Shown here: positions 1 through 64,000 of the stretch, in pieces
Layout: every line of letters starts with the position of its first letter
How positions within the stretch are numbered: position 1 is the stretch's first letter
Assembly (NCBI GenBank): GCA_016873095.1
Contig: VGYC01000010.1
Coordinates: 1 to 64,000, forward strand
Source of the DNA: Planctomycetota bacterium
GTDB lineage: Bacteria; Planctomycetota; Planctomycetia; Gemmatales; Gemmataceae
Direction of reading: 5' to 3'
Length of the DNA: 64,000 nucleotides
The notes under the pieces: generated by a model
Told to the model about the DNA's origin: nothing
The model's input: only the letters and a program-made list of their open reading frames with translations
Databases searched by the model: none
Position numbers and translations under genes: made by a program

Positions 1-168
1 GGGGAACTCGACAATCCCTGGCATGACCGGACCCTCCGTGGTCGTCGTGCGCCATGTGAAATTACCAGGAATTTGAACGAAATTGCCCATTTTGACAAGG
101 CCAGCTGCAGCTTTGCAAAACCTTAGTGAGAACTTAGAAAACGCGAAACTTGCGAACTGGAAACGGCA
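1..168. other. Intergenic end of window, no gene seen
   Basis: This stretch lies downstream of the minus-strand ettA gene and runs to the window edge. It is less GC-rich than its surroundings. I see no reading frame with coding character, no tRNA-like fold, and no hairpin plus T-run that would serve as a terminator for ettA. Confidence 0.4.
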
Positions 169-1842
<1,674 letters not shown>

Positions 1843-1936
1843 GGATGATTGATTCCGGTGCGCTGAGGGGACGAAACTATTAAGTTAGCGGATTGTACGA
1901 TGGGACTCAAGCGTTGCCTTGGGTCCATTGCTTCCA

Positions 1937-2416
1937 TCACGCCCGATCGAGTGACTTGCGAAACACGATCATGTCGTCGCCAGGCGCGTAGTAGTCGCGC
2001 AGGACAGCCTCGATCTCGTAACCGTGCTTCTTGTAGAAGCCGCGCGTGAGGTCATAACTGGGCATGGAGCTGGTTTCGATGAGCAAGACGGCGGCGGGCT
2101 GATGGATGCGGATGTCGGCTTCGACGAAGCGCAACAGTTCGCTGCCGATGCCTTGCGCCTGGTGATCGCGCTGGATGGCAATCCAGTACAGGTACCAGGT
2201 GTGCACGGTCATGGCGGCCGGGGCGTAATAGGCGAAGCCAGCAATCCTGTCGCCGCTGGCGTGCGTGACACAGCGATGGCCGGCAGCGCGATTATGGTCG
2301 TGATAATCGTCGAGCACTTCGCGCAGCGCCTGAATCTCCATGGGCCGGAACACGCCCGTCTGCTCGGTCAGTGCCAGCAGAAAAGGCGTGTCGGCCGGGT
2401 CGGTGGGTCGGATCAT
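1937..2416 (-). CDS. GNAT family N-acetyltransferase
   Basis: A small soluble acyl-CoA-dependent N-acetyltransferase of about 159 residues; the substrate is not known. It begins MIRPTDPADTPFLLAL, the usual beta1-alpha1 start of the GNAT fold. It contains the acetyl-CoA pyrophosphate loop RDHQAQGIGSELL (Q/R-x-x-G-x-G/A type) and ends with the FYKKHGYE-type beta5 and alpha4 region. The frame stays open further upstream, but those codons lie inside the preceding membrane-protein gene. The chosen ATG at 2416 sits 20 bp after that gene's stop codon, which gives normal operon spacing. Family assignment is firm; a role linked to the PilM-type operon is unproven. Confidence 0.85.
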   Translation of the reverse strand: MIRPTDPADTPFLLALTEQTGVFRPMEIQALREVLDDYHDHNRAAGHRCVTHASGDRIAGFAYYAPAAMTVHTWYLYWIAIQRDHQAQGIGSELLRFVEADIRIHQPAAVLLIETSSMPSYDLTRGFYKKHGYEIEAVLRDYYAPGDDMIVFRKSLDRA

Positions 2417-2435
2417 TGCGCCACGTTCATCCCGC

Positions 2436-4583
2436 TCACTTGCCGGGGAAAGCGCTGCCGCCGCCACTCGTCTGGTCGCGGACAGCGCGGACGCGATTGC
2501 GCCAGCGCCAGTAGTGCATGGAACGAAAGCGGCCAATCTCGGTGGTTGGATCGCTATCGACGCGGGAATTGCGGACAATCAGGTTGCCTTCCGGTGTCAG
2601 CACGAGCATCTCGACGGCGGCGTCCTCCTTGATGTTCGACTTGCCGATCCGGTAATCATGCTTGCCTCCAGAGAAATCGACGAGGACAGGTGCCGGGTCT
2701 CCGAGAATGAAGTCCACCGGGATGCCGGGATGCTTGATCTTGCTCTTGCCCTCGCTGTAGAAGCCCAGCTCGAAGCGGCCCTTCTTGGCATCCCATTCGG
2801 GCACTTCGACGCGAATCTTTGTCCGGCCGATGAAATCGCCGCGGCGAATGGACAGCCGTTCGGCAACGGCCCAGTCGCCAACCGGCCGCTCGCCGGCCTT
2901 CTCGATCCAGCGATGCAGCTGCACAACGGTCTTGTCGGAGTCCACCTTGTCCTTGTCCACGCCGGTTCCGCCCTTGGCTGGCGTGGCATCCGTCTTTTCC
3001 GGCAGCGCCAGCTGATCGACGGCGAAGAAGTTTGTCTCGCCCGGGACAGTGACCCACGGAGTTGACACCCAGTCGGAGTACAGCTCGGCGGCCTTGCCGA
3101 CATCCAGGTAGGCGACGTCCTCGGTGCGGCCGAAGTTGGGGCTAGCGACGCGCACCTGCACCCAGTAGCGATAGGTCTTGCCCACCTTGGCATCGACGTC
3201 GATGAACCGGGCCAGCAACCGGGTGATTTCTTCTTCTCCCTTGGACTCGCCGTCCTTGCCTTTCTTTTTCTGCATCAGCATGTCGTTGAGGTAATTCGGG
3301 CCCTTCTTGTCTGTCACATCTTCCTTGGCAGTCTTGATCGGAGCGCCGTACGGGTCAAAGACGTTGTAGTTGCCGTTCAGGCGCGTCTGCAGGTCGGCGG
3401 GCAGTTCCTGGATCTTTCTGGGCAGGAATGTTCCGGTAATCTCCTTGCCCCCCTTCGGGCCGCCTTCTTTTGGGTTCAGCTTCTTGCCGAGGCCGAATCC
3501 GCCCTCCTTTTTTGGATCGGCCGGCTGAGCCTCCGGATCGTCGGCGGGAGGAACAGGCAGACCGGTCAAGCGCGGCGGCGGATAGCTGGCCTCGCCCTTT
3601 TGCACGGCCGCGAGCGCCGGCACCGGCGTCACCATGTTCGGGCCAAGGTAAGCGGACAGCTGCTTGGGGTTCTCATCGTCGATGCGCATGCGGCGGAACA
3701 GGCTGTCCAGCGCCTCGGAGCGCGCCATGATCTTCTCTTCTTTTTCGTCATACTGATACAGCGGCTCGGGCTTGGTTTCCTTGCCGTCCGAGAGAAGTTG
3801 CTGTTTCCAGATGTTCAGGCCGAGAAAACGGGGCGCCTCGCCCTTTTCCAGCATCTGCTTGACCGTCGGATAGCGCAATGCCTCGCGATAGAACTCGAGC
3901 TGTTCCTTGATCGGAAAGGTCATGCTGATCACCACCATGCGCTTGGGTTCCAGGAGCATGGACGGCGTGATCTTGTCGCCCGACTTGATCGCCATGAAGG
4001 TCATTCGTGACAGATCGGCGTCCAGAACGATGGCCGGAGCCGGGAAGTAATCGATCTGGACTTCGCGGATCGTGCCGTCGTCCTTGGTGCCCATCGTGAG
4101 GATGGCGGGATTGACGCGTTCGTTGGGGATGTCGGTTCTGGCGTTGAACAGTGGACCCCAGAGAGCGAACTGTGGATTCTTGACGATGACATAGTCAGAG
4201 TCGCGCGGCGCCGGGCGACTGGCCGCAATCCGGGCGCCGAAGGCGAGGAACTGCGCCCAGCCGGTGCGCGGACCGAGAAATGCGACAGCGCCGGCCACCA
4301 TGGCACGCGGATCCGGATGCTTCTTGGCCTTGGGAATGTCCTGGTCCCCGGGGCTGCTGCTATCGATGCGGCCGTTCATTTCCGCGACCTTGCTCTTGAT
4401 GGCGGCATCCCAGGTGACGCCGCCTGCGTTGGCGGGAGGCCTCGTCGATGGCGCCATGGGCCCGAAAATGCCCGCAAAGAGTATGAGCACTGTGATGACG
4501 GCCACGGCGATCAGCGCAAACCGCTCGCCCTTCTCGAACATCAACTCCTTGATCTTGCTGAAATCCAAGCTTTTCTTGGCCAT
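2436..4583 (-). CDS. Large membrane-anchored protein of the pilM-type operon, function unknown
   Basis: A protein of 715 residues that I cannot assign to a named family. It has a short charged cytoplasmic N-terminus (MAKKSLDFSKIKELMF), one hydrophobic segment at about residues 22-43 (ALIAVAVITVLILFAGIFG), and then a long hydrophilic part rich in Pro, Lys and Asp that would lie in the periplasm. Lysine- and glycine-rich linkers near residues 345-385 separate folded parts. The C-terminal half has FIDVDAKVGKTYRYWVQVRV, which resembles an Ig/FnIII-like beta strand region. An AGAGGATAA ribosome binding site precedes the ATG. It follows the 671-residue membrane protein by 55 bp. By position and topology it could be a PilO/PilP-like alignment-complex subunit, but no sequence motif proves this. 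Confidence 0.7.
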   Translation of the reverse strand: MAKKSLDFSKIKELMFEKGERFALIAVAVITVLILFAGIFGPMAPSTRPPANAGGVTWDAAIKSKVAEMNGRIDSSSPGDQDIPKAKKHPDPRAMVAGAVAFLGPRTGWAQFLAFGARIAASRPAPRDSDYVIVKNPQFALWGPLFNARTDIPNERVNPAILTMGTKDDGTIREVQIDYFPAPAIVLDADLSRMTFMAIKSGDKITPSMLLEPKRMVVISMTFPIKEQLEFYREALRYPTVKQMLEKGEAPRFLGLNIWKQQLLSDGKETKPEPLYQYDEKEEKIMARSEALDSLFRRMRIDDENPKQLSAYLGPNMVTPVPALAAVQKGEASYPPPRLTGLPVPPADDPEAQPADPKKEGGFGLGKKLNPKEGGPKGGKEITGTFLPRKIQELPADLQTRLNGNYNVFDPYGAPIKTAKEDVTDKKGPNYLNDMLMQKKKGKDGESKGEEEITRLLARFIDVDAKVGKTYRYWVQVRVASPNFGRTEDVAYLDVGKAAELYSDWVSTPWVTVPGETNFFAVDQLALPEKTDATPAKGGTGVDKDKVDSDKTVVQLHRWIEKAGERPVGDWAVAERLSIRRGDFIGRTKIRVEVPEWDAKKGRFELGFYSEGKSKIKHPGIPVDFILGDPAPVLVDFSGGKHDYRIGKSNIKEDAAVEMLVLTPEGNLIVRNSRVDSDPTTEIGRFRSMHYWRWRNRVRAVRDQTSGGGSAFPGK

Positions 4584-4638
4584 GATCGTTATCCTCTGGA
4601 GGTGAGGCTCTTGCGCCCTGCGCTATGTCCACCCTGCG

Positions 4639-6654
4639 CTATTTCCGCGGCGGGTATCGTTCGTAAAGGGTGACGATACCGTAGATGACCAGTTCCATGT
4701 CGGACTCGCTGCTGTCGCCACCGGAGGTCGTGCTCTGGGCGCGAACGCCGCCCGGCATGAAGAAGCCCTGGCCGAAGCCGCCCCGGCCACCGAAGCCGCC
4801 GAAACCGCCCTTCTTCATGCCGGATTTCTCTGCCGGATTGACCTCCTTGTTGTCGTCGCCGGCCCGGGCTGTGCCCAGATTCAGGGACGGCCGCAGGCTG
4901 CGCGGATAGCGATTCATGATGACCTGCGTCGTCAGGAAACGCAGCGGCGAATTGGTGAACGCCAGCAAGACCCGGTCGATATGGTCCTGATCGACAATCA
5001 GCGAGATGCCAACCGGCACCAGCCGGGACTGCCTGGTGACGTCGCTGTAGCGTGCGGCGTGCATGCCGTGCGGCAGGACTTCGCTTCCTTTCTGACCCTT
5101 CCCGTCACCGCCGGGCTGCCCACCAGGCATGCCGCCGGGCTGGCCCCCAGGCATCCCGCCAGGCTGGCCCCCAGGCATCCCGCCAGGCTGGCCACCGGGC
5201 ATACCGCCAGGCTGGCCTCCCGGCTGGCCGCCAGGCATGCCTCCCGGCTGACCTCCCTGGGCGCCGCGGGCCGCCGGGGCTTTCTTGAACGTCTTGACGC
5301 CGACCGGATAGGTACGATCCGAGTGGCTGCAATCGCCGCTGTCCATCGAGCCGATGCTGATGTGGTCGATGCGCTTGATCGCGGCCGTCTCCCAGTTGAT
5401 GACCTGTTCGACGCCGTAAAACCCCGTGGGCGGCCTGTCCAGCTTGTCGAGGTTAAAGCTGGCGTCGTGCGATTCGCCCGGATTCAGCGGATCGCGGCCG
5501 CCGATGATGATCTGCTCGGGTGGCTGCTTGGCTGAAGGCTCGTGCAGGTTGATCAAGAAGGGCAGGTCGAGTTTCTGTCGCTCGGGCAAGAGGTTGGTGA
5601 TCTTCACCGACAGCTTCGTCGGACCGGACAGCTTGAGATCGATCTGCCAGTAGGGGTTGGTGAAGGTCTGCCATTGCTTCGGATCCCCGCCCGTCTCGCC
5701 CTTGAACTTGCTCACATAGTCGTTGGCGAGCCGGACCAGGCGATAGAGTTCGCGCTGGATCCAGATATCCTCCTGGGCGATCCACGCCTCGTCGGAGAAG
5801 TTCTTGGCGATGTTCCATTCTTTGGAGACGAAGCGGAAGAATCGGGCGCCGGCAGGCGGCGGCTCGCCTGGCTTGAAGAACCAGCCCGGCAGTTGCACGA
5901 CGCCTTGACCATTGGCCGTCACCGGCTTGACCTGGGCGATGATCGGCTCGATCTGACTCAGGTACGTGACGGCAAATTCCTCTTGCTCCTTGTTGGTCAG
6001 CGGATCGCCGAAGTACTTGCCGATCTCGTAAACGACGTCCACCCAATCGCCGACCTGCAAGTCAACAAAATTGAGGGCCTTGCCGTCATCGCTGGTGATC
6101 TTCTTGGAGGAACTGTTGGTGATTTCCGGCGTGCGATAGAACGTGGCGGGCGGCATGGGCACGATCTTCTTGCCCGCCTTGATCGCATAGCCCACGACAA
6201 AGGTGTCCTCGTCCTTTTTCTCGATGATTTCACCGCGCAGGCGATGCTGCGGCGGCTTGGCGTCGTCGACGCTGGTCTTGTCGGCCGGGACTTTTCGAGA
6301 AACCTTGATGCTCAGTGGAAAGAAGCCATCCTGGAAGTGAAAGCGCTTCTCGAACTCCGTCGGCCAGGTGAAGAGTTTCGCCTGTGCATCGTAGGCTTTT
6401 CCCCAGACAAGTTCTTCTTCCTTCTTCATGGCGTCGGCGGCAGCGCGCATGTCGTCGACCCACTTCTGATTCTTGAAGCTGCCGCTGGCGGCATTCACGG
6501 ACTTGTGGGCGTTCTCCAGGTCGGCGCGGTTCTTGCGAATCTGCGCGCTGACGACGAACAGGAGCGCCACCAAGCATACGAGAGTCAAGGGCACGGCGAG
6601 CCCGAGCAGCAACCAGAAGTGATGCTTGATGGCTGTATCTTTATCGAACTTCAT
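4639..6654 (-). CDS. Membrane-anchored protein with GGMPGGQP repeats, PilM partner candidate
   Basis: A protein of 671 residues with a bitopic layout: a short N-terminus ([14 protein letters not shown]), one transmembrane helix at about residues 15-37 ([19 protein letters not shown]), a helical region (about 40-80) that could form a coiled coil, then a large extracytoplasmic part. Around residues 465-515 it carries a flexible linker of GGMPGGQP octapeptides, followed by a C-terminal globular part with [11 protein letters not shown] and a final [16 protein letters not shown] strong GAGGTGG ribosome binding site sits 4 bases before the ATG. It lies 37 bp downstream of pilM and just upstream of another large single-pass protein. 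Topology and position are PilO-like (short N-terminus, one helix, coiled coil), but it is three times the length of PilO, so the assignment is only inferred. Confidence 0.7.
5108..5257 (-). repeat. Coding tandem repeat encoding GGMPGGQP octapeptides
   Basis: About six imperfect 24-bp units inside the 671-residue membrane protein gene encode alternating GGMP and GGQP. Single-base differences at third positions distinguish the units, so the array is old enough to have drifted while keeping the amino acids. The encoded segment should be unstructured and flexible. Confidence 0.85.
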
Positions 6655-6691
6655 GAAACCACCTCAACCATGAATATGCTCTGATATGCTC

Positions 6692-9055
6692 CTACGGACG
6701 CGACTGCGTCTTGGCGTCCTCCAGCGTCGGCTCTTGCCAGATGAACAGGATGGCAAACTCGGTTCGCGGCTGGCGGGCGCCGGCGGCGGCCGGCCGTGCC
6801 TTGCCGGAATTCGGGTTGTTGGCCATGAGGCTGCCATCCTTGGCGCCGCTCCCGCCGCCAATGACCGCGGACGCACGCTCGCCGATGGGCTTCCAGCTGG
6901 AGCGACTGGCGCCGGCCCCCTTGCCGCCGCCCTTGCCGCCGCCTCCGCCGCCTCCCCCACCTCCGCCTTTCATGTCAGGCATGCCCTGGCCGCCCGGTGG
7001 GCCCTTCGATTCCTTGCCGCCCCCGCCGGAGCTCAGCGCCGCCAGCGTGCTGGTATTGATCAGCTCAAACTGGCCCGGATCAGGATTCTTGACGATCTGC
7101 TCGCGTGCCCACAGGTAGCTCATGCGATCCTTGACCTTTTCCTTCATGTCCTTGGACAGCACGTTGCCCACGCCCTTGGGATTGAGCAGGTTCTCCAGGA
7201 ATGTGTTGATGACGAAGCGCTTGTTCTCCTTGTGATGCGTGTAGCCGCGAACCTCCACTACCCAGCCTTTCTTGGGCAGGTCCTTCTTGGCCTTGATGCG
7301 CTCGAAGTCGTTGGGATCCATACCGGTCAATCCTTCCAGGCCACCGGAAATAATCCTCTGGCGCACCGCGTCGAAATAAGGCGACAGATCATCGAAGAAG
7401 CGATGCGTGATGCCCTCGATATTGATCTGGATGAGGTAGGGCTTGATGAGCTTCTCATCGACGTCGGCGCCGGACTTCGGGTCGCCCGCCCTGGCATAGC
7501 GTTTTTTGAGGATTTCCCGGTGCGCCGCGCCAGCCTTGTCGGTCACGAACTCCTTGTAGGCAAGCACACCGAAGCTCGTGGGCGCCTTCCTGGCAACCTT
7601 ATCGCCGTTGGGCATGGGCAAGGCCATGTTGATGTAGCGGTAGAGCAGGTCCCAGTTGTAGCGTTCCTGCACGCCGGAGCCGATCTTGCGGATGGCCAGC
7701 ACGCTCTCGTCGTAGTCGCCCTTGGCGGCGTTGAAGCGGGCCTCGAAGTCCGCCTTGCGAGCCAGCACGTCCTTGGCAGCCTTGGTGGCTGCCTCATTTT
7801 CCGGCTTCTTGGGATCCACGGCGCGGAAGTCAATGTTGCGGGCGAATGCCAGGCCCGCGACGGCCAGCAACAGCGAGGCGGCCGCCGCCACCGCCCATGG
7901 CTTCTTGGCCCGCACCATGCGCTCCACGCGAATCTCGTACGGCAACAGGTTCGTCTGCAAGCGCGTCAGCTTCAATCCTTGCAGGGCCAGCCCATAGGCC
8001 ACGCCAAAGCTCAGGACGTTCTCGGTGAACTGCGGCGCCTGCGAAACCTCTTCCCCGGTCATCCGCTCGAACGACGTCAGCTTGCGAACCTCCAGTTGCA
8101 GCTTCTCTTGCAAGTACTTTTGCAAGCCCGGCAAGCGGAACGCGTTGCCCAGTCCCACCATGTACTGGATTTGCGCGTCGCGGTGCGTGTTGGTGAAATA
8201 GCCCAGCGAGCGCTGCACCTCTCCCATGAAGTCATTGAGCACCGTCTTCAAGGCAGCCAGGATCTTCTTGAGATCCGGCGACTTGACGGCATTGCGCTTG
8301 AGATGCTCGGCCTTGGCGAAGGTGAGCTTGAGATCCTTGGTCAGAGCACGGGTGAAGTGATTGCCGCCCAGCGGGATGGGCCGCTGCCAGATGATCTTCT
8401 CGCCGTCGCAGATGACCAGGTTCGAGTTGTCGGTGCCGATCTCCAGCGCGACCACGCAGGCCTTCTTGCCGCTGTCCCCTTCGCCCTCGGCGGGGGGCGC
8501 ATTGTCCTTCTTGAGCAGGTCGTAGGCGACGTAGTTACACAGGGCCAGAGGCGCCATCTGTACCAGATGGACCTCCACGTTCACGTCCTTGAAGTGCTGC
8601 AAATACCGGCTGACCATGTCGCGCTTGATGGCGAACAGACCGATTTCCGTTTCCAGCGCGAACCCGTCGGTCACCATGCCGGCGCCGATCTTCTGGAAGT
8701 CCCAGACGACCTCCTCCAGCGGGAAGGGAATCTGCTGCTTGGCCTCGAAGCGGACGATGTCGCCAATCTTCTTCTCCTCGACGGGAGGCAGCTTGACGAA
8801 ACGAGCCAGGCCGCTCTGCCCCGGCACGCTGATGGCAACCATGTCGCCGTGCAGCTTGTTTCGTGACAGGAATTGCTCCAGTGCCTCGCGCGTGAGCTGA
8901 TCCGGGTCGGCGTCCGGCTGACTGAGAATCTTGGGATGCTCGATGTAGTCGTAGGCGGTCGAGGCCACCTGGCCATCGACCACCTCCAGGCGAATGGCCT
9001 TCAAGGCACATTGCCCCAGGTCAATGCCCCAGACTCCCATGTTCTTCTGCGCCAT
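6692..9055 (-). CDS. pilM: Type IV pilus assembly protein PilM, with a PilN-like domain fused at the C-terminus
   Basis: PilM is an actin-like ATPase of the inner-membrane alignment complex of type IV pili or type II secretion; it binds the short cytoplasmic N-terminus of PilN. Residues 1-360 are PilM: GVWGIDLGQCALKAIRL (phosphate 1), the PILF-type FEAKQQIPFPLEEVVWDF, LEIGTDNSNLVI (phosphate 2) and VGLGNAFRLPG (adenosine). At residues 369-372 comes NLLP, the conserved start of PilN, then a basic stretch and a transmembrane helix at 386-406, then about 380 extracytoplasmic residues. Near the C-terminus a run of 11 glycines precedes a basic linker. The protein is 787 residues; ordinary PilM is about 350. 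I chose the ATG at 9055 because GAGGAG lies 12 bases upstream and GVWGIDLG follows. It heads the operon. Confidence 0.85.
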   Translation of the reverse strand: MAQKNMGVWGIDLGQCALKAIRLEVVDGQVASTAYDYIEHPKILSQPDADPDQLTREALEQFLSRNKLHGDMVAISVPGQSGLARFVKLPPVEEKKIGDIVRFEAKQQIPFPLEEVVWDFQKIGAGMVTDGFALETEIGLFAIKRDMVSRYLQHFKDVNVEVHLVQMAPLALCNYVAYDLLKKDNAPPAEGEGDSGKKACVVALEIGTDNSNLVICDGEKIIWQRPIPLGGNHFTRALTKDLKLTFAKAEHLKRNAVKSPDLKKILAALKTVLNDFMGEVQRSLGYFTNTHRDAQIQYMVGLGNAFRLPGLQKYLQEKLQLEVRKLTSFERMTGEEVSQAPQFTENVLSFGVAYGLALQGLKLTRLQTNLLPYEIRVERMVRAKKPWAVAAAASLLLAVAGLAFARNIDFRAVDPKKPENEAATKAAKDVLARKADFEARFNAAKGDYDESVLAIRKIGSGVQERYNWDLLYRYINMALPMPNGDKVARKAPTSFGVLAYKEFVTDKAGAAHREILKKRYARAGDPKSGADVDEKLIKPYLIQINIEGITHRFFDDLSPYFDAVRQRIISGGLEGLTGMDPNDFERIKAKKDLPKKGWVVEVRGYTHHKENKRFVINTFLENLLNPKGVGNVLSKDMKEKVKDRMSYLWAREQIVKNPDPGQFELINTSTLAALSSGGGGKESKGPPGGQGMPDMKGGGGGGGGGGGKGGGKGAGASRSSWKPIGERASAVIGGGSGAKDGSLMANNPNSGKARPAAAGARQPRTEFAILFIWQEPTLEDAKTQSRP

Positions 9056-9165
9056 GGTCTTGCTATCTCCTCGGAAATGACAATCGCGCAATCGTCCGGT
9101 CGATCTGCCCAAGACAGGTTCACGTGCTGGCGGCTGTGCCTGCCGCCGTGCCTTCCTATTTTATG

Positions 9166-9195
9166 AAACTATCACGGTCGCGACGAAGTTGTCAA
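9166..9195 (-). promoter_or_regulatory. Sigma70-like promoter candidate for the pilM operon
   Basis: Read on the minus strand, TTGACA (9195-9190) is followed after 18 bases by TAGTTT (9171-9166). It lies about 110 bases upstream of the pilM start, in the divergent gap with the plus-strand small membrane protein gene. The -35 match is perfect; the -10 match is moderate. Confidence 0.45.
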
Positions 9196-9334
9196 CGGTC
9201 CGGGCTGAAAATCTCCCGTGCACTCCAACTACGGCCCAATTATTCAACACGCGAAAAAAGAAGGCGTTTGTGCTTTACTTTCCCGGACGCGCGGGCTATG
9301 GTCCACCGCCTTCGCTCGGTTCAAGGAGGAACCC

Positions 9335-9649
9335 GTGATCCTGCTCGAAACACTTCTGGCCTTGCTCGCTCTGGCAGGGCTGATCTTCGGCGCCTGGAGC
9401 ATCGTGCTGGCGCGAACGCACCCCAATCCCACGCGTGCCTCTTGGGGACGACGCCTCTTCGTCGCCATCGTGATCGGGCTGGGCATCTGCGGTTCGGTGG
9501 CGGCCCTGCACCGTGCCGATGGACTCGTCTCCGTCAGCCTCCTGGCTGGCTTGCTTCTCGTCGGCATGCTCTGGGAGCACCCCGTCCACGACAAGCCGAG
9601 CTGGGAAAGCGTGCCGGCACAGGCGGTCCAGGACATCCTGGCAGGCTAG
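9335..9649 (+). CDS. Small membrane protein, function unknown
   Basis: A protein of 104 residues with three hydrophobic stretches: about residues 2-23 (LLETLLALLALAGLIFGAW), 41-60 (LFVAIVIGLGICGSVAAL) and 66-78 (LVSVSLLAGLLLVGM). It is therefore probably an inner-membrane protein with a short soluble tail. The GTG start at 9335 is chosen because AAGGAGG lies just upstream with good spacing. The frame is open further upstream, but that part lacks hydrophobic or coding character. I recognise no family. It is divergent from the pilM operon, and the next plus-strand gene is 206 bp away. Confidence 0.6.
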   Translation: MILLETLLALLALAGLIFGAWSIVLARTHPNPTRASWGRRLFVAIVIGLGICGSVAALHRADGLVSVSLLAGLLLVGMLWEHPVHDKPSWESVPAQAVQDILAG

Positions 9650-9855
9650 CGATTCTGCCAAGAGGCTGGAGTCAGCAAGTCTGTCAGCCGAATCCCGGCC
9701 CCACTGTCCGCCAATACCCGAATCCGGAAAAGGTTCGCGCGAGATTGCTCTTGCGGGAATGGAAAGGCAGATGATAGTCTTTTGCTCGGCAGCTGCATGC
9801 CAATGAGCACGACGCTTGTTGGTCGAAATATGCGAGAATGCAAGGAGGCAGCATC

Positions 9856-10611
9856 ATGAGCGCATCGCTCCCGTTCCACCATCGACTCATGGACCGTGGC
9901 CGGCATTTGCAAGCACTGGGCCTGCAGCGCGAGGCGGTGTGTTTCTGGGGCCGGCTTGCCGACATGAAATCGCTGCCTGCCGACATGGCGGAAGAAGCAC
10001 ATAGCCGGCTCGGCGAGATGCAACTGGAACGCGGACGGCACACGCGTGCACGCCGGCATCTCGCCGCGGCGCTGGCGCATCAACCGGACAACCCGCACTA
10101 TCATTTTCTCCTCGGCCAGGCGATCGAGGAGGATCCCAAGGGAAACCTTGACAAGGCGCTGGCGCACTATCGCCGGGCGTTGCAGCAAGAAGACAGCCAG
10201 GCCATCTACCTTGGCGCCTTCGGCCGGCTGGCCATCGACCTCGGCAAGGACGAGGAGGGCGTCCAGGCGCTGCGTCGCGCCGCCGAGATGGCCCCCGACG
10301 ATCCCGACGTCATCCTTCTGGTCCTTGACTGCCTGGGCGCATGTCGCCCGCACGAGGCGCTGGCGATCTTGCGCCTGTCACTCTTTCGCAATCCACGCGA
10401 CAGCCGCTTTCGCAAGCTCTGGAGTGATTTTCACTTTCAAAGGCTGCGCAGCGAGCAGGACGCCAAGCGGGCGCCGCACCGCCTCGACGAGGGGCCGGTC
10501 ATGTTGCCGTTCACTGCCGCCGCCGGCAAGTCAACGCGCTGGCGCCGCCACCCCGCCGGCACTTCCAAGCCGCATTTCCCCCTGCCCGTTTCCGACAAGA
10601 AGCACGCTTGA
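9856..10611 (+). CDS. Tetratricopeptide-repeat protein
   Basis: A soluble protein of 251 residues built of TPR-like helical pairs, a scaffold for protein-protein contacts. Repeats are seen at about residues 6-37 (LMDRGRHLQALGLQREAVCFWGRL), 48-80 (AHSRLGEMQLERGRHTRARRHLAAAL), 86-120 (YHFLLGQAIEEDPKGNLDKALAHYRRAL), 125-155 (AIYLGAFGRLAIDLGKDEEG) and 159-190. The C-terminal 60 residues are basic and look disordered. AAGGAGG sits upstream of the ATG at 9856, so this start is preferred to the one 18 bases earlier. No signal peptide is visible. The partner is unknown. UbiX follows after 84 bp in the same direction. Confidence 0.75.
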   Translation: MSASLPFHHRLMDRGRHLQALGLQREAVCFWGRLADMKSLPADMAEEAHSRLGEMQLERGRHTRARRHLAAALAHQPDNPHYHFLLGQAIEEDPKGNLDKALAHYRRALQQEDSQAIYLGAFGRLAIDLGKDEEGVQALRRAAEMAPDDPDVILLVLDCLGACRPHEALAILRLSLFRNPRDSRFRKLWSDFHFQRLRSEQDAKRAPHRLDEGPVMLPFTAAAGKSTRWRRHPAGTSKPHFPLPVSDKKHA

Positions 10612-10695
10612 GGCTTGACCTTTCAAGCCGGCTGCCGAAAATATGACATCGTCCATTCCTGATGTCTTTTTCGTCGCGCATCGCCTTGAACCCAG

Positions 10696-11310
10696 ATGGC
10701 AATGTCCGATCTCGTACTGGCCATGACCGGAGCGAGCGGTTCTCCTTATGGGACCCGCCTGCTGGAGGTGTTGCTTGCTGCCGGGAGGACGGTTCACCTG
10801 ACGATCAGCCCGGCAGCGGTAGAGGTGCTGGCCCAGGAAACCGAGCGGAAGCTCCGTCTGGACCGCTTCTCCCTGGGAGACTTGCTCGGCGATAGCGCCG
10901 CCAGCGCGAAAGCCGCTCAGGTCCATTACCATCACTACATGGACTTTCGTGCCGGCATCGCCAGCGGCTCCTTTGTGACGGCCGGCATGGTCGTATGTCC
11001 GTGCAGCATGGGCACGGCGTCGGCCATCGCCCACGGCGCCTCGCAAAACCTGATCCATCGCGCCGCGGAAGTGCACCTGAAGGAGCGACGCAAGCTCGTG
11101 CTGGTGCCGCGCGAAACGCCGCTCGGCGTTGTCCAGCTTCGCAACCTGGCGGCCTGTGCCGAGGCAGGTGCCGTCGTCCTGCCGGCCATGCCCGCCTTTT
11201 ACACGCGCCCCAGATCGCTGGACGACATGGTGGCATTCATCGTCGGCCGCATCTGCGATCAGCTCGGCGTCGAGCATGATCTGTTCCCGCGCTGGGGAGC
11301 CTTGATGTAG
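10696..11310 (+). CDS. ubiX: UbiX-family flavin prenyltransferase
   Basis: UbiX joins a dimethylallyl group to reduced FMN to make prenyl-FMN, the cofactor of UbiD-type decarboxylases. The 204-residue protein has the right length and motifs: MTGASGSPYG near residue 10 for the flavin phosphate, the ISPAA segment, VTAGMVVCPCSMGTASAIAHG around residue 95, and LVPRETPL near 138. These are the conserved FMN- and prenyl-phosphate-binding loops. No ubiD gene is present in the window, so its client decarboxylase must lie elsewhere. A second ATG two codons in is equally possible as start. The next gene begins 12 bp downstream, suggesting co-transcription with the PAS-domain gene. Confidence 0.9.
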   Translation: MAMSDLVLAMTGASGSPYGTRLLEVLLAAGRTVHLTISPAAVEVLAQETERKLRLDRFSLGDLLGDSAASAKAAQVHYHHYMDFRAGIASGSFVTAGMVVCPCSMGTASAIAHGASQNLIHRAAEVHLKERRKLVLVPRETPLGVVQLRNLAACAEAGAVVLPAMPAFYTRPRSLDDMVAFIVGRICDQLGVEHDLFPRWGALM

Positions 11311-11322
11311 GCAGTACTGGCC

Positions 11323-11871
11323 ATGCCTGACACAACCGTGCAAGGCATCACGTACCAGATCAACGCCAGGGACGAGATTGTTTTCGTCAGCGATTCCTGG
11401 AACAAGTTCGCCATCGACAACGGCGCGGCCGGCCTTGCCGAAAACGTCCTGGGCCGGTCGCTGTGGGACTTCATCGCCGACCCGACCACCAGGCAACTGT
11501 ATAGCGAACTCCTGGCCCGCGTCCGTGCGGCTCGGCAGGTCAATTTCATGTTTCGCTGCGATGCCCCCGACAAACGCCGGTTCCTGGAGATGTCGATCAT
11601 TCCCGGCCCCGGCGGTACTGTCGAGTTTCGTACGCGCACACTCAAGGAGGAAGCTCGCGAGCCCGTCCCATTGCCGGCCGCCAACGCAAACCCAGCGAAC
11701 CTGCTGCCCATCTGCGATTGGTGTCAGCGCCTGCGCGTCCGCGACATCTGGGCCGAAATCGACGACGCCATTGCATGGCTCCGGCTGTTCGATTCGACGG
11801 AATTGCCCATGTTGTCGCACGGCATCTGCGACGACTGCCTTGATTCGATGCGCAAGAAGCTGGCACCGTAG
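11323..11871 (+). CDS. PAS-domain protein with a C-terminal two-CxxC zinc-ribbon-like motif
   Basis: A protein of 182 residues without membrane segment. Residues 5-110 read as a PAS sensor fold: ITYQINARDEIVFVSDSWNKFA, then VLGRSLWDFIAD, then a FMFRCDAPDKRRFLEMSI strand, the core of many small PAS domains. The C-terminal part has ICDWCQRLR and, 37 residues later, GICDDCL, so two CxxC pairs could bind one zinc. There is no histidine kinase, GGDEF or other output domain, so it may act by binding a partner. It lies 12 bp after ubiX and converges with apt. The link to ubiX is only positional; flavin sensing is a guess. Confidence 0.7.
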   Translation: MPDTTVQGITYQINARDEIVFVSDSWNKFAIDNGAAGLAENVLGRSLWDFIADPTTRQLYSELLARVRAARQVNFMFRCDAPDKRRFLEMSIIPGPGGTVEFRTRTLKEEAREPVPLPAANANPANLLPICDWCQRLRVRDIWAEIDDAIAWLRLFDSTELPMLSHGICDDCLDSMRKKLAP

Positions 11872-11887
11872 GAATCGTGTTCGCTGA

Positions 11888-12400
11888 TCAATAGCGTATG
11901 ACGCTGAAGATTTCGTGCGGTTCGAGCAGCTTGCGGCCGTTGAGAAAGGTCAGTTCCACCAGCACCGCGCAGCCCAGCACGTGTGCGCCCGCCTTCTCGA
12001 CAAGCTGGCAGCCGGCCCGGAGCGTGCCGCCGGTGGCGAGCAGGTCGTCGATGACCAGGACACGGGCGCCGGGCGCGAAGCCGTCGGCATGAACCTGCAA
12101 CTCCGCGCTACCGTATTCCAGATCGTAACGCATCGAGAAGGTACGAAATGGCAACTTGCCCGGCTTTCGCAATGGCACCAGCGGCACACGCCACTTCAGG
12201 GCCAGCGGCGCGGCGAGCAGAAAGCCACGCGCCTCGGCAGCGGACACCGCATCGGGCAGCCCATCTGCATAGTGCTCGGCGATGATATCCAGCGACCGTT
12301 GAAACGCTTCCGGAGCGGCCAGCAACGGCGTGATGTCCTTGAAAAGTATGCCGGGCTTTGGAAAATCGGGAATGTCACGAATGTACTTGGTGAGATCCAT
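11888..12400 (-). CDS. apt: Adenine phosphoribosyltransferase
   Basis: Apt converts adenine and PRPP to AMP in purine salvage. The 170-residue protein begins MDLTKYIRDIPDFPKPGI, the typical Apt start, which decides the ATG at 12400 over one five codons earlier. It continues with LFKDITPLL, then AAEARGFLLAAPLA (the usual form is ESRGF, so this copy is slightly divergent), LRKPGKLP, and the PRPP-binding motif VLVIDDLLATGGT near residue 122. It is monocistronic, converging with the PAS gene and divergent from a GNAT gene. Confidence 0.95.
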   Translation of the reverse strand: MDLTKYIRDIPDFPKPGILFKDITPLLAAPEAFQRSLDIIAEHYADGLPDAVSAAEARGFLLAAPLALKWRVPLVPLRKPGKLPFRTFSMRYDLEYGSAELQVHADGFAPGARVLVIDDLLATGGTLRAGCQLVEKAGAHVLGCAVLVELTFLNGRKLLEPHEIFSVIRY

Positions 12401-12465
12401 GATGCAGCTTATCATTACGGACTCGCAATTGGCCGGACAACTCGGGTTACGCAGAGGGATCCACC

Positions 12466-12918
12466 ATGATCACGGTGCGCCATGCGATGCCGGCGGACCT
12501 GGATATCGTCGCCGACTTCAATTACCGGATGGCTCAGGAGACCGAGGGCAAGGAACTGGACGCCGCCGTGCTGCGCGCCGGTGTCGAAGCCGGTCTCGCC
12601 GACGCGGACAAGATGACGTACTACCTTGCCCAGGAAGACGGCGCGGTTGTGGGCCAGATGGCGGTCACGCGCGAATGGAGCGACTGGCGCAACGGTTGGT
12701 TCTGGTGGGTGCAGAGCGTGTATGTTCGCCGGCAATCGCGCAGGCAAGGCGTGTTTCGCACGCTCTTGCGGCATGTCGAGCAAGCGGCACGAAGCACGCC
12801 GAGCGTCATCGGCATCCGTCTCTACGTGGACCACGACAATAGCAACGCACAGCAAGTTTACCTGCGCCTGGGGTTCAAGCAAACCGGGTACCTGTTGCTG
12901 GAAAAGTATCCGCTGTGA
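12466..12918 (+). CDS. GNAT family N-acetyltransferase
   Basis: A 150-residue acetyltransferase; the substrate is unknown. MITVRHAMPADLDIVADF is the beta1-alpha1 unit. GWFWWVQSVYVRRQSRRQGVFRTLL holds beta4 and the acetyl-CoA loop (R-R-Q-G-V). VDHDNSNAQQVYLRLGFKQTG is the typical C-terminal end, where the Asn and Tyr often act in catalysis. It is divergent from apt with a 65-bp gap and precedes a transporter gene by 86 bp. The aromatic WWVQSVYV strand is characteristic of this GNAT subgroup. Confidence 0.88.
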   Translation: MITVRHAMPADLDIVADFNYRMAQETEGKELDAAVLRAGVEAGLADADKMTYYLAQEDGAVVGQMAVTREWSDWRNGWFWWVQSVYVRRQSRRQGVFRTLLRHVEQAARSTPSVIGIRLYVDHDNSNAQQVYLRLGFKQTGYLLLEKYPL

Positions 12919-13004
12919 GACCGTTGTGAGACGATTTTCTGGTGCAGGCCGCGCTCCGGTCCGAATGTTCGGCGTCGCGGCCGAGCATCTTGTCGAGGAG
13001 TGTG

Positions 13005-14564
13005 ATGGGCGAAGTTTACTGGGGCGGCGTGGCGGCAGTGGCGATCCTGTTCGCCCTGTTCCTCGTCGTTGGCTGGCTGGCGTCGCGCAAGGTGCGCCAA
13101 GGCAGCGCCAGCGACATGCTGGTCGCCGGTCGAAACATGCCCCTGTGGATCGCCACTCTCACCATGACCGCCACATGGGTGGACGGTGACTACCTGCTCG
13201 GCACCGTGGAGGGGACGCGATCCAGCCTCGCCAGCGGTATCCAGGGCGGACTGTGCTTCGGCATCAGCCTGATGCTGGGCGGCATCTTCTTTGCCAAGAC
13301 CATGCGCCGTCTGGAATTCACCACGTTGATCGACCCGTTCGAAGTTCGCTTCGGCAAGCACTGGGCCGCCGTCCTGTTTGTGCCGGCCATGCTCGGCGAG
13401 GTCATCTGGAGCGCGTCGCTGCTGGTTGCCATCGGCGCCACGCTGGCGATCGTTCTCGGTCTCGATCAGGCCACCGCCATCCTGGTTTCTGCCATCGTCG
13501 TCACGACCTACACCGTGATCGGCGGCATGTGGTCGGTTGCCTGGACGGACGCGATTCAGCTCGCCATGATCCCGGTCGGCATGCTGGCAGCGCTGCCGTT
13601 TGCGTTGCCGCTGGTTGGCGGTCTCGAAGGTTGCTTTGCCGGCTACCAGGAGAAACTTGGACTGGCCGCCCAGCTGATCCCACCTATCGACAGCCGCGAT
13701 GCCTACTGGACGGTGCCGAAGAGCTCTGCCTGGTGGGATCTCTCCGTCATGCTCATGCTCGGCGGCATTCCGTGGAATTGCTACTTCCAGCGCGTTCTGT
13801 CCTGCCAGACCCCCACCAAGGCGCGCTGGCACTCCATCCTGGCCAGCGTCCTGACCATCGCACTGACGCTGCCGCCGTTGCTGCTCGGCATGGCTTCGCT
13901 CAACCTGCCGTGGACAGCGGAGCAACAAGCTTTGCTGCATCGACAACCATCGTTGACGTTACCCCTGATCCTGCGCGAGATGACTCCGACCATCATCGGC
14001 ATGCTGGGAATGGCAGCGGTTGTCGGGGCTGTGACCTCCAGCTACAGTGCGTCCATCCTCTCCGCCGGCGGCATGTTCAGCTGGAACGTCTATCGCCGCC
14101 TGCTGGCGCCGCAAGCCTCGCCCAGCGCCATGCAGTGGGCCATCCGTCTGTCCATCGCCGTCTGGAGCCTCGGCGCCGTCGTGCTGGCGCTGCGCGTCGG
14201 CAGCGTCCAGCGATTGTGGTTCTTCTGCGCCGAACTGATCTTCGTGCTGCTGTTTCCGCAGCTGCTCATGGCTTTGTTTGATCCGAAGGCCAATCGCATC
14301 GGCTCCATCACGGCCTTCGTCGTGTCGTTGATCCTGCGCTTCGGCGGCGGCGAGCCGGTGTTCGGACTGCCGGCCTTCATCCCGTATCCGGAGTTGCTCG
14401 CGTCCTGGCTTCCCGGCTCCCCGGCCGAGTGGTATGACAACAACGGTAGCGTCCTGTTGCCGGTCCGAATCCTGTCGGCCACGGCAGGTGTGATTCTTCT
14501 GCCCGTGGTCTCACGCCTCACAAATCGTCTGGACCTGCCAAGGGAATTGCGGAAGATTGATTGA
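13005..14564 (+). CDS. Sodium:solute symporter, SLC5 family, similar to choline-transporter-like members
   Basis: A polytopic inner-membrane carrier of 519 residues with about 13 hydrophobic helices, the size of SLC5 transporters. Family features include the SASDMLVAGRNMPLWIA region after helix 1, TATWVDGDYLLGTVEG in helix 2 (the discontinuous sodium-site helix), VIGGMWSVAWTDAIQ and VVGAVTSSYSASILSAGGMFSWN. The TWVDGDYL stretch resembles high-affinity choline transporter-type members more than proline or glucose symporters, but the substrate is not certain. The ATG at 13005 is chosen because GAGGAG lies upstream and helix 1 follows at once; an upstream frame extension lacks membrane character. 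The gene is followed after 33 bp by a sulfurtransferase gene in the same direction. Confidence 0.88.
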   Translation: MGEVYWGGVAAVAILFALFLVVGWLASRKVRQGSASDMLVAGRNMPLWIATLTMTATWVDGDYLLGTVEGTRSSLASGIQGGLCFGISLMLGGIFFAKTMRRLEFTTLIDPFEVRFGKHWAAVLFVPAMLGEVIWSASLLVAIGATLAIVLGLDQATAILVSAIVVTTYTVIGGMWSVAWTDAIQLAMIPVGMLAALPFALPLVGGLEGCFAGYQEKLGLAAQLIPPIDSRDAYWTVPKSSAWWDLSVMLMLGGIPWNCYFQRVLSCQTPTKARWHSILASVLTIALTLPPLLLGMASLNLPWTAEQQALLHRQPSLTLPLILREMTPTIIGMLGMAAVVGAVTSSYSASILSAGGMFSWNVYRRLLAPQASPSAMQWAIRLSIAVWSLGAVVLALRVGSVQRLWFFCAELIFVLLFPQLLMALFDPKANRIGSITAFVVSLILRFGGGEPVFGLPAFIPYPELLASWLPGSPAEWYDNNGSVLLPVRILSATAGVILLPVVSRLTNRLDLPRELRKID

Positions 14565-14597
14565 ATCAGGAAGCATGAGTCAAGAAAGGGGTTCGCG

Positions 14598-15452
14598 ATG
14601 TGCTTGATGCATCTGCTCTTGTCGGTGGCGTTGACGGGAACGGCTGACTATCCGCGCAAGGAATTGTTGATCGAGCCGGCGGATCTGGCCAGGATGCCCG
14701 GACAGTTCCTGGTCCTCGATGTCCGTGCGAAGCCCAGGTACCTTCAAGGCCACATTCCCAATTCCGTCTGGATCGATGCCGAACTCTGGAGCCAGTCATT
14801 TGCCAGGCACCAGGATCCCGGCAAGTGGGCCATGTTGCTGGGCGGCGCGGGCATCGACCCCGGCAAGCGCATCGTCATTTATGACGCCGCTCTTGCCAAG
14901 GATGCGGCCCGCATCTGGTGGATCTTGCGCTACTGGGGTTGCGAGGACGTGCGCCTACTCAACGGCGGCTGGCCGGGCTGGCTCGACCGTGAGTTGCCGG
15001 TCGACAAGGAGCCGGCGACGCCGGCGAAGCTGAAGATCGAGCTGGGCAAGGCGCGCAGCCGCCTGTTCGCGACCAAGCAGTCCGTGCTGGACGCGCTCAA
15101 GGAAAAGAAGACGCAGCTAATCGACGCCCGCTCGGCGGCAGAACATTGCGGCGCTGCCAAGCTGGCCAGGAGAGGCGGCGGCATCCCGGGGGCCATCCAC
15201 CTGGAGTGGAGCGACCTCGTTGACAAGAAGACGCAGCGTTTCAAGGGACCCGATGAACTGCTCCGCATCTTCAAGACAGCGGGCATCGACCTGGCCGCGC
15301 CGGCAATCGCCCATTGTCAGTCGGGCGGCCGTTCGTCCGTGATGGCCTTTGCCATGGAACTCATGGGCGCCGGCAACGTCGCCAACTACTACCGCGGCTG
15401 GTCCGAATGGGGCAACGCCGAGGACACACCGGTGGTCGTGCCAAAGAAGTAG
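14598..15452 (+). CDS. Exported two-domain sulfurtransferase (rhodanese family)
   Basis: A 284-residue protein with two rhodanese domains, as in thiosulfate and 3-mercaptopyruvate sulfurtransferases. Residues 1-17 are hydrophobic and end in a TGTA-like sequence, which suggests a signal peptide. The N-terminal inactive domain has FLVLDVRAKPRYLQGHIPNSVWID (about residues 35-58) and VRLLNGGWPGW. The C-terminal domain carries the active-site loop HCQSGGRSS around residue 238, whose Cys accepts sulfane sulfur and whose Arg fits a rhodanese loop. GGWSEWG-type ends are typical. The physiological donor is not evident. AAAGGGG lies upstream of the ATG. Confidence 0.88.
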   Translation: MCLMHLLLSVALTGTADYPRKELLIEPADLARMPGQFLVLDVRAKPRYLQGHIPNSVWIDAELWSQSFARHQDPGKWAMLLGGAGIDPGKRIVIYDAALAKDAARIWWILRYWGCEDVRLLNGGWPGWLDRELPVDKEPATPAKLKIELGKARSRLFATKQSVLDALKEKKTQLIDARSAAEHCGAAKLARRGGGIPGAIHLEWSDLVDKKTQRFKGPDELLRIFKTAGIDLAAPAIAHCQSGGRSSVMAFAMELMGAGNVANYYRGWSEWGNAEDTPVVVPKK

Positions 15453-15460
15453 CGACGCAG

Positions 15461-15739
15461 CTATCGGACCGGAACGCGCCGAGCCGCCGTCTGGACAGCG
15501 GACTCGCTTCCTCGCCGTCTCTCTGTCGTGGCCTCCACGTTCGCCATCATGCATACCCGCGCCGCAACCGCCACTTTCAGCAGGTGGATACCGCCGCGGA
15601 AAATGATGAAGCCGATGAACGACAGCATCCCGGCCTGGATGATGCGGTCGGACAGCATCAGTGCAAGCGTGAGGTAAAAAACAAACAGCCCGAGGACAAC
15701 GAGCGCCCAGCCGGCCAGCTCGCGAAACCAGAATCTCAT
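15461..15739 (-). CDS. Small membrane protein coupled to the DUF58 operon
   Basis: A protein of 92 residues with two hydrophobic helices (about residues 9-29, LAGWALVVLGLFVFYLTLAL, and 34-55, IQAGMLSFIGFIIFRGGIHLL) and a basic, probably cytoplasmic C-terminus. Its ATG overlaps the stop of the preceding gene in an ATGA arrangement, so the two are translationally coupled. I recognise no family. Co-occurrence with a DUF58 protein suggests a role in the same membrane assembly. Its stop lies only 8 bp from the convergent sulfurtransferase gene. Confidence 0.65.
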   Translation of the reverse strand: MRFWFRELAGWALVVLGLFVFYLTLALMLSDRIIQAGMLSFIGFIIFRGGIHLLKVAVAARVCMMANVEATTERRRGSESAVQTAARRVPVR

Positions 15740-16524
15740 GTGCCGCCTCCCTTGCTATCCTTGATTCGTCGCCACGCCAGCCAGCGGCTGATACGGCGTT
15801 GCTCGCGGCGGGTTTCCTTCCAGAGAATGTCTTGCAGCACCAGGCCGGCGATGGCGGGAGCATCTTGTCGTCGCCGCCAGTAGGCCAGCAGTGCTCGCGT
15901 CAGCAGCAGCGCCGTGCCGACGGCCCAGACGGCGACCAGCAAGCGGGCCGGGCCCGGCCGCCAGCCTTGCAGGTCCGGCGGGAAGCGCAGCCACGTCCAC
16001 GCCAGGTGCGCCGACAATGCCCAGATCGGCAAGCTGATCACCAGGAGAGTGATCTCCAGGCGCGTCACCTGCTCGGCGGGCCGGCGCTGGGGCAGGATCG
16101 GCCCGGAGCGCCTGGGCCATCTCTCCGCGTATTCTCGGCGGCGGCGGTCCACCGGCAAGATGTTCTGCACCAGGCCTTGCCAGCGGTAATGGCACACAAC
16201 ATAGCCGAGCGCGGCCAGAGCGAAGAAGATCTCATCTGCCTGAATGCCGCCGCGGTCGCCGAGCCACGGTACGCCCAGCCGGCGCGCGCTGAACTGCTTG
16301 AAAAGCTGCAAGCAGGCGATGGCAATCAGCAGCAGGATCGGCAGCAGCCGGCCGGGCGATAGCACCCCCAGCGAGCCGACCAGGAACAGCAACAAGCTGA
16401 GAATCAGCGCGCCTTGCTGCAGGTCGGCGAGAAACATGGCGCCCAGAAAGAGCCCGCACAGTGCCTGATACTGGCGGGCGCCCGGCGACGCCCTGGCAGC
16501 TTTGACCGCAGCCGCCTCGCTCAT
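15736..16524 (-). CDS. Polytopic membrane protein coupled to the DUF58 gene
   Basis: A 262-residue membrane protein, family not recognised. Hydrophobic segments lie at about residues 22-42 (ALCGLFLGAMFLADLQQGAL), 40-72 (two close helices through LLLFLVGSLGVLSPGRLLPILLLIAIACL), 98-112 (FFALAALGYVVCHY), 158-178 (LLVISLPIWALSAHLAW) and 192-212. The loops are rich in Arg. Its ATG overlaps the DUF58 stop codon (ATGA), and its own stop overlaps the next start, so three proteins are made from one coupled message. It might anchor or complement the DUF58 protein. Confidence 0.7.
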   Translation of the reverse strand: MSEAAAVKAARASPGARQYQALCGLFLGAMFLADLQQGALILSLLLFLVGSLGVLSPGRLLPILLLIAIACLQLFKQFSARRLGVPWLGDRGGIQADEIFFALAALGYVVCHYRWQGLVQNILPVDRRRREYAERWPRRSGPILPQRRPAEQVTRLEITLLVISLPIWALSAHLAWTWLRFPPDLQGWRPGPARLLVAVWAVGTALLLTRALLAYWRRRQDAPAIAGLVLQDILWKETRREQRRISRWLAWRRIKDSKGGGT

Positions 16525-18395
16525 GTCGGCACTCCTCGCTCCAGGGTGCGGAGCCGCTCGAGGCGTGCGAGAATCAGCGCCGTGGCATCGTCATCGGCCG
16601 CGCACAGCACCGGCACGCCGAGCTTGCCGAACGAGCGGCGCACGCCGGCGAACGCCCGGTGCAGGCGCAGCACGGTCGCCTTGCGCGCCATGGCTTGCAC
16701 CGTCGTCGATCGCATGAACCTGGCCAGCTCGCCTGGAAACCGGTCCTCGGCGACGACGGCACGAATGTCGCGCGGCGGCAAGGGAAAATCTCTCGGCCAC
16801 GGGCACACCACCAGCACCTGATGATGCCGGGCCAGCGCCACTTTCACCGCCGCCAGCAGCTTGCCGAGCTGATCATCAAGCTCCAGCACATCGACCGCCA
16901 GCACGAAAAGCTCGTTGTCGCGTCCGCGGCCGACGGCGCGCAGCAAGGTCCTGGCCAGAATGTCGAGCTTGCCGGCAGCAGCGAATTGATACCGACCGCA
17001 TGTGTCATAGTACGTCAACGGCGCCGAGATCTGATGCTCGGCCAGAAAGCGCTGCGCCTGGCAGGCGAAAAGGGCGTCATCCTCGAGCAGCATCGCCAGC
17101 CCGCCGGGGGCCAGGCCGTAGCGTACCGAGAAGAACGCCGAGAGCAACTTCCGCCGGCGGTAACTCTGATGGTCCGGCGGCCAGTAGCGCGCCGCCAGAT
17201 CGCGCAGGCCAGCCAGCAACCGCAACGCCAGCGAGCGCAGCGGCCGCGACCAGCGGACGCCGCGGGAATAGCGCGAATGACGCCGGGCATAGGCCGGGTG
17301 CGGCGACCACCACGGCAGCCAGAACGGAAAGGCATTGTTGTCCGGGCCGAGAAACTCCGGATACAGATCCTGGACCGCGCCGAACGCCAGCGGCAAGAGC
17401 AGGCTAACCGGTACATCGTCGGCGGACGGCATCTCGGCTGCTGCTTCCGCCAGGGTATTCATGACTTCCGCCATGTGCCGCACGCCGCGTGCCGGGCGAA
17501 GATAGCGAACACTCTTCTCGTCGAACAGGCATAGCCCCGTAAGGTCCTTGCGGCCGGCGCTGGCCTGCGCGACCGCGGAGGCAATGTCTACCAGCCGCGA
17601 CAGGCCGTTGCTGCCCGGTCCGCCCACACGCACGGAATGTGAGCGATCGACGAACAGCGTGCAGCGTACCGGCACTTCGCTCTCGAACTCCTTGGTCATG
17701 AGCCGGTCGCGGCGCGCAGACGCCTTCCAGGCAATCATCTTGGGTGGATCGCCCGGTAAATACTCGCGCAAGTCGAGTAGCTCGCTTCCCGTCCCCGGCC
17801 GACGATGGGCGTGATGCCCCAGGAGCGGCAATTGGTTGTGACGCTTCACGCCCGCAAGCCGGCCCCGCGCGTCGGCAAGGGCCGGCAACACGCGCAACGT
17901 GCTGCCGTCGCGAATGAACATCACGTGCACGAAGAAACCCTGCAGATCGCTGACCGTCAGCCGGACGCCATCAAAGCGGACCACGCCGCAGGCGCCGCAG
18001 CGAGCCAGGTAGCTGATCTCGAGCGGCTGATCGCCGGGCACCGGGCCGCCCTTCTCCGCGCTGCCGCGCAAGACGTCGGCAAGTGGCGGCACACGATCCA
18101 CCGCCTGGACAAACGGCAACCGCCAAGGACTGGTATTGATGGCGCGGACGCGCACGTTGAACCTGCGGTTGGCCCACAGACTCTCGGCCATGCCATGCTT
18201 GTACCGGACCAGCCGTTCGATGCGAATCTTGCCGTCGATCAGCCGCAGGCGGACGGCAAACCAGAACCATTGCGCCAGGAACCAACCCAGCAATGTGCAA
18301 CCCGCCAGCGACAGCAATGGATTGCCAGCCGTTAATCCCAGACCCGCCAGCAGCAGGATTGCAACGAGAAACCACCAGCCACGCAGGGTCAGCAC
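16521..18395 (-). CDS. DUF58 domain protein (vWA-like), long form
   Basis: A 624-residue protein, longer than the 300-450 residues usual for DUF58. Two hydrophobic helices at about residues 8-24 and 28-47 anchor it, as in most DUF58 proteins. The signature is LDLREYLPGDPPKMIAWKASARRDRLMTKEFE around residues 205-240, followed by CTLFVDRSHSVRVG, a degenerate form of the vWA metal-site DxSxS motif. The extra 250 residues at the C-terminus form a second alpha/beta region (LFVLAVDVLELDD, HQVLVVCPWPRDF) that looks like another vWA-type fold. DUF58 genes are usually beside a MoxR ATPase; none is visible here. The start is GTG; no strong ribosome binding site is seen. It heads a coupled three-gene operon. 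Confidence 0.85.
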   Translation of the reverse strand: MLTLRGWWFLVAILLLAGLGLTAGNPLLSLAGCTLLGWFLAQWFWFAVRLRLIDGKIRIERLVRYKHGMAESLWANRRFNVRVRAINTSPWRLPFVQAVDRVPPLADVLRGSAEKGGPVPGDQPLEISYLARCGACGVVRFDGVRLTVSDLQGFFVHVMFIRDGSTLRVLPALADARGRLAGVKRHNQLPLLGHHAHRRPGTGSELLDLREYLPGDPPKMIAWKASARRDRLMTKEFESEVPVRCTLFVDRSHSVRVGGPGSNGLSRLVDIASAVAQASAGRKDLTGLCLFDEKSVRYLRPARGVRHMAEVMNTLAEAAAEMPSADDVPVSLLLPLAFGAVQDLYPEFLGPDNNAFPFWLPWWSPHPAYARRHSRYSRGVRWSRPLRSLALRLLAGLRDLAARYWPPDHQSYRRRKLLSAFFSVRYGLAPGGLAMLLEDDALFACQAQRFLAEHQISAPLTYYDTCGRYQFAAAGKLDILARTLLRAVGRGRDNELFVLAVDVLELDDQLGKLLAAVKVALARHHQVLVVCPWPRDFPLPPRDIRAVVAEDRFPGELARFMRSTTVQAMARKATVLRLHRAFAGVRRSFGKLGVPVLCAADDDATALILARLERLRTLERGVPT

Positions 18396-18530
18396 GGGTT
18401 AGCTTTCATGATCTTCGAAAGGTGGATGCAGCCATTCACCGCCGATAATCGGCTCCTGGCAATGCTATCGCTGCTACCTTGAGCGAGCAAGGGCAGCCGG
18501 GACTGCACAACGAACGCTTGACGCTGGCCG

Positions 18531-19034
18531 TTACGAGCGGGTCAGACGCTCAATGACTTCGCGATGCTGCGGGTATTCGCGCAGCAACTCGGCGCGTGGC
18601 GGCAACTCGAAATCGGCAAAATCGAAGCCGGGCGCCACCGTGCAGCCGACCAGGGCGAAGGAGGCAGAGTCGCGCAGGCTGGCGCCGAAGAGATCGCCGC
18701 CCGGAACCACCGCTTGCGGCCGCTCCCCCCTGGTAACGTCCTTGCCGAGTGGAATCGCCAGGTATCGCCCGGCGGCATCGATGATGTGAATGTCCAGCGC
18801 CCCGCCGTCATAATGATGCCAGACCTCGTCGGAGCGAATGCGATGCAGGGCGGAGAACTCGTCGCCGTTCAGCAGGAAGTAAATGGCGGTGGAAAACGCC
18901 CGAGCGCCGTTGAACCGCTCCGGCAGGTTGGCGTGTTCGATCAACTCGGTGGCGCGATAGGTCTGCCGATAGTGGCCCCCTTCGGGGTGCGGCGTCAATT
19001 GCAGCTGCTCAATCCAGTCTCTGGCGCTTGCCAT
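18531..19034 (-). CDS. Cupin family protein (DUF985/Cupin_5)
   Basis: A 167-residue soluble protein of the DUF985 cupin group, a beta-barrel sometimes annotated as sugar-epimerase-like; the true substrate is not known. Diagnostic segments are LQLTPHPEGGHYRQTYR near the N-terminus, STAIYFLLNGDEFSALHRIRSDEVWHHYDG (residues 47-76, the first cupin motif) and LVGCTVAPGFDFADFEL at the C-terminus. Length and order fit the family. The gene sits between the DUF58 operon and a SnoaL-like gene, all on the minus strand, with gaps of 135 and 18 bp. Confidence 0.88.
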   Translation of the reverse strand: MASARDWIEQLQLTPHPEGGHYRQTYRATELIEHANLPERFNGARAFSTAIYFLLNGDEFSALHRIRSDEVWHHYDGGALDIHIIDAAGRYLAIPLGKDVTRGERPQAVVPGGDLFGASLRDSASFALVGCTVAPGFDFADFELPPRAELLREYPQHREVIERLTRS

Positions 19035-19052
19035 CGAGCTTTTCTCCCGATC

Positions 19053-19493
19053 CTACCCGGAAGTATGGTCATGCGTGATGCGCCAGCCGTCGCGCGTTTT
19101 CTTCATAATGAGCGTGAACAGCCCGCTGGCGGTTTCCTTGGGAAGCACGACACGCCAGCGGCCGCGAACCAGCGCCTGGCTGGGGGATAGCACATCGATT
19201 CTCAGATCGCTGAACGCCAGCCGGCCCATGTGCTTGCCTTCGCCCTGGTACTTCTTGCGGTAGCGATCGAATAGGGCGTCCCAGCCGCGCGTCATGTCCT
19301 TGCCGGCGAAAAAAGTCAACTCCGGCGACTTCCAGTAGCCCGCCATGAAGCCGGACAGGTTTCCCTTGTTCCAGGCGGCCACCTGGTCGTCGAGCACCTT
19401 GCGGACGTCTGCGGCGGCGTCCGGCGCGTCCTGGCCAGGCGCCGGGCCATCCGCGATAACCATCAAGATGGCGAGAACGATAAACGCACGCAT
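19053..19493 (-). CDS. Exported SnoaL/DUF4440-like protein
   Basis: A 146-residue protein with an N-terminal signal peptide (MRAFIVLAILMVIADGPAPGQ) and an NTF2-like fold. The motif DVRKVLDDQVAAWNKGNLSGFMAGYW is the usual start of DUF4440/SnoaL-like proteins, followed by GWDALFDRYRKKY, ALVRGRWRV and the closing GWRITHDHTS. No catalytic residues can be named; many such proteins bind small ligands. The ATG at 19493 is chosen because it starts the signal peptide; a longer frame would overlap moaA. Confidence 0.8.
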   Translation of the reverse strand: MRAFIVLAILMVIADGPAPGQDAPDAAADVRKVLDDQVAAWNKGNLSGFMAGYWKSPELTFFAGKDMTRGWDALFDRYRKKYQGEGKHMGRLAFSDLRIDVLSPSQALVRGRWRVVLPKETASGLFTLIMKKTRDGWRITHDHTSG

Positions 19494-19512
19494 GACTTGA
19501 GTTCCTGGTTGC

Positions 19513-19527
19513 CGCTTGCGGTTTCGC
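19513..19527. repeat. Copy of the CGCTTGCGGTTTCGC 15-mer
   Basis: This 15-base word lies in the 37-bp gap between moaA and the SnoaL-like gene. The identical word occurs at 32584-32598 in another intergenic region. A chance match of this length within 64 kb is unlikely but not impossible in GC-rich DNA. Confidence 0.5.
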
Positions 19528-19530
19528 CCA

Positions 19531-20520
19531 TCATCCCCCGATGGCATGCATGGTGCGCAACGGCTTGATGAAACGCGCCGTGTTGATCTCGTGGCCCTCC
19601 CACTTGGCCATGACGTTCTTGCGGATGACCGCGGCGATCTCTTCCGTGGCGGCGCCGCCGCGCAGTAGCGGCTTCACGTCTACCTCGTCGAGCGCGAACA
19701 GACAGTTGCGGAGCTTGCCCTCGGCGGTGAGGCGGACGCGATTGCAGCGGAGACAGAAGGGGCGCGACACAGAGGCGATGATACCGACCTTGCCGCCGCC
19801 GTCGGTGTAGCGAAACTCCATGGCCGGCGCCCGCGGGTCGTAATTGTCCACCGGCACGAGCGGCGCCACCTCGCGTTCCAGCATCTCCAGGATCGCGTGG
19901 GCAAGAAAGACCTTGTCGCGCTCCCATTGATCGGCGCCGATGGGCATGTATTCGATGAAGCGCATCTCCAGACCGTGCTGCCTCGCAAACAGCGCGAGTG
20001 GCACGACTTCATGCTCGGTGACGCCGCGGATGCTGACGGCGTTGACCTTGACGGGCTCGAAGCCGGCTCGCTTGGCGGCCAGGATGCCGGCAACGACGCG
20101 CTCCAGACCGTCCCGGCGCGTGAGCTGCCGGAAGCGCTGTGGATCGAGAGCGTCGAGGCTGACGTTCAATCGCCGCAAACCCGCATCGTGAAGGGTGGCT
20201 GCCTGGTCGGCCAGCAGGATGCCGTTTGTCGTCAGGCCCACATCGCGGATACCGGGAATGGCGCAGAGCATGCGCACCAACCGGGGCAGATCACGGCGCA
20301 GCAAAGGCTCGCCGCCGGTCAGCCGGACCTTGTCGATGCCCAGCGGCGCGGCAACGGCGACGAAACGTGCGATCTCTTCAAATGTCAGTAACTGGCTCCG
20401 GTCCAGGAAGACGACCTCTTCCGGCATGCAATAGGTGCAGCGCAGATTGCAACGATCCGTCACGCTGATGCGCAGGTTGTTGTGCACGCGGCCAAACGTA
20501 TCGATCAACGGCTCGGTCAT
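19531..20520 (-). CDS. moaA: GTP 3',8-cyclase MoaA
   Basis: A radical SAM enzyme that performs the first step of molybdenum cofactor synthesis: GTP to 3',8-cyclo-H2GTP, with MoaC finishing the conversion to cPMP. At 329 residues it has the usual length. The SAM cluster motif is CNLRCTYC (residues 23-30), followed by LTGGEPLLRRDL for SAM binding. The C-terminal cluster uses FCLRCNRVRL and the later RNCLF cysteine. The protein ends in Gly-Gly, as functional MoaA does. No other mo-cofactor gene is adjacent, though an E1-like MoeB/ThiF enzyme lies near 38.5 kb. Confidence 0.96.
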   Translation of the reverse strand: MTEPLIDTFGRVHNNLRISVTDRCNLRCTYCMPEEVVFLDRSQLLTFEEIARFVAVAAPLGIDKVRLTGGEPLLRRDLPRLVRMLCAIPGIRDVGLTTNGILLADQAATLHDAGLRRLNVSLDALDPQRFRQLTRRDGLERVVAGILAAKRAGFEPVKVNAVSIRGVTEHEVVPLALFARQHGLEMRFIEYMPIGADQWERDKVFLAHAILEMLEREVAPLVPVDNYDPRAPAMEFRYTDGGGKVGIIASVSRPFCLRCNRVRLTAEGKLRNCLFALDEVDVKPLLRGGAATEEIAAVIRKNVMAKWEGHEINTARFIKPLRTMHAIGG

Positions 20521-20631
20521 GTGGCAATCTTTTCGGTTCTCGTTCCGGCTTCCGTTACTTGAATTCTCTCGCAGCTGGCCATTGAGTCAAGTCGATTGCC
20601 CGCGGAATTCCGACAGGCGCTTTGACGTCCT

Positions 20632-21045
20632 TCATGCTCGCGTGACAAACCATTCCACGGTCGCCGTTAGCACGATCACACCCGAGCCATCGACGACCTC
20701 GATGTTGACCGGGGCGGACAGCCGGCCGCGGGCAGCCAGATCCGCGGACCAGCGCGCCACTTCCTCGGCTGGGACCGTGCTGCGGGCGGCGACGCGCCCA
20801 TTGGCCGGCTTGCGAAACTTTGCCTCCAGCCGGCGGACCACCGGCACAAAGCCGGCGCCGCTGCCGAAGTGCTTGACCAGAAAAGCCCCGGACGCTGCCT
20901 CGGCCACTGCCAGCAGCGCGCCAGCATGCACCGTTCCCAGATGGTTGCCATACTGCGGACCTTCCGGCAGCGAAACCAGGAACTCGTCGCCAGCCGGCGC
21001 CTCGAGGCCGATCAACCGGTTGAAGGGTAGCTGGGTGACGTCCAT
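20632..21045 (-). CDS. Hotdog-fold thioesterase-like protein (DUF4442/PaaI-type)
   Basis: A 137-residue single hotdog domain, probably an acyl-CoA thioesterase or acyl-binding protein. The core GNHLGTVHAGALLAVAEAASGAFL (about residues 33-56) matches the hotdog helix preceded by H-G-G/A, where the Gly and following Glu are typical of PaaI/DUF4442 proteins. The C-terminal strand VNIEVVDGSGVIVLTATVEW is also family-like. AAGGAGA is placed well before the ATG. It lies between moaA and prfA, same strand. Confidence 0.8.
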   Translation of the reverse strand: MDVTQLPFNRLIGLEAPAGDEFLVSLPEGPQYGNHLGTVHAGALLAVAEAASGAFLVKHFGSGAGFVPVVRRLEAKFRKPANGRVAARSTVPAEEVARWSADLAARGRLSAPVNIEVVDGSGVIVLTATVEWFVTRA

Positions 21046-21129
21046 TGCATCTCCTTCATGAGATCGGTTCTGCGTGCGGGAACAAGCCGCGTGAATTGCG
21101 TGAGGGCACGGACCGCCGCAAGACGGTGT

Positions 21130-22230
<1,101 letters not shown>

Positions 22231-22239
22231 GGTTTTGCT

Positions 22240-22271
22240 CCCCTCTCCCCCCGGGCCCCCCGGGAGAGGGG
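22240..22271. repeat. C/G-rich imperfect inverted repeat upstream of prfA
   Basis: CCCCTCTCCCCCCGGG is followed by an imperfect reverse complement ending CCCGGGAGAGGGG, so a long GC hairpin can form between rpmE and prfA. A related CCCCGGCCCCTCTCC segment with GGAGGGAGGG lies at about 22335-22360. Words of this kind (CCCCTCTCC with GGGTGAGGG) are common as dispersed intergenic elements in GC-rich genomes. Confidence 0.6.
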
Positions 22272-22365
22272 TTGGGGGTGAGGGTACATCATCCAGAGTG
22301 AGGGCAATCCAGTCAACATGCTGTCCGCCCTTACCCCCGGCCCCTCTCCTGGAGGGAGGGCAATG

Positions 22366-22407
22366 AAAAAGGCAAGGGGAAGGTGTGCGGACCTTCCCCT
22401 TGCCTTT
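22366..22407 (-). terminator. Rho-independent terminator of rpmE
   Basis: A perfect 17-bp inverted repeat (22368-22384 with 22391-22407) has a 6-base loop. On the minus strand, the direction of rpmE, it is followed by a run of five T. It begins 16 bp after the rpmE stop codon. It should end the rpmE message before prfA. Confidence 0.9.
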
Positions 22408-22422
22408 GGAATACTGGCGCGA

Positions 22423-22683
22423 CTACTTGGGCTGGGCGGCGTCGGCGGGCGCGGCCTCGGCGGTCTCGCCGGCCTTCTTGCGCTTGTCCCAGTTGTACTT
22501 GCGCTGGAACTTCTCGACGCGGCCGGCTGTATCGACATACTTCATCTTGCCCGTGAAGAACGGGTGGCACGCCGAGCAGATTTCGACGTTGATGTTCTTC
22601 TTGGTGCTGCGCGTCGTGAACTTGTTGCCGCAACCGCAGGTCACGGTCGTCTCTTCATACTTGGGGTGGATGTCTTTCTTCAT
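22423..22683 (-). CDS. rpmE: 50S ribosomal protein L31
   Basis: A zinc-binding (C+) form of L31, 86 residues. It starts [11 protein letters not shown], the classical L31 N-terminus, which fixes the ATG at 22683 although the frame is open 55 codons further upstream. Four cysteines are in place: CGCG near residues 16-18 and ICSACHPFF near 36-39. The body [16 protein letters not shown] is standard. The C-terminal 15 residues ([18 protein letters not shown]) are an Ala-Pro-rich tail beyond the usual 65-75 residues. It has its own promoter candidate and terminator. Confidence 0.96.
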
Positions 22684-22721
22684 GGCCGGCTCGCTGTGAA
22701 TGTTACCGTGGACGACAATGT

Positions 22722-22749
22722 ATTCTAAGAAACGCCGTCTTGCGAGCAA
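22722..22749 (-). promoter_or_regulatory. Sigma70-like promoter candidate for rpmE
   Basis: On the minus strand TTGCTC (22749-22744), a 16-base spacer and TAGAAT (22727-22722) precede the rpmE start by about 39 bases. Both boxes match well and the position is right for a short leader. Confidence 0.5.
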
Positions 22750-22844
22750 GTGGAAACGTCGTCGCGAAGGCTTGCCCGATGAACTTTCGACGGCTGGCGC
22801 TTGCATTCGGCTCGGCAGGCGCCCAGCCCGTCCATTGGTGTCTG

Positions 22845-23507
22845 TCATTCAGGGACATTGAGACGCAGCCATTCTTCCGGCCCCTCTGCCGATTGTTCGT
22901 GCGTCACGAGCCTGGCGAACTGGTCCTGAGCAGCCTTGACTCGGCGCGCGACCATGGGGCTCTCGAGGGCGTCCGACTCCTTCATGCCCAGACGCGCGAG
23001 CACGCCTTGGACCCAGTCGCCCGAGAAGCGCCGCATCAACGGATCGCCGAGCGAAAGATGAAAGGACACGCGGCACTGACGCCCCAGGCCGGCAGCGAAC
23101 CTGCAAACCTGGTCGTCATGCGCGCGCAGAAAATGGCGTTCCACGACGATGATCGGCAGCGCCGCCGCGGCTGCGTCGACGTCGGCAGGCGTTGGTTCCG
23201 GTGCCAGAGTCTCCGCGAGTGTCAGCAAGATGCGCGCTGGCCCCGTCCTGGCCAGTCGCGCCAGGTCGCCGGCGGTCAACGTGGCTTGATGAAAGAAATG
23301 CGGCAGGGCCGCGCCGTCACAGTCCTCAGCGAGGCGCACGAGCGTGGCCGGGAAATGGGCCAGGGCCAGCACCAGCGGCGCGCGGTCGAGTTCCTGTTGC
23401 AGGGCCGCCAGAACTCCGCCGCGCCTGGCGTTCGGCGTGAGCCAGATCACGTCGGCCGCCTCGACCGGTTTCAACTTGCCGGATAACCAGTCCCAGAAGC
23501 CCACCAT
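22845..23507 (-). CDS. Degenerate SecA-like (second nucleotide-binding domain) protein
   Basis: A protein of 220 residues that I match by eye to the C-terminal motor half of SecA. Residues 122-161 ([12 protein letters not shown], then [22 protein letters not shown]) line up with the SecA block TERHESRRIDNQ, GRQGD, SRF-LSLEDDLMR. Residues 181-197 ([17 protein letters not shown]) line up with SecA's IESKMVxxAIExAQ. The first 60 residues ([21 protein letters not shown]) look like the opening strand and helix of a RecA-like fold. The arginine-finger region is changed (RGRSGRQGD to FAAGLGRQC), and there is no Walker A or preprotein cross-linking domain, so it is unlikely to hydrolyse ATP. GGAGG precedes the ATG. 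It might bind SecA or the ribosome; function is unknown. Confidence 0.6.
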
Positions 23508-23543
23508 TGCCTCCTGGATCGTTGACGCAGGCGTCGCCGCTCG

Positions 23544-24275
23544 CTAGACTGAATTGGTCTGACCACTTTTCGGCCGCGCGCGTGGCGCGGCAGCGCTGGC
23601 GCTTGCTTGACCCAGGCCGCTCAGGTGCGAGACGTTGGCCCGCAAGTGTTCGCACATGGCGGCCTCGGCGGCAGCGGCATCGCCGCCGCGAATCGCCTCG
23701 AGGATCCGGGCATGATGGCCATGAGCCAGCTTCGAACCGTAGCGACCGAGCGTTCGTCGCCGGCTCTCGATCAGCAATTCCTGGATCGGCGCCAGCACCA
23801 GCTGGAAGAGCGGATTGCCCGTGGCCTCGGCCAGGATGGCGTGAAACTCCATGTCCGCCTTCACGTGTGCCTCCAGCGAGACGCGCGGATTGGCCAGCAC
23901 CGCTTGCGTCTTCTCCAGCCGCTCGAGTTGATCGGCGGTACGGGTCGTGGCGGCCAGGGCAGCGATGGTCGTCTCCAGCGGCAAGCGGACGGCGCTCAGG
24001 TTCTCCAGTCCGGCGCCGTGCAACAACCGTCTGTAGCCAAGCACGATCGGTTTGCTCGTCGGCTCCTGCACGCGCGTGCCCGAGCCGTGCACGCTCTTGA
24101 CGAGTCCCAGGCTCACCAACCGGCCGATGGCCTCGCGCACGACGCTGCGACTGACGCGCATCCGGGCGCTGATCTCGCGTTCCGCAGGCAACGGATCGCC
24201 CGGCGCGAACTCGCCCGACAGGATCGCCCGTTCGAGGCGATCGGCCACGCGCGATACGAGATCGGATTGCGCCAT
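23544..24275 (-). CDS. GntR-family transcriptional regulator, FCD (FadR) subfamily
   Basis: A 243-residue DNA-binding regulator. Residues 6-70 are the GntR winged helix: VADRLERAILSGEFAPGDPLPAEREISARMRVSRSVVREAIGRLVSLGLVKSVHGSGTRV. Residues 90-225 are the all-helical FCD ligand-binding domain, with DMEFHAILAEATGNPLF carrying the D-x-x-x-H metal/ligand motif and HARILEAIRGGDAAAAEAAMCEHL holding a further His. Such regulators usually respond to sugar acids or organic acids. It is divergent from the PSD1-type gene with a 73-bp gap and so may control it as well as itself. The last 20 residues are low-complexity. Confidence 0.92.
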   Translation of the reverse strand: MAQSDLVSRVADRLERAILSGEFAPGDPLPAEREISARMRVSRSVVREAIGRLVSLGLVKSVHGSGTRVQEPTSKPIVLGYRRLLHGAGLENLSAVRLPLETTIAALAATTRTADQLERLEKTQAVLANPRVSLEAHVKADMEFHAILAEATGNPLFQLVLAPIQELLIESRRRTLGRYGSKLAHGHHARILEAIRGGDAAAAEAAMCEHLRANVSHLSGLGQASASAAAPRARPKSGQTNSV

Positions 24276-24294
24276 GCAGATCTCGGATTGAGGA

Positions 24295-24324
24295 TTGCGG
24301 AACGCCGTCGTCGTGGCTTATTCT
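24295..24324 (+). promoter_or_regulatory. Promoter candidate for the PSD1/DUF1501 operon
   Basis: TTGCGG (24295-24300) is separated by 18 bases from TATTCT (24319-24324). It sits in the short divergent gap with the GntR gene, 25 bases before the ATG at 24349. This placement argues against the earlier TTG codon in the same frame as a start. Confidence 0.4.
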
Positions 24325-24348
24325 AACAAGAACGCAAGGAATACCAGC

Positions 24349-27363
<3,015 letters not shown>

Positions 27364-27369
27364 AGGCGC

Positions 27370-27392
27370 GCGTCGGGGCGTAAGCCCGACGC
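27370..27392 (+). repeat. Hairpin between the PSD1 and DUF1501 genes
   Basis: GCGTCGGG (27370-27377) and CCCGACGC (27385-27392) form a perfect 8-bp stem with the loop GCGTAAG. There is no T-run after it, so it is not a standard terminator; it may be an mRNA-stabilising structure or an intergenic repeat element. Confidence 0.6.
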
Positions 27393-27419
27393 GGAAGATT
27401 CAACGACCTGAGAGATATC

Positions 27420-28838
27420 ATGCAGCGTCGCGACTTTCTCTGGCAATCGGGCGGCGGACTCGGCGGCATTGCGCTGGCCTGGCTCCTTGGCAACGACGGT
27501 TTGCTCGCCGACGAAAAGACGCCGACGTCGGACCTCAACGGTGGCTTGCACCATCGCGCCCGCGCCCGGCGGGTCGTGCAGCTCTTCATGTCCGGGGCGG
27601 CCAGCCAGTGCGATACCTTTGACTACAAGCCGGAGTTGATTCGCCGGCATGGCCAGCCGTTCGATCCGGGCGGCCGGGTCGAGCTGTTCCAGAGCAGCCC
27701 GGGCGCCTGCATGAAGAGCCCGTGGGCCTGGCGACAGTACGGACAATCGGGCAAGTGGATCAGCAGCCTGCTGCCTGACCTTGCCCAGTGCGTGGACGAC
27801 ATCGCCTTTCTGCCCGCGATGGTGTCGCGCTCCAACGTGCACGGGCCGGCGACTTTTCAGCAAAACACCGGCTTCGTCTTGCCCGGCTTTCCGAGCATGG
27901 GGGCGTGGATCAACTACGGTCTGGGGAGCATGAACCGCAACCTGCCCGCGTTCGTCGTGCTGCCCGATTCACGCGGCTACGCCCCGAACGGCCCGGCCAA
28001 CTGGAGCGCCGGTTTCCTGCCTGCCTCCAGCCAGGGAACCATGATCCGGCCCGGCGACCCGAACCCGATCTTCGACCTCAATCCGCCGGCCGCCGACTTC
28101 ATCACACGGCAAAGCGAGGCGGACGGCCAGGACGTGCTGCGGCAACTCAACCGCCGCCATGAGGCGGCCCGGCCCGGCGATAGCCGGCTCGATGCCCGCA
28201 TCACCTCGTATGAACTCGCCGCCCGCTTGCAGCTCTCCGCACCTGAAGTCCTCGACATCAGCCACGAGACTCCGGCCACGCGCCGGCTTTACGGCCTCGA
28301 CCAGGAGATCACCGAGGACTTCGGCCGGAATTGCCTGATCGCCCGGCGCTTGCTTGAGCGCGGTGTGCGTTTCGTGCAGGTGTGGAGCGGCGCGGACAAC
28401 GGTTTCCCGCGCCGCAACTGGGACTCGCACGAGGATCTGGCCCGCGACCACGGCATCATGGGCAAGAGCATGGATCGGCCGGCCGCGGCCCTCATCCATG
28501 ACCTCAGGTCGCGCGGGTTGCTCGACGACACCATCGTCGTCTGGACGACGGAATTCGGCCGGATGCCGTGCAGCCAGGGGAGCCTGGGCCGCGACCATAA
28601 CCCGCACGCGTTCACGTCCTGGCTGGCCGGCGGCGGCGTCCGAGGCGGCGTCACCCATGGCGCCAGCGATGAGTGGTCCTTCCGAGCCGTCGAGCATCCG
28701 ACGACGTGTTATGATCTGCACGCCACCGTGCTGCACCTGCTCGGCATCGACCATCGCCGGCTGACGTTCCGGCACAACGGCATCGACCGCCGGTTGACGG
28801 ACGTGCACGGGCACGTGATCGACGGGATTCTGTCATAG
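27420..28838 (+). CDS. DUF1501 domain protein (sulfatase-like fold), Tat-type leader
   Basis: A 472-residue exported protein of the DUF1501 family, related to the alkaline phosphatase/sulfatase superfamily and nearly always encoded beside PSD1-type genes. The N-terminus MQRRDFLWQSGGGLGGIALAWLLG has the twin arginines and hydrophobic stretch of a Tat signal. Family landmarks are VVQLFMSGAASQCDTFDYKPEL, FVQVWSGADNGFPRRNWDSHEDL and WTTEFGRMPCSQGSLGRDHNPHAFTSWLAGGGVRGG, where the Asp/His residues match the metal site region. It is co-transcribed with the preceding gene. The substrate is unknown. Confidence 0.94.
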   Translation: MQRRDFLWQSGGGLGGIALAWLLGNDGLLADEKTPTSDLNGGLHHRARARRVVQLFMSGAASQCDTFDYKPELIRRHGQPFDPGGRVELFQSSPGACMKSPWAWRQYGQSGKWISSLLPDLAQCVDDIAFLPAMVSRSNVHGPATFQQNTGFVLPGFPSMGAWINYGLGSMNRNLPAFVVLPDSRGYAPNGPANWSAGFLPASSQGTMIRPGDPNPIFDLNPPAADFITRQSEADGQDVLRQLNRRHEAARPGDSRLDARITSYELAARLQLSAPEVLDISHETPATRRLYGLDQEITEDFGRNCLIARRLLERGVRFVQVWSGADNGFPRRNWDSHEDLARDHGIMGKSMDRPAAALIHDLRSRGLLDDTIVVWTTEFGRMPCSQGSLGRDHNPHAFTSWLAGGGVRGGVTHGASDEWSFRAVEHPTTCYDLHATVLHLLGIDHRRLTFRHNGIDRRLTDVHGHVIDGILS

Positions 28839-28900
28839 CCAGGGATGATGTCCGCGAAACCGCCGAGCGGTGATTCGGACGCATGTCTGAGGTGCACTTT

Positions 28901-28916
28901 CCTGCGCTTGCGCAGG
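28901..28916. repeat. Small perfect palindrome between DUF1501 and lpxD
   Basis: CCTGCGC and GCGCAGG flank a TT loop. It lies 63 bp after the DUF1501 stop codon and before the lpxD promoter candidate. Without a T-run it is a weak terminator candidate at best. Confidence 0.4.
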
Positions 28917-28942
28917 TTGCCTGGCTTTGCGTGGATTTCCCA

Positions 28943-28972
28943 TTGTTTCCATTCGCGAGGTTGGGATATATT
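28943..28972 (+). promoter_or_regulatory. Promoter candidate for lpxD
   Basis: TTGTTT (28943-28948), an 18-base spacer and TATATT (28967-28972) lie in an A/T-richer patch 59 bases before the lpxD GTG start. The -10 box is good and the -35 box is fair. Confidence 0.4.
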
Positions 28973-29031
28973 CGCGGGCATTCCACGAGGTGGACACGAG
29001 GTCTGCCCATACATGAATGAAAGGACACGGC

Positions 29032-30066
29032 GTGACTACCGTCCGGCAACTGGCGGAGCTGGTGAACGGCGAGGTGGTGGGCGATGCCGGCCAGGCCGTC
29101 GCGCACGCTCGAGTCTTGCGTGAGGCCCAGCCCGGGGACATCACCTTTCTGGAGAATGACAGGCAGTTCCCCGCCCTGGAAAAGTGTGCCGCGTCGGCTG
29201 CCGTGGTCTCTCGAAGCGCTCCCACGAACGGCAAGGCGCTTATCCGCGTGGACGATCCGCTGGCCGCCTTCGTCGCCATCGTACGTCACCTGCAGGGCCA
29301 GGGCGAAGCGCCGGTGCACGGCGTGGATCGACTCGCCGCGGTTCATCCCACGGCGACGCTCGGTCCGGATGCCAGTGTCTTCCCGTTCGCCGTCATCGGC
29401 GAGGGGACGGTCATCGGAGCGCGCTGCCGCATTCACAGCGGCGTCGTCATCGGCCGCAACTGCAAGCTCGGCGACGATGTGACCCTGTATCCGAACTGCG
29501 TCCTTTACGACGGCACGGTGCTCGGCCACCGTGTGAGCGTACATGCCAGTTCCGTGATAGGCGCCGATGGCTTCGGCTATCGCTTTCAGCACGGCAAGCA
29601 CGTGAAGGTCCCGCAGCTTGGCCATGTCGAGATTGCCGACGATGTCGAGATCGGCGCCTGCTCGACCATCGATCGCGGCACGTTCCAGGCCACGCGCATC
29701 GGCGCGGGCACCAAGATCGACAACCAGGTGATGGTGGCCCATAACTGCCAGATCGGCCGGCACAACCTACTGGTGAGCCAGGTGGGCATCGCCGGCTCGT
29801 CGAGCACGGGAGATTACGTCGTCGCGGCCGGACAAGCGGGTATTGTCGGGCACGTCCATATCGGCGCCGGCGCCATCATCGGCGCCCAGGCCGGCGTGAC
29901 CAAGGACGTGCCGGCCGGGCAACGCTGCCTCGGCAGCCCCGCAACGCCCGAACGCGAGCAGAAGCGCATGCTGATGTCCCTGGAAAAGCTGCCCGAGTTT
30001 CGCAAGGATCTGCGCCGCATCAAGCAACACCTGCAGATCGCCGAAACAGTGCGAGACGACAGTTAG
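29032..30066 (+). CDS. lpxD: UDP-3-O-acylglucosamine N-acyltransferase LpxD
   Basis: LpxD adds the second acyl chain to UDP-3-O-acyl-glucosamine in lipid A synthesis, in the cytoplasm and using acyl-ACP. The 344-residue protein has a uridine-binding N-terminal part (TVRQLAELVNGEVVGDAG, GDITFLEND) and then a left-handed beta-helix of hexapeptide repeats from about residue 95 to 300 (VHPTATLGPDASVFPFAVIGEGTVIG and on). IGADGFGYRF and VMVAHNCQIG match the catalytic block; the His of AHN is the general base. The C-terminal helices follow. I chose GTG at 29032, with AAAGGA in front; an ATG five codons upstream is the alternative. It supports an outer membrane with lipid A. Confidence 0.95.
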   Translation: MTTVRQLAELVNGEVVGDAGQAVAHARVLREAQPGDITFLENDRQFPALEKCAASAAVVSRSAPTNGKALIRVDDPLAAFVAIVRHLQGQGEAPVHGVDRLAAVHPTATLGPDASVFPFAVIGEGTVIGARCRIHSGVVIGRNCKLGDDVTLYPNCVLYDGTVLGHRVSVHASSVIGADGFGYRFQHGKHVKVPQLGHVEIADDVEIGACSTIDRGTFQATRIGAGTKIDNQVMVAHNCQIGRHNLLVSQVGIAGSSSTGDYVVAAGQAGIVGHVHIGAGAIIGAQAGVTKDVPAGQRCLGSPATPEREQKRMLMSLEKLPEFRKDLRRIKQHLQIAETVRDDS

Positions 30067-30138
30067 GTCCCCCGTGTTCACGTTTCGCGCCGGCATGGCG
30101 CCATGCGAACGCAAAACGGGAGCAAGCAGGGTGAGGTC

Positions 30139-30987
30139 ATGCCAGAGATCACAACCCGCCACCATGAGAAGATCGGTCTGCTCGCCGGCGCCGGCCGGTT
30201 TCCGATCACCTTCGCGGCCAAGGCAAGATCGCTTGGGTTGCCTGTGGTGTGCGTCGGCATCCACGACGCCGCGCCGCCTGAACTCGTTGACATGGTGGAT
30301 CGCTTTTACTGGACCGGCATTGCCAAGCTGGGCCGGATGATCCGCTGTTTTCGCCGCGAGGGCGTCCGCCGCGTCGTCATGGCGGGCAAGGTCAAGAAAT
30401 CGACCATGCACTCGTCCTGGCGGTGGCTGCGGCTGATACCGGACCTGCGCACCATCCGCTTCTGGTTCTTCCGTAACCGCAAGGATAATCGCGACGATAG
30501 TTTGTTGCTGGGGATCATCGACGAATTCGCGGCCGACGGCATCACGTTCGAGTCGGCCCTGGACCTTTGCCCGGAGTTGCTCGTGAACGCGGGAATCCTG
30601 ACGAAACGCCGGCCATCTCGTTCGGAAGAAGCGGACATTGCCTTCGGCTGGGAGCTGGCCAAGGAGATGGGCCGACTGGACGTGGGTCAAAGCGTGGCCG
30701 TCAAGGAAAAAGCGGTACTTGCCGTCGAGGCCATCGAGGGCACGGACCGCGCCATCCAGCGCGCCGGCGAACTGTGTCCCAAGGGGGACTTCACCGTCAT
30801 CAAGGTCGCCAAGCCGCAGCAGGACATGCGCTTCGACGTCCCCACCGTCGGCACGACGACGATCGAATCGCTGCGCCGGGCCGGCGCCCGCGTGCTCGCC
30901 ATCGAGGCCGGTAAGACCATCCTCCTCGACGCCGAGGAAACCATCTCTCTGGCTGATCGCTACGGGCTGACGATCGTGGCCCGCTAA
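30139..30987 (+). CDS. lpxI: UDP-2,3-diacylglucosamine pyrophosphatase LpxI
   Basis: LpxI hydrolyses UDP-2,3-diacylglucosamine to lipid X and UMP, the step done by LpxH in E. coli. The 282-residue length fits the family (DUF1009). Diagnostic segments are IGLLAGAGRFPITFAAKARSLG at the N-terminus, RMIRCFRREGVRRVVMAGKVKK, and the C-terminal block KEKAVLAVEAIEGTDRAIQRAG followed by FDVPTVGTTTIESLRRAGARVLAIEAGKT. The conserved Asp of EGTD is in place. The ATG at 30139 is preferred, with GTGAGG upstream. It is co-directional with lpxD after 72 bp. Confidence 0.93.
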   Translation: MPEITTRHHEKIGLLAGAGRFPITFAAKARSLGLPVVCVGIHDAAPPELVDMVDRFYWTGIAKLGRMIRCFRREGVRRVVMAGKVKKSTMHSSWRWLRLIPDLRTIRFWFFRNRKDNRDDSLLLGIIDEFAADGITFESALDLCPELLVNAGILTKRRPSRSEEADIAFGWELAKEMGRLDVGQSVAVKEKAVLAVEAIEGTDRAIQRAGELCPKGDFTVIKVAKPQQDMRFDVPTVGTTTIESLRRAGARVLAIEAGKTILLDAEETISLADRYGLTIVAR

Positions 30988-31173
30988 GTTTCACCTGCGG
31001 CGCCTTGTGATGGAAGCAGCACGGAACGCCCGTTGCGTGCGCGCCAGCCGCACGGATTTGGAGATCCGTGCCATAAATCCGGTTTCTTGCCAGATTTTCC
31101 TTGAGCATTGCCTCCAGGTCGGTAATGATGACGTGAGGTAACAATCACGCAATCATGGCCAGGAGTTCCTCTC

Positions 31174-32553
31174 ATGAGCGAGACCAGGCGTAGCGGCATG
31201 TCGCGCCGCGATTTGATGAAGACCTCGGGCAAGGTGGCGGCGGCATCGGCGCTGGCGGGGGTCGTGTTGCCGCAGGTTCATGCCGGCGAGAACAACACCA
31301 TCCAGGTGGCGCTGGTGGGCTGCGGCAGCCGTGGCACCGGGGCGGCCGAAAATGCCCTTTCCGTTCGCAACGGGCCGATCCGTCTCGTCGCCATGGCGGA
31401 TGTTTTTCCGGCGCGGCTCAGCGGTAGCTACAACAGCCTGCATCGCTCCTTTGCCGCGCAAATGGACGTGCCCGAGAGTCGCCGTTTCATCGGCTTCGAC
31501 GGCTATCGCCGGGCCATGGATTGCTTGCGCCGTAATGACGTCGTCATCCTGACCACGCCGCCCGCGTTCCGCTGGCCGCACTTCACCTACGCCATCGAGC
31601 GCGGCATCAACGTCTTCATGGAAAAGCCGACGACCGTGGACGGCCCGAGCACGCGCCGCATGTTCCAGCTTGCCGAGCAATCGGAACGGGCCAACCTGAA
31701 GGTCGGCGTTGGCCTCATGTGCCGTCACTGCACGGCCCGCGGCGAGCTGTTCAACCGTATCCGCGACGGACAGATGGGCGACATCAACCTGCTGCGTTGT
31801 TACCGCCAGCACGGCCCGGTGGGCCACGCCTTCGTCGGCCCGAAGCCGGCGGGAATCAGCGAGTTGCTCTACCAGGTACAGGAGTTTCACGCCTTTCTGT
31901 GGGCCTCGGGCGGCTGCTTCAGCGACTTCTACATCCACAACATCGACGAGTGCTGCTGGATGAAGGACGCCTGGCCGACACAGGCGCAGGCCTCCGGCGG
32001 CCGCCACTACCGCGGCAACAATGTCGATCAGAACTTCGACAGCTACTCCGTGGAGTACACGTTCGCCGACGGCGCCAAGATGTTCCTCGAGGGCCGTTGC
32101 ATCGAGGGAGCGCATCAGCAGTTCTCCAGCCTGGCGCACGGCACGCGCGGCTCGGCCATCATCTCCTGGTCCGGGCACACGCCCTCGCGAGCCCGCATCT
32201 TCCGCGGACAGAACAACGTCATCACCAACACGCGCGACGTCGCCTGGCGCGCCCCCCAGCAGGAGCCCAATCCCTACCAGCTGGAATGGGACCACCTCAT
32301 TGATGCGATCCGCCGCGATCGCCGGCACAATGAAGCACGCCGAGGCGCCGAGGCCAGTCTGGTCACCGCCATGGGCCGCATGGCCGCCCACACCGGTGTG
32401 GTCATCACTCGCGATCAGATGCTCAACTGCGACCACGAGTTCGCGCCGCAGGTCGATCGCCTGGCCATGGACTCCGCCGCCCCGCTCCGCGCCGACAACA
32501 ACGGCAAGTACGCCGTGCCGCAACCGGGCATCAACACGCGGCGCGAGTTCTAG
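31174..32553 (+). CDS. Tat-exported Gfo/Idh/MocA family oxidoreductase
   Basis: A 459-residue NAD(P)-dependent oxidoreductase with a Tat signal: SRRDLMKTSGKVAAASALAGVVLPQVHA at about residues 10-37. The Rossmann start is IQVALVGCGSRGTGAAENAL, and the sugar-dehydrogenase motif is VFMEKPTTVDGPSTRR (E-K-P). The C-terminal alpha/beta domain includes YSVEYTFADGAKMFLEGR and QLEWDHLIDAIRRDRRHNEARRG, typical of the exported planctomycete group. The sugar substrate is unknown. It stands alone between lpxI and a cytochrome c peroxidase gene, with gaps of about 186 and 188 bp. Confidence 0.92.
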   Translation: MSETRRSGMSRRDLMKTSGKVAAASALAGVVLPQVHAGENNTIQVALVGCGSRGTGAAENALSVRNGPIRLVAMADVFPARLSGSYNSLHRSFAAQMDVPESRRFIGFDGYRRAMDCLRRNDVVILTTPPAFRWPHFTYAIERGINVFMEKPTTVDGPSTRRMFQLAEQSERANLKVGVGLMCRHCTARGELFNRIRDGQMGDINLLRCYRQHGPVGHAFVGPKPAGISELLYQVQEFHAFLWASGGCFSDFYIHNIDECCWMKDAWPTQAQASGGRHYRGNNVDQNFDSYSVEYTFADGAKMFLEGRCIEGAHQQFSSLAHGTRGSAIISWSGHTPSRARIFRGQNNVITNTRDVAWRAPQQEPNPYQLEWDHLIDAIRRDRRHNEARRGAEASLVTAMGRMAAHTGVVITRDQMLNCDHEFAPQVDRLAMDSAAPLRADNNGKYAVPQPGINTRREF

Positions 32554-32575
32554 TCGATGGTCCTTGCCGTGACAC

Positions 32576-32640
32576 GGCCCACTCGCTTGCGGTTTCGCGC
32601 CCGACGACCTTCGTAGCGCGCGTGACCGCAAGCGCAGGCC
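32576..32640. repeat. Intergenic inverted repeat containing the CGCTTGCGGT word
   Basis: CGCTTGCGGT (32584-32593) and its exact reverse complement ACCGCAAGCG (32625-32634) can form a stem, extended outside by GGCC on both sides (32576-32579 and 32637-32640). It lies just after the Gfo/Idh gene. The left arm extends to a 15-mer also found at 19513-19527. Confidence 0.65.
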
Positions 32641-32741
32641 GTTTATCGTTCCACGCATGTCCTTTCGCCGATTCGTCCATAGAATAACGTTCTCCCGCCA
32701 CGCGCCCAGTCATTGACTCTCTTGCCATCGTGGAGACTCAC

Positions 32742-34280
32742 GTGAATCGACAACTCGTGCGAATCGCCAGCGTTGTTGTTATCGCTGTCGCCGTCATCGC
32801 TGCCTCGTGGGATTCAACCCCGGCGCAAAACGGCAAGGGGTCCGCCAGCACCGAAGCGCTCGACTGGCAATTGCCGCGAACCAGCGTGATGTTGCCTTTC
32901 GAAAAGGAGCAACCCATCTCTTTCGTCTCGACGCAGAATCCGGCGGAGTGGCAAAAGCTGCCGTCGTTCTGGAACGAGACGACTGAGAAGGCGACTGATC
33001 CGGTTACAGGCGCGGTCGTCGAACGCAAGACGGTCAAGCTGAAGCTGCCGCTGGGCATTGCGGTTGCGCCAAAGGTGCCGGTCGAGAACCCGATGACCGT
33101 ACCACGCTGGGCGCTGGGCAAGCGGCTCTATTTCGACACCGCGATCTCGTCGGACGCCAGGGTGTCGTGCGCCACCTGCCACGATCCGCGCAAGGGTTAC
33201 ACCGATCAGATGCCGGTGTCGTCCGGCATCGGCGGTTTGAAGGGGGGCGTCAGCGCGCCGACCGTGCTCAATGCGTCTTACAATTCGCTGCAGTTCTGGG
33301 ATGGCCGGGCTCTCTCGCTGGAAGACCAGGCGCAGGGGCCACCGCAGAATCCTGTCGAGATGTTCGACGGCGCCGGCAACGCCTGGCACAAGGTCGTCGA
33401 GCGCATCCGCAAGAAGGGGGACTATCGCGAGCGCTTTCTGGAAGCTTTTGGCACGGAGCCGACTCGCGACACCATCGCCAAGGCCATAGCCACCTACGAA
33501 CGCACCGTGTTTTCAGGCAACAGCATTCACGATCGTGCCGAGCGTGCCATGCGCCTGCGTGTCGAGGATGAAGGAGGGACCAAGCTCGACATCCTCCCCA
33601 AGGATTACGAAAAGGTGCTGAACGAAGCCTTCGCGGCCAAGGACAGGCATGCCCTCAAGGCGCTTGGTCTTGACCCCGCCAGGGACAAAGGCAAGGTTGC
33701 CGAGCTTTCCAGGAGCCTCAGCAACGGCAAGGTGCTCTTCTTTGGCAAGGCACGCTGCGCCAATTGCCACGTCGGCGAGAACTTCAGCGACGGGCAGTTT
33801 CATAATCTTGGAGTCGGCGTCAAGGATGGCAGGCTGCCGGCCGACGGCCTGGGACGCTTTGCCCGCCTGCCGGTCGGCCACAAGAACGCCGAGATGATGG
33901 GCGCCTTCAAGACGCCCACGCTTCGCGGCCTCGTCAGCACGGCCCCATACATGCACGACGGCAGTGAAGACACGCTGGAGAAGGTCGTCGAATTCTACGA
34001 CCGCGGCGGCAACGCCAACCGCTTCCTGTCCACCAAGCTGCGCGACCTCGACGCGGAAAAGAACTTCCTCGCCAGCCGGCTCAACAATACCGGCTACAAG
34101 GGCCCGCCGGTCAAGCTCTTCGGCCCGGACAACACTCCCATCGTGCCTCTGGACCTGAAGCTGACCAAGCAGGAACACAAGGACGTGGCCAACTTCCTGC
34201 GGGCCCTGGAGGGTGATCCGGTCGATCCGATCGTGTCCGACCCGGTCCGCTGGCCGGCGCGGGTATCGTCGCGGAACTGA
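32742..34280 (+). CDS. Diheme cytochrome c peroxidase (MauG/CcpA family)
   Basis: A periplasmic diheme enzyme of about 512 residues that reduces peroxide or oxidises another substrate. A signal peptide (RIASVVVIAVAVIAASWDSTPAQ) lies near the start. The first heme site is CATCH (about residues 143-147), followed by DPRKGYTDQ and the conserved APTVLNASYN and FWDGRA. The second is CANCH (about 339-343), followed by FKTPTLRGLVSTAPYMHDGSEDTL, in which the Met and Asp-Gly are family features. It is longer than CcpA (about 340) because of an N-terminal extension and an insert between the hemes. I chose GTG at 32742 (GGAG seven bases upstream); another GTG lies four codons earlier. Confidence 0.93.
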   Translation: MNRQLVRIASVVVIAVAVIAASWDSTPAQNGKGSASTEALDWQLPRTSVMLPFEKEQPISFVSTQNPAEWQKLPSFWNETTEKATDPVTGAVVERKTVKLKLPLGIAVAPKVPVENPMTVPRWALGKRLYFDTAISSDARVSCATCHDPRKGYTDQMPVSSGIGGLKGGVSAPTVLNASYNSLQFWDGRALSLEDQAQGPPQNPVEMFDGAGNAWHKVVERIRKKGDYRERFLEAFGTEPTRDTIAKAIATYERTVFSGNSIHDRAERAMRLRVEDEGGTKLDILPKDYEKVLNEAFAAKDRHALKALGLDPARDKGKVAELSRSLSNGKVLFFGKARCANCHVGENFSDGQFHNLGVGVKDGRLPADGLGRFARLPVGHKNAEMMGAFKTPTLRGLVSTAPYMHDGSEDTLEKVVEFYDRGGNANRFLSTKLRDLDAEKNFLASRLNNTGYKGPPVKLFGPDNTPIVPLDLKLTKQEHKDVANFLRALEGDPVDPIVSDPVRWPARVSSRN

Positions 34281-34282
34281 CC

Positions 34283-34296
34283 GGCCGCTTGCGGCC
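34283..34296. repeat. Palindrome between convergent genes
   Basis: GGCCGC and GCGGCC flank TT in the 21-bp gap between the cytochrome c peroxidase gene and the convergent minus-strand gene. It may slow transcription from both sides, but no T-run accompanies it. It contains CGCTTGCGG, the core of the 15-mer seen elsewhere. Confidence 0.45.
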
Positions 34297-34301
34297 TGGC
34301 G

Positions 34302-35897
34302 CTAGACGCTGTTTACAAATGCGCGCAGCTCCGCTTCCGGATACAGACAGAACGCGAAATCGCGCCTGCCGAGAATCTTCTGAGCCTGTTGCTCGCGCCG
34401 GCAACGTGACTTTTCTTGCAGGCCGCGTTGCCATGGCTCCTCGAGAAGCGCCCTCAGCCGGCGGTTCAGAGTGCGAATGGCCCGGGCGCGCTGACGCCGT
34501 TCATCACGGCTGTCCGGTTGGCGGGCAATCCAATCGCCTTTCTCCTCGACAAGCTTGGCGTGCTGCAATGCCAGCGCGTGCGACTGGGGATTGTACAGCA
34601 ATTCGCGAAGCTGGCGCTCCGCATTGCAGCCCCTGCGGAAGTCGCCGCCCGCTTCCTTGAATGGCAGGCGCAGCGTGCCCGTGAGAATCATGAAATGCGG
34701 CGGCGTCATGCCGTAGTAGCCGCGAATCACCTCATTGGTGACAACATCGTACAGCCCGCCGCCCAGACCGTGCATGAATACGTCGGCGACGAGCATCCGG
34801 GCGAAGAGCGTCGTCGTCAGGGCACGCGTGCGAATGCGTACGCCGGTCCCTTGAATGGCCTGAAAATCGCGTACCAGAACTGAAGGACTTGAGCTGTCCA
34901 GCGACGCTCGAACATCGGTGCCGGCGCGAAGGTGCAGCGCAGATTTCTGCGCTTGCACAAACAACCGGCCGCGGCGCCCGCCAGCTTGCCAGGCCCAGAA
35001 GGGCGCTTCCAGCCAGTCGTCGTCACGAACCAGCTCAGGCATCGGATGATTACGGCTGCGGATGCCGTGTTGCTTGCGATAGTCGCGGATGGCGCGATTG
35101 AAAACGTCGTGGAAGCTCGGCAAATTGCAAAGGACATCGGCGGCGAACCAGGCGAACGTCGCGCCGCGGCACAGCCGGCTGATCGGCGCCTCCAGATTAC
35201 GACAGCCCCAGACGTGTTCGATGGCCCGCCGCGCTGCCGCGAAGCGCTCGCCCAGCAATGAAGTCCGCACCGCCTGCTTCCGGGCTTCGGCCCAGAATCT
35301 CGGCAACAGCGGCGCAAAGTTCCAGTCGCGCGTCCAGCTCTCCGCGCGCTCGGCGAGGGTTGCGAACAGTGTCTCATCGCGAACGGGACGCTCTTCATAG
35401 GGAGCATCGCCATTCCAGGCGTCGAATGGCAAGCGTAGCAACCAGGGCTGATCGCGCTCCGCTACGAGGACGCCCATGTTGGCGGCGATGGAACGAGCCG
35501 GCACCCGCAGCGTTGTCGATTTGGCGATGTCGTTGTCCACGACGAGGTTGAGCGCCGTGCCGCGCACTGTTCTTGCCAGTCCGGCGAGGGCAAAGTTCTT
35601 GAGCCAGACTCCCGGATGAAAGAGTTCTGGTTGGTGGCCGCCGAGGAGTAGCAGCTGCGTTCCATGATCCGATACGCCCTGGCCGGCCTCGCTCAAGTAC
35701 TCCCGGGCTGTTGCCACGGCTTCCGCGCGCGCCTGGTCCCGCATCTCCGCAAGCGATCGGCCGAGAATGGCGACCGTGCCGTGCTGGAACAGACGGCGGT
35801 TGCTTTGCAAGACTGGTTCAATGTCGATGAGGGGCGGCTCGGCCAGAATCGCGCCGTTTTTCGCGGAGGCCGTGAGACGAGGCGGGCCAATGCTCAC
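34302..35897 (-). CDS. Hypothetical protein with distant BshC-like features
   Basis: A soluble protein of 531 residues without a firm family. Residues around 80-125 (LLLGGHQPELFHPGVWLKNFALAGLA, then NLVVDNDIAKSTTLRVP) resemble the opening of BshC, the bacillithiol-synthesis ligase (GGQQAGLLTGPLYTIYKAL, then a D-rich strand), and the length is close to BshC's 540. I cannot see the rest of the BshC motifs, so this is a lead only. The GTG start at 35897 overlaps the stop of the preceding glycosyltransferase in GTGA, giving translational coupling; the frame extends further but only inside that gene. The C-terminal 90 residues are rich in Arg and Gln and probably helical. Confidence 0.6.
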   Translation of the reverse strand: MSIGPPRLTASAKNGAILAEPPLIDIEPVLQSNRRLFQHGTVAILGRSLAEMRDQARAEAVATAREYLSEAGQGVSDHGTQLLLLGGHQPELFHPGVWLKNFALAGLARTVRGTALNLVVDNDIAKSTTLRVPARSIAANMGVLVAERDQPWLLRLPFDAWNGDAPYEERPVRDETLFATLAERAESWTRDWNFAPLLPRFWAEARKQAVRTSLLGERFAAARRAIEHVWGCRNLEAPISRLCRGATFAWFAADVLCNLPSFHDVFNRAIRDYRKQHGIRSRNHPMPELVRDDDWLEAPFWAWQAGGRRGRLFVQAQKSALHLRAGTDVRASLDSSSPSVLVRDFQAIQGTGVRIRTRALTTTLFARMLVADVFMHGLGGGLYDVVTNEVIRGYYGMTPPHFMILTGTLRLPFKEAGGDFRRGCNAERQLRELLYNPQSHALALQHAKLVEEKGDWIARQPDSRDERRQRARAIRTLNRRLRALLEEPWQRGLQEKSRCRREQQAQKILGRRDFAFCLYPEAELRAFVNSV

Positions 35898-36640
35898 GAA
35901 CGGGTCCCCCGGCAACAGCCGCTGAGCAATTCCCCGCGCTGAGCGGGCGTGCCGTCCGCCAGAGCGGCAGCGATCACGCCTCGATAATAGGCAAGCCGTT
36001 CCGTGGGATTGTTGAGCACGCCGCCGAACGCCCGGTTGGGATCGAGGTATAGCCGCGGCACGCCCACTTCCTTGATCTTGAGTCCGCGTTGTGCCGCCTG
36101 TACCCACACCTGCAGCGGCATGCCCCAGCCTGTCTCCGTCGGGTTGAGTTTCAGCAGGGCACAGCGGCGATAGGCCTTGAAGCCGCAGAAGGCGTCTGTC
36201 AACCGCAAGCCAAGCTGGTCGTTCAATTCGCGGGTGATCTGGGCATTGATTTTCTGACGGTCCGGCGGCGTCGCCAGGGTGTCCTGTCGAAAGTCGCGAA
36301 GATACCGGCTGCCGCTGACAATGTCGGCGTCATGAATCGCCTCGACGAGCACGGAAATCCTTCCCGGCTCGTGCTGGCCATCGCAATCCATCGTCACCAG
36401 CACATCGATGTCCTGGTTGCGGGCGTGGTCGAAGGCCGAGATGAGGGCCGCACCGTATCCCAAGTTGCGCGAATGCGTGATGACTTCGACTTCTGGATGC
36501 CGGGCCAGCAACTCGCCGGTGCGATCCGTGGAGCCGTCATTGACGACCAGGATTTTCGGCGAATGGCGGGTCACCTCCGCCAGCACGCTCTCCAGGTGCC
36601 GCTCTTCGTTGTAGACGGGGATGGCCGTGAGTAGCTTCAT
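35894..36640 (-). CDS. Family 2 glycosyltransferase (DPM1-like)
   Basis: A 248-residue GT-A fold enzyme that transfers a sugar from a nucleotide donor, probably to a lipid carrier or glycan. It starts MKLLTAIPVYNEERHLESVL, then ILVVNDGSTDRT and TMDCDGQHEPG (the D-x-D type metal site). GSRYL and the FCGFKAYRR segment are typical of dolichyl-phosphate mannose synthase-like GT2 enzymes. There are no C-terminal transmembrane helices. The ATG at 36640 is fixed by the standard N-terminus; a longer frame lacks family sequence. It is coupled with the downstream BshC-like gene. Confidence 0.88.
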   Translation of the reverse strand: MKLLTAIPVYNEERHLESVLAEVTRHSPKILVVNDGSTDRTGELLARHPEVEVITHSRNLGYGAALISAFDHARNQDIDVLVTMDCDGQHEPGRISVLVEAIHDADIVSGSRYLRDFRQDTLATPPDRQKINAQITRELNDQLGLRLTDAFCGFKAYRRCALLKLNPTETGWGMPLQVWVQAAQRGLKIKEVGVPRLYLDPNRAFGGVLNNPTERLAYYRGVIAAALADGTPAQRGELLSGCCRGTRS

Positions 36641-36774
36641 GCGCTGCCTCAGAGGTTCGCGTCGCGGACGCCTTCCTAATTCTAACCAGCAAGAAAAGGA
36701 TGTCAAACGCTTCAAGGAGTCGAGGCGGCGAATAGCCGAAGTGATCTCCTGTCAAGCCAGCATGCATGCACGAA

Positions 36775-37920
36775 TCATGCGTGAATCTCTGCCAGTGCGG
36801 ACGCTAGCCTGTCGATGTCCTCCTCGGTGCTGAATGCCCCCGGGCTGACGCGGACGGCGCCGTCGGGGAACGTGCCGATGTTGCGGTGGATGTAGGGAGC
36901 ACAGTGCAGGCCGGGGCGGATGGCGATGTCGAAGGCCTGGTCGAGGATGCCGCCAATCTCGGCGGCAGGCAAAGCCTCGCTGACGAAGCTCAGCGTGCCG
37001 ACACGGCGGGACAAGTCGCGATGGCCAAAGACCGTGACGCCTGGAAGCTCGTCGAGCCGTTGCCAGAGCCGCTCGATCAACGCCGTCTCATGCGCATGGA
37101 TGCGGAGCATGCCGTGCTCCCGGAAGTACTTGATGCCGGCGGCGAGGCCGGCCACGCCGAGGACATTGGGTGTGCCGCCTTCGAGGAAAGACGGCAGTTC
37201 ACGCGGCTGTGTTTCGCTGGACGAATCGCCGCCGGTGCCGCCCTCGCGCCAGACGGCCACCTTGGCGCGCGGCCCGACGTAGAGCGCTCCGGTCCCCGTT
37301 GGACCGAGCAGCGACTTGTGCCCCGGAAACGCCAGCAGATCGATCAGCATCTCCTGCACACGAATGGGCAGCACTCCGGCAGTCTGGGCGGCGTCGACCA
37401 GGAAGAGAACCTCGTGCTCGCGGGCAATCCGACCGACGTCGGCGATCGGCTGCACCGTGCCCAGCACGTTGCTGGCGTGCGTCATGGCGATGAGCCGTGT
37501 TTTCGGCGTGATCGCCTTGCGGAACGCGTCCGGATCAACCGATCCGGTGGCGTCCGCCTTGATGCGTGTCAGGGCGATCTTACCGGTGAGTTCCATGGCG
37601 CGCAACGGCCGGCTGACGCTGTTGTGCTCCAGGTCCGTGGTGATGACGTGATCGCCTGCCGAAAGCACGCCCTTGAACGCCATGTTGAGCGCGTCGGTGC
37701 AATTGAGGGTGAAGATGAAACGCTCGGGCGCCTCGCCGGCAAATAATTGATTGAGCAGATGGCGGGCATCGTCGAGAGCACGCTCGGCGGCGAGCGCCAT
37801 CTTGTGTCCCGCCCGGCCTGGATTGGCCAGGTCCGTGCGCGCGAAGCGGTCCAGGGCCTGGTAGACGGCCTCCGGTTTCGGAAAACTCGTGGCAGCATTG
37901 TCGAGGTAGATCATGCCCAT
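36775..37920 (-). CDS. Class V aminotransferase, cysteine desulfurase family
   Basis: A PLP enzyme of 381 residues that most likely removes sulfur from cysteine. YLDNAATSFPKPEAVYQAL is the SufS/CsdB-like N-terminus. THASNVLGTVQPI, VDAAQTAGVLPI (PLP-contacting Asp and Gln) and FPGHKSLLGPTGTGALYV (the Lys that binds PLP) follow. Near the C-terminus is RPGLHCAPYIHRNIGT, whose Cys is the probable persulfide carrier. Together with the E1-like gene 89 bp upstream it could form a sulfur-transfer pair for molybdopterin or thiamine. A large hairpin separates the two genes. The start ATG is followed by another two codons later. Confidence 0.9.
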   Translation of the reverse strand: MGMIYLDNAATSFPKPEAVYQALDRFARTDLANPGRAGHKMALAAERALDDARHLLNQLFAGEAPERFIFTLNCTDALNMAFKGVLSAGDHVITTDLEHNSVSRPLRAMELTGKIALTRIKADATGSVDPDAFRKAITPKTRLIAMTHASNVLGTVQPIADVGRIAREHEVLFLVDAAQTAGVLPIRVQEMLIDLLAFPGHKSLLGPTGTGALYVGPRAKVAVWREGGTGGDSSSETQPRELPSFLEGGTPNVLGVAGLAAGIKYFREHGMLRIHAHETALIERLWQRLDELPGVTVFGHRDLSRRVGTLSFVSEALPAAEIGGILDQAFDIAIRPGLHCAPYIHRNIGTFPDGAVRVSPGAFSTEEDIDRLASALAEIHA

Positions 37921-37927
37921 CTTCTTG

Positions 37928-37991
37928 GTTTACGTTTCGCGCTCGCGGGAAACAGTTGAGGAACAGCGTCGCGCGAGCGCGAATCGTAAAC
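37928..37991. repeat. 20-bp near-perfect inverted repeat between E1-like and desulfurase genes
   Basis: The left arm 37928-37947 (GTTTACGTTTCGCGCTCGCG) and the right arm 37972-37991 are reverse complements with a single mismatch. The loop is 24 bases. It fills most of the 89-bp gap between two co-oriented genes. No T-run follows on either strand. It could be an intergenic hairpin element or a palindrome recognised by a protein. Confidence 0.8.
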
Positions 37992-38009
37992 GCAGCATCT
38001 CTCCTGCTA

Positions 38010-39059
38010 TTAGTGCCCGATGTACTTCGCGTACAGCGTTCGCGCCTTGTCCACGTCGTTGGTGCCCTTGATGATGGCCCGGCCGTCGGGAAAGACGGTG
38101 AACTCGTAGCCATCCACCTGGAACTTGAGCAGGAAGCGATTGTAGCTGACGCTGCCGAGCTTCTCCAGGTGCCGGGCCATGTCCTCGAAGTTGAGCGACG
38201 ACGGGGTCCGATGCGCGACCTGCACGGCATTGCGGCCGCACAGGCTCGTCGTGTGCGCCCCGTGATCGCCTTCCAGCCAATCAAAGCGGCGATGCCGGCA
38301 GCACGGACAGTCAACCTTGCCCAGCAGCGGCGCGATCTTGATGCGCCGCTGGATATTGTCCCACACGTCGAGATAGATGAGCTCGCGGTTGACCTTGTCG
38401 AGCTTGCCGGCCAGGATCTTCAGCGCCTCGGCCGCCTGGTAGCTGGCCACGATGTTTACGATCGGGGAGAGCACGCCCGCCGTCTCGCAGGTCCCCGCCT
38501 CGCCGGGGTTCGGCGCCGCCTCGAAGACGCAACGCAGGCACGGCGTCTGCCCCGGCAGGATGGTCATGGTCTGCCCGTGGCTGCCGATGCAGCCGCCGTA
38601 GACCCACGGCTTATTCAGCTTCACGGCCGCATCGTTGATGAGGTAGCGGATCTCGAAGTTGTCCGTGCCGTCGAGGATCAGGTCCGCGTCCCTGACGAGG
38701 TCGAGGATGTTGGTGCGGTCGATGTCCGTCACCACCGGCTCGATGTGCACCGAGGAGTTGACGGCGCCGAGCTTGCGGGCGGCCGCCTCGGCCTTGGGTA
38801 GGTTCTCGGCCACGTCGTGTTCGTCGAACAGCACCTGCCGCTGGAGGTTGTGCGTCTCGATGAAGTCGCGATCGATGAGGCGCAGATGCCCAACGCCGGC
38901 GCGGACCAGCGCATTGGCCAGCACCGTGCCGAGCGCCCCGCAACCGCACAGGGTCACGTGGCTATTGCCGAGCCGCTTCTGCCCCGCCTCGCCGATGCCG
39001 GGGAAACGCATTTGACGGCTGTAACGTTCGAAAGTGGGGTCGTTGGACTTCGTCTCCAT
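38010..39059 (-). CDS. E1-like adenylyltransferase (MoeB/ThiF/HesA family)
   Basis: It adenylates the C-terminal glycine of a small sulfur-carrier protein. The 349-residue protein starts with ERYSRQMRFPGIGEAGQKRL, the usual MoeB/ThiF opening, then VTLCGCGALGTVLANALVRAG (the nucleotide loop), RLIDRDFIETHNLQRQVLFDE and LILDGTDNFEIRYLINDAAV (catalytic Asp). Zinc is held by CLRC and the later CPCC. After residue 270 comes an extra domain of about 80 residues (NFEDMARHLEKLG, FPDGRAIIKGTND) that replaces the rhodanese domain seen in some MoeB proteins. No MoaD or ThiS gene is adjacent. It precedes the cysteine desulfurase gene on the same strand. Confidence 0.92.
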   Translation of the reverse strand: METKSNDPTFERYSRQMRFPGIGEAGQKRLGNSHVTLCGCGALGTVLANALVRAGVGHLRLIDRDFIETHNLQRQVLFDEHDVAENLPKAEAAARKLGAVNSSVHIEPVVTDIDRTNILDLVRDADLILDGTDNFEIRYLINDAAVKLNKPWVYGGCIGSHGQTMTILPGQTPCLRCVFEAAPNPGEAGTCETAGVLSPIVNIVASYQAAEALKILAGKLDKVNRELIYLDVWDNIQRRIKIAPLLGKVDCPCCRHRRFDWLEGDHGAHTTSLCGRNAVQVAHRTPSSLNFEDMARHLEKLGSVSYNRFLLKFQVDGYEFTVFPDGRAIIKGTNDVDKARTLYAKYIGH

Positions 39060-39090
39060 TGGTTCATTCTACCATTTCGCATCGTGCGAG

Positions 39091-39750
39091 TTAATGGGCC
39101 GCAGCGGTGTCGTCAGTGGGTTCGCCCGACCGCGACCACGTTCGGTATACCAGTTCAGCTTCGCGCGCGAGACTTTCTAGGTCTGGAGGCCCGGGGCGCA
39201 TCTTGCGTGTGGCATCAGAGATGCGGATGCGCGTGAATTCTGTACCGAGAATGTCATCCAAGGCGTGAGCCGAAGTACTAGATGCGGAGTGACCGAGACA
39301 ATCTAATTCATGGTCATTCGCAAGCGCGTCAAGCAATGCGGGAATTGCCGCTGGGCTTGCGATGACTCCCAATGCGCAGGCGGCGTAGCCACGAACCTGG
39401 ACATCAGGGTCCGACCGCAAAACCGCGATGAGGGGCTCAACCGCCGCTTGGGCCCGTGGCGACGCAAGGTACTCGCAAACTGTCAATCGCACTGTTTCGT
39501 CTGGATCGCGGAGCAAGGGCACGAGCAAAGGAGTGGCGCGTTCGAGGTCGAGCAAGCTCATGGTTTCGATTGCCGCACACCTGGTCTCCAAATCCCTGTC
39601 CGAAAGTTTGGCAACCAGCAACGGCATCACATCGTCAACTCCGGCATTTGTCATCTCAGCAAGGGCTCGGTCCCTGCCTTCGGGGCCTTCCCAATTTGGA
39701 CCTCCCAAGAGCCGAAACCATCTCTGAAGTCGATTGCGGTCCTTTGACAT
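39091..39750 (-). CDS. HEAT-repeat protein
   Basis: A 219-residue soluble protein of helical repeats, probably a binding scaffold. Repeats are seen around residues 40-70 (VMPLLVAKLSDRDLETRCAAIETMSLL), 72-100 (ATPLLVPLLRDPDETVRLTVCEYLA), 103-133 (AVEPLIAVLRSDPDVQVRGYAACALGVI) and 135-150. The D-x-D-x-x-V-R pattern at the turn is the HEAT (PBS lyase-like) signature. It lacks the Cys and active residues of a lyase. It lies 31 bp upstream of the E1-like gene. G+C is slightly lower than for its neighbours, and so is that of the TA-like genes beyond it. Confidence 0.82.
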   Translation of the reverse strand: MSKDRNRLQRWFRLLGGPNWEGPEGRDRALAEMTNAGVDDVMPLLVAKLSDRDLETRCAAIETMSLLDLERATPLLVPLLRDPDETVRLTVCEYLASPRAQAAVEPLIAVLRSDPDVQVRGYAACALGVIASPAAIPALLDALANDHELDCLGHSASSTSAHALDDILGTEFTRIRISDATRKMRPGPPDLESLAREAELVYRTWSRSGEPTDDTAAAH

Positions 39751-39852
39751 GTTTGATTCACTTGGGAAACTGCTGGTGAAATCAACGTACTACTGACCGG
39801 TCTCGTAAGTCAGCGCCGCTCGTTTCAAAAACTTGGCGGTTCCTGGAGTGGC

Positions 39853-40110
39853 CTAGCTCAGAAGCGAAAAGCCCGTGACGGTCACGGTCTTTGTGTCGTC
39901 ATCTATCTCATAATGGGCCACCAGCGGCGCGACGACAATTCGCCAAAGCCCTTCGCCGATAGCCTGCCCTGAATTGGCTGGATCGCGGGAGAGAGCTTGC
40001 TCAATCTTGAATTGCGCCGCGGTCGCAGCCTTGCGATCTTTCGCGCCGAGCCAAGTCCAAGTCAAGCTGTCAAGTGCGTCGTCGGTGAAGTTTAGCTTGA
40101 ACGCACTCAT
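39853..40110 (-). CDS. Probable RelE/ParE-type toxin
   Basis: An 85-residue protein with the outline of a RelE/ParE mRNA-interferase or gyrase toxin: first strand and helix (FKLNFTDDALDSLTW), a helix (KIEQALSRDPAN), then the closing strands GLWRIVVAPLVAHYEIDDDTKTVTVTGF, where the Arg followed by a Tyr-Glu-Ile-Asp strand is typical. No catalytic residue set can be confirmed by eye. Its ATG overlaps the stop of the upstream gene in ATGA, the standard antitoxin-toxin order. Alternatively it is a non-toxic member of the fold. Confidence 0.6.
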   Translation of the reverse strand: MSAFKLNFTDDALDSLTWTWLGAKDRKAATAAQFKIEQALSRDPANSGQAIGEGLWRIVVAPLVAHYEIDDDTKTVTVTGFSLLS

Positions 40111-40400
40111 GCGCTCTCTCGTTCGCGAAACTCCTTGAGGATTTGCCGCACGCGTGCTTCATCAATTCCGCCTTCGTTCTCCCAGGTCTCATTCAGTGTT
40201 TGCAGGTGCCGCCGAACCTGCTCAGCGGTATAGCGTGGCCCAGGAGCGGCGGCGCGCCGCTTCATCTCCGCGATGAACTCGGGAGTCATGGCAGGATCGG
40301 CAGAGCCGAGCACGATGCCGTTGTTGTCGCAAACCGGCACGGGAACCTTGGATTGCCGCAGGAGTTGCAACTGTTCGTCAGTCAGCACGATTTTCACCAT
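40107..40400 (-). CDS. Probable antitoxin partner
   Basis: A 97-residue protein, MVKIVLTDEQLQLLRQ at its start, then VPVCDNNGIVLGSADPAMTPEFIAEMKRRA and a helical, charged C-terminus ending ARVRQILKEFRER. The N-terminal VPVCDNNGIVLG strand pair looks like a small beta unit, and the C-terminal helices would wrap a toxin. No classical DNA-binding motif (RHH, HTH or AbrB) is clear. The start is set at 40400; an ATG five codons upstream is possible. It precedes and overlaps the RelE/ParE-like gene by 4 bp. Confidence 0.55.
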   Translation of the reverse strand: MVKIVLTDEQLQLLRQSKVPVPVCDNNGIVLGSADPAMTPEFIAEMKRRAAAPGPRYTAEQVRRHLQTLNETWENEGGIDEARVRQILKEFRERESA

Positions 40401-40472
40401 GATCTTGCCCTCCATCAGCACATTGTACCAGTCCGTGCCGCGCAAGTTAATGGCGCTCGCTCCGCTCTGCGG

Positions 40473-42020
40473 CTAAAGCGTCGGGCCGATGCTCCACGGC
40501 GCAAATTCCTCCTCGCCGACGCCGTTCTGCTCGCTCTTGGTCTTCTTGCCGCTGGCGACGGCGAGGATTTCCTCGAAGATTTGCCGGCCCACAGCTTCGA
40601 CCGGCGTGCCTTCCAGGATGGCGCCGGCGTTGATGTCCATGTCGTCCGACATGTGCTGATAGAGCGGCGAGTTGGTGGCGACCTTGATCGATGGCGCCGG
40701 CTTGCAGCCGAACACGGAACCCCGGCCCGTGGTGAAGACCAGGACATTGGCTCCGCCGGCGACGATGCCGGTCATGCTCACCGGATCGTAGCCCGGCGTG
40801 TCCATGACCACCAAGCCTTTGGCCTGGACCGGTTCCGCGTAATGGACGACGTCCACCAGTGCCGTGGAACCGCCCTTGGCGATGGCGCCCAGTGACTTCT
40901 CGTAGATCGTCGTGAGGCCGCCGTCCTTGTTGCCGGGAGAAGGGTTGTTGTTGATCTCGGCGCCGAAGATGCCCGTGTACCATTCCCACCACTTGATGCG
41001 CTCGACCAGCTTCTCGCCGACGGCCCGGCTGACGGCCCGGCGCGTGAGCAGGTGCTCGGCCCCGTAAATCTCGGGCGTCTCGCCCAGGATGCTGGCGCCT
41101 CCCTGGGCGACGAGCAGGTCGCTGGCAATGCCGAGGGCCGGATTGGCGGTGACACCGCTGTTGCCGTCCGAGCCGCCGCAGTTGGTGCCGAGGATGATCT
41201 TGCTTGCCGGCAGCTTCGTTCGCTTGATGTCGTTGACCTGCGGCAGGAGACCAGCGACGGCCTTCACCCCGGCCTCCACCGTCTTGCCAATGCCGCCTGA
41301 CTCCTGGATCGACAGCACCAGCGGCTTCTTTTTCGAGCCGTCGAGCTGGATGAGGCCTTCGCCTTCGATGAGGTGCATCGCCTGGCCGGTCTCGCAACCC
41401 AGGCCGATGAGGATGTAGGCGGCGACATTGGGATGCCGCGCGAAGCCGGCCAGGGTGCGGTCGAGCTGGCGATGGTCCGAGCCGTCGTACTGCATGGCGC
41501 AGCCGGCCTTGTGCGTGATCGCCACCACGCCGTCCACGTTGGGAAACTGCTGGAGCAGGCCTGAAGCGCGGATCCGGTCCGAGACATACTTGCTGGTGCT
41601 GGCGGAGCAGTTGACAGTGCTGATGATGGCGACGTAATTGCGCGTGCCAAACCGGCCGTCGCCGCGGTCGTAGCCCTGGAAGTAGCGCGGCTCGGCCTGC
41701 GCTGGCGGCGGCGGGCAATCCCGGCAAAACGCGTAGTCGCGCTCGAACGCATCCGCCTTGACGTTATGGACATGCACGTGCTCGCCGGCGGCGATGTCCC
41801 GGCCGGCGAAGCCGATGATCTGCCCGTACTTGTAGATCGCCTCACCGGCCCGGATCGGCTTGAGAGCCATCTTGTGCCCCATGCCGATCGTCCTCGCGAC
41901 GCTGATCGTCGAGCCATTGACCTGGACGCTGACGCCGGCATCGATCCGCCGGGCGGCGACGGCTACGTTGTCCTCCGGCCGCAGGTGCACGGCGAGGTCG
42001 GCTAATGCGATTGCAGACAT
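40473..42020 (-). CDS. Altronate/galactarate dehydratase family enzyme (UxaA type)
   Basis: A 515-residue iron-dependent dehydratase of the UxaA/GarD family, which dehydrates altronate to 2-keto-3-deoxygluconate. The N-terminal SAF domain spans residues 1-95 (HLRPEDNVAVAARRIDAG, IGMGHKMALKPIRAGEAIYKYGQIIGFA, HVHVHN). The catalytic part has GRFGTRNYVAIISTVNCSAS, AITHKAGCAMQYDG, GLGCETGQ and LGTNCGGSDGNSGVTANPALG, where the Cys residues bind metal. The C-terminus VVMDTPGYDPVSMTGIVAGGANVLVFTTGRGS is standard. UxaA is favoured by length, since GarD is similar in size but usually differs at the N-terminus. No other hexuronate gene is nearby, so the pathway is inferred only. Confidence 0.88.
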   Translation of the reverse strand: MSAIALADLAVHLRPEDNVAVAARRIDAGVSVQVNGSTISVARTIGMGHKMALKPIRAGEAIYKYGQIIGFAGRDIAAGEHVHVHNVKADAFERDYAFCRDCPPPPAQAEPRYFQGYDRGDGRFGTRNYVAIISTVNCSASTSKYVSDRIRASGLLQQFPNVDGVVAITHKAGCAMQYDGSDHRQLDRTLAGFARHPNVAAYILIGLGCETGQAMHLIEGEGLIQLDGSKKKPLVLSIQESGGIGKTVEAGVKAVAGLLPQVNDIKRTKLPASKIILGTNCGGSDGNSGVTANPALGIASDLLVAQGGASILGETPEIYGAEHLLTRRAVSRAVGEKLVERIKWWEWYTGIFGAEINNNPSPGNKDGGLTTIYEKSLGAIAKGGSTALVDVVHYAEPVQAKGLVVMDTPGYDPVSMTGIVAGGANVLVFTTGRGSVFGCKPAPSIKVATNSPLYQHMSDDMDINAGAILEGTPVEAVGRQIFEEILAVASGKKTKSEQNGVGEEEFAPWSIGPTL

Positions 42021-42108
42021 GGAATACCCGGGGTTGGAAAGGTGGCATGGCGCTGGGCAGCTACTGTCACCATATCGCCAGATGGGGAAAGGTAAAGCTC
42101 ATGCGGCG

Positions 42109-42786
42109 TCAGTAGTCAATTTCGAGGCCGGGAAGTGCCTTCTTCAGTTGCTTCACCCCCGACTTGGTAACCTTTGTGCTCTTCAGAAAGATTCGCTTCA
42201 GGTGCCGCAAGCCGTACAGCGCCGGTAAACCGGCGTCCGTGATTGCGGTGTCGGTGAGATCAAGGCGTTCCAGGCGAGATAATTTCTTCACGTGGCCGAG
42301 GCCCGCGTTGGTGATCCTTGTGGACCACGCATCGAGCGACCGCAGTTCCGTCATGTCTTTCAGATGTGCGAAGCCCTTGTCTGTGACCGGCGTCAGGCCA
42401 ATGCGGAGCGTTCGCAAGTTAACGAGGCCGCGAACATGGGCGAGTCCGGCATCGCTGATCGCACAGGTTTCAATGCTGAGGCCTTTGAGCTGGGTCATGC
42501 CCTTCAATTGCGCCAGACTGGCGTCGGTGGTCGTGCTGCCTCACAGATCGAGCCATTCCAGGTGAGGAAAGCGCTGCACGATCTTGAGAAATTCGTCGCT
42601 CACAGAACAACCAGGCAGCTCGAGCGCGACAACGGGTCGCCCAGGCCGGTTTTCATCGTGGCGAACCGTGCCGCCCAGCTTTTCGACGGCGAGGATTGCT
42701 TGTGCGACGTCACCGGCGTCCTTGGGCGGGGCAGCACTTGCGGGCCAGCTCATCCATACTGCCCACAAGAGTAACGCGGTCTGCAT
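42109..42786 (-). pseudogene. Leucine-rich-repeat protein gene interrupted by an in-frame TGA
   Basis: Two pieces of one frame read as a single exported LRR protein of about 225 residues. The first piece (42786-42544) has a signal peptide (MQTALLLWAVWMSWPASA) and ends ...FPHLEWLDL. A TGA at 42543-42541 follows, and then GSTTTDASLAQLKGMTQLKGL continues with LRR units of 24 residues (ISDAGLAHVRGLVNLRTLRI, VTDKGFAHLKDMTELRSLD and so on) to the end at 42109. The stop sits exactly where an LRR would have Arg or Gly, so one base change (for example CGA or GGA to TGA) explains it. It is either a recent pseudogene or a sequence error. Without the stop it would be a normal planctomycete LRR protein. 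Confidence 0.8.
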
Positions 42787-42958
42787 ATTTTCCTCCCGCG
42801 GTTGGAGATGTTACGCGTCGGAAGGAGCGTGTTGTTATTCTATGCACAAGAAGTGCGCCCTGGAATCCGGCATCGCGGCGCTGAGCGCACGAAGGGAGGG
42901 CGAAGAAGGAAATGGCGTCTTTGCTTTCGAGGGTCGCCGATTATCAATCATTGCCGCG

Positions 42959-42975
42959 GCGAGGCAGAGCCTCGC
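42959..42975. repeat. GCGAGGC/GCCTCGC palindrome
   Basis: A perfect 7-bp stem with the loop AGA. Its arms share the GAGGC/GCCTC core with the larger palindromic element 45 bp downstream, so it may be a reduced relative. Confidence 0.45.
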
Positions 42976-43017
42976 GGGCAGTGGCGACGTGTTAGAATTA
43001 AAAAAGTCCCTGAGCGA

Positions 43018-43103
43018 ATTTCGGGAGGGGCGAAACTCTTGCCGAGTCGTGAACCCGCATGGTTCTTGTCGCTCCACGGCTCGGCAGGAGCCTCGCCCTC
43101 CCT
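43018..43103 (+). repeat. Palindromic intergenic element, copy 1
   Basis: About 85 bp. It starts TTCGGGAGGGGCGAAACTC and ends GGCAGGAGCCTCGCCCTCC, so its ends can pair imperfectly. The reverse complement of 48734-48808 matches it along its length (GGGAGGG-CGA, CTCTTGCCGAG, GAACCC, TTGTCGCTC, GGCAGGAGCCTCGC). Confidence 0.75.
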
Positions 43104-43214
43104 CTACTGACCGCTGCGTCGCTGCATTTCCGCAATCAGGGAGACGCTAGCAGCGTCGCCTACGGCCGCTGGGCGACGAAGGGGCACGGTTGCCCTGCTG
43201 GCTCCCTGCGGGAC

Positions 43215-46200
43215 TCATTTGCCCTGCGCGGCGAAGAGCAGCAGTCCCATGCCCTCCGGTCTCGGCTCGAGGTCGGCGGGTAGCGACAGTGCTTGCACGC
43301 CGCGGCCGGGGAGGATGCGAACGACGTTGCAGGCCCAGGCGGCGCCGGGGCGAACGCGGTCGCTGGTCAGTTCGTTGAGCGGGATGGCGGCCTCGATTTG
43401 CCAGCAGTCGTCGGTGCTGTGCACGGCCACGAACCAGCGTGGGTTCCAGGTCTTGTCGCCCCAGCAGTCCTCGCGCACGCAGCCACGCTGATCCACCTCC
43501 AGGTTGAAATACGTGCAGTAGTCGCGGTCGAGATCGAGCAGGATGCTGACACGATCGTACGGCTTCAGATCGGCGTCGCGCGGCCGCGGCTTGACCGGCG
43601 GCACGCGCTGCCCCGCCGGGTGCGTACAGCGCAGAGCGAGATAGAGATAGCGGTCGTCGTGCGTGAAGCGGGCCTCGGTGACGTACTTGCCCGTCCCCTT
43701 GTCCTTATCGTCACTCGCGGCCGTCTTGCCGACGGCGTTCTTGAGTACGATCGGCACGGTCGACTTCCAGCAGGCATCGTCGAGCTTGCCGTCGAGGTAG
43801 GGCTTGGTCATGGTTTCACGGGACATCATGAAGGCCTTGGGCGGCGGGCCCTGGCGGTTCTCGAGCCAGAGTTCGGCGGCGGCGGCATCGTGCCACGTGC
43901 CGCGCGGCAGGAAGTTCTGGAGCTTCTCATGCCAGTCGCGAACCTCGTTGATCTTGCCCAGGTTGCGCCGGGCCGATTGCAGGCAGAACTGCACGCTCGG
44001 GTCGGAGGCATACAGCGGGCCGAAACTGCCGAGGCGGATGGCGAACTCCATGCTGCCCGCATACCAGTTGCGCGCCTGTTTGCTGTTGCTCAGATATGCC
44101 AGACCCGTGGACTCGAGCGCTTCGCCGCCGGTCACCTGGATGTCGCCATCGCCATCTTCGCCGCGTTTCTTGGCGGCCGGCGGCGTGAAGCTGACCTGAT
44201 TGACCATCAAGAACTGCTCTTTCTCATGCCGGCGGCGTGCCTCGCTGCTGCTGATGTGCTGGATCAGCCAGCGATAGGCGCCGGCCGACAGCGGATGCGC
44301 TGGATAATGATCGACCATCATGAGAAACGTCTCGCGGGCCAGCGTCCATTGTCCTGTGCGGGCATACTGATGAGCGAGCGCGAAGGCGGCGGCCGCCCCC
44401 TGGTCGGGCGGCAAGCCGGCCAGCATCCCTTGCAGCTGCGTCAACGACCGGGCTGCGTCCTTGGGGTTGCCGGCCAGCGCCTCCAGCGCCCGTCGGGCGC
44501 GGAACGCCTTCTGCACTTCGGGGCTGGGTTCCTTGACCTCCAGCAAGGTCCGGCGTGCTTCGCCGCCGGGTTGCAGCGGCACGCCATGCATGAGGTTGTC
44601 CGGATTGATCTTTGCTTCCTCCGGTCGCTCACGCTCCCGGCTTGCCAGGCGGAAGTAGCGCTGACGCGGCAGCTCGCGCGGCGCATCGTTCAGCAGGTCA
44701 AAGGCCGGTGCGGCGCATTCGCAGGCGCTGCCCAACAAGGCTGGCCGGGTCTCGTTGCCGTCCAGAACGACGTGAGCTTGCTGGCGGTTGTCCCACGAGG
44801 TGAACAGCCGCACCACGCGCCACGGCTGCAGTCCCAGTGACTCGATGTGCTCGGGAAACGCCTTCGGATCGGCGGCCAGCGTGATTGCCTCTGTGAGAGC
44901 CTCGGCGACGAGTGTGCCGCCCGGGTTCCTGGTTTTTTGTGCGTCGGGATGATCCGTGACGACGACGCTGGGCCGCCACATGCGCAGACCCAGCACCAGT
45001 TGCCGCAGGAACTGCTTGTCGGCCTGGTTGTCATGCTGGGCATTCCAGGCGGTGAGGAGCGCACGCTTGTCGGCGCTGGCCAGGTGCTGCGGGAGAGGAA
45101 ATTGCCAGAGCAGGTCGCTAGCGCAGCCGCCGGCGCGGCGCACGGCCAGGGCCAGCCGCGGGCCATCGGCGGCGTGCCGGGGCGCTGCTGACTCCGGGTC
45201 CGGCGCCAGCACTTGCATGACCGCGCCGAGATAGCCGTCCTCCCTGCCAAGGCGAGCCAGCGCTTCCAGCGGCACGTCGCCGACGCGGGCATGCACGAAC
45301 AGGAGGGCTGCGCGTTTGCCGGCCTGTCGTTGCACCTTCCATGTATTGCCGCCGTCGAGCGTGGCGAGGATCACGCCCATTTCGCCGACCGCCCAGCCAC
45401 GTGCCTCATCGACGAAGTGCACGCTGTGCAAGGGCAATGGCGAACCGGTTTTCTGCATCTTCCAGGATGCCCCCTGGTCACTGCTGTGCCAGACAACGGA
45501 GCCCGGCTTGCCGACGACCCAGACATGATCGCCGTGTCCGTGGACGCCGTGGAAATCGAGAGAGGCACGCACGTCGGAGGTACATTTGAGATCGGCGTAG
45601 GCATAGCGGGCGCCCTGCGTCTTGCTGACCAGCACCAGCCCGCCCTGACCGACAGCATAGGCGCGCTGCGGGTTCAGGTAAGTCCCAAGCAGATTGCGGC
45701 CGCCGAGATCGTCCACTTCCGCCTTGGAGAAACGGCCATCGCGATAGGTCGCCAGCGCGTTCCAGGCGCCGGCCAGGATGCCGGCCGGCTCATTCTCGCC
45801 CTTGAGAAAGCTGCCGGCGTACCAGGTCGTGCAGCGCGGGCCGGCAACGGGTTCCCAGGTCTTGCCGCCGTCCTTGGTCTGGAAGACGCCCGTAGGAAAC
45901 TGATCGCTGCCGTCGCCGAACACCAGGCCGGTACGTGGATCCGTAAAGCGGACACGATTGAGACCCGGCATGGCGTTGGCCAGGATCTTTTGCCAGGAGA
46001 GCCCGCCGTCGCGCGTGAATAGCAGCACGCCGACGCTGCCCTGTCCTTGGGGCAATTCTTCCCGGCCGGCAATCCAGCCGAGAAACGGATTGACAAAGTG
46101 CAGATCGCGTAATGAAGCCCGCGTACCGGACGCCTGTCGCTCCCAGGCGCGGCCGCCGTCGATGGTGTGCCAGACGACGCCTTCATCACCCACAGCCCAG

Positions 46201-46331
46201 CCTTCCTTGTCATCGACGAACTGCACGGCCCGCAGCGCCGCGTCTTCGGCAAAGGTGGGTTCGGTGGCGCGAACGCTCGCCGCGCAGATCAACGACAGGC
46301 CGGCGACGAGCAGCCAACGATTGAAGTGCAT
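43215..46331 (-). CDS. Large exported protein: Ycf48-like beta-propeller, TPR-like middle, CBM9-like C-terminus
   Basis: A protein of 1038 residues with a signal peptide (WLLVAGLSLICAASVRA). Residues 30-360 hold Ycf48/BNR-like repeats: FVDDKEGWAVGDEGVVWHTIDGGRAWERQ, FVNPFLGWIAG, TRDGGLSWQ, and others with the W-x-V/I-G and D-G-G-x-x-W spacing of a beta-propeller. The middle (about 380-620) is unassigned alpha/beta sequence that includes VVVTDHPDAQKT. Residues about 630-760 look like TPR helices (AAAFALAHQYARTGQWTLARETFLMMVDHYPAHP). The last 190 residues (KPYLDGKLDDACW, then VSILLDLDRDYCTYFNLEVDQRG and WQIEAAIPLNEL) match the CBM9/DOMON-like module. AGGAG precedes the ATG at 46331, and the ATG 20 codons upstream is not needed. 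It follows a glycosyltransferase gene by 56 bp. Function unknown. Confidence 0.82.
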   Translation of the reverse strand: MHFNRWLLVAGLSLICAASVRATEPTFAEDAALRAVQFVDDKEGWAVGDEGVVWHTIDGGRAWERQASGTRASLRDLHFVNPFLGWIAGREELPQGQGSVGVLLFTRDGGLSWQKILANAMPGLNRVRFTDPRTGLVFGDGSDQFPTGVFQTKDGGKTWEPVAGPRCTTWYAGSFLKGENEPAGILAGAWNALATYRDGRFSKAEVDDLGGRNLLGTYLNPQRAYAVGQGGLVLVSKTQGARYAYADLKCTSDVRASLDFHGVHGHGDHVWVVGKPGSVVWHSSDQGASWKMQKTGSPLPLHSVHFVDEARGWAVGEMGVILATLDGGNTWKVQRQAGKRAALLFVHARVGDVPLEALARLGREDGYLGAVMQVLAPDPESAAPRHAADGPRLALAVRRAGGCASDLLWQFPLPQHLASADKRALLTAWNAQHDNQADKQFLRQLVLGLRMWRPSVVVTDHPDAQKTRNPGGTLVAEALTEAITLAADPKAFPEHIESLGLQPWRVVRLFTSWDNRQQAHVVLDGNETRPALLGSACECAAPAFDLLNDAPRELPRQRYFRLASRERERPEEAKINPDNLMHGVPLQPGGEARRTLLEVKEPSPEVQKAFRARRALEALAGNPKDAARSLTQLQGMLAGLPPDQGAAAAFALAHQYARTGQWTLARETFLMMVDHYPAHPLSAGAYRWLIQHISSSEARRRHEKEQFLMVNQVSFTPPAAKKRGEDGDGDIQVTGGEALESTGLAYLSNSKQARNWYAGSMEFAIRLGSFGPLYASDPSVQFCLQSARRNLGKINEVRDWHEKLQNFLPRGTWHDAAAAELWLENRQGPPPKAFMMSRETMTKPYLDGKLDDACWKSTVPIVLKNAVGKTAASDDKDKGTGKYVTEARFTHDDRYLYLALRCTHPAGQRVPPVKPRPRDADLKPYDRVSILLDLDRDYCTYFNLEVDQRGCVREDCWGDKTWNPRWFVAVHSTDDCWQIEAAIPLNELTSDRVRPGAAWACNVVRILPGRGVQALSLPADLEPRPEGMGLLLFAAQGK

Positions 46332-46387
46332 GCAGGGTCTCCTGAGATCGGTGAAGCTCGTTGACAGGCTGAGCCTGGCAACCAGGG

Positions 46388-47095
46388 TCACTCGAACAGT
46401 CCAAAGCGAACCACGCAGTACAAGGCTTGAAGTGCATCCCGGAAGCGAATCTTCTTGCCGTCCTCGTAGGAGCGGCCAGTGTAGCCAATCGGCACCTCGC
46501 GGATTCGCCAGCGCGGCTTGCGTGCGGCGATCTTCGCGGTCACCTCCGGCTCGAAACCGAAGCGATCCGACGTGAGCGCCACGCCGTCCAGCGTCTGGCG
46601 GCGAAATGCCTTGTAGCAGGTTTCCATGTCCGTGAGCTGAAGCCCGGTGAAGATGTTCGAGAACAGGGTGATGAGCCGGTTGGCCAGGTAATGGACGACA
46701 TGCCGCGCTTGCCGGCCATGAGTGCCCAGGAAGCGCGAACCATAGACGACATCGGCAGTGCCGTCGAGGAGGGGTCGCAGCAGCGTTGGATAGTCGGCCG
46801 GGTCGTATTCGAGATCGGCGTCCTGCACAAGGATGATGTCGCCACGCGCCTGCTGAAAACCAAGTCGAAGCGCCGCCCCCTTGCCGCGATTGGCCGGTTG
46901 ATAGAGCACGCGATGCCCGCGCTGCTCCATTTCGCGCAGCACCTCATGCGTGCCGTCGGTGCTGCCGTCGTCAACGAGGATGAGTTCCTTGTCGATGCTG
47001 TCGATGGCCGTCGCCTCGACGCGTCGCACAAGTTCCTTCAACCAGCGTTTCTCGTTGTAGACGGGAATGACGATGGAGACGGTGATGCGACGCAT
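46388..47095 (-). CDS. Family 2 glycosyltransferase
   Basis: A 235-residue GT2 enzyme. It begins MRRITVSIVIPVYNEKRWL, then ELILVDDGSTDGTHEVL and ILVQDADLEYDPADYPTLL (D-x-D type metal site), GSRFLG and MDSETCYK-like TDMETCYKAFRR. These are typical of dolichyl-phosphate or undecaprenyl-phosphate sugar transferases without membrane anchor. The C-terminus RWRIREVPIGYTGRSYEDGKKIRFRDALQAL is standard. I chose the ATG at 47095, where the fold starts; the frame continues upstream without family sequence. It is divergent from the polysaccharide operon. Confidence 0.9.
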   Translation of the reverse strand: MRRITVSIVIPVYNEKRWLKELVRRVEATAIDSIDKELILVDDGSTDGTHEVLREMEQRGHRVLYQPANRGKGAALRLGFQQARGDIILVQDADLEYDPADYPTLLRPLLDGTADVVYGSRFLGTHGRQARHVVHYLANRLITLFSNIFTGLQLTDMETCYKAFRRQTLDGVALTSDRFGFEPEVTAKIAARKPRWRIREVPIGYTGRSYEDGKKIRFRDALQALYCVVRFGLFE

Positions 47096-47558
47096 GGCGT
47101 TTCGTGCCGGGCCAACCGCTTTGTTCGTTCGGCTATCCAGTTCGATGGCCGGAGGGGGAGCGACCGGCGCTCGCGGCAGCGCCAGAAACACCCAGTTTCG
47201 CAAGGTTACGGCTCTTGCCATTGTAAGGATCCCGTCGGCCTGGATCGGGCCCAGGTTTCCCGGGCGGCGGAATGCTGACGCAAATGTGAAGGCAAGTCAA
47301 GGTGAATGAGAGCCGTTTGGTCAGCCGCCACGCCAAGACTTCGGAGCGCAGCATTGGCCGCTTCCAGCGCCTTGGCGTCGTGCCGCAATAGTGGATTCTC
47401 CGCGCGCTTCGCTTTGTAAGCTGCGCATTGCGGCTAACCAGAGAAGGCGGGAAACCTGTTGCAAAGTGCAATTGACACCCGGGCGCATCCACCTTACTTT
47501 TCCCGGTCGCGACATGGGGCAACGGCTCACATGCACCGGAACAGCACAAGGAGACGGC
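47096..47558. other. Divergent intergenic region with the sugar-operon promoter
   Basis: About 460 bp between the minus-strand glycosyltransferase and the first aminotransferase. It holds the promoter at 47472-47500. One minus-strand frame beginning with TTG at 47388 and ending at 47206 (60 codons) reads like a helical protein (HDAKALEAANAALRSLGVAA), with GGAG in front. It has no recognisable family and could be a gene remnant; I do not call it a gene. Confidence 0.5.
47472..47500 (+). promoter_or_regulatory. Sigma70-like promoter of the polysaccharide operon
   Basis: TTGACA (47472-47477), a 17-base spacer and TACTTT (47495-47500) lie 59 bases before the first aminotransferase start. The -35 box is perfect and the spacer is ideal. 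Confidence 0.55.
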
Positions 47559-48704
47559 ATGAACTCAAGCGTCCCGCTATGCGACATTCAGGCGCAGTTT
47601 CGCGAACTGGCGGAGCCGATCCGCGAGGCGGTCAATCGCGTGCTGGCATCCGGCCAGGTCATCCTCGGGCCCGAAGTTGCGGCCCTGGAAGAGGAGGTCG
47701 CGCGTTATTGCGGCACCAGCCACGGTATCGGTTGTGCGTCCGGGTCGGATGCGCTATGGCTGGCGCTGGAAGCGCTCGAGATCGGCCCCGGCGATGAGGT
47801 CATCGTGCCGCCGTTCACATTCTTCGCCACCGCCAGCGCCGTTTGTCGCGCCGGCGCCAGGCCCGTGTTCGCCGACATCGATCCGGTGTCCTTCAACATT
47901 GACCCGGAACAGGTCGAGAGCAAGATCACCGAGCGAACCAAGGCGATCCTGCCGGTGCATCTCTTTGGCCAGTGCGCCGACATGGAGCCGTTGTGGCGCA
48001 TCGCGGAAGCACACGATCTCTACATCATCGAGGATTCGGCCCAGGCCATCGGTTCGGAGTACCACGGCAAGCGCAGCGGCACGCTCGGCGCCGCCGCCTG
48101 CCTGAGCTTCTATCCGTCAAAGAACCTCGGCGCCATGGGCGACGCCGGCATGGTCGTCACCGGCGATCCCGAGTGGGCGGCGCGGATGACCTGGCTGCGC
48201 ACGCACGGCATGGAGCCGAAATATCACCACAAGCTGCTGGGCTGGAATGCCCGGCTGGATGCGATCCAGGCGGCCATCCTGCGCGTCAAGCTGCCGCACC
48301 TCGACCGCTGGACCCAGGGCCGGCAAGCGGCCGCACACCGCTACGACGCCCTGATCGCCGACATGGGTCTCGAGCATTTCCTGCAGCGGCCGGTCGAGTT
48401 GCCGAATCGGCGACACGTGTTCAACCAGTACGTCGTCCGCGTTGCCTTCGGCCAGCGCGACGATCTCGTGCGGCATCTGCGCGCGCAAAAGATCGGCTGC
48501 GAAATCTACTATCCGATCCCGCTGCACCTGCAGGAGTGCCTCGCCTACCTGGACTATCACTCGGGCGACTTCCCGGTCAGCGAGGAAGCCGCCCGCTGCG
48601 TGCTGGCGTTGCCCATGTTCCCCGACCTGACCATCGACCAGCAACAGCGGACCTTGCGAGCGTGCGCTGACTTTCTTGGGCAGCAGATTCGCCTGGCGGC
48701 GTGA
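47559..48704 (+). CDS. DegT/DnrJ/EryC1 family aminotransferase (WbpE-like)
   Basis: A PLP-dependent sugar aminotransferase of 381 residues acting on a nucleotide-linked 3- or 4-keto sugar. It begins MNSSVPLCDIQAQFRELAEPI, then GSDALWLALEALEIGPGDEVIVPPFTFFATASAV, ILPVHLFGQCADM, IIEDSAQAIGSEYHG and LSFYPSKNLGAMGDAGMVVT, where the Lys binds PLP. The position next to a hexapeptide acyltransferase and a Gfo/Idh dehydrogenase fits WbpE, the 3-aminotransferase in UDP-diacetamido-uronic acid synthesis. AAGGAGA precedes the ATG at 47559, which is preferred to an upstream in-frame start. It is the first gene of the operon. Confidence 0.9.
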   Translation: MNSSVPLCDIQAQFRELAEPIREAVNRVLASGQVILGPEVAALEEEVARYCGTSHGIGCASGSDALWLALEALEIGPGDEVIVPPFTFFATASAVCRAGARPVFADIDPVSFNIDPEQVESKITERTKAILPVHLFGQCADMEPLWRIAEAHDLYIIEDSAQAIGSEYHGKRSGTLGAAACLSFYPSKNLGAMGDAGMVVTGDPEWAARMTWLRTHGMEPKYHHKLLGWNARLDAIQAAILRVKLPHLDRWTQGRQAAAHRYDALIADMGLEHFLQRPVELPNRRHVFNQYVVRVAFGQRDDLVRHLRAQKIGCEIYYPIPLHLQECLAYLDYHSGDFPVSEEAARCVLALPMFPDLTIDQQQRTLRACADFLGQQIRLAA

Positions 48705-48733
48705 GCCACCGTGGGCCGCGGATAACGCGAAAA

Positions 48734-48808
48734 GCGAGGCTCCTGCCAGGTCGTGAGCGACAAGCACAGGGTGGGTTCCCGGCTCGGCAAGAGCCTCGCC
48801 CTCCCGAA
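48734..48808 (-). repeat. Palindromic intergenic element, copy 2 (inverted)
   Basis: It starts GCGAGGCTCCTGCC and ends GGCAAGAGCCTCGCCCTCC, so its ends can form a hairpin. It is the reverse complement of the element at 43018-43103 with scattered differences. It sits between the aminotransferase and the acyltransferase of one operon, so it would be transcribed. Confidence 0.75.
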
Positions 48809-48835
48809 ATACGAGCCAGCAACAAAGAGGAATAC

Positions 48836-49462
48836 ATGGATAGTCAGCATCTGATTGGAGAACCGCTGGAACTGGAAGCGGGCGTCGTCCTCGGGCACAA
48901 GCCGGGGCGGACGCCGGCCGAGCCGCGCTTGCTCCTGGGGCCGGGAGCGAAGCTGCGTGCCGGCACCATCATTTATGCCGGCAGCCGCATCGGTGCCCGG
49001 CTGGAGACGGGCCATTACGTCATTATCCGCGAGGACAATGAACTCGGCGACGACGTCAAGATCTGGAACAACACCACGATCGACTATGGCTGCCGCATCG
49101 GCCAGCGCGTCAAGATTCATTGCAACGGCTACATCGCGCAGTTCACCGTGCTGGAAGACGACGTGTTTCTCGCGCCGGGCGTGAGCATTGCCAACGACCC
49201 GCATCCGGGCTGCGAATTCTCGAAGAAGTGCATGCGTGGACCCACGATCCAGGCCGGCGCCCAGATCGGCGCCGGCGTGACGATCTTGCCGTTCGTGACC
49301 ATCGGCCGGCGGGCGCTGGTCGGCGCCGGCAGCGTCGTGACCAAGGACGTGCCAGCCGAAACGGTGGTGGCCGGCAATCCCGCGCGGGTTATCCGCTCCA
49401 TCTACGACCTGGGCTGTCCCGTGGACCTGACCGATCACCCGTACAAACGCTCCGCAGCTTAA
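48836..49462 (+). CDS. Hexapeptide-repeat N-acyltransferase (WbpD-like)
   Basis: A trimeric left-handed beta-helix acyltransferase of 208 residues. The repeats run from about residue 30 to 180: LLLGPGAKLRAGTIIYAGSRIGARLETGHYVIIRED, IWNNTTIDYGCRIGQRVKIHCNGYIAQFTVLEDDVFLAPG and the final AGNPARVI end. WbpD-type enzymes acetylate the 3-amino group of a UDP-diamino-uronate. VSIANDPHPGCEFSKKCMRGPTIQAGAQIGAG contains the insert common in that group. The ATG at 48836 has AAAGAGG upstream; sequence further up belongs to the palindromic repeat. It precedes the dehydrogenase gene by 12 bp. Confidence 0.88.
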   Translation: MDSQHLIGEPLELEAGVVLGHKPGRTPAEPRLLLGPGAKLRAGTIIYAGSRIGARLETGHYVIIREDNELGDDVKIWNNTTIDYGCRIGQRVKIHCNGYIAQFTVLEDDVFLAPGVSIANDPHPGCEFSKKCMRGPTIQAGAQIGAGVTILPFVTIGRRALVGAGSVVTKDVPAETVVAGNPARVIRSIYDLGCPVDLTDHPYKRSAA

Positions 49463-49474
49463 CGGAAGAGGCAC

Positions 49475-50527
49475 ATGGACAAAGCCAGATTGCGCGTGCT
49501 GGTGGTCGGTTACGGATACTGGGGGCCAAACCTGGTCCGCAACCTGGTCCACTGTCCGCTCACGCAGGTGACGGCGGTGTGTGACGCCGACGTCCGCCGT
49601 CTCGCCAAGGCGCGTGGCCTCTTTCCCTTTGTGGAAACGCACACACAGCTCGATGCCGCCCTGCAAGCCGGGGTGGACGCTGTCGTCATAGCCACGCCGG
49701 TGTCGACGCATTATCCGATCGCGCTGCGTTGCCTGGACGCTGGCAAGCACTTGCTTATCGAGAAGCCGCTGACGCGGACCTCCGCGGAGGGCGCCGACCT
49801 GGTGGCGCGGGCCCAGCGAGCCGGCAAGGTTCTCATGGTCGATCACACGTTTCTCTTCTCGCCGGCCGTGCGACGCATCAAGCAGATGGTGGAATCCGGC
49901 GATCTCGGCGACATCTTCTTCGTGGACAGCGTGCGCATCAATCTCGGCCTGGTGCAGCGCGACATCAACGTCATCTGGGACCTGGCCCCCCACGACCTGT
50001 CGATCATCGACTACTGGCTGGTGCAGGTGCCGGCCCGCATCGCCGCCAGCGGCAAGTCCCACGTCAACAACCAGGAAGACGTGGCTCTGGTAACGCTCGA
50101 TTACGACAAGCGACTGTTCGCCGGCCTGCATGTCAACTGGCTGTCACCGGTCAAGATCCGGCAAACCGTTCTGGGCGGCTCGCGGCGCAGCGTTGTCTAC
50201 AACGACAACGAGCCGACCGAGAAGATTCGCGTCTACGACCGGCAGATCGAGTGCTCCGCCGATCCCGAGGACAAGCATCGTGTGCTCTTCGACTATCGCC
50301 TGGGCGACATGTGGAGTCCGTATGTCGGCACCGGCGAACCGCTGCAAGCCGTGGTACAGCACTTCGCCGAGTGCGCACTCCACGACAGAACGCCGCTGTC
50401 CGACGGCGTCGCCGGTTTGCGAATCGTGCAGATGCTGGAGGCAACCGACCGCAGTCTGGGACTGGCGGGTCAGGCAGTCCCGTTCCTGAACACAGTGGAG
50501 GCGCCACGGCTGCCACTGGCGGCCTAA
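49475..50527 (+). CDS. Gfo/Idh/MocA family nucleotide-sugar dehydrogenase (WbpB-like)
   Basis: A cytoplasmic NAD-dependent sugar oxidoreductase of 350 residues. The Rossmann loop is VVGYGYWGPNLVRNL (residues 10-24), and LLIEKPLTRTSAEGADLV carries the E-K-P motif with the catalytic Lys. LMVDHTFLFSPAVRRIKQM and WDLAPHDLSIIDYWL include the conserved Asp and His of the active site. In WbpB-type pathways it oxidises C3 of the UDP-sugar before the WbpE aminotransfer. No signal peptide is present, unlike the other Gfo/Idh gene in the window. Its stop codon lies in the first unit of a tandem repeat. Confidence 0.9.
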   Translation: MDKARLRVLVVGYGYWGPNLVRNLVHCPLTQVTAVCDADVRRLAKARGLFPFVETHTQLDAALQAGVDAVVIATPVSTHYPIALRCLDAGKHLLIEKPLTRTSAEGADLVARAQRAGKVLMVDHTFLFSPAVRRIKQMVESGDLGDIFFVDSVRINLGLVQRDINVIWDLAPHDLSIIDYWLVQVPARIAASGKSHVNNQEDVALVTLDYDKRLFAGLHVNWLSPVKIRQTVLGGSRRSVVYNDNEPTEKIRVYDRQIECSADPEDKHRVLFDYRLGDMWSPYVGTGEPLQAVVQHFAECALHDRTPLSDGVAGLRIVQMLEATDRSLGLAGQAVPFLNTVEAPRLPLAA

Positions 50528-50605
50528 AGCGCAATCTGGCCTAAAGCGCAATCTGGCCTAACGCGCAATCTGGCCTAACGCGCAATCTGGCCTAACGCGC
50601 AATCT
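50521..50605 (+). repeat. Five tandem copies of a 17-bp unit
   Basis: The unit GGCCTAAAGCGCAATCT occurs twice, and a variant with one change (GGCCTAACGCGCAATCT) occurs three times, with no gap. The first copy contains the TAA stop codon of the Gfo/Idh gene. The fifth is followed directly by GGAGG, the ribosome binding site of the next aminotransferase gene. Without the four extra copies the gap would be an ordinary short intergenic spacer. Confidence 0.95.
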
Positions 50606-50618
50606 GGAGGAAGCGACG

Positions 50619-51740
50619 ATGGTCCCCTGGCTGGACTTGACGAGGCAATATCAGCAACTGCGCGGCGAGCTGACGCGTACGCTGGACGACCTGATGTCCC
50701 GGAGCAGCTTCATCCTGGGGCCGTACGTCGATACCTTCGAGGCCGACTTTGCCAGGTTCGTCGGCAGCAAGCATTGCATCGGGCTGAACTCCGGCACGTC
50801 GGCGCTGCATCTGGCGCTGCTGGCCTGCGGCGTCGAGCGCGGCGACGAGGTCATCACCACGCCGGCGACCTGGATCTCAACATGCTGGGCGATCTCCTAT
50901 GTCGGCGCCAAACCCGTCTTCGTAGACATCGATCCACAGACGTGTGGACTGGATGCCGATCGTGTCGAGCATGCCATCACGTCGCGGACCAGAGCCATCC
51001 TGCCGGTGCATCTGTATGGTCAGGCGGCCGACATCGCGGGCCTGTGCTCCGTGGCAGTCCGACATGACCTGCCGCTGATCGAGGACGCGTGCCAGGCGCA
51101 CGCGGCCACCTTCGCCGGCAAGCACCTTGGGACCTTTGGCGCTGCCGGCTGCTTCAGCTTCTACCCGGGGAAAAACCTCGGCGCCTTCGGCGAGGCCGGC
51201 GCCCTGGTGACCGACGACGACGCCATCGCCAGGCGTGTGCGGCAATTGCGCGATCACGCCCAGGCCGCCCGGCACCATCACGTCGAGATCGGCTACAACA
51301 TGCGCATGGAAGGCGTGCAGGGAGCGGTGCTTGGCGTCAAACTGCCGCATCTGGGCGCGTGGACCGAACGCCGCCGGGCCATCGGTGCCCGCTACGATGC
51401 CGCGTTCGGCGACCTGTCGCAGTTTCGGCTGATGCGTGAGCCGCGCGGCGTCCGCTTCAATCGCCACATTTATCCGCTGTGCTGCGATAATCGCGAAAGT
51501 CTGCGCGATGAGCTGACGCGTCGCGACGTGCAGACCGCCGTCCACTATCCCACACCGGTGCACCTGCAGCCCGCCTACCAGTACCTGGGCCATCGCCCGG
51601 GTGACTTCCCGCACGCGGAAAAGCTCTGTGCGACGCAGGTGACCCTGCCGATGTTCCCCGAACTGAGTGACGCCGAGGTGACTCAGACCATCGACGCCGT
51701 ACGCGCCTGGGCCAAACTTCATGACCGGGCCGCGGCGTGA
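50619..51740 (+). CDS. DegT/DnrJ/EryC1 family aminotransferase
   Basis: A second sugar aminotransferase, 373 residues, about as distant from the first as separate subfamilies are. It begins MVPWLDLTRQYQQLRGEL, then GTSALHLALLACGVERGDEVITTPATWISTCWA, ILPVHLYGQAADI, LIEDACQAHAATFAGKHLGTFG and FSFYPGKNLGAFGEAGALVT with the PLP Lys. HYPTPVHLQPAYQYLGHRPGDFP is the family C-terminus. GGAGGAA lies close to the ATG, just after the tandem repeat. The substrate is unknown; it may act on a different keto sugar from the first enzyme. Confidence 0.9.
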   Translation: MVPWLDLTRQYQQLRGELTRTLDDLMSRSSFILGPYVDTFEADFARFVGSKHCIGLNSGTSALHLALLACGVERGDEVITTPATWISTCWAISYVGAKPVFVDIDPQTCGLDADRVEHAITSRTRAILPVHLYGQAADIAGLCSVAVRHDLPLIEDACQAHAATFAGKHLGTFGAAGCFSFYPGKNLGAFGEAGALVTDDDAIARRVRQLRDHAQAARHHHVEIGYNMRMEGVQGAVLGVKLPHLGAWTERRRAIGARYDAAFGDLSQFRLMREPRGVRFNRHIYPLCCDNRESLRDELTRRDVQTAVHYPTPVHLQPAYQYLGHRPGDFPHAEKLCATQVTLPMFPELSDAEVTQTIDAVRAWAKLHDRAAA

Positions 51741-51756
51741 TTCCCGAGGCAAGAGC

Positions 51757-52761
51757 ATGACCAGCATTCCGATGACGAGCATACCCATCACGGGCAAATC
51801 GTTCCTGGTCACCGGCGGCGCCGGGCTGATCGGTTCACACATTGTCGAGCAGTTGCTCGGAGCCGGCGCGCGCAGAGTTGTCGTGCTCGACAATCTCAGC
51901 CGCGGCACGCTCGCCAATCTCGGCAGCGTCCTCGGCCACAAGGCTGTCGAGTTTCACCAGATCGACATTCGCGATCCGAAGGCGATATTGCCCCTGTTCG
52001 CAGACATCGACGGCGTTTTTCACCAGGCGGCCATCCGCATCACGCGCTGCGCCGAGGCGCCGCGCGAATGTCTCGACGTGCTCATCAACGGCTCGTTCAA
52101 CGTGCTGGAATGCTGCGTGGCCCAAGGCGTAAGCAAGGTCGTGGCGGCATCGTCGGCTTCGGTTTACGGCCTGGCTGATTCGTTTCCCACGGCGGAAAGC
52201 CATGCTCCCTACAACAATCGCACCTGGTACGGCGCGGCCAAGGTTGCCCTCGAGGGCATGCTGCGCAGCTTCAACGACATGTACGGCTTGCCGTACGTCG
52301 CCCTGCGATATTTCAACGTCTATGGCCCGCGCATGGATATGCACGGCAAGTACACCGAGGTCCTGATCCGCTGGCTCGACTGCTTTGACCAGGGCATCGC
52401 GCCCAAGGTGTTCGGCGCGGGCCGGCAAACCATGGACTTCGTGTACGTCGGCGATGTGGCGCGGTCGAACCTGCTCGCCATGACAGCGGCAGCGTCCGAC
52501 GAGGCGGTCAACGTCGCCAGTGGCACCGAGACGTCGTTGCTGGAATTGCTGCAAGGTCTCGCCGACGCCGCTGGCGTTCGCCTGGAAGGAGCGCTGGCGC
52601 CGGAGTTCTTGCCGGAACGGAAGGTGAACCCCGTGCCGCGCCGGCTCGCGGACATCAGCAAGGCGCGAACGCTGCTCGGCTTCACGGCGGATGTCGGTCT
52701 GGCAGAAGGTTTGCGGCGCTTGCTCGAGTGGCGGCGCGGTTCCAGGACAATGGCTGCTTGA
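51757..52761 (+). CDS. NAD-dependent sugar epimerase/dehydratase (extended SDR)
   Basis: A 334-residue extended short-chain dehydrogenase on nucleotide sugars. FLVTGGAGLIGSHIVEQLLG is the cofactor loop (G-G-x-G-x-x-G). SSASVYG and YGAAKVALEGMLRSF hold the Ser and the Y-x-x-x-K catalytic pair. ALRYFNVYGPRMD and VYVGDVARSNLLAM are typical of UDP-glucose 4-epimerase-like members. The ATG at 51757 has GAGGCA upstream. It follows the second aminotransferase by 16 bp and precedes the third. Confidence 0.92.
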   Translation: MTSIPMTSIPITGKSFLVTGGAGLIGSHIVEQLLGAGARRVVVLDNLSRGTLANLGSVLGHKAVEFHQIDIRDPKAILPLFADIDGVFHQAAIRITRCAEAPRECLDVLINGSFNVLECCVAQGVSKVVAASSASVYGLADSFPTAESHAPYNNRTWYGAAKVALEGMLRSFNDMYGLPYVALRYFNVYGPRMDMHGKYTEVLIRWLDCFDQGIAPKVFGAGRQTMDFVYVGDVARSNLLAMTAAASDEAVNVASGTETSLLELLQGLADAAGVRLEGALAPEFLPERKVNPVPRRLADISKARTLLGFTADVGLAEGLRRLLEWRRGSRTMAA

Positions 52762-52828
52762 CCCGCGTTCCCCACGCTCCGCCTGGGAAAGCCTGGGCAC
52801 GGAAGAATCGATCAAGGAGAACAAGGCC

Positions 52829-53974
52829 ATGGATGGCGCGATCCCGATCACCAGGCCGCTGCTGGGCGAGGAGGAGTGTGACGCCGTTGTCGAGGCCTTG
52901 CGCTCAGGCTGGCTCACGCAGGGCAACCGTGTGGCAGCATTCGAACGGGCCGTCGCCGACTACGTGGGGGCCAGGCACGCCATCGCATGCTCGTCGTGCA
53001 CGACGGCCCTGCATCTGGCCTTGCACGCCAGCGGCATCGGCCCGGGGGACGAGGTCATCGTCCCGTCCATGAGTTTCATCGCCAGTGCGAACAGCATTCG
53101 TTACGTGGGCGCGACACCCGTCTTCGCCGACGTGGAGGCGCGCACGTTCAATCTCGATCCGGTTGCCGCCGCCGAGGCGATCACGCCGCGGACACGCGCC
53201 ATCCTGGTCGTCCATCAGATCGGCCTGCCGGCGGACCTTGATGGTTTCCGATCGCTCTGCGCCAGGCACGGTTTGCTGCTGCTCGAGGACGCTGCCTGTG
53301 CCATCGGCGCAGCGCATCATGGCCAGCGCATCGGGGGCGAACGTGCGCTTGCGTGCTTCTCGTTCCATCCGCGCAAGGTGATCACCACCGGCGAGGGCGG
53401 CATGATCACGACGTGCGACGACGGCCTGGCCGCGCGTCTACGGCTGCTGCGCCAGCACGCCATGTCGCTGAGCGATCAGCACCGCCACGCGTCCGACAAG
53501 GTGCTCATCGAAGAATATCCGGAAGTCGGTTTCAACTATCGCATGACGGACCTGCAGGCGGCTGTCGGCATCGAGCAGATGAAACGACTCGACGGCATTC
53601 TGGTCCGTCGCCGACACCTGGCCGAGCGTTACACGCGCCGGCTTGCGGGCATACCGGGCATCGAACCGCCGTTTGTGCCGGAGTATGCGACGCCCAACTA
53701 TCAGTCGTACGCCGTCCGGCTCGCCGACGGTTTTCCGCTCAGCCGCAACGACCTCATGGAGTTTCTGCTGCGGCGCGGCATTGCGGCCCGGCGCGGCATC
53801 ATGACCAGCCATCGCGAACTGGCCTACCAGCACCAGGGTCGACGCTTGCCAATCACCGAGCGTGCTTCCGATCAAAGCCTGCTGCTGCCGCTCTATCCGA
53901 CGATGACGGAGGCAGAGCAAGACCGCGTCGTTGCCGCACTGGAGGAGAGCCATGCCGCACGGCGCGTCGCCTGA
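52829..53974 (+). CDS. DegT/DnrJ/EryC1 family aminotransferase
   Basis: A third sugar aminotransferase, 381 residues. Features are MDGAIPITRPLLGEEECDAV, SCTTALHLALHASGIGPGDEVIVPSMSFIASANSI, LLEDAACAIGAAHHGQRIGG and FSFHPRKVITTGEGGMI, where the H-P-R-K-V-I-T-T-G-E-G-G form is typical of the PglE/ArnB-like group and carries the PLP Lys. NYRMTDLQAAVGIEQMKRLD is standard. The ATG at 52829 has AAGGAGA in front; the frame extends upstream inside the epimerase gene, so it overlaps nothing when this start is used. The acyltransferase gene begins inside its 3' end. Confidence 0.92.
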   Translation: MDGAIPITRPLLGEEECDAVVEALRSGWLTQGNRVAAFERAVADYVGARHAIACSSCTTALHLALHASGIGPGDEVIVPSMSFIASANSIRYVGATPVFADVEARTFNLDPVAAAEAITPRTRAILVVHQIGLPADLDGFRSLCARHGLLLLEDAACAIGAAHHGQRIGGERALACFSFHPRKVITTGEGGMITTCDDGLAARLRLLRQHAMSLSDQHRHASDKVLIEEYPEVGFNYRMTDLQAAVGIEQMKRLDGILVRRRHLAERYTRRLAGIPGIEPPFVPEYATPNYQSYAVRLADGFPLSRNDLMEFLLRRGIAARRGIMTSHRELAYQHQGRRLPITERASDQSLLLPLYPTMTEAEQDRVVAALEESHAARRVA

Positions 53975-54446
53975 AAGCTTTGACAGTGCGGATGTGATGC
54001 GCTGGCCCGAACACGGCTTGCCGCGCAATCGCTTCAATCCCCATTGCTGGATCACGGGCGAACCGGAGATTGGCGCCGGTACCTGGATCGGCGCCTTCAC
54101 GCTGATCGACGGGCAGGGCGGGCTGAAGATTGGCCGCGGCTGCGACATCAGCAGCGGCGCCCAGATCCTGACCCATTCCACTGTCCGCCGCTGCCTGACG
54201 GAACGTGGCTACGACAAGGTGGATCGGCGGCCGACGGTGCTCGAAGACCATGTTTTCGTTGGGACCAACGCCGTGGTGCTGATGGGCAGCCACATCGGCC
54301 ATCACTCCGTCATCGGCGCGGGCGCGGTGGTGCTGGAAAACAGCGTGATCCCGCCGTACTCGCTGGTCGTCGGCGTGCCCGGACGCGTCATTCGCGAATT
54401 GCAAGGCGATATCGAGAAGTGGCAGGGCGCACGCGAGGCGGCGTGA
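53952..54446 (+). CDS. Hexapeptide-repeat O/N-acyltransferase
   Basis: A 164-residue beta-helix acyltransferase of the LbH family. Repeats include IGAGTWIGAFTLIDGQGGLKIGRGCDISSGAQILTHSTVRR, VFVGTNAVVLMGSHIGHHSVIGAGAVVLENSVI and the closing VVGVPGRVIREL. The ATG at 53952 lies 23 bp inside the third aminotransferase gene, with GGAGGAG just in front, so the two are coupled. It may acylate the amino group made by that enzyme. It is shorter than the WbpD-like enzyme and lacks its insert. Confidence 0.88.
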   Translation: MPHGASPESFDSADVMRWPEHGLPRNRFNPHCWITGEPEIGAGTWIGAFTLIDGQGGLKIGRGCDISSGAQILTHSTVRRCLTERGYDKVDRRPTVLEDHVFVGTNAVVLMGSHIGHHSVIGAGAVVLENSVIPPYSLVVGVPGRVIRELQGDIEKWQGAREAA

Positions 54447-54508
54447 TTGCGGGCCACGCCGGCTGCGCCGCCAGCGATCATCGCCCGGACTTTACCAAGG
54501 ACTCGTTC

Positions 54509-57292
54509 ATGCCTGTTGTCTCCAGGCGCGAAGCCGTTGTCACGGCGCTTGGCTTCTTGCTGCTGAGCCTCGTCGCCTGTTATCCGGCGGGGCTGTCGCC
54601 GGCGATGTTCACGTCGGGCGGCGACGCCGTGCAGGGCTACTTCCCGCTCATGGTCCGCGCCTTTCAGCCGGCGCGAGAGCATCTCATCGGTCCCTGGGAC
54701 GCCACGACGTTCACCGGCTTACCGGAAAGTCATCATCCCTTCGGCACCTATTACCCGCCGACCATGCTGCTGTACGGACTATTGCCGGCGGGACTGGCGA
54801 TGTCGCTGAGCCTGATCTGGCACCATGCGCTGGCGGCTGTGGGCGCGTATCTGCTGGCACGCTGCTGGCTCCTGAGCCGGATGGCGGCGTCGCTGGCGGG
54901 CATCGTTTTTGGCTTCGGCGGCTTCGTCGTCTGGCATCGCTGTCATGTGCCGATGATGCAGGTCGCCGCCTGGGTTCCCTGGGTGCTGCTGGCGCTGGAG
55001 TGCTATCGCCAGCGCGGGAGTATGCCGCGGATGGTTCTCGCAGGCACATTGATGGCGGTGCAGGCACTGGCCGGCCATCTGCAAATGGTCGTCTACTCCG
55101 GCGTCCTGTGGCTCACGTTCCTCGGCTATTTTCTGATCGTCGGGCCGGGGCCGGCCTGTGGCCGATGGAGATTCGCCGCCGGCGTCATCGTCGCGTGCCT
55201 GCTAGGCGCGGCAGGCAGCGTGCCGCAGAACTTGCCGATGCTCGAGGTCTCCGGCTGGAGCGGGTACAACGCCACCAGTCGTTCCTTCTTTGGCGACGGC
55301 TGCCTGAAGGTGCGCTTCCTGGTTGGACTTCTCGGCCGGTGGATCCTGGGCGGATCCGAGGGTGTGCCGGTCCCCGGCGGCTACAGCCCGGGCGAGTTTG
55401 GCATCTTCTATGGCATGCTGCCCTTGTGCCTGGCGATCTTCGGAATGGTCGCGTATCGTTCGCGGCGAGGGCGTCCCAGTATGGACGCGAGTTGCCGGCC
55501 TGCAGATTTCGGGCAACAGCTTTGCGATACAGCAAAGGCTAATAGGCCAGCAGCTTGTCGCCACGAAGTCGACGCGCAGCCGACGCTGGGCTTTTGGATG
55601 GCGGTCCTCATAGTCAATGTGCTGCTCATGCTCGGCAAGGGCATCGAGCTGGACGCGCTCCTGTACCACGTGCCGGTGTACAACCTCTTCCATGTCAGCG
55701 CACGGCACATCTGCTTCGTGGGACTGGCGCTGGCGATGTTCGCCGGCTACGGGCTGGATCGGCTCGCGGAGCGCGACAGGTGCGCGCGCTGGTTGCGGCA
55801 GGCGGCGCTGATTCTGGCCGGCAGCGCCGTCGCGGCCGTGGTCATTCTTGCCACGATGAAAAGCTGGCCGCAGCGCCCGCCCTGGTATTACTGGGGGTTC
55901 CTTGTCCCGGTTGGTAGCGCGGTCGCGAGCCTTGTGTTGATGCGGCTCGCGGTGCTGAAGCTTCGCTGGCTGGTCGTCGTCCTGCCCGCGCTGGCGTTTC
56001 TCGAGCTGCGCTGGTCACTGGCGGATGTGGACATTCAGCCGACGTCGCCGGCATCGTTGACGCAGGCGGCCCACTGGCCGGAAGCGATTCAATGGCTGCA
56101 TGAAAACTGGCACGACGTCGGCCCGCCGCGCTGCTTGCTGGCAAGCGAATGGTTGCCGGGGCCGGGGCAGGGCTGGTGGACGCAATCCGCGTTCAGCTCG
56201 GCCTGGTGCATCGCCTCGATGAACGGCTACAACCAGAGCCTGCCGCGCAGCCTCGTCGATCTGCTGCGCTTGAACCGTCATGGTTTCTCCGACCTGGGCG
56301 AAGCGCTGGCGGAAGAACGCGGGCTGTCCGCCGCAGGAACGCGATACTTCCTGAGCAGCAAGACGCCGCCCACCATCGCCCCGGGCCTGGCGAGCGTCGT
56401 GGATCGGGTCACCAAGGCGGGCGTCTATCTTGTCGAGGGGTCGTTCGCCTGCGCGCTGCCGATTCCAGGCAAGGTTCGAGCCGAAACCTCCAGCCGCGAG
56501 GGTGTCAGGGTCCTGGCCGAGAGCAACATCGGGCCTGAAGACTTTTCGGGCGGCACACAGCGATTCTTGCTGGTTCTTGCACTGGAGGGCGACCCGCTCG
56601 TTGACGTCAACGTGTTGCCGGACCGGCCGCCGTTGCAAGCGCCGCGAGTCCGCATCTGGAAGATGACCGAGGCCTTCGCGCCCCAGGCGCGGGCGTTGCC
56701 TCCGGCCAGGCTCGCCGAACTGCTAGCATCGCGAGAGAGCTGGCCGTTCCCGCTACGACATGAGACCTGCGACGGCGTGCGTATCTATGAGCTGCCGGGC
56801 GCACGGCCCTTGGCGACGCTGGTCAAGGAAATCCAGCGGGCGGATTCGGATCTGGACGCGTCCCGCCAGGCGCGCAAACCGGGATCGCCGGTTGCCGAGG
56901 TGGCTCACGTCGTCGGTCAGCCGGCGGCGGCGCTAACCGCCGGCAAGGTCACTTGCAAGACATACGCCCCGGACTTGCTGAGGCTGACGGCCGACACGCC
57001 GGGGCAATCATTCCTTGTCCTGAGCGTGACGCGTTGCCGCGGCTGGACGGCCAGCGTGGACGGGCAGCCGACGCCGATCCACGCCGTCGATGGGCCGTTC
57101 ATGGGCGTTTTCATCCCGCCGGGAACGCACCAGGTGGAGTTTCGCTTTCGTCCGGTGCTGCACCAGGCGGGGCTCGCGATGGGCGGGTGCTGCCTGGTCG
57201 CAGGTTGGCTGATGGTTGTGGTTGTCGCCGTTCGCAGGCGCGCGGCCCCGCCGCCGGTTAACGTGCAATGGCACGCGAAGCAGGCAGCGTGA
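54509..57292 (+). CDS. YfhO-like polytopic membrane protein (GT-C type)
   Basis: A 927-residue membrane protein with 12-14 hydrophobic helices, a periplasmic loop rich in Gly, and a soluble C-terminal half followed by a last helix. Its start MPVVSRREAVVTALGFLLLSL opens a helix, after which SGGDAVQGYFPLMVRAFQPAREHLIGPWD and GTYYPPTMLL resemble the first periplasmic loop of YfhO and other GT-C enzymes. The C-terminus has FLVLSVTRCRGWTASVDGQPTPI and FIPPGTHQVEFRFRPVLHQAG, the YfhO end module. In Bacillus subtilis, YfhO works with the GT2 enzyme CsbB to glycosylate lipoteichoic acid. Here two GT2 genes follow directly. The longer open frame upstream overlaps the acyltransferase and has no membrane character, so I use the ATG at 54509. 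Confidence 0.8.
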   Translation: MPVVSRREAVVTALGFLLLSLVACYPAGLSPAMFTSGGDAVQGYFPLMVRAFQPAREHLIGPWDATTFTGLPESHHPFGTYYPPTMLLYGLLPAGLAMSLSLIWHHALAAVGAYLLARCWLLSRMAASLAGIVFGFGGFVVWHRCHVPMMQVAAWVPWVLLALECYRQRGSMPRMVLAGTLMAVQALAGHLQMVVYSGVLWLTFLGYFLIVGPGPACGRWRFAAGVIVACLLGAAGSVPQNLPMLEVSGWSGYNATSRSFFGDGCLKVRFLVGLLGRWILGGSEGVPVPGGYSPGEFGIFYGMLPLCLAIFGMVAYRSRRGRPSMDASCRPADFGQQLCDTAKANRPAACRHEVDAQPTLGFWMAVLIVNVLLMLGKGIELDALLYHVPVYNLFHVSARHICFVGLALAMFAGYGLDRLAERDRCARWLRQAALILAGSAVAAVVILATMKSWPQRPPWYYWGFLVPVGSAVASLVLMRLAVLKLRWLVVVLPALAFLELRWSLADVDIQPTSPASLTQAAHWPEAIQWLHENWHDVGPPRCLLASEWLPGPGQGWWTQSAFSSAWCIASMNGYNQSLPRSLVDLLRLNRHGFSDLGEALAEERGLSAAGTRYFLSSKTPPTIAPGLASVVDRVTKAGVYLVEGSFACALPIPGKVRAETSSREGVRVLAESNIGPEDFSGGTQRFLLVLALEGDPLVDVNVLPDRPPLQAPRVRIWKMTEAFAPQARALPPARLAELLASRESWPFPLRHETCDGVRIYELPGARPLATLVKEIQRADSDLDASRQARKPGSPVAEVAHVVGQPAAALTAGKVTCKTYAPDLLRLTADTPGQSFLVLSVTRCRGWTASVDGQPTPIHAVDGPFMGVFIPPGTHQVEFRFRPVLHQAGLAMGGCCLVAGWLMVVVVAVRRRAAPPPVNVQWHAKQAA

Positions 57293-57332
57293 CGGGCTGT
57301 TGATTCAACAAATGGAACCAGGAGGGTGAACC

Positions 57333-58301
57333 GTGCCCAGGCTATCGGTCATCACGGCGTTTCTGAACGAGGAAGACAACTTGCCGGTGCTGCGCAAGCG
57401 ATTGACGGCGCTGGCGGCGAGCCTGGCTCCCGACTTTTCCTGCCAGTTCGTGCTGGTGGACGACCATTCCAGCGACAAGAGTGCCGCAATTGCCACGGCC
57501 TGGCGGGAGGCGGATCCGCGCGTCTGCTATGTGCGGCTGTCGCGCAACTCGGGATCACATACGGCGTTCCTGGCCGGGCTGGCGCAGGCGAGCGGCGACT
57601 GCGCGGTCCTGCTCGCCGCCGATCTCCAGGATCCGCCGGAACTGGTCCCTGAGCTGCTGGACAAGTGGCGAGAGGGCAACGATGTCGTCTGGGCCGTCCG
57701 CGCCGGCCGCGAGCAAATCCCCTGGAGCACGCGGTTGACGGCGAGCATCTACTACGGCCTGATGCGGCGCTACGCCTTGCCGAACATGCCGCCGGGTGGA
57801 GCTGATTTCTTCCTGCTCGATCAGCGCGTCGTCCAGGCCCTGCTGAGCATCCCGGAGCGGAACACCAGCATCCTGGGGCTGACGCACTACATCGGCGTTC
57901 GCCAAGCGCATGTCGAGTACGTCAAGAAGGCTCGGCTGTCCGGCGTGTCCAAGTGGACGCTGTCGAAGAAGATCAAGCTGTTCATCGACTCGCTGCTGTC
58001 GTTCTCGACGCTGCCGCTGCGCGTGCTGCATGGGTTGGCCATTTCGATGGGGCTGACGGTCGTGGCGATGCTGGTCATCCTGGGGGTCTACGCGGCTGCG
58101 GGAGGCTTGATAGCTGGCTGGGCTTGGGTGGTACTCGCGGTGCTGGCTGTGGGAGCCGCGCAGATGTTCGCGCTGGCGGTGGCCGGCTCGTACCTGTGGC
58201 GCGTCTTTGACCAGACCCGCGCCAGGCCGGCGTACTTTCTCGAAGCGCATCTGCCTGATTGCCAGCACCTTGCGGACACGCCTGGCAAGAAAGCAGGTTA
58301 A
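57333..58301 (+). CDS. Membrane glycosyltransferase family 2 (GtrB/DPM1-like)
   Basis: A 322-residue enzyme that loads a sugar onto a polyprenyl phosphate. The N-terminal GT-A domain has SVITAFLNEEDNLPVL, FVLVDDHSSDKSAAI and VLLAADLQDPPELVPELLDKW. ALPNMPPGGADFFLLDQRV is typical of GtrB-like enzymes. Two C-terminal transmembrane helices at about 233-253 (HGLAISMGLTVVAMLVILG) and 262-288 (GWAWVVLAVLAVGAAQMFAL) anchor it. The GTG start at 57333 has AGGAGG in front. It is directly downstream of the YfhO-like gene. Confidence 0.93.
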   Translation: MPRLSVITAFLNEEDNLPVLRKRLTALAASLAPDFSCQFVLVDDHSSDKSAAIATAWREADPRVCYVRLSRNSGSHTAFLAGLAQASGDCAVLLAADLQDPPELVPELLDKWREGNDVVWAVRAGREQIPWSTRLTASIYYGLMRRYALPNMPPGGADFFLLDQRVVQALLSIPERNTSILGLTHYIGVRQAHVEYVKKARLSGVSKWTLSKKIKLFIDSLLSFSTLPLRVLHGLAISMGLTVVAMLVILGVYAAAGGLIAGWAWVVLAVLAVGAAQMFALAVAGSYLWRVFDQTRARPAYFLEAHLPDCQHLADTPGKKAG

Positions 58302-58353
58302 ATGGTAGCTTCCTGCGCAAACAATCCATCACCCCGGCAACGAAAACGGATAC

Positions 58354-59523
58354 ATGGCCATGCTCAGCAAGTCTTCACTCGATCATCACTTGCGGCAATG
58401 GTCGCGGCGCGGGCCGGTCGCCGCCGACATGGAGAGGGGCGGTGGCAACGCAACGAATCCGGCGATCAACGTGCCGGCAACGGAGGCACCGGCAATGGCA
58501 ACACCGGCGACGGCGACGCCGGTTCTTTCCATTGTCGCTCCGTGCTACAACGAGGAAGAGTCGCTGCCGGAATTCTATCGCCGCACTACGAAGACCTGTG
58601 TCGCACTCAATCTCCCCTATGAAATCGTCCTGGTCAACGACGGCTCACGCGATCGGACCTGGGAATTGATGCAGGCGCTTGCGCGGCTGGATCCGTGCCT
58701 GGTGTGCGTGAATCTGTCGCGCAATCATGGGCATCAACTGGCGCTATCTGCCGGCCTGAGCGTGTGCCGCGGCGAGCGCATCCTGGTCATCGACGCCGAT
58801 CTGCAAGATCCGCCGGAGCTGTTGCCGGAGATGCTGCGTGTCATGGACGATGGCATCGACGTCGTCTACGGCCAGCGCCGCCGCCGCGCCGGCGAGTCGC
58901 TCTTCAAGCGAGCCAGCGCCGCACTTTTTTACCGTGTTCTGGGGCAGTTGACGTCCGTGCCAATCCCGGCTGACACCGGCGACTTTCGTTTGATGTCGCG
59001 CCGCGTCCTTGACATCCTCTTGAACATGCCGGAACGGCATCGCTTCATTCGCGGCATGGTGAGCTGGATCGGCTTTCGTCAGGAGCCGCTGCATTACGAC
59101 CGCGATCCGCGCTATGCCGGCGAAACGAAGTATCCGCTTCGCAAGATGTGGAACCTGGGAGTGGACGCCGTGACGGCGTTTTCCGTCAAGCCGTTGCAAG
59201 CCGCCGGAGTTCTCGGCCTGCTGTCGATCCTGGGGGGCGTCGGCCTATTGCTCGCCACGCTCATCACCTGGGTTGCGGGTGGCGAAGGGGCACTCTGGCT
59301 CGGGCTATTCGCGTTTCTGGCCGTGCTGGGCGGTGTGCAATTGCTTGGTCTGGGGATCGTCGGCGAGTACCTCGGCCGGTTGCACGAGAATAGCCGGCAG
59401 CGGCCGCTATTCCTGATCGAATCGATCCGCCGTTTTGTGCCCTCCGCGAGTGAGCACGTCGGCATCGATGCCAGTCCCGCAAGCGTCGGCGAGCCGATCA
59501 ACAACGATCCCATCGCCGCGTGA
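58354..59523 (+). CDS. Membrane glycosyltransferase family 2 (GtrB/DPM1-like), with N-terminal extension
   Basis: A second polyprenyl-phosphate glycosyltransferase of 389 residues. The GT domain starts near residue 57 (LSIVAPCYNEEESLPEFYRRT), then IVLVNDGSRDRTWELM and ILVIDADLQDPPELLPEML, and GDFRLMSRRVLDILLNMPERHRFIRGMVSWIGF, all GtrB-like. Two C-terminal helices lie around 276-300 and 306-328. The first 56 residues are an Ala-Thr-Pro-rich segment (TEAPAMATPATATPV), absent from the other family member. It comes last in the operon. It may load a different sugar from the first GtrB-like enzyme. Confidence 0.93.
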   Translation: MAMLSKSSLDHHLRQWSRRGPVAADMERGGGNATNPAINVPATEAPAMATPATATPVLSIVAPCYNEEESLPEFYRRTTKTCVALNLPYEIVLVNDGSRDRTWELMQALARLDPCLVCVNLSRNHGHQLALSAGLSVCRGERILVIDADLQDPPELLPEMLRVMDDGIDVVYGQRRRRAGESLFKRASAALFYRVLGQLTSVPIPADTGDFRLMSRRVLDILLNMPERHRFIRGMVSWIGFRQEPLHYDRDPRYAGETKYPLRKMWNLGVDAVTAFSVKPLQAAGVLGLLSILGGVGLLLATLITWVAGGEGALWLGLFAFLAVLGGVQLLGLGIVGEYLGRLHENSRQRPLFLIESIRRFVPSASEHVGIDASPASVGEPINNDPIAA

Positions 59524-59575
59524 GAAGCACGTCTCGCCAGTCAAGGTGCGTCAAGAGGGGTCAAGGTGCGGTACG

Positions 59576-61015
59576 TCAAAACAATTCCGCAATCGGGCGG
59601 CCGTTTTCCACGACGTAGCGAGGTCGTCCCTGGTGGTCGAGATAGGTGGCATCCAGCGGCATCCGCATGTGGCGATAGATGGTGGCAGCGAGGTCGCCGG
59701 GCGTGACGGGACGTTCCTTGATGTTGCCGCCGTCGCGTTCACTGGCGCCGATCACCTGCCCATGCCGCAGACCACCGCCGGCGAGGGCCATCGACATGAT
59801 CACTGGCCAGTGGTTGCGGCCGTCGGTGCTGTCCTGTGTCCCCATCAAAGGCGTGCGGCCGAATTCCCCCATCGCCAGCACGAGCACATCGTCGAGCAGG
59901 CCGCGCTGCTCGAGATCGCCGACCAGCGTAGTGATGAGATGGTCGAACAACGGCAGCAGCGGCCCCAGTCCACGGCTGATGCCGCCATACGGCGGGATAT
60001 TGTCGCCGTGCGTATCCCAGGTGCCCGACGCGCTGTGATAGCTCAGGTCCAGCGTGACGAAGGCGGCCCCTGCCTCGACCAGGCGACGGGCCACGAGCGC
60101 CTGCTGACACCACAGATGTCGCCCGTAGCGATCGCGCAGCGCGACCGGTTCCCGTTCGAGATCAAAGGCGGCGCGAGCGCGTCGACCGGCGAGGATGTCC
60201 ACCGCCTGCTGGCCGTAACGGTCCATCGCCTCCATCGTGCCGGAGCGGTCCAGATCGTTGCGCATGCGGTCGAACTGGCTGAGCAAGGTGCGGCGTTCGT
60301 CGATGCGTCCGCTGGTCACGCCCACGGGCATCTGGAAGAGGTTGGCCTCGGTCATGCGGCCGGTGTCCACGCCGACGTCGGTGTAGAGCGGTAACCGAGT
60401 TGCCTGGTCGGCGATGAACGGGTCATACTGCTTACCCAGGTAGCCGCCCCAGGCGAGGTGCGACCGCGACTTCATGAACGCCACATAAGGCGGCATGCCT
60501 GCGTGGTTGGGACCGTGCATCCTGGCAATCACCGAGCCAATACCCGGGTACAGGTGCCCCAGACGGTTGACGCGCGGGGCCGCTTCGGTATTACCGGTCT
60601 GAAAGACCGCGTTCGGCTCATGGTTGCTGTGCCGCGCATCCACGGAACGGATGAGCGTGAAGCGGTCGAGCATGGTGGCCATGCGCGGCAGGTGCTCGCA
60701 GATCTGTACGCCAGGCAGGCGAGTGCTGATCGGTGCGAATGGCCCGCGGTTGACCAGCGGCCGATCCGGTTTCATGTCCCAGGTGTCAATATGGCTGGGC
60801 CCGCCGGTCATCCACAAGAGGATGACACTCTTGCCAGATGCGACGGAGTGGCCAGTTTCGGCTGCTGATGCTCGGTGGCGAAGCAGTTCGGGAAAGGACA
60901 GTCCCGCCAGTCCTGCAATGCTGGCCTTGAGGAAGTTGCGGCGTGTTGACGCCACGAGGCCCTCACGGACCAGCGGATTGAGCCTGCCGAAAGCGTGTGC
61001 ATGGGAATGCTGCAT
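59576..61015 (-). CDS. DUF1501 domain protein, Tat-type leader
   Basis: A 479-residue exported protein. The signal has STRRNFLKASIAGLAGLSFPELL at about residues 23-45, the twin-arginine form. Family blocks are VILLWMTGGPSHIDTWDMKPD, IRSVDARHSNHEPN, YHSASGTWDTHGDN and LAMGEFGRTPLMGTQDSTDGRNHWP (the metal-site region). VTPGDLAATIYRHMRMPLDATY and the end GRPIAELF are standard. It differs from the DUF1501 protein at 27.4 kb, which belongs to the PSD1-linked group; this one is not next to a PSD1 gene. The ATG at 61015 has GAGG upstream. Confidence 0.94.
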   Translation of the reverse strand: MQHSHAHAFGRLNPLVREGLVASTRRNFLKASIAGLAGLSFPELLRHRASAAETGHSVASGKSVILLWMTGGPSHIDTWDMKPDRPLVNRGPFAPISTRLPGVQICEHLPRMATMLDRFTLIRSVDARHSNHEPNAVFQTGNTEAAPRVNRLGHLYPGIGSVIARMHGPNHAGMPPYVAFMKSRSHLAWGGYLGKQYDPFIADQATRLPLYTDVGVDTGRMTEANLFQMPVGVTSGRIDERRTLLSQFDRMRNDLDRSGTMEAMDRYGQQAVDILAGRRARAAFDLEREPVALRDRYGRHLWCQQALVARRLVEAGAAFVTLDLSYHSASGTWDTHGDNIPPYGGISRGLGPLLPLFDHLITTLVGDLEQRGLLDDVLVLAMGEFGRTPLMGTQDSTDGRNHWPVIMSMALAGGGLRHGQVIGASERDGGNIKERPVTPGDLAATIYRHMRMPLDATYLDHQGRPRYVVENGRPIAELF

Positions 61016-61358
61016 CAAAAGATCCTCACTTCAGGAGGAGGTCACGGCGGGATAAGATCAGTCTAATCGATTCGCCGTTTTCTGACAATCGCCAGGTGGG
61101 TTTATCCCAAGGATAACGTAGACCGTAGCACAACGAACCACGCATTGGCAAATCGCGCTGCTGACACGCGCACAATTTGGCCGACAACCCGAGTGCGTGC
61201 CGTAACTGATTCACAAGCAACAGATGGCGACGACGAGTTGCCGGCCACATGGAGGTGGAGGTGGGTTGTTTGGCTGGCAACTCCGGCTCCGAACGGGCGC
61301 GTTTCGACCTGTGTCCCAGTTCTCCCGCAGATTGGACCAGGCCGGCGGGCCGTGGCAT
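61016..61358. other. Non-coding gap, no gene seen
   Basis: About 340 bp upstream of the DUF1501 gene and downstream of the M81 peptidase gene, both on the minus strand. It should contain the DUF1501 promoter. Short frames are present on both strands but show no coding character. A GGTGGAGGTGG direct repeat lies near 61251-61264. Confidence 0.4.
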
Positions 61359-62819
61359 CTACTGCACCAGTGGATACATCGGCCGGATGTGGCGATAACT
61401 GAAGCGGCGCGGATTGACAGCGGTTTGACCCGGCGTGTCCACCGCAATGATGGTGCCGGCGATCGGCTTGTAGGCCGCCTTGTAGGCGATGGCTGCCTTG
61501 ACCACCAGGATTCGTTGCCTGGCCGGTTGAATGCCCAGACACGTCAATTGCCCGAGGCTAAATGGTGGGTGTCGCTGCGAGTTCAGGACCAGCAGGTTCT
61601 GGCCAGGTAACTCGACGAGCGCCGTGAGCCCCATGTGGTTGGTGCGCCGGCCGCCGTGCCGTACTTGCGCCTCGACATAGCAGCCATCGTGCAGCAGTCG
61701 CACCTTGCCGCTGACGGTGAGGGGGTCGCCATGGGCGCGATCCACCTTGCCGCCGACAGTGAGGCGTACTTCATGGCCGGGCCCGGCTGCGAGACATTGT
61801 TTCACCTCATCAGGGGCATACAGACAGACGACGCCTCCGGTGGCGCCCTGGCGGAGCATCTCGGCGAGGATGAAGGTGCCGTCGCCTGCCGAGCCGCCGC
61901 CGACGTTGTCCCCGGTATCGACCAGCACGACGGGCAGCCTTTCTGCCTTCAGCGCGCTGGCGACAGCAGTCGCGGGATCGGGCAAGTCCGCGGCCAGCTT
62001 CGCGCGTGACTCCCAGATCAACTTGCCAAACCGCTCGGCCTCGGCGCGGGCAAGCTCGATGTTGCCATCAGCGACCACGATGATAGCGGGTCCCATCTGC
62101 GGCACATCGGCATAAGGGAAACCCGGCAGAAAGCTGACAGCGAGAACGCCGGGCTTCTTCTCCATCGCCCGGGCCTCCGCCATGAAACCGCTCAGCGGCT
62201 CCTCGGAGGAGTCGTGCGTCATGATGTTGACGATGACCGGCGGCCGAGCCAGCGCCTGCACGGGGCGCACTTCCTTGTTGAGGATGCGCGACAACAACTC
62301 CGCCGCCTGCACGCCGCGGGCACGCTGGTCCACGTGCGGACAGGTCCGGTAGGCGATGGCGGCCGTGCTATTGTCGGTCACTCGCTCCGAGATGTTGCCG
62401 TGCAGATCGAGTGTGACGACGATGGGAAATTCGGGCCCGAGTCCCTTGCGGAGCCGCGCAATGAACTCGCCGTCGCCGTCCGGAAACGATTCGACGACCA
62501 TGGCGCCGTGCTGTCCGAGCAGCAGGCCGTCGGCTTGTTGCTTCTTGATTTCGCGGACGATGTGGTCGCAGATTTCGTCGATGACGGCGTCGGCCACCGG
62601 GCCGGACGGCGTTGCCCAGCCCATGACCAGCGGCAGCAATTCATGGCCTAGCCTGGCCACTCCCTCGATGAAGCCACCCATCTCGTGGTGCGCCGCGCGC
62701 CATTCCTCCACCAGCGCCGGCCCGAACAGCAGACTCTGCGCCTCAAAAGCCTTGCGGTCGGTCTTGATGGGATTGAATGTGTTGGACTCGTGCATGAGCC
62801 CGGCAACGGCGATGCGCAT
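61359..62819 (-). CDS. M81 family metallopeptidase (MlrC-like)
   Basis: A 486-residue zinc enzyme of the M81 family (formerly DUF1485/DUF1486). The founder MlrC cleaves linearised microcystin; most homologues have unknown substrates. Blocks are VAGLMHESNTFNPI at the N-terminus (His and Glu), GLLLGQHGAMVVE, VTLDLHGNISERV (a metal-binding His) and VDTGDNVGGGSAGDGTFILAEML, and the C-terminal GLTALVELPGQNLLVLNSQRHPPFSL. The ends VDTPGQTAVNPRRFSYRHIRPMYPL are typical, so it is full length. AAGGAG precedes the ATG. No signal peptide is seen. Confidence 0.92.
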   Translation of the reverse strand: MRIAVAGLMHESNTFNPIKTDRKAFEAQSLLFGPALVEEWRAAHHEMGGFIEGVARLGHELLPLVMGWATPSGPVADAVIDEICDHIVREIKKQQADGLLLGQHGAMVVESFPDGDGEFIARLRKGLGPEFPIVVTLDLHGNISERVTDNSTAAIAYRTCPHVDQRARGVQAAELLSRILNKEVRPVQALARPPVIVNIMTHDSSEEPLSGFMAEARAMEKKPGVLAVSFLPGFPYADVPQMGPAIIVVADGNIELARAEAERFGKLIWESRAKLAADLPDPATAVASALKAERLPVVLVDTGDNVGGGSAGDGTFILAEMLRQGATGGVVCLYAPDEVKQCLAAGPGHEVRLTVGGKVDRAHGDPLTVSGKVRLLHDGCYVEAQVRHGGRRTNHMGLTALVELPGQNLLVLNSQRHPPFSLGQLTCLGIQPARQRILVVKAAIAYKAAYKPIAGTIIAVDTPGQTAVNPRRFSYRHIRPMYPLVQ

Positions 62820-63085
62820 GGAGAAACTCCTTGATGTGCAGCTACAATAGGGGCGCGCGGCCGGATCGCACAGGCAAGCGTCAATGTCGCTCGCTTGGCG
62901 GTTTCACGCACATGAGCATTTTTGGGTCGGGCCGAATCAGAGTCCTGCTCCAGGTCCCAGGTCGAGACGCGATTGCTTCGTCAAGCCGATCACGGTATCA
63001 TCAACTCAAACCGATCCCGCTTCGAGCGCGTTTCGCGCTGCGGCTCGGCTTCTCGCCATCCCAGCGAAAGTGAGGCTCTGCGAAC

Positions 63086-64000
63086 ATGACCCGGCGATTC
63101 GTTTCCAGCGCGGCGTTGCTCGGCTTGCTGCTCCTTCCACTCTGGCTGTCGGCCCAGCCCATCCCTGGCAAGAATGACCGGCTGCTGACGCAGATCGTCT
63201 GCGAGTTCTTTCAGCGCGGCCACGTCACCCGTCCCAAGATCGGCGACGAGGTCTCCATGCGGCTGTTCAAGCGTTTTCTCAAGGACCTCGACCCCGGCAA
63301 GCTCTACTTTCAGAAGAGCGATATCGATGAGTTCAAGAAGAGCGAGACCGAACTGGACGACATGCTCTTAAAGGGCGACCTCAGTTTCGCTTACAAGGTC
63401 TACGAGCGCTTCGTCGAGCGCATCGACGAAAGGCTCAAGCTGGTGGACGAATTCCTTGGGATGAAGCACGATTTCGGCGTCAAGGAATACATGGACACGG
63501 ATTCGGCCAAGCTGGAATATCCGGCCGACGCCAAGGAGGCCAGCGAGCGCTGTCGCAAGCGAATCAAGCTCGATCTGCTCTTGCAGCGGCTGGGGACCAA
63601 GCCAGTGCCCGATGACGAGGCCCGCAAGAAGGTTCGCGACCGCTATCGCAACTTCGCCAAGCGCGTCCGTCAACTCGACAATTACGATCTCATGGAGATG
63701 TACCTGTCCGCCTTCGCAGCCAGCCTCGATCCGCATTCGTCATACTTGTCGCCCACCACGCTTGAGGATTTCACGATCTCGATGCGCCTTCAGCTTGAAG
63801 GCATCGGGGCCGTGCTGCGCGAGGAGGGAGGCAACACCATCGTGGTGGAAGTGGTGCCCGGCGGGGCGGCCGCCAAGGATGGCCGGCTCAAGGCCAACGA
63901 CAAGATCATCGGCGTCGCCCAGTCCGACGGTAAGTTCGTGGACGTCGTCGACATGAAGCTGCGCGACGTCGTCAAGCAGATTCGCGGCGCCAAGGGAACC
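63086..64000 (+). CDS. Carboxy-terminal (tail-specific) processing protease, Prc family, 3' end beyond the window
   Basis: The first 305 codons of an S41 protease, cut by the window end. A signal peptide (SSAALLGLLLLPLWLSAQ) starts at residue 6. The N-terminal helical domain, as in Prc (Tsp), includes RLFKRFLKDLDPGKLYFQKSDIDEF and later SAFAASLDPHSSYLSPTTLEDF. The PDZ domain begins near residue 238 with LEGIGAVLREEGGNTIVVEVVPGGAAAKDGRLKANDKIIGVAQ, and the frame runs into the window edge before the catalytic Ser/Lys dyad. A long N-terminal domain before the PDZ points to the Prc type rather than CtpA. The ATG at 63086 is 266 bp from the divergent M81 gene. Confidence 0.92.
   Translation, partial: MTRRFVSSAALLGLLLLPLWLSAQPIPGKNDRLLTQIVCEFFQRGHVTRPKIGDEVSMRLFKRFLKDLDPGKLYFQKSDIDEFKKSETELDDMLLKGDLSFAYKVYERFVERIDERLKLVDEFLGMKHDFGVKEYMDTDSAKLEYPADAKEASERCRKRIKLDLLLQRLGTKPVPDDEARKKVRDRYRNFAKRVRQLDNYDLMEMYLSAFAASLDPHSSYLSPTTLEDFTISMRLQLEGIGAVLREEGGNTIVVEVVPGGAAAKDGRLKANDKIIGVAQSDGKFVDVVDMKLRDVVKQIRGAKGT

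Follow-up and report, generated by a model that had tools for sequence, protein, structure and literature searches.

A 64,000-nucleotide stretch of contig VGYC01000010.1 (assembly GCA_016873095.1), from a planctomycete of the family Gemmataceae, was analyzed as the window of this study. It carries a gene whose product begins as PilM and extends well beyond it. This raises the question of whether PilM and PilN are joined here in one chain, and of what the two very large proteins encoded next to it contribute. The three genes lie on the same strand, separated by intergenic gaps of 37 and 55 bp. According to Pfam, they are flanked by a divergent TPR gene upstream and an acetyltransferase gene downstream, neither of which looks related to the set. 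The fused gene runs on the minus strand from an ATG at 9055 to a stop at 6692, and use of an alternative in-frame TTG at 9112 would lengthen the product to 806 amino acids. A plus-strand open frame of 726 amino acids antisense to it (6686-8866) was rejected as a gene, being a typical shadow frame of high-GC DNA.

Table 1. Coordinates in the window of the fused gene, its parts and its two neighbors
Feature	Coordinates	Strand	Evidence
Fused PilM-PilN gene, 787 aa	6692..9055	minus	ORF; Pfam PilM_2, TIGR01175, PilN profile match
PilM domain, residues 1-360, actin/FtsA-like, cytoplasmic	7976..9055	minus	PF11104; PDB PilM chains 3jc8, 2ych, 5eou, 5eox
NLLP, residues 369-372, PilN N-terminal motif, 7 residues past the PilM domain	7940..7951	minus	aligned to the 5eou PilN peptide
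Transmembrane helix, approximately residues 386-406, after a basic stretch	7838..7900	minus	hydropathy; conserved in homologue alignment
Periplasmic part: coiled region, W..P segment, then beta-alpha-beta and, across a Gly-rich stretch, last strand RTEFAILFIW; putative PilN ferredoxin-like half	6695..7837	minus	alignment conservation
PilO-like protein, 671 aa	4639..6654	minus	AlphaFold2 model; best VIA match PilO 2rjz_A
Third protein, 715 aa, N-terminal membrane helix, periplasmic beta-rich domains, PilP/GspC position	2436..4583	minus	model; gene order in relatives

A reading made from the DNA letters without database searches (hereafter the sequence-only reading) had assigned residues 1-360 to PilM, and this was borne out by family searches. 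PilM_2 (PF11104) matched residues 10-359 (E 4.8e-34; 118.2 bits against a cut-off of 27), and TIGR01175 pilM matched residues 8-360 with 152.3 bits, above its cut-off of 133. Sequence matches in the PDB included the solved PilM chains 3jc8 (E 1.7e-22), 2ych, 5eou and 5eox, and the GIDLG..ALKA region of the domain was conserved across the aligned homologues.

The same reading had placed NLLP at residues 369-372 and behind it a basic stretch and a helix at 386-406, and hydropathy, motif and alignment agree on this layout. The most hydrophobic 19-residue stretch of the protein begins at residue 387. Of 30 fused proteins, 26 carry a [NDSTR][LVIMF][LVIMF]P motif after the PilM domain, at a distance of exactly 7 residues in 24 of these 26; the remaining four comprise NLSP, KLIP, ELIP and one case with a misplaced computed domain end. 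The alignment to 5eou continues through NLLP to residue 373. Since 5eou is an engineered PilM-PilN chimera (a chain of 372 residues) in which PilM is followed by the N-terminal peptide of PilN, the natural fused protein has the layout that crystallographers built. The two differ in that 5eou was made for crystallography and lacks the remainder of PilN. With regard to stoichiometry, it demonstrates only that a covalent M-N link can be made.

To what extent the region behind the motif resembles PilN was evaluated by profile comparison, using reference sets made up of recognizable PilN proteins only. With hhalign, residues 365-787 matched canonical planctomycete PilN plus E. coli HofN at 96.2% (E 2.2e-9, 109 columns), and a separate comparison with another PilN set gave 92.3%. 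The match spans NLLP, the helix and the coiled region and ends at the W..P segment beyond the helix. A likeness to PilN from residue 365 onward, whose absence the sequence-only reading had named as a refutation, was recovered, and it covers the N-terminal half of PilN. Column shuffles of this comparison scored 0.3% or less in 30 of 30 cases. It should be noted that shuffling destroys membrane helices, so profiles of other single-pass proteins are the fairer controls; these reached 29.8% for the 671 family, 20.2% for compact O proteins and 1.2% for the 715 family. Compared alone, the C-terminal part of the fused protein gave 0.2% with the periplasmic half of PilN, which is not significant, and PF05137 (PilN) did not match the fused protein up to E 1. 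The homologue alignment contains a conserved C-terminal pattern, 'GWVVE.RGYTYH..FV..TLL.NL..ISHV.LY .. RTEF.I.F.W', which by eye appears to match the succession of the final strands and helix of PilN, interrupted by an inserted Gly-rich stretch. If so, the ferredoxin-like periplasmic half of PilN would also be present in the fused protein.

The distribution of this architecture was assessed in a survey of 147 genomes of the phylum, which recovered PF11104 in 146, PF05137 in 49 and PF04350 (PilO) in 79. The fused protein was present in 58 of 59 related genomes, its own included, and the exception (G149) is 79% complete. PF05137 was found in 7 of these 59, namely in 1 of 44 from the same family and order and in 6 of 15 from the rest of the class. 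The sole match within the family and order (G157) had an E value of 2.3e-4 in a 421-amino-acid frame. The sequence-only reading had asked whether planctomycete genomes lack separate pilN and pilO genes; by PF05137, 43 of 44 genomes in this family and order are without pilN. In a tree of PilM domains, 30 fused and 30 short PilM proteins were divided by well-supported branches (99/99). It comprised 63 of 66 rows after removal of E. coli GspL and HofM, which had no PilM-domain match, and of L185, whose match was too short. Such a separation makes a single origin of the fused clade possible. The fused design is phylum-wide in Planctomycetota, neither unique nor local, and several genomes (e.g., G001, G010 and G034) carry both a fused and a canonical short PilM.

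Eleven relatives (G171, G155, G154, G182, G185, G168, G148, G158, G149, G160 and G181) encode a further weak PilM-like protein in frames of approximately 450 to 630 amino acids, which covers profile positions 1-211 and is perhaps GspL-like. No such protein was seen in the genome under study.

The three-gene order is also kept. A search with the single fused protein as the query found no related loci, and the homologue alignment was used instead. Among the 94 loci examined, some of them from genomes counted twice and many cut by contig ends, all 69 that hold the three genes keep the order MN-O-P on one strand and within 500 bp. In four of four fetched loci from the same class (L238-L241), P is followed on its strand by a gene for a secretin of 1,420 to 1,545 amino acids (1,435 in L239), split in L241 into ORFs of 1,293 and 260 amino acids. 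These secretins are homologous to a 1,702-amino-acid secretin of the genome under study, which is located on another contig (C277:1022-6127, L075), not adjacent to the three genes, and matches Pfam Secretin along with weak STN and TPR matches. All 59 related genomes gave a match to it, which was weak in G154 and G180, and the homologues mostly have open frames of 1,400 to 1,970 amino acids. Twenty deeper-branching loci were fetched; the large downstream protein was scanned in ten of them and was a secretin in all ten. The gene orders in relatives therefore read M-N-O-(P)-Q, the first two genes being joined. Median sizes of the MN, O and P proteins were 855, 667 and 759 amino acids in 15 Gemmatales loci versus 702, 388 and 570 elsewhere in the phylum (n = 20, 17 and 13). 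The complex had been suggested to be lineage specific, which applies to the size of its parts only, the fused type itself being phylum-wide.

Both neighbors had been described as PilO-like in topology, and a likeness to PilO is supported by a model for the 671-amino-acid protein alone. Its AlphaFold2 model (pTM 0.74, mean pLDDT 79) shows a single membrane-length helix at the N terminus, a coiled coil, an insert of approximately 400 residues with an Ig-like domain and Gly-rich repeats, and a final beta-alpha-beta-beta unit, with the putative PilO core completed at the C terminus. P. aeruginosa PilO (2rjz_A) was at the top of 994 chains aligned by VIA (Z 7.2, rmsd 4.9, 125 of 135 residues), and the PilO core 5uvr ranked seventh (Z 6.3, 98 of 98 residues); Z values below 8 can arise by chance, and rows within 1 of Z count as tied. 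Because two PilO entries were found, each covered over nearly the whole chain, and because the alignment to 2rjz_A takes up a discontinuous range of the model (68..665), PilO with a large insertion is the best reading of the modeled fold. An Ig-like sandwich was indicated for the insert by the VIA match list. With Foldseek, nothing matched at E 1e-3, and PilO was absent among the best 50 listed; VIA places its top rows, Ptr ToxA and SadB, on the Ig-like insert. In deeper planctomycete lineages the O protein is only 283 to 537 amino acids long, as expected if the extra bulk of the 671-amino-acid protein is an insertion.

PF04350 had no match on the 671-amino-acid protein up to E 1. Comparison of the 671 family with a canonical PilO set gave 72.7%, which is weak evidence since the set was contaminated with PilN proteins. 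Pfam and NCBIfam revealed no clear family for the compact O and P orthologues, although one of the former (L221) had a weak T2SSM match (E 0.016). Profile searches of PDB sequences with alignments A2 and A3 yielded chance matches or none.

The 715-amino-acid protein showed no sign of PilO. Its model (pTM 0.71) likewise has a single N-terminal helix of membrane length. No PDB entry was matched by Foldseek at E 1e-3, and VIA listed FN3-like domains at best (Z 6.3), with PilP/GspC not among the chains listed, which does not speak against such a fold. No Pfam family, PF04351 (PilP) included, matched this protein; its 47 relatives had no PilP among their matches and no convincing family. It occupies the PilP slot, and its role rests on gene position. 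The O and P proteins of this locus are three to four times the usual length of PilO and PilP. Four deep lineages (L214, L216, L220 and L222) have no third gene between O and the secretin, so a P-like protein is not universal; there the machine apparently does without it or keeps the gene elsewhere.

The rest of the genome was inspected as well. A separate pilN elsewhere, which the sequence-only reading had named as a refutation, did not turn up, as PF05137 had no match up to E 10. PF11104 matched once, PF04350 had no match at E 1e-3, and PF04351 matched only at E 0.55. With the genome 95.5% complete and in 548 contigs, the absence of separate M, N and O genes is strong but not final. The type IV pilus parts PilB, PilT, PilC, N-methyl pilins and secretin are all encoded in the genome. 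Contig C29 carries PilB, PilT, a second PilB/GspE, PilC and two N_methyl pilins. The only secretin besides the 1,702-amino-acid protein is encoded on contig C24 (L074:4075-12763), beside a CpaF-type ATPase in a Tad/Flp-like cluster, these names being our own reading of the matches. Given the single PF11104 match and the placement of the C24 secretin beside a Tad-like ATPase, the fused set is the only alignment complex found for the PilB/PilT/PilC machine. A second ATPase with putative GspF and pilin-like genes was observed on contig C160 (L073:8749-13902), and no GspL-like gene was noticed nearby.

Taken together, the three genes are very likely pilMN-pilO-pilP of a divergent pilMNOPQ operon, encoding the inner-membrane alignment complex of a type IV pilus machine. 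The set resembles the canonical type IVa PilM-N-O-P-Q in gene order, NLLP motif, PilM family and the PilO-like model. It differs in that M and N are fused, the secretin has 1,702 amino acids with TPR traces, and the PilP family is unrecognized. In known systems, the cytoplasmic PilM ring contacts the assembly ATPase. Here, the fusion would put this ring on the same chain as the PilN anchor and its periplasmic arm. The NLLP peptide most likely docks in the PilM groove, either that of its own chain or that of the adjacent ring subunit, which would fix M and N at 1:1. The periplasmic arm would pair with the PilO-like 671-amino-acid protein, and the 715-amino-acid protein in the PilP slot would bridge to the 1,702-amino-acid secretin in the outer membrane, with ATPases, platform and pilins supplied from other loci to drive what would be a retractable pilus.

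The sequence-only reading had assumed that PilM and PilN are separate in other bacteria. This is contradicted by GspL/PulL of type II secretion, which passages of PMC10191384 and PMC4471445 present as a PilM-PilN fusion architecture, and by the phylum-wide fused clade. It is also at odds with L180 (592 amino acids) and L196 (590 amino acids), which combine PilM and a Pfam-detectable PilN in one chain. The latter two sit on long branches apart from the fused clade and are possible independent fusions. The fusion itself is thus a variant of a known architecture, and GspL/PulL, with PilM-like and PilN-like parts in one chain and neighbors in M and C roles, raises an alternative: the fused, 671- and 715-amino-acid proteins could be GspL, GspM and GspC of a type II secretion or related platform, whose job would be protein secretion and not pilus retraction. 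We regard this as unlikely. The T2SSM match of the compact O orthologue L221 and the second ATPase/pseudopilin-like cluster on C160 are in its favor, and in genomes that also hold a canonical short PilM (such as G001, G010 and G034) the fused protein could have another job. However, the PilM domain is of the full type IV pilus type and scores above the pilM subfamily cut-off, PilT-type ATPases are present, and the GspL families PF05134 and TIGR01709 had no match on the fused protein up to E 1. GspL family matches were seen in two relatives and were weak (E 0.0076 and 0.045).

Residues 373-787 might instead be an unrelated membrane anchor with an adhesin-like tail that happens to bear an NLLP-like peptide, as the missing PF05137 match, the restriction of the profile match to the N-terminal half and the long Gly-rich stretch could suggest. 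We consider this very unlikely, since the PilN match includes the conserved W..P segment past the membrane helix, the other proteins of this operon that combine a membrane helix with a coil score far lower against PilN, and L180 and L196 show Pfam PilN at the same place, albeit outside the fused clade. That the fusion is a pseudogene, a frameshift, an antisense artifact or an assembly error is hardly credible: homologues recur throughout the related genomes, nearly all as long open frames without an internal stop, 91 sequences align, and the fused proteins form one clade. The locus holds a real, conserved PilM-PilN fusion in the ordinary pilMNOPQ order, with parts of remarkable size.

Amuc_1100 of the gut microbe Akkermansia has been studied as a host-signaling protein. 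A connection to this organism emerged from NCBIfam, in which the best match of the fused protein was Amuc_1101_fam (NF045709; residues 43-478, E 5.5e-55), at 187.3 bits and thus far below the equivalog cut-off of 650. The likeness extends past PilM and is strongest in L220 (up to E 5e-76). The secretins of the operon match Amuc_1098_fam (NF042912) with E values from 6e-15 in the genome under study to 3e-35 in L217, also far below the equivalog cut-off. Amuc_1100_fam (NF038287) was the commonest match of the 671 family, although weak (4 of 53 members, best E 0.0089). By these matches, the planctomycete operon is kin to Akkermansia Amuc_1098-1101, at scores far below the equivalog cut-offs; sizes and order in the Akkermansia cluster (Amuc_1098-1102, MUL2) were taken from papers and family lengths only. 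Passages of a 2026 paper (PMC13174399) assign amuc_1099-1102 to the MUL2 locus, identifying 1101 as a PilM protein and calling 1099 and 1100 uncharacterized. Elsewhere, Amuc_1098 is named PilQ (passages of PMC10688800) and Amuc_1100 is labeled 'PilO' (passages of one paper, PMC11573778).

In the full-text literature, as distinct from subscription papers, we found no published account of planctomycete pilus proteins, and 'Planctomycet' is absent from the main text of a superfamily survey (PMC6668835). Planctomycete pili-like fibers bind dextran, according to passages of PMC5394234 that name no genes. We tentatively hypothesized, as a somewhat doubtful extension, that a single ancient MN-O-P-Q machine, distinct from canonical type IVa pili, is common to Planctomycetota and Akkermansia relatives and drives fibers for the capture or import of large glycans, as with the dextran-binding fibers of planctomycetes and the mucin locus MUL2 of Akkermansia. 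Amuc_1100 would then be its PilO, and the periplasmic parts in Gemmatales would have been lengthened for an unusually wide periplasm.

The interest of the locus lies in the purpose of the machine and in the reason for its very large periplasmic parts. As Pfam misses PilN, PilO and PilP here, surveys would score these genomes as incomplete. If the pilMN-pilO-pilP assignment is right, it supplies the list of components that planctomycete pili have lacked. The planctomycete giants and the two Akkermansia proteins called uncharacterized in passages of PMC13174399 would also gain roles by gene order. The natural fusion lends itself to a simple test of whether PilM and PilN must separate and rejoin during pilus extension and retraction, and with the size trend in Gemmatales it becomes possible to test whether the length of the complex is linked to the width of the periplasm. 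C-terminal extensions were also observed within the short PilM clade, in four proteins of 548 to 569 amino acids; they consist of extra hydrophobic segments in L016 and L024 and of long Pro/Ser-rich tails in L025 and L031.
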